A stretch of DNA of 21,383 bases from a virus, in IMG/VR virus record IMGVR_UViG_3300017527_000264, positions 1 through 21,383 of that record, one strand, 5' to 3'. Below, piece after piece: positions 1 to 21,383 of this stretch (the stretch's first letter is position 1; each line of letters begins with the position of its first letter). A program made the translations under genes and the position numbers. Under the pieces are notes generated by a model that did no database searches, had not been told where the DNA came from, and saw only the letters and a program-made list of their open reading frames with translations.

Positions 1-112
1 AGGAGAAGATATTAGGGGCATTGAAAAGCATTAAAGATGCTTCTCAATTAATAGCGATACTAATCTTTCTTTGCCTTTTGCAATCTTGCTTTTCGTGTGC
101 GATGAAAGTCGG
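1..112. other. Left-edge stretch with imperfect hairpin; no clear gene
   Basis: No minus-strand gene is visible here beyond the stop of the DUF1353 gene. Bases 21-47 form an imperfect inverted repeat: TTGA/TCAA and AAGCAT/ATGCTT arms, one A-C mismatch and a 5-nt loop. It could be a transcript-end structure, but no T-run follows it on either strand. On the plus strand one frame is open from base 3 to a TAA at 114-116. It would encode the last 37 residues of a protein with a hydrophobic stretch near its end, overlapping the minus-strand stop tail to tail. This may be the end of a convergent gene, but it is too short to call. Confidence 0.35.
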
Positions 113-478
113 CTAATTCTTTTTATAAGCCGTCCAGCCCCCCAACCTGACCCCCGCCCACATCAGCCACCTACGCCACCAGGATACACCCTTGACTCCC
201 ATAGCTTCACGAAACACAGCGTCGGCTTGGGTTTGTGAGACTTTTACACTTGCCTTCTTTCGGTAAAGATAATCATGTAAAACCGCCGCCCTGTGCGAAC
301 AATTTCCCACCATCGCATAAATAATGGGTATCCTGGGGACACTGGCAAAGTCGGTTATAAAATTGGTTGGGACAAAGATACGGCCCACCAAATCACTATC
401 ATAGATCAAGGGTTCGGTAAGTTGCCACTTGCCGTTATCAAGGATTTTGGCCTTTAGTTTTGTGATGTATTTCGACAT
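113..478 (-). CDS. DUF1353 family phage protein
   Basis: This 121-residue protein resembles the DUF1353 family, a small phage protein common near lysis and tail genes, with no firmly established role. The recognisable core is an F-x-T-D-F-A-S-V-P segment near residue 42, an H-D-Y-L-Y motif near residue 68, and an A-D-x-x-F-R-E-A-M helix near residue 86. A Trp/Arg-rich tail follows that could lie against a membrane. There is no signal peptide. The ATG overlaps the stop of the upstream lipoprotein gene as TAATG and has no strong ribosome-binding site of its own, so translation is probably coupled. It is the last gene of the operon in this window. The family assignment is from memory of the motif pattern; function is unknown. 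Confidence 0.72.
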   Translation of the reverse strand: MSKYITKLKAKILDNGKWQLTEPLIYDSDLVGRIFVPTNFITDFASVPRIPIIYAMVGNCSHRAAVLHDYLYRKKASVKVSQTQADAVFREAMGVKGVSWWRRWLMWAGVRLGGWTAYKKN

Positions 479-705
479 TATTTGGCTACCGTTAGAGCGT
501 TTATAATTTTAAGGGCTTCAATCAGGGCTTCCGCATCAGACTTTTGGCTGTCTAACTTGACGATAATTTTAGCCCCATCCTTCGTTACAGAAAGCCCCTG
601 TATCGACTGATCGCCCCACCGGGTATAAGTGAAGTCCCCATAGGATATTGTTGAGCAACCGGCCAAAAGTATGGACATGAATATTAACAGCATTAATTTT
701 TTCAT
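478..705 (-). CDS. Small lipoprotein
   Basis: A 75-residue protein with a type II signal peptide: two lysines, a hydrophobic stretch and an L-L-A-G-C lipobox, with the lipidated cysteine at residue 17. The mature part is about 58 residues, hydrophilic, with a predicted C-terminal helix. A strong ribosome-binding site (GGAGGGATAAG then ATG) fixes the start. It would be anchored to the inner or outer membrane of a Gram-negative host. Lying near the M23 peptidase and a second lipoprotein, it could be an outer-membrane spanin or a superinfection or lysis accessory. It lacks the proline richness typical of Rz1, so the spanin reading is weak. The 119-base gap upstream separates it from the lysis group. 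Confidence 0.7.
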   Translation of the reverse strand: MKKLMLLIFMSILLAGCSTISYGDFTYTRWGDQSIQGLSVTKDGAKIIVKLDSQKSDAEALIEALKIINALTVAK

Positions 706-824
706 CTTATCCCTCCATCTAACTCAACCACAATTTAGAATCCCGGCAAATGCCGCTTGTCAGAGATTATCACTTCCATTTTTTTGTTAAGTGCTTTTAT
801 CCTGATAGCGACATCTGCCAGAAA
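706..824. other. Intergenic gap between two lipoprotein genes
   Basis: This 119-base stretch holds no convincing gene. After the TAA of the 825-1043 gene the same frame stays open for about 29 codons, but it has no usable start codon or ribosome-binding site. A short CGGC/GCCG inverted repeat lies near 753-764 with no T-run after it. The gap ends with the ribosome-binding site of the 478-705 gene. Confidence 0.5.
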
Positions 825-1043
825 TTAGATTTTAAGATCATCATCTTCCATGTATTCTTTGTATTCCTCTTCCGTCAGCCAGTTATCTTTATCATCATAA
901 TACCCAGGGGCCATTTGACCAAAAATAATACCGTAGGGTGTGCCGATAGGATAGAAAGCCTTTTCCGGAGGGCATGGGGGACACTCAGGGCATGTTGCAC
1001 AGGCCGACAAGAAGAATAAACAGGTAATAAGTAAGGCTTTCAT
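825..1043 (-). CDS. Small Cys/Pro-rich lipoprotein, possible outer-membrane spanin
   Basis: A 72-residue protein with a type II signal peptide ending in an L-S-A-C lipobox (cysteine at residue 15). Right after the lipid-anchored cysteine comes a short Cys/Pro segment with C-P-E-C-P-P-C-P-P spacing, then an aromatic middle and a very acidic tail. Known o-spanins (Rz1 type) are short, proline-rich, lipid-anchored and encoded next to the endolysin, and this gene follows the M23 peptidase directly with an ATGA overlap. That makes o-spanin the best guess. No obvious inner-membrane partner (Rz) overlaps it; the single-TM protein at 2040-2276 is the only candidate. The cysteines could form disulfides in the periplasm. 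The spanin role is inferred from context. Confidence 0.62.
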   Translation of the reverse strand: MKALLITCLFFLSACATCPECPPCPPEKAFYPIGTPYGIIFGQMAPGYYDDKDNWLTEEEYKEYMEDDDLKI

Positions 1044-1417
1044 AAGAACACCTCAATATTAAGATAAGTATTTACATGAACGTGCGGCTCTACTTTAGGA
1101 TATTTCAGAGAAATGTCTTGGGCATACCCAACGATATCCCCCTGATTAACCGTGGTCCCGATCAGGTTATATTCGGGGATTATATATAGGATGTGGACAA
1201 TAAATAGACTGCTAACAATCTCCACGCCCATGTATTGAGCATCACCCGTATACGGATAAACCACACGATTGAGCTTGCCCGAAATCACAGCTAAAACCGA
1301 CTGCCCGACCTCACATCCGAAATCAGACCCCTTATGCAGTCTGTCCCCCCTCTTTGCAGAAAAGTGACCGTTACCGCCCCTATCATTCCTGATCGGTTTT
1401 CCCGTTGGGTTTATCAT
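1040..1417 (-). CDS. M23-family peptidase, probable endolysin
   Basis: A 125-residue single-domain protein resembling LytM/M23 zinc metallopeptidases, which cut peptide cross-bridges in peptidoglycan. Visible catalytic features are H28-x-x-x-D32 in an H-K-G-S-D context, a central H75, and the terminal H112-x-H114 pair, which together give the usual zinc ligands and general base. The G-x-x-V-x-x-G-D-I-V-G-Y segment before the last pair also fits the fold. There is no signal peptide or cell-wall-binding domain, so release would need a holin. Holin-like proteins lie upstream and a lipoprotein directly downstream, which together suggest a lysis cassette. The ATG at 1417 has a GGGAAAG site and lies 35 nt inside the upstream gene, an unusually long overlap. 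Confidence 0.82.
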   Translation of the reverse strand: MINPTGKPIRNDRGGNGHFSAKRGDRLHKGSDFGCEVGQSVLAVISGKLNRVVYPYTGDAQYMGVEIVSSLFIVHILYIIPEYNLIGTTVNQGDIVGYAQDISLKYPKVEPHVHVNTYLNIEVFL

Positions 1418-1565
1418 ATCCGTTACTTTCCCGGAATGACCTAACCGCCACTCCCATAGCAGTTACAATGTTTTCAGCTTCCTTGAGTAATCCCATAAGT
1501 TTAGTCGTGCCGTTGCGAATAGCATGACGGAGATATTCAAGTTCTTTAATTTCCTGCTCTGTCAT
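1383..1565 (-). CDS. Small helical protein of unknown function
   Basis: A 60-residue soluble protein, mostly helical by composition, with an acidic start and no membrane segment. The ATG follows a GTGAGGAAAAATG ribosome-binding region and overlaps the stop of the upstream membrane protein as ATGA. Its last 35 bases are shared with the start of the M23 peptidase gene in another frame. Its position between a membrane protein and the endolysin suggests a lysis accessory such as an antiholin or regulator, but no motif supports this. I do not recognise the family. Confidence 0.6.
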   Translation of the reverse strand: MTEQEIKELEYLRHAIRNGTTKLMGLLKEAENIVTAMGVAVRSFRESNGYDKPNGKTDQE

Positions 1566-1846
1566 TTTTCCTCACCCTTACAGTATCCACTCTTGATCGA
1601 GTGTCCCACTACCAAGCCTATCATAATCAGTTCCGGTATAAGCCTGACATTCCAGAACCACATACCCATAATCTGATAATAATAAACAGGGTCAATATCT
1701 CGATATATTCTTGCATTAAGATTAGCCAAATGATGCATCCATAAGGCTATAAAAAGAAGCCATAAATATGGACGCCTGTGGCAAAAGACAAGACCAGCCG
1801 AACAAACTATCACCAATAAAGCATATAGTATCAGGCAAATATCCAC
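1562..1846 (-). CDS. Three-TM membrane protein, holin candidate
   Basis: A 94-residue protein with three probable membrane segments at about residues 4-22, 27-43 and 57-80, a short basic link (H-R-R-P) and a charged tail (G-E-E-K). This is the size and layout of class I holins, which form pores that release endolysin. The start is GTG at 1846, overlapping the upstream stop as TAGTG, with a GGAGATGA site a few bases before. It precedes a 60-residue protein and the M23 peptidase. A second, single-TM candidate lies at 2040-2276, so which is the holin cannot be decided; one could be an antiholin. No sequence family is recognised. Confidence 0.62.
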   Translation of the reverse strand: MDICLILYALLVIVCSAGLVFCHRRPYLWLLFIALWMHHLANLNARIYRDIDPVYYYQIMGMWFWNVRLIPELIMIGLVVGHSIKSGYCKGEEK

Positions 1847-2043
1847 TATTCATCTCCATTCAGGTTCAAGGTTCTGACTAATTCTCGTAGTTCAAGAGTA
1901 ACTCTCTTAGCTTTAGATGCTGTCTCGGCATCCCGTAGATTATTCGCTCGTATTTTCATCCTAAGAGCTTCAATTTCGGTCGGGAGCGTCACTCCTAAAC
2001 CTGTAAATACCGGACGTATTTTTAGGAGACTTTTAACTGTCAT
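1846..2043 (-). CDS. Small basic helical protein of unknown function
   Basis: A 65-residue, Arg/Lys-rich, helix-favouring protein without membrane segments or cysteines. It lies between two membrane-protein genes and is joined to both by stop/start overlaps (ATGA upstream, TAGTG downstream), with a G-rich sequence before its ATG. Coupling to holin-like genes suggests a lysis-timing or accessory role, but this is only context. No family recognised. Confidence 0.6.
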   Translation of the reverse strand: MTVKSLLKIRPVFTGLGVTLPTEIEALRMKIRANNLRDAETASKAKRVTLELRELVRTLNLNGDE

Positions 2044-2276
2044 GGGCGGCCCCCCCTGTTAAGAGATAACAATACTACATCTTTTAGCCCTGACATGCTC
2101 TGTGCCAGTTCTCCCATCACAGTGCCACGTTCCTCACTACCCTGTGCAAGGTCAACTAATATCTCATCCTTGCGCCTGGCTGCCTTCAGGAGCCACCATA
2201 TTACTAAAACCAGAGCTAATAGAGCGCAATGTCCCAACGGGAGTGCTGCGAATATCTTGCCAAGTGTGTACTCCAT
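2040..2276 (-). CDS. Single-TM protein, holin-like (BhlA/UviB-like layout)
   Basis: A 78-residue protein with one N-terminal membrane segment (about residues 13-31, ending in I-W-W-L-L-K), a basic patch (A-R-R-K), then a charged helical region. This layout resembles BhlA/UviB-type holins: one TM, basic border and coiled-coil-like tail. It also fits an inner-membrane spanin, whose helix would lie in the periplasm. The basic patch just after the TM favours a cytoplasmic C-terminus by the positive-inside rule, and therefore the holin reading. The ATG overlaps the upstream stop as TAATG. The resemblance is in overall pattern, not proven homology. Confidence 0.6.
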   Translation of the reverse strand: MEYTLGKIFAALPLGHCALLALVLVIWWLLKAARRKDEILVDLAQGSEERGTVMGELAQSMSGLKDVVLLSLNRGGRP

Positions 2277-2581
2277 TACATCTCCAAGTCAGGGTTTATG
2301 ATTTCCTTGTCAGCGTAATTTAAGAGGTGTTGAAACTCATGTCCCGCTACCTTCCATCCGTCTTTAGGCTTGATCGTTAATTTACCGTCCCTGCGTCTGT
2401 AACCCCGCAAGAATACATAGTTATTGCACCAGATAACCGCACCCGCACGACCTTGTTTGTCCAGTACGGGGTGCTTCTTTCCGCACAGGAACACAGTTAT
2501 GCGACCAACATGAAGGGTCTTAACATAACCCTCTGGTAGTCGCTTGGGCCAACTAACGAATAGGTCGCTCCAAAATCCCAC
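2276..2581 (-). CDS. Mini-protein with HEFQH zinc-metallopeptidase motif
   Basis: A 101-residue protein carrying H81-E-F-Q-H85, a perfect HExxH signature of zincin metallopeptidases, inside a helix-like A-G-H-E-F-Q-H-L-L segment. Acidic residues follow (D91, E93, D98), any of which might be a third zinc ligand. The first 75 residues look like a basic beta-rich domain with two cysteines. The start is GTG at 2581 with a GGAGATG site five bases before; the first 29 bases overlap the upstream gene. There is no signal peptide. Placed at the border between receptor-binding and lysis genes, it could be a wall-active or host-directed protease, or a virion processing enzyme. The motif is visible; activity and substrate are unknown. 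Confidence 0.68.
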   Translation of the reverse strand: MGFWSDLFVSWPKRLPEGYVKTLHVGRITVFLCGKKHPVLDKQGRAGAVIWCNNYVFLRGYRRRDGKLTIKPKDGWKVAGHEFQHLLNYADKEIINPDLEM

Positions 2582-3011
2582 GGTTCATCTCCCTATATCC
2601 GTTCTTTCTCAGCCATTCGGTCCCCGAGAGTTTACAAGTATCGACCACAATAGCCTCTGCATTCTTAACGGCAATCTTACCTTTGATGCGCTTCTTGTCA
2701 GAGAAACAGGACAAAGAATAGTCAATCCCGTCCTTGCTCCATACCGGCCCTCTGCTATCAATTAGCTGTTGATAATTACCGGATAGGGGTCTGCCTATTT
2801 CTGTTTTGGCTTTGTTGAAATTGACCTTACGAGCATCGTATTTAGCAACTTGAAGCAATTCCTTATCCGTGTAATCCCTTACAGTCCCCTTCTCTTTGTC
2901 CACAACCAGGTCTATTTTGGGCTTATCAGGCACTTTGGGAATCAAGACAAGGGTGTCCGCAAGGGAAATTGAAGGCCATGCCAATATCAATAGGGCAATT
3001 AAATATCTCAT
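2553..3011 (-). CDS. Secreted protein of unknown function
   Basis: A 152-residue protein with a textbook Sec signal peptide: an arginine, a hydrophobic core and an S-L-A|D cleavage site after residue 18. The mature part is basic and lysine-rich, with two cysteines (in L-S-C-F-S and D-T-C-K) that could form a disulfide in the periplasm. A motif like S-R-G-P-V-W-S-K-D-G lies mid-protein. The ATG overlaps the stop of the LamG protein as ATGA, and the gene end overlaps the HEFQH mini-protein by 29 bases. Coupling to a signal-peptide-bearing lectin suggests they act together outside the cytoplasm. I recognise no family. Confidence 0.68.
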   Translation of the reverse strand: MRYLIALLILAWPSISLADTLVLIPKVPDKPKIDLVVDKEKGTVRDYTDKELLQVAKYDARKVNFNKAKTEIGRPLSGNYQQLIDSRGPVWSKDGIDYSLSCFSDKKRIKGKIAVKNAEAIVVDTCKLSGTEWLRKNGYREMNRGILERPIR

Positions 3012-4483
3012 AAGCCAAACCTCCGCTTTAGCTGATTGTAAATCTGTTGATGCTCCGCCGCCGTAAGGACATCATTGAATAGTGCAAGGGCAGCTATGTC
3101 ACCTGCTAAAAGTCCACCTGCCCCCGTTTCTTCAGCAGCAATAGAAAATGCTTCTGGTGCGGCATATATAGCTGTCGAGACATCTCCAACTTCCGTGCTG
3201 GCAACTTCAGAACCACTGACGAATACGTCTATATTCGATGCAGAAGCGTCATAAGAGAAACCGATTAACTTCCATCCTGTTTGACCATTAGAAAAGACAG
3301 CCGCATCAGTTATAAAATAGTCGTCAACTACTCCATCATTACTTGCGCCAATCCGTACTTTACCTGCCGTGTCTATACGGGCATAATAGGCAGATACACC
3401 GCTTTCACATTTGCCAAATAACATATCATCGGAAGCTGGTTGACCATCATCCAGCCTGACCAACACAAACCCGCTGAAATCCCCTGTCACGGAGAAAGCA
3501 CTCTTGCGGATCTCAATGTCTGTGATGTCGTTGTAGTCAAAGCCTGTTTCTACTGTTGCCCAACCCTCGGTAGCACCTCCTGGGGTAGTCGTGACGTGTA
3601 CTCCGGTGGCGGCGCAGTCGGCAGCCTCTTTAAACGAAATATTACTTATTACAGCATCACATGTTGCGCTGCCCCTAATATTGGCAGTAGAATCGGCGGT
3701 ACAAACCGCATAAAATGTCTTTGTTCCAGCTGTAGTGTAAACAGGGTAGTCTGAACCAGCAAATGCCCCACCGCTTGCCAAATAAATACTTCCTGCTGTT
3801 ATAGAATCAATAACCAAGACTATCTTATATAGCTTACCTACAGTAAACGGGCTATCTATAGACTTCAGTGTTCCCGCCCCAAGACCATCCCATGTAACAG
3901 TTCCGGCGCCTGCGTTTTGAGTTATATTATCATCCGTGTCGTCCCACTCACCAGCATCACTGAACCCTGGGTCGTCTAACGCCTCAACACCCCAAGTCTC
4001 CCCGCCACCAACAGCTTTCAAATACCCCTTCGCCCTCTTGCCTGCCGAGTCCTCAACAACTACCTCATAGGTTCCTGCCGTAGAGGCATAATCTGAAAAG
4101 TCAAGGTCTTTCCATGCAAGCCATGATTGGTCTGTGACAAAGGAGCATCGAGAATCTGCAGAAGTCAGACCTGTGTGAGAGGCAATGACAGCCTGTGACA
4201 TGAAATCGTCAGTGCCGTCAAAGTCCAGATAGGTAGCATACTCTCCTGGTTGCTTCGCCCCTGTCCCCTGCTCACCAAAGTTCCGGCCACCGCTTCCGTC
4301 GATCATCTCAGAACCATCCCCATACATCCTGGTATCAGATTGATTCCAGTAGAAGAAACAGGAATCATAGGTCTCTGGTTCAAGGCCGGGGAATGTCTTG
4401 CTGTCAAATATCCCGCCTGCAAAGGCAAAGGGAGGATAGGCAAGGAGGCCGATCAGGATTGTAATTATTAGTTTCTTAAACAT
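3008..4483 (-). CDS. Signal-peptide-bearing LamG/concanavalin-like protein
   Basis: A 491-residue protein. Residues 1-22 are an apparent Sec signal peptide (two lysines, hydrophobic core, A-F-A|G-G cleavage site). A middle region of about residues 160-285, starting near a D-P-G-F segment and rich in Thr/Gly, looks like a carbohydrate-binding jelly roll. The last 170 residues resemble the laminin G/concanavalin-like fold common in phage receptor-binding proteins: F-S-G-F-V-L-V, then a W-K-L-I-G-F-S-Y-D strand, an I-D-V-F-V-S-G-S turn and a terminal L-A-L-F-N-D-V-L-T-A-A-E helix. It probably binds host surface glycans. An AAAGGAGGTCAAT site precedes the ATG. A signal peptide is unexpected for a virion protein. 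Domain calls are from pattern; the ligand is unknown. Confidence 0.75.
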   Translation of the reverse strand: MFKKLIITILIGLLAYPPFAFAGGIFDSKTFPGLEPETYDSCFFYWNQSDTRMYGDGSEMIDGSGGRNFGEQGTGAKQPGEYATYLDFDGTDDFMSQAVIASHTGLTSADSRCSFVTDQSWLAWKDLDFSDYASTAGTYEVVVEDSAGKRAKGYLKAVGGGETWGVEALDDPGFSDAGEWDDTDDNITQNAGAGTVTWDGLGAGTLKSIDSPFTVGKLYKIVLVIDSITAGSIYLASGGAFAGSDYPVYTTAGTKTFYAVCTADSTANIRGSATCDAVISNISFKEAADCAATGVHVTTTPGGATEGWATVETGFDYNDITDIEIRKSAFSVTGDFSGFVLVRLDDGQPASDDMLFGKCESGVSAYYARIDTAGKVRIGASNDGVVDDYFITDAAVFSNGQTGWKLIGFSYDASASNIDVFVSGSEVASTEVGDVSTAIYAAPEAFSIAAEETGAGGLLAGDIAALALFNDVLTAAEHQQIYNQLKRRFGL

Positions 4484-4494
4484 ATTGACCTCCT

Positions 4495-6480
4495 TTATTG
4501 ATATTCCAGATAAATAACAATGGAAGTTGAAGCAGTCAAAGCAGTCAATGCTTCAAGTTTAATATGGATCTCATTAGAGCTATCAGCATCATATAGTTGA
4601 AAAGCATCTGTATACTCCCATATCTTCACAAGACCACTATTATCTGCATGGGTGTTGGCTGATTCCGTCATATAGACACTCGTTCCAGACGGAGTATCAT
4701 CAAGCCTCAAGTTCTCCGCTGTCCCACCAAGACACCGAGCCAGGTCGTATTTAACCAATCCTGCAATGTCGTCAACTGTGAAGGTAGTTGTACCGCTTGC
4801 CGCCTCCCCGTTGAACTCGGTATAGGTAAGATTAAAACTCCAGTCTTTAATCAACTCATCCTCAGTCATGGAATCAGAGTTATAGACTGATAACCTAAAG
4901 CTCTCATTGGTATCCGCTGTAGGATCTGTGCTGATATAAGCCCACATTTTGCGAACAACAGGATTGTTTCCATTAACACTTGTGATGTTTCCAGTCTGCG
5001 TCTGATTGGCGGCATGGAAACCTGTGAGAGTCACCGTGCCTGTGTTTGCAGCCCCAAGGTTAAGGTCGGTAAAGCTCCCCGCTGCCGGAGTAGTGCCGCC
5101 TATGGTAGCATCAACTGTACCTGCATTAATATCTGCGGTGGTTGCAACCAGGCTTGCAATAGTAGCTGTTCCCGCTACACCGTCCACGATAATCTCGTCA
5201 CCGTCAGGCAACATCTTAAAGCCTGTCCAGGTCGTGCCGTCACAATGGTATATCCCCACCATCTCCGGTTCAAGTATGCCTAACGTAGCAGGGGCATCAG
5301 TTTTAACGGTTAGTGTTTCCCCCGTTCCATTCGCCATATTGAATATAATAAACAATAGGTCTGTTGAACTCGCTTCAGCGGGTAGCGTGACATCCCTGTC
5401 AGAACCATTTGGATCAAGCTTTTGTACCACCATATCGGTTATAACAAGCGTTTTGTTAGCACTTAGTGTTGCTACGCTCTGATCGAGCTTTAACCGATCT
5501 ATGTCAGCGGTTCCAGCAACCAAGCCTTCTGTAATTATAGTCCCATCGTCTGTTATCGTACCACTTGAAGAATTATCATCAAGCGTACAATTTCTCACAG
5601 TCAAACTTGCACTATTGGCTTGATATAGGTCATAATCAGTAGCATCAAACCAGCAATTTTCAGCAACAGCAATAGCATCGGCCCCACCATAAGCAGCTAA
5701 ACCACCGCTTGTACAAGCCGCACCCTCTGTTACAACTGAATGAGAATTAAATACGCTTAGTGTGCAATCTTTATCCGCTGAATCATCAACGACCTCAAAC
5801 CCAGCCGCAGTATCAGCCGCACCTGATACCGTGGAATAGCACTGGTGAATGTGGACTGCCGTATCAGCCTCCGCTGTAGATTCGTTCTCCGCATGGATAC
5901 CGCTTGCGGCGGCATTGGTAGACGTGGCTGTTAGTTCACAGTTTAACACTTCAACGGAAGCGTCAACTATGCGGATTGCGTGTTGCGTACCGGCGTGGCT
6001 GTTGAGGGTGATCTCTAAGTTTCGCAGGTAAATGCCGGTCAAGACCGTCCCGCCAGTACCGTCAATCCTGACCCCAGGCGACGCACTGGCAGTCACATCA
6101 ATGGACAGGTTGTTAATCGCTACATTGCTTGCCGTAACATGAAAGACGTTCTTACTGTCTGTCACGGTGGCGATAGACGTAGCTCCCCTCCCATGACCGA
6201 TAAGGGTAATGGCTTTGGCAATGTCAATATCGTCAGTAATGGTATAAGTTCCCGCAGCAAGTATCAAAACATCCCCAGCTGTTGCCGCCGCAATCTCAGT
6301 CTCGATGTTATCAGTAATCTGTAAATATTTTACGTTACAATTCAACAGCTCAATATCAAAAAACTTTGGGCTTTTTGTATATCCATGTATCCCACCACCA
6401 CCAATACCAGAGCTTACAGCTATGGTAGCAGGCCAAACCATAAGCAGTAGTATGCTAAATAGCAATATCCATCGTTTCAT
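4495..6480 (-). CDS. Right-handed beta-helix tail spike/fibre with N-terminal signal peptide
   Basis: A 661-residue protein. It starts with a hydrophobic leader (K-R, then about 18 apolar residues, A-V-S-S) followed by a Gly-rich link. Residues 45-320 have the pectin-lyase-like pattern: the G-D-V-L-I-L-A-A-G-T-Y-T-I entry, an I-T-L-I-G-H-G turn, and repeated short strands with stacked Asn/Val/Ile. Residues 430-490 carry T-A-D-I-N-A-G-T and P-A-A-G-S-F-T-D-L phrases common in phage tail fibres, and the last 150 residues are a beta-rich terminal domain. It is probably a receptor-binding or glycan-degrading spike. No catalytic residues can be assigned. A strong AGGAGGTAAG site precedes the ATG. 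The gene lies between a small beta-rich protein and the LamG protein. Confidence 0.78.
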   Translation of the reverse strand: MKRWILLFSILLLMVWPATIAVSSGIGGGGIHGYTKSPKFFDIELLNCNVKYLQITDNIETEIAAATAGDVLILAAGTYTITDDIDIAKAITLIGHGRGATSIATVTDSKNVFHVTASNVAINNLSIDVTASASPGVRIDGTGGTVLTGIYLRNLEITLNSHAGTQHAIRIVDASVEVLNCELTATSTNAAASGIHAENESTAEADTAVHIHQCYSTVSGAADTAAGFEVVDDSADKDCTLSVFNSHSVVTEGAACTSGGLAAYGGADAIAVAENCWFDATDYDLYQANSASLTVRNCTLDDNSSSGTITDDGTIITEGLVAGTADIDRLKLDQSVATLSANKTLVITDMVVQKLDPNGSDRDVTLPAEASSTDLLFIIFNMANGTGETLTVKTDAPATLGILEPEMVGIYHCDGTTWTGFKMLPDGDEIIVDGVAGTATIASLVATTADINAGTVDATIGGTTPAAGSFTDLNLGAANTGTVTLTGFHAANQTQTGNITSVNGNNPVVRKMWAYISTDPTADTNESFRLSVYNSDSMTEDELIKDWSFNLTYTEFNGEAASGTTTFTVDDIAGLVKYDLARCLGGTAENLRLDDTPSGTSVYMTESANTHADNSGLVKIWEYTDAFQLYDADSSNEIHIKLEALTALTASTSIVIYLEYQ

Positions 6481-6495
6481 TTTTCTTACCTCCTG

Positions 6496-6813
6496 TTAGA
6501 AATATACCATAACGTGAACAGCCGATGCACCAGCCGCCGTATCAATACAGAGAAAATTTTTCACGTTATTTACGCCGGTTATTGTAGTATTTTGTCCCGC
6601 CTCGATAGGCGTTCCGGTTGCCGCTTCCGGGGCAGTCCCGTCTATCCGAAACCTGACAGCATTTGTCTCGACCACGATCAAGGCCGCCCTTGCCATCCTT
6701 CCCTTGTGCTTCCCTGACGTGGGGTGTCGGACAGAAGCCGTAATACCCGTCGAAGTCGTGGGGGCTAAAGCCTCATAAGTTCCCGCATCGCCCAATTCTT
6801 CATTGATTATCAT
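6496..6813 (-). CDS. Small beta-rich phage structural protein
   Basis: A 105-residue protein made mainly of predicted beta strands, with an A-V-R-F-R-I-D-G-T-A-P core at about residues 52-62, a Gly/Thr-rich turn and a terminal H-V-M-V-Y-F strand. Short proteins with this R-F-x-x-D-G-T-x-P core and a closing aromatic strand occur in many phage genomes near head or tail genes, usually annotated as hypothetical or minor structural (from memory). The ATG overlaps the upstream stop as ATGA and has its own AAAGGAGGAAAG site, so high expression is plausible. It lies between the internal virion protein and the spike; a decoration or tail-assembly role is possible but unproven. Confidence 0.66.
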   Translation of the reverse strand: MIINEELGDAGTYEALAPTTSTGITASVRHPTSGKHKGRMARAALIVVETNAVRFRIDGTAPEAATGTPIEAGQNTTITGVNNVKNFLCIDTAAGASAVHVMVYF

Positions 6814-9413
6814 TGTCTTTCCTCCTTTTTATTTTCAATATCATCTAAAATTCTTTTGCCTGTTCCTGCTAACCACAAATTTATTCTCTTGTTAAGAATT
6901 GCCATATTTACTTTAGCCCTTCCAGGTTTATCCATCGGTAACAATAAAGCTTGAAGCAATTTGGGATCTTTAGATAAAATCGCATCATGGACCATTTGCA
7001 CAGCCTTATCTCTTGTTAATCTTGTAGAAATATTCTTAGCAGCGCCAGAATACATCTGTGCCATCTGCAAGCTACCACCGGCAGATTCTTTGCCCATTCT
7101 ACCACCTAATCTTGCCCCGAACATTCTTGATAAAAAACTCAACCCGGTAGACGCTATATCTTTCATAACTATATCGGGTTTATTCCCTTTGCTCTCTCGG
7201 AAAGCATCTACTTTTGCAAGCTCTTTTCCTATACTTCTCATCCTTGTTATTTGTTCGGGTGTGAATAAATGTTTCAATGAGGCGTCAACCTTGCTGTTGT
7301 TAATAATAGACAATAAGGTTCTGCCAGACAAAGTACGTTCGCCGACATCGTTGAATCCACCAACATAAGACTTTTCCAACATATGATCTACAAAGGCACC
7401 CTTTAATCCCATAAAAGCATTCCCCGTGGGGTCTTTGGCAGATTGCAAAACAAGTTCTTTCGTCATTAGATCGGGTCTATTTGATTTCAAAATGGTTTTT
7501 ACTGTGTTATCTAAATCGTCAATTTTGAGAAATTTAGCCGATACAGATATTTTAGGGTCTCGCATGGCTTTTTTCCGAGCATCCATACTAAAACGGGTTT
7601 TGTTGGCAAACTCTTGTGCTTTAGCCGTGTCTGATATTTGGCTTCTCAAATCAGGGAACTTATCTAAAATCGCCTCATTGTTTTTCATCCATCTTTCGGC
7701 TTTTAAGGCATTGACCTCCCCGGTAGGGGCCACATCATCTACGAAACTTCTCGCTAAATATCTTTCCGTGGCTGCTTTTGCGTCTTGTGTGATAACTACT
7801 TTTTCAAGGTCTATTGAACCTTTTGTTTTCATCCTACCAATGCTGATATCAAGTGTTAGATCGGGGTCAATAGCAGGTGCGCCTGACTTGGAGTACCCAA
7901 GGATTTTTCCAACAACACCTGATTCAAACCTTGTTTTAAATTGTCTCGTAGCTGCAAGGGCTGCTTGCAATGTGGCGGCTTCGGGTGAATCTGCAATACC
8001 CGCCGCAATTCCTAAATCTTCAAGTATAGCATCTGCTACATCGTCCGCTATCCGTGCTTTGTTCCACTGCCCGTCCTTTCTTGCCTTGCGTGATGTTTCA
8101 AGAAGTTTAGAGCGAAGTCCTTGCATTTCTTTAAGGGTTGTCCTTTGTATCTTATCGTTTTTTATGATTGGAGATTTCTTGAGAGGAAAAGGAATGTCAA
8201 CCTTTTGGGCATCTGCTAAATCATCAAGGATTGATCCATAAACTTGTCGTGTTTTATCAATGCCTACCTCATAGTCTTTGGGTACATCTGCCCATAGTTT
8301 CTGTGTTTCACGCTGTTCCTTTCTCATAACTGATTCAAGTTCACTCCTGACAACCCGTGATTCGGCTACTTTCCTTTGCGCAATCGGAAGACGATTAAGT
8401 TTCTGTTGTGCCATAGAAACTGCCTCGGCAATCCTCTTGTCCATTTTCAACTCAATAGCCGCAACACGCTTTCTTGTCATTTCAGCTAAAAATTCAGGTG
8501 CACCATACCCGAATTTTCTCATCTCACCCTCAAGTTTTGTAATTGATTTGCTTATTGCCTCCACCATTTCAGAATCAGCAACGGGATCAACTTCAGACAA
8601 GGACTTATATAGGGACAATAACTGTTTCTCTCCGGTTTTAACTACCGGCGGAAGATCGCTTATTGTGTCGCCACGGAGCTTGTTAAGGGATTCACCAAGT
8701 TTAGCAACCTGACCTTTGGTATATTCACCCGCCCTATATTTAGATCCCTTCTCAGTAAAGGGTAGCTGTATTTGCCGCAAGAATCTTTTGCCATACCTAA
8801 GAGCAAGCGCACCTGGGGTATGGAGTACCGCAAATGGTGCTACACCCCCGGCAACACCTCCGCCAACCTCTGAAAAAGCCTTACCTGTTGGACTTTCCAC
8901 ATCTTTCGCCAAACCTCTCCCCACACCTGCCCCCATGCCCCCGGTAGCTTCACTTATCATGGTAATATAGGGATGCTTAACCATAGACTGCCAAATAGAA
9001 TTGGCAATTGTCCCGACAAGACGGGTTCCCCCTGAAGCCATTTTAAGGGTTGCTCCAACCGGGGACAATAAAGCAGCAACTTCTCCAAGTCCCCGTCCCA
9101 TATGCTCTGAAACAGTTTGAGGTTCACGTCCTTCTTCGGGTAAACTTGCCCCTATTAATTCCATCCCTTTTTGTATGCTTTTACTGCCGCCAACAGGTTC
9201 AGGCAAGTCTACCCCTGGAATAAGGTTTACCCCGGATTTAATTAAATCAACAGGGGCACCTAATGTTTCTGCAATAGCCTTATTTACAAAGGGCATTGCC
9301 ACAAGGTTTGAATCTTCTTCTTTGTATTCATCCCAAGGACCAGATTCAATAGATCCCATTGATTCATAATCAAGTTGATCGTTTTGTTGGTAATCTTCCC
9401 AAGGGTTTATCAT
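6810..9413 (-). CDS. Large internal virion / DNA-ejection-like protein
   Basis: An 867-residue protein. I chose ATG at 9413, not the TTG at 9428: it has a GGGAGAAAG site and overlaps the upstream stop as ATGA. The start is acidic, with repeated P-W-(E/D)-(D/E)-Y. Residues about 45-200 hold Gly/Ala-rich apolar stretches able to form amphipathic or membrane helices. The rest is long, charged and helical, with many Arg/Lys. Size, composition and position after another internal-like protein match ejection proteins of short-tailed phages, which leave the head and cross the host envelope with the DNA. No transglycosylase or peptidase motif is evident. The role is inferred from composition and order, not from a recognised domain. 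Confidence 0.65.
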   Translation of the reverse strand: MINPWEDYQQNDQLDYESMGSIESGPWDEYKEEDSNLVAMPFVNKAIAETLGAPVDLIKSGVNLIPGVDLPEPVGGSKSIQKGMELIGASLPEEGREPQTVSEHMGRGLGEVAALLSPVGATLKMASGGTRLVGTIANSIWQSMVKHPYITMISEATGGMGAGVGRGLAKDVESPTGKAFSEVGGGVAGGVAPFAVLHTPGALALRYGKRFLRQIQLPFTEKGSKYRAGEYTKGQVAKLGESLNKLRGDTISDLPPVVKTGEKQLLSLYKSLSEVDPVADSEMVEAISKSITKLEGEMRKFGYGAPEFLAEMTRKRVAAIELKMDKRIAEAVSMAQQKLNRLPIAQRKVAESRVVRSELESVMRKEQRETQKLWADVPKDYEVGIDKTRQVYGSILDDLADAQKVDIPFPLKKSPIIKNDKIQRTTLKEMQGLRSKLLETSRKARKDGQWNKARIADDVADAILEDLGIAAGIADSPEAATLQAALAATRQFKTRFESGVVGKILGYSKSGAPAIDPDLTLDISIGRMKTKGSIDLEKVVITQDAKAATERYLARSFVDDVAPTGEVNALKAERWMKNNEAILDKFPDLRSQISDTAKAQEFANKTRFSMDARKKAMRDPKISVSAKFLKIDDLDNTVKTILKSNRPDLMTKELVLQSAKDPTGNAFMGLKGAFVDHMLEKSYVGGFNDVGERTLSGRTLLSIINNSKVDASLKHLFTPEQITRMRSIGKELAKVDAFRESKGNKPDIVMKDIASTGLSFLSRMFGARLGGRMGKESAGGSLQMAQMYSGAAKNISTRLTRDKAVQMVHDAILSKDPKLLQALLLPMDKPGRAKVNMAILNKRINLWLAGTGKRILDDIENKKEERQ

Positions 9414-11266
9414 TTTACTTTCTCCCAACTATTTTTATCAGCAGGATTTCCGCCTTTAAACCTATATCCCTTCTTTATCGTTCCGACTTTTGGACCTTGT
9501 GGTGCACCAAGTATAGTAAGAAAAGCTTTAATATCATTGGCCGCTGACAAAGCATTTTGCCTGCTATTTTTGGGCATTTGGACATTTTGTGATGTTTTTA
9601 TTTCCTTTTTAAGTCGCCAACGTAAGTATGTATCTATGGCTTTTATCCTTTGTTGCATCATTTTGGGGTTGTCTAATATCGCCGGAGAAAGGTTTATCTC
9701 TTTTTGCAACCTTTTGATTTCGGTTGCGGGGAATCTTGGATTAATAGATAGAGACCGGATAAGGTCATTTTGGGCAGCTTCAACAAACTGCCTTGCAAAC
9801 AATGTTTTCTCTGCAACTGGCGCACCAACAAGCCCAGTTGCAACTGAGCCAGCCGCTAATCCGGTTGACACAGGGCCTGTCGCTAAACCTGAGAGTTGCC
9901 AAATAGTCTGTTTTGGTGGTTCTATTTTTGCAGGCTTAGTGGGTTTCACCCCCTTCTCTGTCATTGGAATAGTTTCACCTGTACCAATATCAACCAAAGT
10001 GGTATTCCCGCTTACGGGGTCAGACACAACTTTGATTGTTTTAGCTGCAATACGCATCAAAGTTTGATCGTCTACATTGGGATATGCTTTTTTAAGTTCA
10101 TCAAGTTTAGAGGTTTTCCCTTCTTTTCCTGCTTTAATGCCTAACTCAAAGTTCATAACCTCAAGAGAATTAGGTCCGTATCTATCGACAAGGGCTTGTC
10201 GTTTTTTGTCATACTCTGTTGGTTTTCCCTTTGCTTTCCCTTCCTTCCCCTCTTCATATCTACGCTTGCTCTCTACCCGGCTTTCTTCTAACTCTTTCTT
10301 CCTGGTAGCCTCTTTACGCACATCCTCTTCATAATCCTGTTTGTCTTTGAGAGCTTGGATTCCCCCTGCAAGCATCTTGTTCATGTTCTCTATGTCAGCT
10401 TTGAACATATTGAACAATTCTGACTTGCGGTTTTGACGGGCTTGCTTAAAAGCAGCTGCCTGTTGCCTATTGGGGGCGTAACCCCATTGAAGCCCGGTTG
10501 TACTTTCAAATAAAGCTCGTTCCTCTTGAGCATATTGGGCAAGGGCCATCCTCTGCGGGTTCATCGTTCTCGGATCTTTACCGCCAAAGTGTGTTTCGAT
10601 AAAGCTCTCGATAAAAACAGGGATGTCATACTCTTCTGGTTCACTATCAATAATTTTCTGTTTCTCGGCTTTTTCTCTGGCAATGGATTCCGCATAGGTA
10701 TCCTCCATGCGTTTCGCAAAGTCTATGGCATCACCCATTGCGGCGGGGTCGCCGGAATATCCATAACCGCCTACAGCGGCTTCAGCACGATCACCACCAG
10801 TTGCCTTAATCGTATCGGGATCATTCCTCTGGCTTATGTTCGGCAGATATTCCCAATCTTCAGGGTGTTCTTTATCATCAAGATTATCCGTAAACTGCCT
10901 TACATTCTCGGCTGGTGCCGTAATAGCCGCCATTGCCGGGTTGTTGGTAAATTGTCTGACTGCCGGACTCAATTCTTCCATTTGTTCTCCCTCTTGTGCG
11001 AAAACATTTTTATTCTGTGACATTCTATTTCTTGCATGGCTAACAGCTTTTTGTACAATGGCCTTAGTGGGTTTCCCGTTGTTTAACAGATATTTTATTT
11101 CATCCTGAGATAATGTTGGCACAAGGGCCGGTATATCTACTTCTTTTCCATCAAAATTAACTCCAATGGATAGTTCAGTAGAAACTTTCCCGTCCGGCCT
11201 TTGTAATGTCCCAAAATACCCCTGACCTTTTGGGGTGCCATCTGCCCTCATGCCCCACTCTCCCAT
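9410..11266 (-). CDS. Internal virion-like protein with conserved N-terminal phage domain
   Basis: A 618-residue protein. Residues 1-85 form a compact domain seen in many phage virion proteins (from memory), with a G-x-G-Y-F-G-T-L-x-R-P-D-G entry, an S-I-G-V-N-F-D-G-K strand, a P-A-L-V-P-T-L-S turn and a helical V-S-H-A-R-N-R-M end. A long charged, coiled-coil-like region follows (about 200-370). A Gly/Ala/Val-rich apolar stretch lies near residues 455-480, followed by an A-Q-N-D-L-I-R-S-L segment. The C-terminus (G-Y-R-F-K-G-G-N-P-A-D then S-W-E-K-V) is another phrase typical of phage virion proteins. The ATG has an AGAGGATAATT leader. It probably lies in the capsid core or ejection machinery. 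Confidence 0.68.
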   Translation of the reverse strand: MGEWGMRADGTPKGQGYFGTLQRPDGKVSTELSIGVNFDGKEVDIPALVPTLSQDEIKYLLNNGKPTKAIVQKAVSHARNRMSQNKNVFAQEGEQMEELSPAVRQFTNNPAMAAITAPAENVRQFTDNLDDKEHPEDWEYLPNISQRNDPDTIKATGGDRAEAAVGGYGYSGDPAAMGDAIDFAKRMEDTYAESIAREKAEKQKIIDSEPEEYDIPVFIESFIETHFGGKDPRTMNPQRMALAQYAQEERALFESTTGLQWGYAPNRQQAAAFKQARQNRKSELFNMFKADIENMNKMLAGGIQALKDKQDYEEDVRKEATRKKELEESRVESKRRYEEGKEGKAKGKPTEYDKKRQALVDRYGPNSLEVMNFELGIKAGKEGKTSKLDELKKAYPNVDDQTLMRIAAKTIKVVSDPVSGNTTLVDIGTGETIPMTEKGVKPTKPAKIEPPKQTIWQLSGLATGPVSTGLAAGSVATGLVGAPVAEKTLFARQFVEAAQNDLIRSLSINPRFPATEIKRLQKEINLSPAILDNPKMMQQRIKAIDTYLRWRLKKEIKTSQNVQMPKNSRQNALSAANDIKAFLTILGAPQGPKVGTIKKGYRFKGGNPADKNSWEKVK

Positions 11267-11295
11267 AATTATCCTCTGTCAAAAGCCGTTCCTTT

Positions 11296-12270
11296 TTACT
11301 GATTTATGAAATTAGCCATTGACTCACCGGGATAAGCCATCCCGCCTGACAGTCTTCGTGGTGCGCCGGTTGTAAGTCCAAGGGAAGTACCACCCTCCGG
11401 CTCTCCTGTAACAGCATTGATAGCACCACCCCCACTACCCCCGCTATATGAAATAGATTTTGAGGTAGATGTTTTCTTTTTCATCTTCGCTTGATAAACC
11501 ATCATGGCCGCATTGAAATTAGCGGTAGCCTCTGCGTTTCGCTGGTTTATGTCATGCACAGCCTCGCTAAATTCATATGAATATTGCTGCCCATATTCTG
11601 CCCTGCCTTGGCGTCTTGCTTGAGCCAACACCCCGCCCAATCCACGCTCACCACCAAAACCTTCTAACGCTTCCCGGTACATCTGCGCCCGTGCTATGGG
11701 GTTCTTTTCAGAACTACGGATTGCCACCAAAGCCCTGTTTAAACCCCTTCTTAATCCACCTACATACGGTCCTGCCGCCTTACGGCTTAATTCTGATATT
11801 TTGTCCTCATCCCATTCAGGAGCGTCAAAACCCGGCAAGTCCAAGTTGGGAACAGGACCGCTTGGCATGATGTTTTCTGAAATACTGGTTGAGGATGATC
11901 CCGTTGGATACCGGCGTAATGTTCCCCCACCAGATGCCCTTGATGCTACGGCAGGGGTTCCGGCACGAGCAGGGTCAAACCTATTATTGGTTCTATGAAG
12001 TGCGGCGTTTAAGCCCCCTCTATTACTTTGAGAAAATAGGCTTGAGTTTACAACCCCCCCACCACCTACGGCTGGTTCGGGGTCATCACCATAAGGGCCA
12101 GGTTCATAGCCGTAATATCCATCATCCGGCCACATATCAGCATCGGCACGGGAAGGTGGGTCGCTATCATAAGGACCGGGTTCATAGCCATAATCGTTAT
12201 AACCAAGATAATCTCCCCCACTTACATATCCAGAAGCATGCGGGTCAAGATTCTGATATACATTTGCCAT
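11296..12270 (-). CDS. Gly/Pro/Tyr-rich internal virion-like protein
   Basis: A 324-residue protein with three zones. Residues 1-110 are low-complexity, acidic and Tyr/Gly/Pro-rich, with an eight-residue Y-G-Y-E-P-G-P-Y phrase repeated at 27-34 and 53-60. Residues about 150-270 are helical and charged, with many Ala, Arg, Gln and Asn. The tail is Ser/Gly-rich. Small Ala/Gln-rich helical proteins just upstream of long ejection proteins are typical of podovirus internal cores (T7 gp14-like position), which is the basis of the call. No homologous domain is recognised. The ATG has a strong GGAGGATAATT leader nearly identical to that of the next gene. Confidence 0.6.
   Translation of the reverse strand: MANVYQNLDPHASGYVSGGDYLGYNDYGYEPGPYDSDPPSRADADMWPDDGYYGYEPGPYGDDPEPAVGGGGVVNSSLFSQSNRGGLNAALHRTNNRFDPARAGTPAVASRASGGGTLRRYPTGSSSTSISENIMPSGPVPNLDLPGFDAPEWDEDKISELSRKAAGPYVGGLRRGLNRALVAIRSSEKNPIARAQMYREALEGFGGERGLGGVLAQARRQGRAEYGQQYSYEFSEAVHDINQRNAEATANFNAAMMVYQAKMKKKTSTSKSISYSGGSGGGAINAVTGEPEGGTSLGLTTGAPRRLSGGMAYPGESMANFINQ
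12091..12192 (-). repeat. Two 24-bp in-frame repeats encoding YGYEPGPY
   Basis: Units at 12169-12192 and 12091-12114 match at 21 of 24 positions, and both encode the same eight residues in the low-complexity start of the internal virion-like protein. All three differences are at codon third positions, so selection on the peptide is likely. Confidence 0.75.
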
Positions 12271-12272
12271 AA

Positions 12273-12650
12273 TTATCCTCCAAGTCCATATTTCTTCATT
12301 TCGGTTGTGACATCATTTAAACTATCTATGTCATGCCCACATTCGGGATTGCCGCATAACCAATAAGACTTCCAATCGCCCTCTATCTGATCCTCTGGAC
12401 CAGTATTAACCGGATAGCAGTACATAACACCTTGACATTTTGGGCATTTCGGGGCTTTCCTTGCGTATTCGGCTTTAGATTGTTGCTGTTCTTGCTCCCT
12501 TTGTCTTGCATGCAGGTCTAAACCCTCCATATACTTAAGAAACTCATCCATGCCCCTGCCGTTCTGCCGAAGGTTTATTATCAGGTTCCGGCACTCCTGA
12601 AGAACCTTGCCGGTCTTACCTGCTGTTAACTGTTTCATTGTTATAGACAT
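12273..12650 (-). CDS. Zinc-ribbon protein
   Basis: A 125-residue protein. I chose ATG at 12650: it overlaps the upstream stop as TAATG and has a GGAAG site, whereas the longer frame would start with TTG at 12665. The first 65 residues are helical with a Gln/Glu-rich end. The second half has a C-P-K-C knuckle and, about 30 residues later, a C-G-N-P-E-C knuckle followed by G-H-D, a typical four-cysteine zinc-ribbon arrangement. Zinc ribbons bind nucleic acid or protein; inside a run of virion genes this could be an assembly factor or minor virion component. Its specific role is unknown. It lies between the Cys-rich Ig-like pair and the internal virion proteins. Confidence 0.68.
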   Translation of the reverse strand: MSITMKQLTAGKTGKVLQECRNLIINLRQNGRGMDEFLKYMEGLDLHARQREQEQQQSKAEYARKAPKCPKCQGVMYCYPVNTGPEDQIEGDWKSYWLCGNPECGHDIDSLNDVTTEMKKYGLGG

Positions 12651-13000
12651 TAGACGCACTTCCAAGTATATTTATTATGACTCGTAACGTAACAATCCCC
12701 TGGATTCCCACTACAGTTACAGCCTCCAGCACTACAACAAGCAGTAGGCGAACCACAGGGGGGATCAGCCTGATCCCAAGAAGGAGATCCGTTATAGCCA
12801 CACAGATTAGTATTGCTCATCAACCATCTCTCATCCCCGATAATTGTATCAGAACCTACAGCGACACAGCTTGCAGAAATACACCAATTCGCCCCTGAAG
12901 CATTACTTGTGTAATCCAAAGACCAATCACTATCACTCTCATTTCTAATACTCGCAGTTACTACGGTCCCACAATCATCTGTTATAGTTAACGAGGCCAC
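12650..13000 (-). CDS. Cys-rich continuation of the upstream Ig-like protein, after an in-frame TGA
   Basis: This 116-residue frame is in the same reading frame as the gene ending at 13025, separated from it only by the TGA and eight sense codons. The GTG at 13000 is the only early start and has no Shine-Dalgarno sequence before it. The first strand (S-L-T-I-T-D-D-C-G) looks like the closing strand of an Ig-like repeat whose first strands lie upstream of the TGA. The rest has 10 more cysteines (11 in 116 residues), many in C-C, G-C-N-C and D-C contexts, suggesting disulfides or metal binding. It is best read as the C-terminal part of one 412-residue product, made by readthrough or recoding or broken by mutation. 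Confidence 0.6.
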   Translation of the reverse strand: MASLTITDDCGTVVTASIRNESDSDWSLDYTSNASGANWCISASCVAVGSDTIIGDERWLMSNTNLCGYNGSPSWDQADPPCGSPTACCSAGGCNCSGNPGDCYVTSHNKYTWKCV

Positions 13001-13008
13001 CGGCCCGT
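12991..13008 (-). promoter_or_regulatory. Hairpin with bulged U downstream of the in-frame TGA
   Basis: Read on the minus strand, ACGGGCC and GGCCTCGT pair over 7 bp with one unpaired T in the 3' arm and a GGT loop. The hairpin begins 16 nt after the TGA and its loop begins 23 nt after. A stable hairpin with a G at the start of its loop at this distance is what bacterial selenocysteine insertion elements require, although in E. coli fdhF the bulged U is in the 5' arm. The hairpin could also simply promote readthrough. It contains the GTG start of the downstream frame, which would hinder initiation there. Confidence 0.4.
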
Positions 13009-13024
13009 AGTCTTTAGCGGCACC

Positions 13025-13858
13025 TCAATCTCCATCTGCACAATCAAGCTGCTCGTTTCTATTGCTGGATTCGTAAGAAGCTGCTCCATTACCATTCCAA
13101 GTATAACCCGTTCCGCTTACCACATAGGTAAACGGTGCTTTCCCGCCCGCTACATACACATCAATATGGCTATTCTTAACAATGGTATCAGGTGTATTAT
13201 CATCATCGAATGTCAAAACAGGGTCAACGGGACACGGATAACAATACACCGTCACTTCGTCCGTGCAGGTTATTCCGTTCCCCTGGTCTAACTTTACCTT
13301 TAACTTAAAACTCTGTTTCCCATTTGGAACGCAATCATTCCAACTATCCCTCGGAATTACGATAAGATTCCAATACCCATCATCACTTTGAACAAGATCA
13401 ACAACCGGGATTATTCCGTCCTTGGTTTTCAGGACGCTCCAATTTGCCATCCTTTCAGAATAATACCGTGAGAATTTGCACTTTACTACACCGCCACACT
13501 CCCGGTTCCCCCCATTGCCCACACAAAAGATAGAACATCCCTGCAAACCTTCAGGCATGTGAGCATCAAACCATTCTTCGTCAGTAGACTCAGGGATTGG
13601 CCCCGAAAAGTCAGGCCAAATCCAATCCGGCCATGCAAAGTTCGGAAAGGGGGGCATGAAAAACTGTTCCATTTCAGGATATTCGTCAGACAAATAAGGC
13701 TTTTTGAACTCTGACTGAGCCTCAAGCCTTTGGTTAAACATGGCCTTGCCGGTCACACCCTTCATCATTTCCCGATAATCACCCTCTGGCCCATACATAT
13801 AGGGTTTACGGTTGTAATCCTTATTTGTTGGGATTTGCTGTTTTGTCCTGATCGTCAT
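13025..13858 (-). CDS. Cys-bearing Ig-like structural protein, ending at an in-frame TGA
   Basis: The 277-residue frame from ATG 13858 (a later ATG at 13798 is possible) ends in TGA at 13025. Residues about 55-95 are Pro/Trp/Phe-rich (P-D-W-I-W-P-D-F). A middle beta region holds C-x-x-x-C and E-C-G-G-V-V-K-C pairs, followed by a strand with T-V-Y-C-Y-P-C-P. The last 70 residues look like the first strands of an Ig-like repeat (V-A-G-G-K-A-P-F-T-Y-V-V-S-G-T-G). That domain is incomplete at the TGA and its expected last strands appear directly downstream in the same frame. There are nine cysteines. Coming right after the nozzle, it may be a tail-associated or needle-like part. Its start overlaps the 53-residue gene by 38 bases. 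Confidence 0.62.
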   Translation of the reverse strand: MTIRTKQQIPTNKDYNRKPYMYGPEGDYREMMKGVTGKAMFNQRLEAQSEFKKPYLSDEYPEMEQFFMPPFPNFAWPDWIWPDFSGPIPESTDEEWFDAHMPEGLQGCSIFCVGNGGNRECGGVVKCKFSRYYSERMANWSVLKTKDGIIPVVDLVQSDDGYWNLIVIPRDSWNDCVPNGKQSFKLKVKLDQGNGITCTDEVTVYCYPCPVDPVLTFDDDNTPDTIVKNSHIDVYVAGGKAPFTYVVSGTGYTWNGNGAASYESSNRNEQLDCADGD

Positions 13859-13982
13859 AATCCATCGGCTTTGGTTTATCCCAAAAGCCACTCTTGTTAA
13901 TAACGGTGGGGTCTATGCCCCGTTCTTCGTTGAGGTCTTTGCACTTGATGAACTTTTCTGTCCATCTGACTTGCTTTTCCAT
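13821..13982 (-). CDS. Small 53-residue charged protein
   Basis: A short frame that is easily missed: ATG at 13982, overlapping the nozzle gene stop as TAATG, with a GAGGGA site five bases before, and a TAA at 13821. The protein is hydrophilic and charged, with one cysteine (I-K-C-K), a W-T-E-K-F-I-K start and a D-K-P-K-P-M-D-Y-D-D segment. Its 3' end overlaps the start of the Ig-like protein in another frame. The overlap start, ribosome-binding site and filled gap favour a real gene. I recognise no family; a small tail or chaperone factor is possible. Confidence 0.6.
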   Translation of the reverse strand: MEKQVRWTEKFIKCKDLNEERGIDPTVINKSGFWDKPKPMDYDDQDKTANPNK

Positions 13983-16654
13983 TAATGTCCCTCTGTAATA
14001 AATATCTCTAACCCTAAATCCAAGAGATAGAATCCCGTAGCACCGGAAGCCTTCTCTATTTTCAGGGAGATATGGCTATCTTTTACGTTTACCCCCACCA
14101 ACCACCGCCTAAGAACTTCGCTTGTCGTTTCTGCCGACATATCTAACGTCAAGGTATCGGACCCCGCCACTCCATTCCGGTATGGCGTTATTGTGCAATT
14201 CCCCGATGTCTGACTCTTAAAACGAATGAGAAGGCGTCTCAGCCACATCTCAGCGGCTTTTGCGTCTAATTCAATAGTGCAATAAGGTGCAATCGCTGTT
14301 GTTACGTCTAAGGCCGTTGTGTTAAGTCTGTAAATAAATCCATCATCCGTTCCGCCCCCATACTGCAAAATTGGGATGTCCCCACTTGCGGCTTCCACTT
14401 CAGTATGGCAGGATAGTTCTTGGGCGGGGAAATCAAAACTCCACACCTTATCCACTAAATCAAATACAGGAAACACGTTCGGCACGCTGGACAGTATTTG
14501 ATAACCCTCCCCGCTTGCCATAATGTCTGTATCAATAGACAATGTAGTAGCACTATCAATCGCCGTAACTAAAGCCGTGGTGCTGTCCGTGGTGTTTTTT
14601 ACCGTATCACCGATCTTTATCGTTCCTGCAACCTCTTTACCCGGCACCTTGCGTGTGGTAAAAGCCCCTGCCGTGTCTACCAGTTTATCGCTGGTCGTAG
14701 ACGTAGCAGTACTGGTCATAAGGGGATACCCACTCACAAGCCCTAATTTCAAAACATTAAATCCCGAATCGTGGTCAAGCCACATTTCGTTTTCACATCC
14801 CCGCCTGATACACTCCGAAAAGGTGGGATCAAAATAATTCTGAATATTGTCGGAAATAACGGAAACCGTTCTACCGTCCGATACACAAACCCCATAATGA
14901 CTGATAAAAAAGGCTAATGTCTTTATCTTCTCTTCCGTGGCCGTGGAAGTCAGGACTCCATCAACCACAACCGCACTTTTAGCATTGAATGTGCCAACCT
15001 TTGAGGATATGACCAGCTTGCCGAATGTCGGGGGGGAATAACCTTCAAATAAGGTCAGGCAACCCCCGTTCCGCCCTTTTTCCTTTTGCCAAACCATAAG
15101 CTCATTGTGAAAGCGTTTCATGCAGACAACTTCATTACTTCGCCCATCTCCGGCCTGTAAGATACCGTAGTCAATGCCATTCAAGTAATTTAGGTTATTT
15201 TTGGCAGACAGATAGATATATGAAGGAAACCTGTCAAATGAATAGACGCCCCTGTCTTTCCATACCTCATTACATTTGCCTATGCCCAATTCTGCAATAT
15301 CAAATGTAGGCATGGTTTCAATCGAGATAATCACATCATCATTAAGGGTCTTGTCTACTTCAAAAAAATACCAATAACTGTAATACCTTGAAGTCTGAAA
15401 CTGTGTCGGTTCGGCTGTGGCAAGTTTGTCAAATGTCACCCACCCGCTGTTCGCCATACCATTTGTCCCATCCGTAATCGTGTCGCAGGTAACAAAAGCA
15501 TCCCCGTCCCAACAATAAACAGCATCAATCTTCGTGGCGGCAGTGGTGTTCGGTTTTTCTCCTACGTCCACATAAAAGCCGTTTATGTTGTCAAACGAAT
15601 TGAAATATACCTTGTCCGATGCTGTCATTTCGTCTATTTCGATTGTGTCATAACTGAATAGTTTGTAGACGCTGGCAGAGTCATCATTGAACCTGGCTTC
15701 TATGGCGGGGACAGGCACACCATCCCACACGTTCGTAAGGTCGTTAAAGTCACTACCATAGGTCAAACCCGTAACCGTACACGTAGCATGAAGCTGTGTG
15801 TCGGTTTCCCACCTGTACCAATATCCTGAAATACCAAACATCAGACAGGGAATCTCGTCAGACGGGGAACTCCATGTCATTGAACCATCTTGCCCTAAAG
15901 TTTTGGCACTTGAGATAGTCCCGTCTGTTTCAGATGTGTCGGCCCATGAATTATCACTTTTTCGGTATCTCAAGGTTCCCACCGCCGCCGTATCGTTAGC
16001 CGTTCCAAATGTCCACGTCAGCTTATTTGCCGGAACCGGGCAACAGATAAGAACGCATTCATGGCTTGCATAGACATCTAATTCACCAAGATCAGCGTAT
16101 GTGGTTGTCAAACCGTCTGTGACATCTACCGTATAATCATATCCATCTTCCGGTACGTTGGGTAAAGCCGCATCACTATCAGACTTCACAAAGGCTTTCA
16201 CGTAATTGGCTGTTCCGGCATAAACTTGATGTTGGTCAACACCGTTAGAATGGATTAGGACATCATCTATATTCCCCCAAGATGCGGGAATCTGGCTTGC
16301 GCTATTGCTTTTAAGCTCGGACCCAAAAGCCCCGGTTGTAACGGTAGGGGGGGCATCTGTGGCGGCAAGAATGTCACCATCTGACATTTGGGCTAAGAAA
16401 TGGCGTTCTGTACGCTTGCCCTTGGAGAATTGATACATGGAAAGAACTTTATTGGTAGAGTCTGCCGTTGTATGCTTTTTAGCACACCCCGGCCTTTGCT
16501 CAAATCCAGGGTGTCTTGCCCTTAAATCCTGAACCATTGAGAAACCACCAGAAGGGATTAAGGCTAATTCTTTGCCTGTGTACGCCCCGCCCCTGAAAGG
16601 CTGTGAATTAAGGTCTGTAAATTTCTTTACGCCTGTTTTCTTTACGCTTCCCAT
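13982..16654 (-). CDS. Large tail nozzle / stabilisation-like protein
   Basis: An 890-residue beta-rich protein. The start (L-N-S-Q-P-F-R-G-G, then M-V-Q-D-L-R-A-R-H-P-G-F-E-Q-R-P-G) is a typical opening of phage nozzle or stabilisation proteins, related in role to T7 gp12 and P22 gp10. Repeated aromatic beta motifs such as S-G-Y-W-Y-R-W, Y-Y-S-Y-W-Y-F-F and Y-S-F-D-R-F-P-S-Y-I-Y suggest propeller blades. Residues about 645-720 form a small inserted beta module (D-T-A-G-A-F, I-G-D-T-V-K-N-T-T-D, A-T-T-L-S) resembling one in the preceding adaptor gene. It would close the tail channel below the adaptor. ATG overlaps the upstream stop as TAATG. Role inferred from the N-terminus, size and order. 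Confidence 0.68.
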   Translation of the reverse strand: MGSVKKTGVKKFTDLNSQPFRGGAYTGKELALIPSGGFSMVQDLRARHPGFEQRPGCAKKHTTADSTNKVLSMYQFSKGKRTERHFLAQMSDGDILAATDAPPTVTTGAFGSELKSNSASQIPASWGNIDDVLIHSNGVDQHQVYAGTANYVKAFVKSDSDAALPNVPEDGYDYTVDVTDGLTTTYADLGELDVYASHECVLICCPVPANKLTWTFGTANDTAAVGTLRYRKSDNSWADTSETDGTISSAKTLGQDGSMTWSSPSDEIPCLMFGISGYWYRWETDTQLHATCTVTGLTYGSDFNDLTNVWDGVPVPAIEARFNDDSASVYKLFSYDTIEIDEMTASDKVYFNSFDNINGFYVDVGEKPNTTAATKIDAVYCWDGDAFVTCDTITDGTNGMANSGWVTFDKLATAEPTQFQTSRYYSYWYFFEVDKTLNDDVIISIETMPTFDIAELGIGKCNEVWKDRGVYSFDRFPSYIYLSAKNNLNYLNGIDYGILQAGDGRSNEVVCMKRFHNELMVWQKEKGRNGGCLTLFEGYSPPTFGKLVISSKVGTFNAKSAVVVDGVLTSTATEEKIKTLAFFISHYGVCVSDGRTVSVISDNIQNYFDPTFSECIRRGCENEMWLDHDSGFNVLKLGLVSGYPLMTSTATSTTSDKLVDTAGAFTTRKVPGKEVAGTIKIGDTVKNTTDSTTALVTAIDSATTLSIDTDIMASGEGYQILSSVPNVFPVFDLVDKVWSFDFPAQELSCHTEVEAASGDIPILQYGGGTDDGFIYRLNTTALDVTTAIAPYCTIELDAKAAEMWLRRLLIRFKSQTSGNCTITPYRNGVAGSDTLTLDMSAETTSEVLRRWLVGVNVKDSHISLKIEKASGATGFYLLDLGLEIFITEGH
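14495..14720 (-). other. Inserted beta module in nozzle-like protein
   Basis: Residues about 645-720 of the nozzle-like protein. The sequence has the pattern L-V-D-T-A-G-A-F, I-G-D-T-V-K-N-T-T-D-S-T, V-T-A-I-D-S-A-T-T-L and ends G-Y-Q-I. It resembles residues about 225-300 of the adaptor-like protein, including the shared N-T-T-D-S and S-A-T phrases. It is probably a small exposed beta domain. Confidence 0.6.
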
Positions 16655-17859
16655 TATCGCCTTGCCTTCAGGTTAACCGTCCACCGTGATCTCTTCTTTT
16701 CCGGGTGTAGATTGTATGCTTCCTGCCTTACTGCCCTATCCCACCATTGAAAGAGCGCATCCCCGAAATTAGGCTCCTGGTCACGATATTTATAGAGAAA
16801 CGCAGCATATTTCACTATGGCCTCCGTAGCGTGTTGCCTGAACCGATAAACGCCATAATCAGAGTAAACTGGGTCCGGTCTTTCTGTAAAATCAACTCTT
16901 ACAATGTCCCCTGAATCCGATGGAGGCGGGTCAAGATAAATCTCAAGCCTACCCTGTGGCTGAATGACATAGGCATCGTCTTTGTCCCAATCATTGCCGG
17001 TTCCACCGAACAAGGCACAGACTAAAGCCGTGGCACTTGTTATGGATAGCACCACACCATCACTGCTATCTGTGGTGTTATGGATTATGTCACCCTTATT
17101 TACATAGTCAGTGGTGATAAAGACCCCGGAACTGTCGGTCAAGGTACACTCTCCCGCCGAATCATCCCCGTCAGAGGTAGCCGTGCCGGTTATCTGAGAA
17201 TAGAGGGCTTGTTTATCCCTGATAGAAAAACTCGTTGGGACATCTGCGGATGAGGCTTTTTCAACCCTGTAATGGCTTGCCGTACCCGAAGGAGTACCCG
17301 CCCCGTTCCAGCCGGTAGAAGCCCTTGCAAGATCAGTGAAAACGGCAATGGTATCATCTGCGTTGGTCGTTGTAGAAGCCTCTCCAAGATATGCCCAAGA
17401 TTCATTTCCTTGAGTATCGGTAAATCTTAACTGATACACCGAATCCCCGGATGAGGTCTCCCAATCCCCGAAATCCTGCCCCGTATCCTGAATGGTTGTA
17501 GCAGAGGTCGTCAATGTGCTTTGCTGAATATCGTAGGTCTGGACGCTGTTCTCGTGTATGATATCCTCGTAATCCTTGAACTTCACAAAATGGTCTGTAC
17601 CATCCGTGTATCGGACATAATACCGATTCTGCTTGTCCATTAAGAATAGTTTCAAGAATCCGGCAGGCAGGGTATAATTTGGCTGACCCTCTACCGTCTT
17701 AAACTCATACATGGAGGTCAGGCATTTTGTTCTTGCCGTCCATTCCTTTGCGGCTTCCCAAAGAAAGTCATAGGAGCTTTTGTCATCAAGCCATGTCCCC
17801 ACGCTTTCTTCATTCAGGATTTGCTCTAACCGCCTGAGAAGGTCTTTGCCATCAGACAT
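16654..17859 (-). CDS. Head-to-tail adaptor-like protein with inserted beta modules
   Basis: A 401-residue protein. The helical start (residues 1-55: D-L-L-R-R-L-E-Q-I-L-N, then W-E-A-A-K-E-W) and the turn Y-T-L-P-A-G-F-L-K-L resemble podovirus adaptor proteins (T7 gp11 / P22 gp4 role), which form the ring below the portal. The end matches too: R-L-E-I-Y-L-D-P-P-P, a Y-R-F-R-Q-H-A-T-E-A-I-V-K-Y-A-A helix and F-Q-W-W-D-R-A-V-R-Q-E-A. Between them about 190 residues look inserted, as two Thr/Gly/Asp-rich modules (about 112-205 and 225-300); the second resembles a module in the nozzle protein. T7 gp11 is about half this length. The ATG follows a GGAGAA site in a TAATG overlap. Confidence 0.7.
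   Translation of the reverse strand: MSDGKDLLRRLEQILNEESVGTWLDDKSSYDFLWEAAKEWTARTKCLTSMYEFKTVEGQPNYTLPAGFLKLFLMDKQNRYYVRYTDGTDHFVKFKDYEDIIHENSVQTYDIQQSTLTTSATTIQDTGQDFGDWETSSGDSVYQLRFTDTQGNESWAYLGEASTTTNADDTIAVFTDLARASTGWNGAGTPSGTASHYRVEKASSADVPTSFSIRDKQALYSQITGTATSDGDDSAGECTLTDSSGVFITTDYVNKGDIIHNTTDSSDGVVLSITSATALVCALFGGTGNDWDKDDAYVIQPQGRLEIYLDPPPSDSGDIVRVDFTERPDPVYSDYGVYRFRQHATEAIVKYAAFLYKYRDQEPNFGDALFQWWDRAVRQEAYNLHPEKKRSRWTVNLKARR
16960..17187 (-). other. Inserted beta module in adaptor-like protein
   Basis: Residues about 225-300 of the adaptor-like protein. The pattern is L-T-D-S-S-G-V-F, K-G-D-I-I-H-N-T-T-D-S-S, L-S-I-T-S-A-T-A-L and ends A-Y-V-I, parallel to the module in the nozzle-like protein. 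At DNA level a TAAAGCCGTGG phrase and a GTGGTGTT phrase are shared with the nozzle module near 14570-14600. Confidence 0.6.
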
Positions 17860-18452
17860 TAGTTCTCCATTTCTTCAAGACTTCTTTCCTGGTGAAAGGT
17901 TCCGTGATTATAGTCCCGCCTCAGATATTCCGTGTTGGTGGGTTCGTCAAGCACCCTTCCTAAAATCTTGAACGCCTTTGACGCCTGTGTTCGGCTGATC
18001 TTTCCACCTTTAGCCGTAATACCCATATTCGCCAAAAGTTTTGTTTTTCCCCGCACGTCTATGATAGGTTCCGTCATCCGCCGTGCCTCTTCGTGGACGT
18101 TGACCAAACCCTTTTTCATTTCAGACCGGGACGGCATGGACTCCCTTATTTCCGTGGAAAGTTTCTTATAGAAAGATCCAGCCTCTTCTTCGTCTTTGCC
18201 TTTCAGTTTAGGCTTTGATCGAATACGCTCAAGGCTTTCTTCCTGTTTTTTGAGTTCTTCCTTGATATAAGGCAGCTCGGACGGGGGAACAAGCTCCCGC
18301 TTGATTTGGTCTTGCTTATACTCTATTTCCTCTTTGAGATCCCCTAACTGCACATCAAAATACCACCCAGGATATTCCGATGCGATTCTACCGTCAGAGC
18401 GTTTCCCTTCCCTGTCTGCCGCTCCAAAAAATTGAACGCTTTCTAATGCCAT
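17859..18452 (-). CDS. Helical charged protein between head and adaptor genes
   Basis: A 197-residue soluble protein. Residues 38-90 are strongly charged and coiled-coil-like (E-E-I-E-Y-K-Q-D-Q-I-K-R, then E-E-L-K-K-Q-E-E-S-L-E-R-I), followed by a basic helical region and an acidic end. The K-I-S-R-T-Q-A-S-K-A-F-K-I-L segment near residue 155 could form a short helix-turn-helix-like pair, but this is not firm. ATG follows a G-rich site and overlaps the stop of the lysine-rich peptide as TAATG; its own stop overlaps the adaptor ATG. Its position suggests a head-completion or assembly factor. I recognise no family. Confidence 0.6.
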   Translation of the reverse strand: MALESVQFFGAADREGKRSDGRIASEYPGWYFDVQLGDLKEEIEYKQDQIKRELVPPSELPYIKEELKKQEESLERIRSKPKLKGKDEEEAGSFYKKLSTEIRESMPSRSEMKKGLVNVHEEARRMTEPIIDVRGKTKLLANMGITAKGGKISRTQASKAFKILGRVLDEPTNTEYLRRDYNHGTFHQERSLEEMEN

Positions 18453-18550
18453 TATTTAACCCCCTTTTTCTTTTTGGCTTTCTTTTTCTTGTCTTCTTCC
18501 AACTCAGCCTTTTTAATTTTGATTTTTTCTTCCTGAGTTAATTCTGCCAT
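18452..18550 (-). CDS. 32-residue lysine-rich peptide
   Basis: A very short frame with an excellent start: AGGAGGAATAGCA then ATG at 18550, and a TAA that overlaps the next ATG as TAATG. The peptide has a short Glu-bearing helix, then a lysine-rich half; 13 of 32 residues are Lys and seven are Glu or Asp. The basic end could bind DNA or RNA, or an acidic virion surface. The start signal and coupling support translation. It could also serve mainly as a leader that sets translation of the next gene. No family recognised. Confidence 0.62.
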   Translation of the reverse strand: MAELTQEEKIKIKKAELEEDKKKKAKKKKGVK

Positions 18551-18562
18551 TGCTATTCCTCC

Positions 18563-18811
18563 TTATGTTTTTCCGGTTTTCCCATATGGCCTAAAACCAG
18601 TTCCACCACACACCGTACAACTTGAAGGGTCACCATCTATCATCCCATTGACATTGCAGTGGACACAGTTGGTATAAAGCACCCTGTCGGCATCTATCTT
18701 GGTTTCTAACTCGCCAAGTGCATCTATCTTAGCATCCAATGCTGTAAGCCTGCTGTAGGTTTCATCCCTAAATGCTATCAGACCAGCCGCTATCTGATCT
18801 ATTGTTGCCAT
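18563..18811 (-). CDS. Small zinc-finger-like protein
   Basis: An 82-residue protein. Residues 1-45 form an Ala/Asp/Leu-rich helix with coiled-coil spacing. The end has C-V-H-C and, 12 residues later, C-T-V-C-G-G-T-G-F, a four-cysteine zinc site whose last part resembles the C-x-x-C-x-G-x-G knuckles of DnaJ-type fingers. An AAGGAGAATAACTC site precedes the ATG. Small helix-plus-knuckle proteins in phage head regions may act as assembly chaperones or minor virion parts, but no role is established here. A second, unrelated zinc-ribbon protein lies at 12273-12650. Confidence 0.68.
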   Translation of the reverse strand: MATIDQIAAGLIAFRDETYSRLTALDAKIDALGELETKIDADRVLYTNCVHCNVNGMIDGDPSSCTVCGGTGFRPYGKTGKT

Positions 18812-18865
18812 GAGTTATTCTCCTTATGTGTGCAGGGGTGTTTCCACCCCCACGGTTAAGGGTTA

Positions 18866-19861
18866 TCATGAACCGTCAAAGTACTCGGTATCAGGTGTAG
18901 CGTTACCAACCGATACGATATTACCCATACAGTTGCCTGCTGCAAAGTTCTTGATACAGTCTGAGATTGCCTGTATTTTATTGTCAGCAATCAGACACAT
19001 GGTATCAGTACCATCATCAGCGGCAGACACGATTCCTTCATTAACACCATCACCACCTTGATGAGAAGTAATGATGTTCCTACGAATGACCGTGCCATTA
19101 CAGCTTGCTGCACCAGTATTTAACAAAATCCCAGTGTCATACGCACCAACAAGACAGTCCTCAATAATCATGGACTTAAACCCCCTGTAAGAAGGGGTAG
19201 TATTGGTTGCGGTGCCAATTCTAATGGCGTAACTAAGTTCTTTGTTCCTCCCGGCATTAGTGGTAAATTCACAACGGCTAACTCTACTGTGTTCGTGAAA
19301 TTCCCAAGCCACATAGGTTCTGCTACTGATCTGCAAGCCTACAGTGCCATTGGTGGAACCATAAGCACAGGTTGTAGTACCCTTAAACTTACAATCCTCA
19401 ATGACCGAACCAACCATGTATCCAATAACAACAGCGGGATATGTCACATTGCTGGTACTCGGTGCCCTCCAAGTCATATTCTTAATAAGCGAGTTAGTCA
19501 TGGAAGCTGCGGCTGTTCCATCAGTTCCCGTTACTAAGCCACTCCCGGCTGTGGGTGCCACGATAACCGCATCAGGATTTACACCCAAACCAACCATGCT
19601 TAAATTGTCAAACGCAGATGCCGTAATGCTTTCTGCGTATGTACCGGGAAATATGCGGATAACATCACCTAAACCAGAAGTGTATGCTATCTGCTTGGTT
19701 ACTGCCGTTTGGATGGTCTTAAAGGCTTTGTCGGGTTGTTCCCCAGAATTACTATCCGACCCATTAGTTCCATCCACAAAATACTGGCGTCCCCATACAC
19801 CACCTGACTCGGGCGGCATAATGGGAATACCGGCTTTCTTAAATGTTCCATAAATCGTCAT
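18866..19861 (-). CDS. Right-handed beta-helix protein in the head region
   Basis: A 331-residue protein of the pectin-lyase-like fold. Key phrases are the entry Y-F-V-D-G-T-N-G-S-D, the A-F-K-T-I-Q-T-A-V helix, D-V-I-R-I-F-P-G-T-Y, then repeated rungs with N-x-x, I-E-D-C, V-S-R-C-E-F, I-I-E-D-C-L and V-I-R-R-N-I-I patterns. It has no signal peptide, unlike the beta-helix protein at 4495-6480. Its place one gene after the capsid protein is unusual for a tail spike and suggests a capsid-surface fibre or decoration, though a spike is not excluded. An AAAGGAGAAAACATA leader precedes the ATG. No catalytic acid triad can be assigned. Fold is fairly sure; role is inferred. Confidence 0.74.
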   Translation of the reverse strand: MTIYGTFKKAGIPIMPPESGGVWGRQYFVDGTNGSDSNSGEQPDKAFKTIQTAVTKQIAYTSGLGDVIRIFPGTYAESITASAFDNLSMVGLGVNPDAVIVAPTAGSGLVTGTDGTAAASMTNSLIKNMTWRAPSTSNVTYPAVVIGYMVGSVIEDCKFKGTTTCAYGSTNGTVGLQISSRTYVAWEFHEHSRVSRCEFTTNAGRNKELSYAIRIGTATNTTPSYRGFKSMIIEDCLVGAYDTGILLNTGAASCNGTVIRRNIITSHQGGDGVNEGIVSAADDGTDTMCLIADNKIQAISDCIKNFAAGNCMGNIVSVGNATPDTEYFDGS

Positions 19862-19951
19862 TATGTTTTCTCCTTTAGTCTACCAGACTATCCCGGTAAG
19901 ACTATATAGAGGGGGGAGCCGATACTCCCCCCAATTAGAGAGTGAACCCTT
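19862..19951. other. Gap after the endonuclease gene, with hairpin and ribosome-binding site
   Basis: This 90-base gap holds the GC-rich hairpin at 19911-19932, a small AGTC/GACT inverted repeat at 19877-19889, and the ribosome-binding site of the beta-helix gene. No minus-strand -35/-10 pair is convincing. Confidence 0.5.
19911..19932 (-). terminator. GC-rich hairpin, partial terminator or processing site
   Basis: An 8-bp perfect stem (GGGGGGAG/CTCCCCCC) with a 6-nt loop. On the minus strand it is followed by TCTATATAG, not a clean T-run, so it may be a weak terminator, an mRNA-stabilising hairpin or a processing site. A terminator behind the major capsid gene is common in phages. Here the endonuclease gene lies between capsid gene and hairpin. 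Confidence 0.5.
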
Positions 19952-20431
19952 TTATCGGAGGGTTTTGTAAGGTTTCTTGTCTTTACGCTTCTTTAAAGCT
20001 TCGTAAATTTCTTCCCTAAGAGCATGTACTTCTGACGACAAGGGGCAACAGCCTAAATTTTCCTCACGAAGAGTTTCCGCAAAGCGTATCGCCTGTTCTA
20101 TATCAAACCGTTTAACAACAGAATGAGGATGGATTACGTTTAAAAACCTCAAAAGTTCTGTTTTCCCTATAACTCGCCAAGCGTAACATTTTTGGTAATG
20201 TGGCAGATTTTTTTTACCCTTCGATGTTATTCCACCACCAAACCAATTTTCTAACAAACCTAAAACCTCAAGGTTCGTGTTAGATATGCTCACTTGCATT
20301 TGAACCCGTGGATATTTTTCATACTTTCCCTTAATCCACTGTCTTTGGCAGTAAACACAACCCTCTCCATCAAACAAACCAGCGACATACTCATCTGAAA
20401 GAACTTTTGGAGCCTCCTGATGGGCTTCCAT
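19952..20431 (-). CDS. LAGLIDADG-type homing endonuclease (free-standing)
   Basis: A 159-residue protein with one A-G-L-F-D-G-E-G-C-V motif at about residues 17-26, a clear variant of LAGLIDADG whose last acidic residue binds metal. Downstream the usual beta strands and helices appear (Q-V-S-I-S-N-T, L-E-N-W-F-G-G-G, Y-A-W-R-V-I-G-K, L-L-R-F-L, K-R-F-D-I-E-Q-A). A single motif implies a dimer that cuts DNA to spread its own gene. It lies between the capsid gene and the hairpin, with a good AAGGAG site. The capsid protein ends normally, so this is not obviously inside an intron. The target site, possibly in the capsid gene of related phages, is unknown. Confidence 0.82.
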   Translation of the reverse strand: MEAHQEAPKVLSDEYVAGLFDGEGCVYCQRQWIKGKYEKYPRVQMQVSISNTNLEVLGLLENWFGGGITSKGKKNLPHYQKCYAWRVIGKTELLRFLNVIHPHSVVKRFDIEQAIRFAETLREENLGCCPLSSEVHALREEIYEALKKRKDKKPYKTLR

Positions 20432-20466
20432 ATTTATAGCTCCTTACGGCTAAGTTATTGATATTA

Positions 20467-21383
20467 TTACGAAACCACGTGTCCATAAATCCATCGCCAG
20501 TCAATAAAGCCAGCCGCACACCTGAAGTACACAGCCTGCATATACTGATAGGTTTTGAAATCCACGGTGTTCTTTGATTCAGGAGCAATCCTGTCCATCC
20601 AGATGAGGTCTTTCTTCATCTGAGACTTCCACACCATGAACCAGTTGTTAGTGTCGATGTCGTCCAGGCGGAGATACGGAATAACCTCATACCTGCCATA
20701 GTCCATATTCTTGTCCTGGGCAGCCGTATCGTAGCCTTTCGGAGTCCCAACGATCTCAAAGGCGGTATCGGCAAGGTTGTCAGGGCATACAATCGCCAAG
20801 TCATCCCCTACGTTAATCCGTTCAGAGATATCGTTTTTGAACTTCCGCATGAGCAATCTGGTCGCAGCAATAGAAGTCTTGCTCATTGCACTCGTGCCGG
20901 CATTATCAAAACCCGAAGAGGTAGAGGTACCGGACTTCGTGGTATGGGAACTCGAACACAGAGCTACATCCTCTTCGCTCTCCATGTAGTCAAAAGCCGT
21001 GGAAAAGGCATATCCGAAAGGACGGACACCCTTCTTTTCCCTAACCCTGTGAGCAGACTCCATAAGCCCTGCCGACCTGTTGTCGAGAACAGCGTACTTC
21101 TTGTCGTCAATGATCTTGCGGTTTGCAAGAATACCACCCGAATATTCCTTGGGTTCGATCTTGGTGTGATACCCCGGAGCGATACCGAGCCAAGAGATTT
21201 TTCCGTTAAACTCCGGGATGTCCGGCACGGCCCCTACGCTATAAAACTCTTCCCACGCACTATCTGAGGAAATCGTATTGTATAGTTTCGGAATCATACT
21301 GGGCAATTCCTTATACTTACTCTCGCTAACGCTACGGAGGCGTTTGTCGAGAAGTCTCACAAACTGAGAGCTATCTAATGGTG
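20467..21383 (-). CDS. Major capsid protein (partial, start beyond the right edge)
   Basis: The frame is open to the window edge: before the GTG at 21360 the codons still read P-L-D-S-S-Q-F-V, a typical opening of this capsid type, so the true start lies just outside. At least 304 residues are visible. Typical HK97-fold capsid features are the extended start, a Y-M-E-S-E-E-D-V-A-L-C-S-S-S-H segment before a Gly/Ser/Thr-rich loop, a spine-like helix (A-A-T-R-L-L-M-R-K-F), the A-I-V-C-P-D-N-L-A turn, and the end C-A-A-G-F-I-D-W-R-W-I-Y-G-H. It would form the icosahedral shell. Scaffold and portal genes should lie further right. Its C-terminus is intact, followed 35 bases later by the endonuclease gene. 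Confidence 0.8.
   Translation of the reverse strand, partial: PLDSSQFVRLLDKRLRSVSESKYKELPSMIPKLYNTISSDSAWEEFYSVGAVPDIPEFNGKISWLGIAPGYHTKIEPKEYSGGILANRKIIDDKKYAVLDNRSAGLMESAHRVREKKGVRPFGYAFSTAFDYMESEEDVALCSSSHTTKSGTSTSSGFDNAGTSAMSKTSIAATRLLMRKFKNDISERINVGDDLAIVCPDNLADTAFEIVGTPKGYDTAAQDKNMDYGRYEVIPYLRLDDIDTNNWFMVWKSQMKKDLIWMDRIAPESKNTVDFKTYQYMQAVYFRCAAGFIDWRWIYGHVVS

Follow-up and report, generated by a model that had tools for sequence, protein, structure and literature searches.

An in-frame UGA codon probably read as selenocysteine in an immunoglobulin-like protein of phage tail-region genes

The interrupted gene and its neighbours

The window analyzed in this study (the whole stretch of DNA, 21,383 bases) was an uncultured phage contig from IMG/VR. 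Over 16.7 kb it showed complete identity with a segment of the 31-kb contig 3300017613_004197 (sample 3300017613), and the window and the 17613 contig were therefore counted as one observation. The gene of interest occupied positions 12650..13858 of the minus strand and encoded 402 residues, with a single in-frame TGA as codon 278. Starting from the ATG at 13858, 277 codons lay ahead of the TGA (13027-13025, minus strand), and a further 124 sense codons separated it from the terminal TAA at 12652-12650, which overlapped the start of the next gene as TAATG (12648..12652, minus strand). This arrangement of TGA, 124 codons, and a TAA overlapping the next ATG had been described in the initial annotation and was confirmed to the base. 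The TAATG overlap also occurred in the homologous loci 31227, 33148, 33388, and 33153, and therefore in 5/5 genes whose end was covered. The gene in 33145 spanned the contig join (101-b terminal repeats) and read on to a stop adjoining the start of its next gene.

The recoded protein consisted of an N-terminal region, an Ig-like domain, and a Cys-rich C-terminal region, in that order. AlphaFold2 modeled the Ig-like domain (12938..13216, minus strand) as a beta sandwich with a pLDDT of 81 and a pTM of 0.77; the domain held the UGA, and its last two strands lay beyond it, in agreement with the earlier description of an Ig-like repeat that starts before the TGA and closes after it. The full-length AlphaFold model was too poor for use except in the Ig domain. 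Foldseek matched the domain, with modest TM-scores of about 0.3-0.6, to virion chains of phages N4 and Moo19 and to viral decorating, tail, SprB-repeat, and bacterial adhesin domains. The Cys-rich C-terminal region (12653..12937, minus strand) was reached only via UGA readthrough and ended in ...YTWKCV, the ending W.C being common to most TGA genes and uninterrupted Cys homologues. Searches of NCBIfam, Pfam, and PHROGs returned no significant family for the recoded protein.

The next gene (12273..12650, minus strand) encoded a 125-aa protein of zinc-ribbon type (Pfam Ogr_Delta, E 0.005, below cut-off), had homologues in 31227, 33148, 33145, 33388, and 29811, and was probably translationally coupled to the recoded gene. 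The upstream neighbour (13982..16654, minus strand) encoded 890 aa and had counterparts of about 50% identity in 33145, 14656, and 31227. Further upstream lay a gene of the SU10-type head-tail adaptor family (16654..17859, minus strand; Pfam SU10_adaptor, E 4.4e-8, above cut-off), which placed the recoded locus in the tail gene region, and a major head protein of Mu gpT type was encoded at 20467..21360 of the same strand (PF10124, E 7e-10; phrog_371, E 8e-14). The Cys homologue in 37308 was fused behind a tail-protein region (phrog_6079). The genomic setting suggested that the recoded protein probably belongs to the virion or the tail surface.

Positions 4495-6480 of the window encoded a 661-aa protein with matches of pectate-lyase/beta-helix type, likely a tail spike or fibre. 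Giant genes were found downstream, a few genes away from the recoded one, in 3300031227_000043 (41646-53576, 3976 codons) and in 3300033145_001155 (47806-58965, 3719 codons).

TGA or cysteine at codon 278

Three scans of IMG/VR yielded five further divergent TGA loci from other metagenomes (31227, 33148, 33145, 33388, and 33153), with a domain identity of 50-70%. In all six close loci (window/17613 and these five), the TGA stood at exactly the codon-278 column, within the motif ...LDCA[D/A]G[T/D]-TGA-[G/D]...VA.[I/L]TITD.CG.... A sequencing error, a nonsense mutation, or a decayed gene would look alike if judged from a lone in-frame stop in one contig. However, the same TGA recurred in five other metagenome contigs with an intact coding signal after it, which excluded the read error and the nonsense mutation that the initial annotation had listed as alternatives and left next to no probability for an explanation of this kind.

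Six more distant homologues (35698, 37308, 14656, 29811, 17971, and 22890) carried an uninterrupted gene with Cys in the same alignment column as the proposed Sec codon (13025..13027, minus strand). The Cys codon was TGC in 4/4 genes checked by codon (35698, 37308, 14656, and 29811), and in 37308 and 35698 the Cys lay within the same motif, LNCAAGT-C-G. These homologues ran through the site and continued into a Cys-rich C-terminal region of the same kind. The initial annotation had stated that in similar Cys-bearing phage Ig repeats the residue before this Gly-Ala is often Cys and had proposed aligning homologues across the position; the statement held in six homologues, and the alignment gave TGA (6) or Cys (6), with no other residue at the column among homologues with this Ig domain. 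When Sec was written as Cys, the column was invariant. The codon was TAA or TAG in 0/6 loci, though TGA made up only 22% of stops, and if the codon were a mere stop, six TGA out of six would have a probability of about 1e-4 at the observed usage, kinship ignored.

In the tree, one branch (support 77/57) set all six TGA genes apart, in line with one Cys-to-Sec change. Contigs 33388 and 33153 shared little else with 17613, indicating that the Ig-like domain moves between phages. Scans with the conserved N-terminal region added two of the Cys homologues of this Ig domain (17971 and 22890). An exact DNA motif scan with RAYTGYGCNGVNGGNACNTGAG gave 27 matches, with a coherent frame only in five already known loci, and no locus was added when the next gene served as the query. 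A tblastn search of phage and plasmid collections gave zero matches to the recoded protein.

Homologues of the N-terminal region (motif SEFKKPY; L078-L080, L082, and L084-L088) bore quite different C-terminal domains, and from its sequence the N-terminus of the recoded protein looks like an anchor for exchanged surface domains. A second Ig-like repeat, without a TGA, directly preceded the repeat with the TGA/Cys motif in L011 (33388; 9314-10627) and in L069 (5044-6282).

Coding signal, stop usage, and start codons around the TGA

Codon-position mismatch among the six TGA genes was.29/.31/.58 before the TGA vs.27/.28/.55 after it, and this near-equality indicated equal constraint on the protein ahead of and behind the TGA. 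The median open extension past 76 TGA stops in these contigs was 9.5 codons.

Because the TGA is apparently sense in the recoded gene, a change of the whole code, with TGA read as Trp or Gly in the phages or their hosts, was weighed. Yet TGA was the ordinary stop in 11/31 genes of the parent contig and terminated 59/270 of the remaining predicted genes across the six contigs (about 22%), which bore out the earlier statement that TGA is a normal stop elsewhere and the code is unchanged. No second conserved recoded TGA emerged from an all-against-all comparison of these phages with TGA read through, the leftover matches being antisense noise or natural gene ends. The probability of a code change is accordingly negligible.

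A true stop followed by a separate, self-starting gene would draw on the in-frame GTG that both the window and 31227 had 9 codons past the stop. In the window this candidate restart (12998..13000, minus strand) lacked a Shine-Dalgarno site, as had been stated for the GTG at 13000, and it was absent from 33148, 33145, 33388, and 33153. Locus 33388 had no start codon in the 50 codons after the TGA, and 33153 had only a TTG at +50. Neither a conserved start codon nor a Shine-Dalgarno site was found, such a split would cut the Ig domain, and the Cys homologues are single proteins. The pair of independently started genes that the initial annotation had suggested looking for in relatives was not seen, and the two-gene explanation, refuted for the family, is highly improbable for this locus.

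A different arrangement was observed in 3300033153_013534 (24481-25263), in which a 115-aa ORF and a TGA were followed by an immediate in-frame ATG ORF of 144 aa. The latter resembled an NlpC/P60-type lysin by eye, and the two were ordinary neighbours, unconserved elsewhere.

The hairpin behind the UGA

A hairpin resembling a bacterial selenocysteine insertion sequence (bSECIS) lay at 12991..13008 of the minus strand. It had 7 bp, one bulged U, and a GGU loop at 12999-13001, folding as first claimed, with 16 nt from the TGA to the stem and 23 nt from the UGA to the loop. The bSECIS model calls for a loop of 3-9 nt with a G at its first or second position, a stem of at least 4 bp, a spacing of 16-37 nt, and an MFE at or below -7.5 kcal/mol (PMC13188914). 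The window and 31227 each had the loop GGU at a spacing of 23 and -9.2 kcal/mol. The loop was GGUC at a spacing of 17 in 33148 (-9.3 kcal/mol), 33388 (-8.6 kcal/mol), and 33153 (-7.4 kcal/mol), and AGUU at a spacing of 23 in 33145 (-7.0 kcal/mol). The same search applied to the E. coli fdhF control, verified in 5,368 genomes, returned GGUC at a spacing of 18. All six TGA genes had their hairpins at the same codons, with G-U at loop positions 2-3 (6/6) and the register shifted to a 3-nt loop in the window and 31227. The loop, spacing, and stem rules of the model held in 6/6, and the MFE limit of -7.5 was reached by 4/6, with 33145 and 33153 narrowly missing it (constrained local fold). No hairpin was found at the corresponding place in the Cys relatives. 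The bacterial SECIS search suggested at the outset returned a hairpin within the loop, spacing, and stem rules in every TGA gene. Rfam gave no match.

Across an ungapped alignment of the six TGA genes, the stem was 91.7% paired and 4/6 pairs had changed on both sides. Out of 500 shuffles, none matched the observed pairing, double-change cells, or covariation score, and the signal vanished when the pairing partners were slid. Synonymous-codon shuffles gave p values of.013 for the window,.005 for 31227, and.036 for 33148, while 33145 (.11), 33388 (.12), and 33153 (.11) were not individually unusual. The combined p was 1.1e-4, the rows not being independent, or.005 when each close pair contributed a single row, vs.30 for the combined Cys rows. 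The hairpin appears supported at this level, not overwhelming alone, and is the weaker of our two main lines of evidence.

The hairpin also bears on programmed UGA readthrough without Sec, in which a near-cognate tRNA would inefficiently insert an ordinary residue and give a minor extended protein. Readthrough can be stimulated by a hairpin located 3' of the stop, and the Q-beta coat protein gene has the same layout, with a UGA inside a structural gene and a C-terminal extension behind it. Q-beta is an RNA phage in which an ordinary residue is placed at the UGA, and it is not known to have a SECIS-like conserved loop or a Cys counterpart. A short protein might be genuinely made here as well; however, the UGA was within a folded domain, not between domains, and a short form would miss two strands of the Ig-like fold. 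The Cys at the site in 6/6 uninterrupted homologues, a codon that was never TAG or TAA, and a loop and spacing that fit the bSECIS model likewise argued against ordinary readthrough, which we regard as improbable.

Recoding of SelB type or by a special tRNA, with Cys (or Ser) inserted at the UGA by an unusual host tRNA, would agree with the Cys carried by the relatives, and some bacteria are known to have variant UGA-reading tRNAs that carry other residues. Such insertion is nevertheless a rare trait compared with Sec, and the hairpin resembled the E. coli fdhF SECIS. As TGC, one base off, would serve equally, the retention of TGA in six lineages would then need another reason, and we consider insertion of Cys or Ser distinctly improbable.

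Selenocysteine insertion and the role of the residue

Our finding that the UGA was kept where relatives have Cys, together with a selenocysteine-type hairpin, suggested that Sec is very probably built in via host machinery. The TGA/Cys column, the hairpin in the TGA genes, and the absence of separate starts all supported the selenocysteine reading put forward in the initial annotation, and we place the probability that the recoded gene encodes a selenoprotein with Sec at UGA codon 278 at roughly 0.87, on sequence evidence. In the proposed mechanism, host SelB with Sec-tRNA-Sec would bind the hairpin 17-23 nt past the UGA, and selenocysteine would be inserted at codon 278 in the infected bacterium. 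This insertion would complete the Ig-like domain and the Cys-rich C-terminal region. An ancestral Cys was probably replaced by Sec in one branch of this phage-borne Ig-like domain, with the module spreading among otherwise different phages.

In the domain model, Sec sat in the loop that follows strand 61-66 and came five residues past Cys273 (C-x4-U). A selenylsulfide between Sec278 and a neighbouring Cys, for instance Cys273 (motif CxxxxU), is possible, and Sec may act in redox chemistry or as a cross-link. Bonding with the conserved Cys of TD.CG (C296) was also considered but appears less likely, the modeled strand order suggesting loops at opposite ends. Possible functions of the Sec include a redox switch, a cross-link, or a selenium-dependent choice between short and long forms.

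The balance of our findings leans toward a family of Sec-containing virion proteins, in which phages with no Sec tRNA or SelB detected in their contigs would complete a surface Ig-like domain by the host selenium pathway. Assembly or infectivity would then depend on how much selenium the host supplies, possibly with a selenium-controlled ratio of short to long protein. If this holds, bacterial viruses exploit the host selenium pathway for a selenoprotein shared by several phages that otherwise differ, Sec probably acts in a protein of the virion surface, and phage reproduction is tied to selenium availability. Gene callers split such genes in two, and therefore more phage selenoproteins may be hidden.

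Relation to known systems

The recoded gene shared with fdhF-type bSECIS selenoproteins an in-frame UGA, Cys-bearing homologues, and a small G/GU-bearing loop 17-23 nt on, but differed from them in being a phage tail-region gene with an Ig-like rather than a redox-enzyme fold. An Ig-like phage protein is atypical beside the known prokaryotic selenoproteins, which are mostly redox enzymes of cells. Like phage Ig-like virion domains (decorating/tail proteins and SprB/Big-type repeats), the domain was a predicted Ig-like beta sandwich; unlike them, it had UGA/Sec where relatives have Cys. A word search of the whole text of a 2026 account of 119 prokaryotic selenoprotein families showed no phage or Ig-like protein (PMC13188914), and the words phage and virus were missing from the 2022 and 2026 prokaryotic selenoprotein reviews. 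The glutathione peroxidase of a pox virus is a case of a viral UGA read as Sec by host machinery (PMC8310308); that system involves an animal virus, a eukaryotic SECIS, and a redox enzyme, in contrast to the bacterial virus and Ig-like protein described here. By comparison with mostly open-access literature, the genes in the tail region of these phages appear to form a selenoprotein family that is new.

Phage genes for tRNA-Sec have been described in Basilisk-like phages (PMC6145125) and in wastewater huge phages (PMC10747093), and the accessible parts of these two papers named no phage selenoprotein alongside them. As far as those parts extend, our phages presented the reverse situation, a candidate selenoprotein with no detected tRNA-Sec.

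Host machinery and reference genomes

Neither tRNA-Sec nor SelB was found in the phage contigs, which implied host machinery for Sec insertion, and these phages would rely on the Sec machinery of a Sec-using host. A scan of bacterial genomes returned only a weak Flavobacterium repeat, with no prophage and no host clue. Direct terminal repeats were present in 3300033145_001155 (101 bases, 61.7 kb) and 3300033388_002544 (114 bases, 45.6 kb), and the two contigs are probably complete phage genomes. They would be the best references for host matching.
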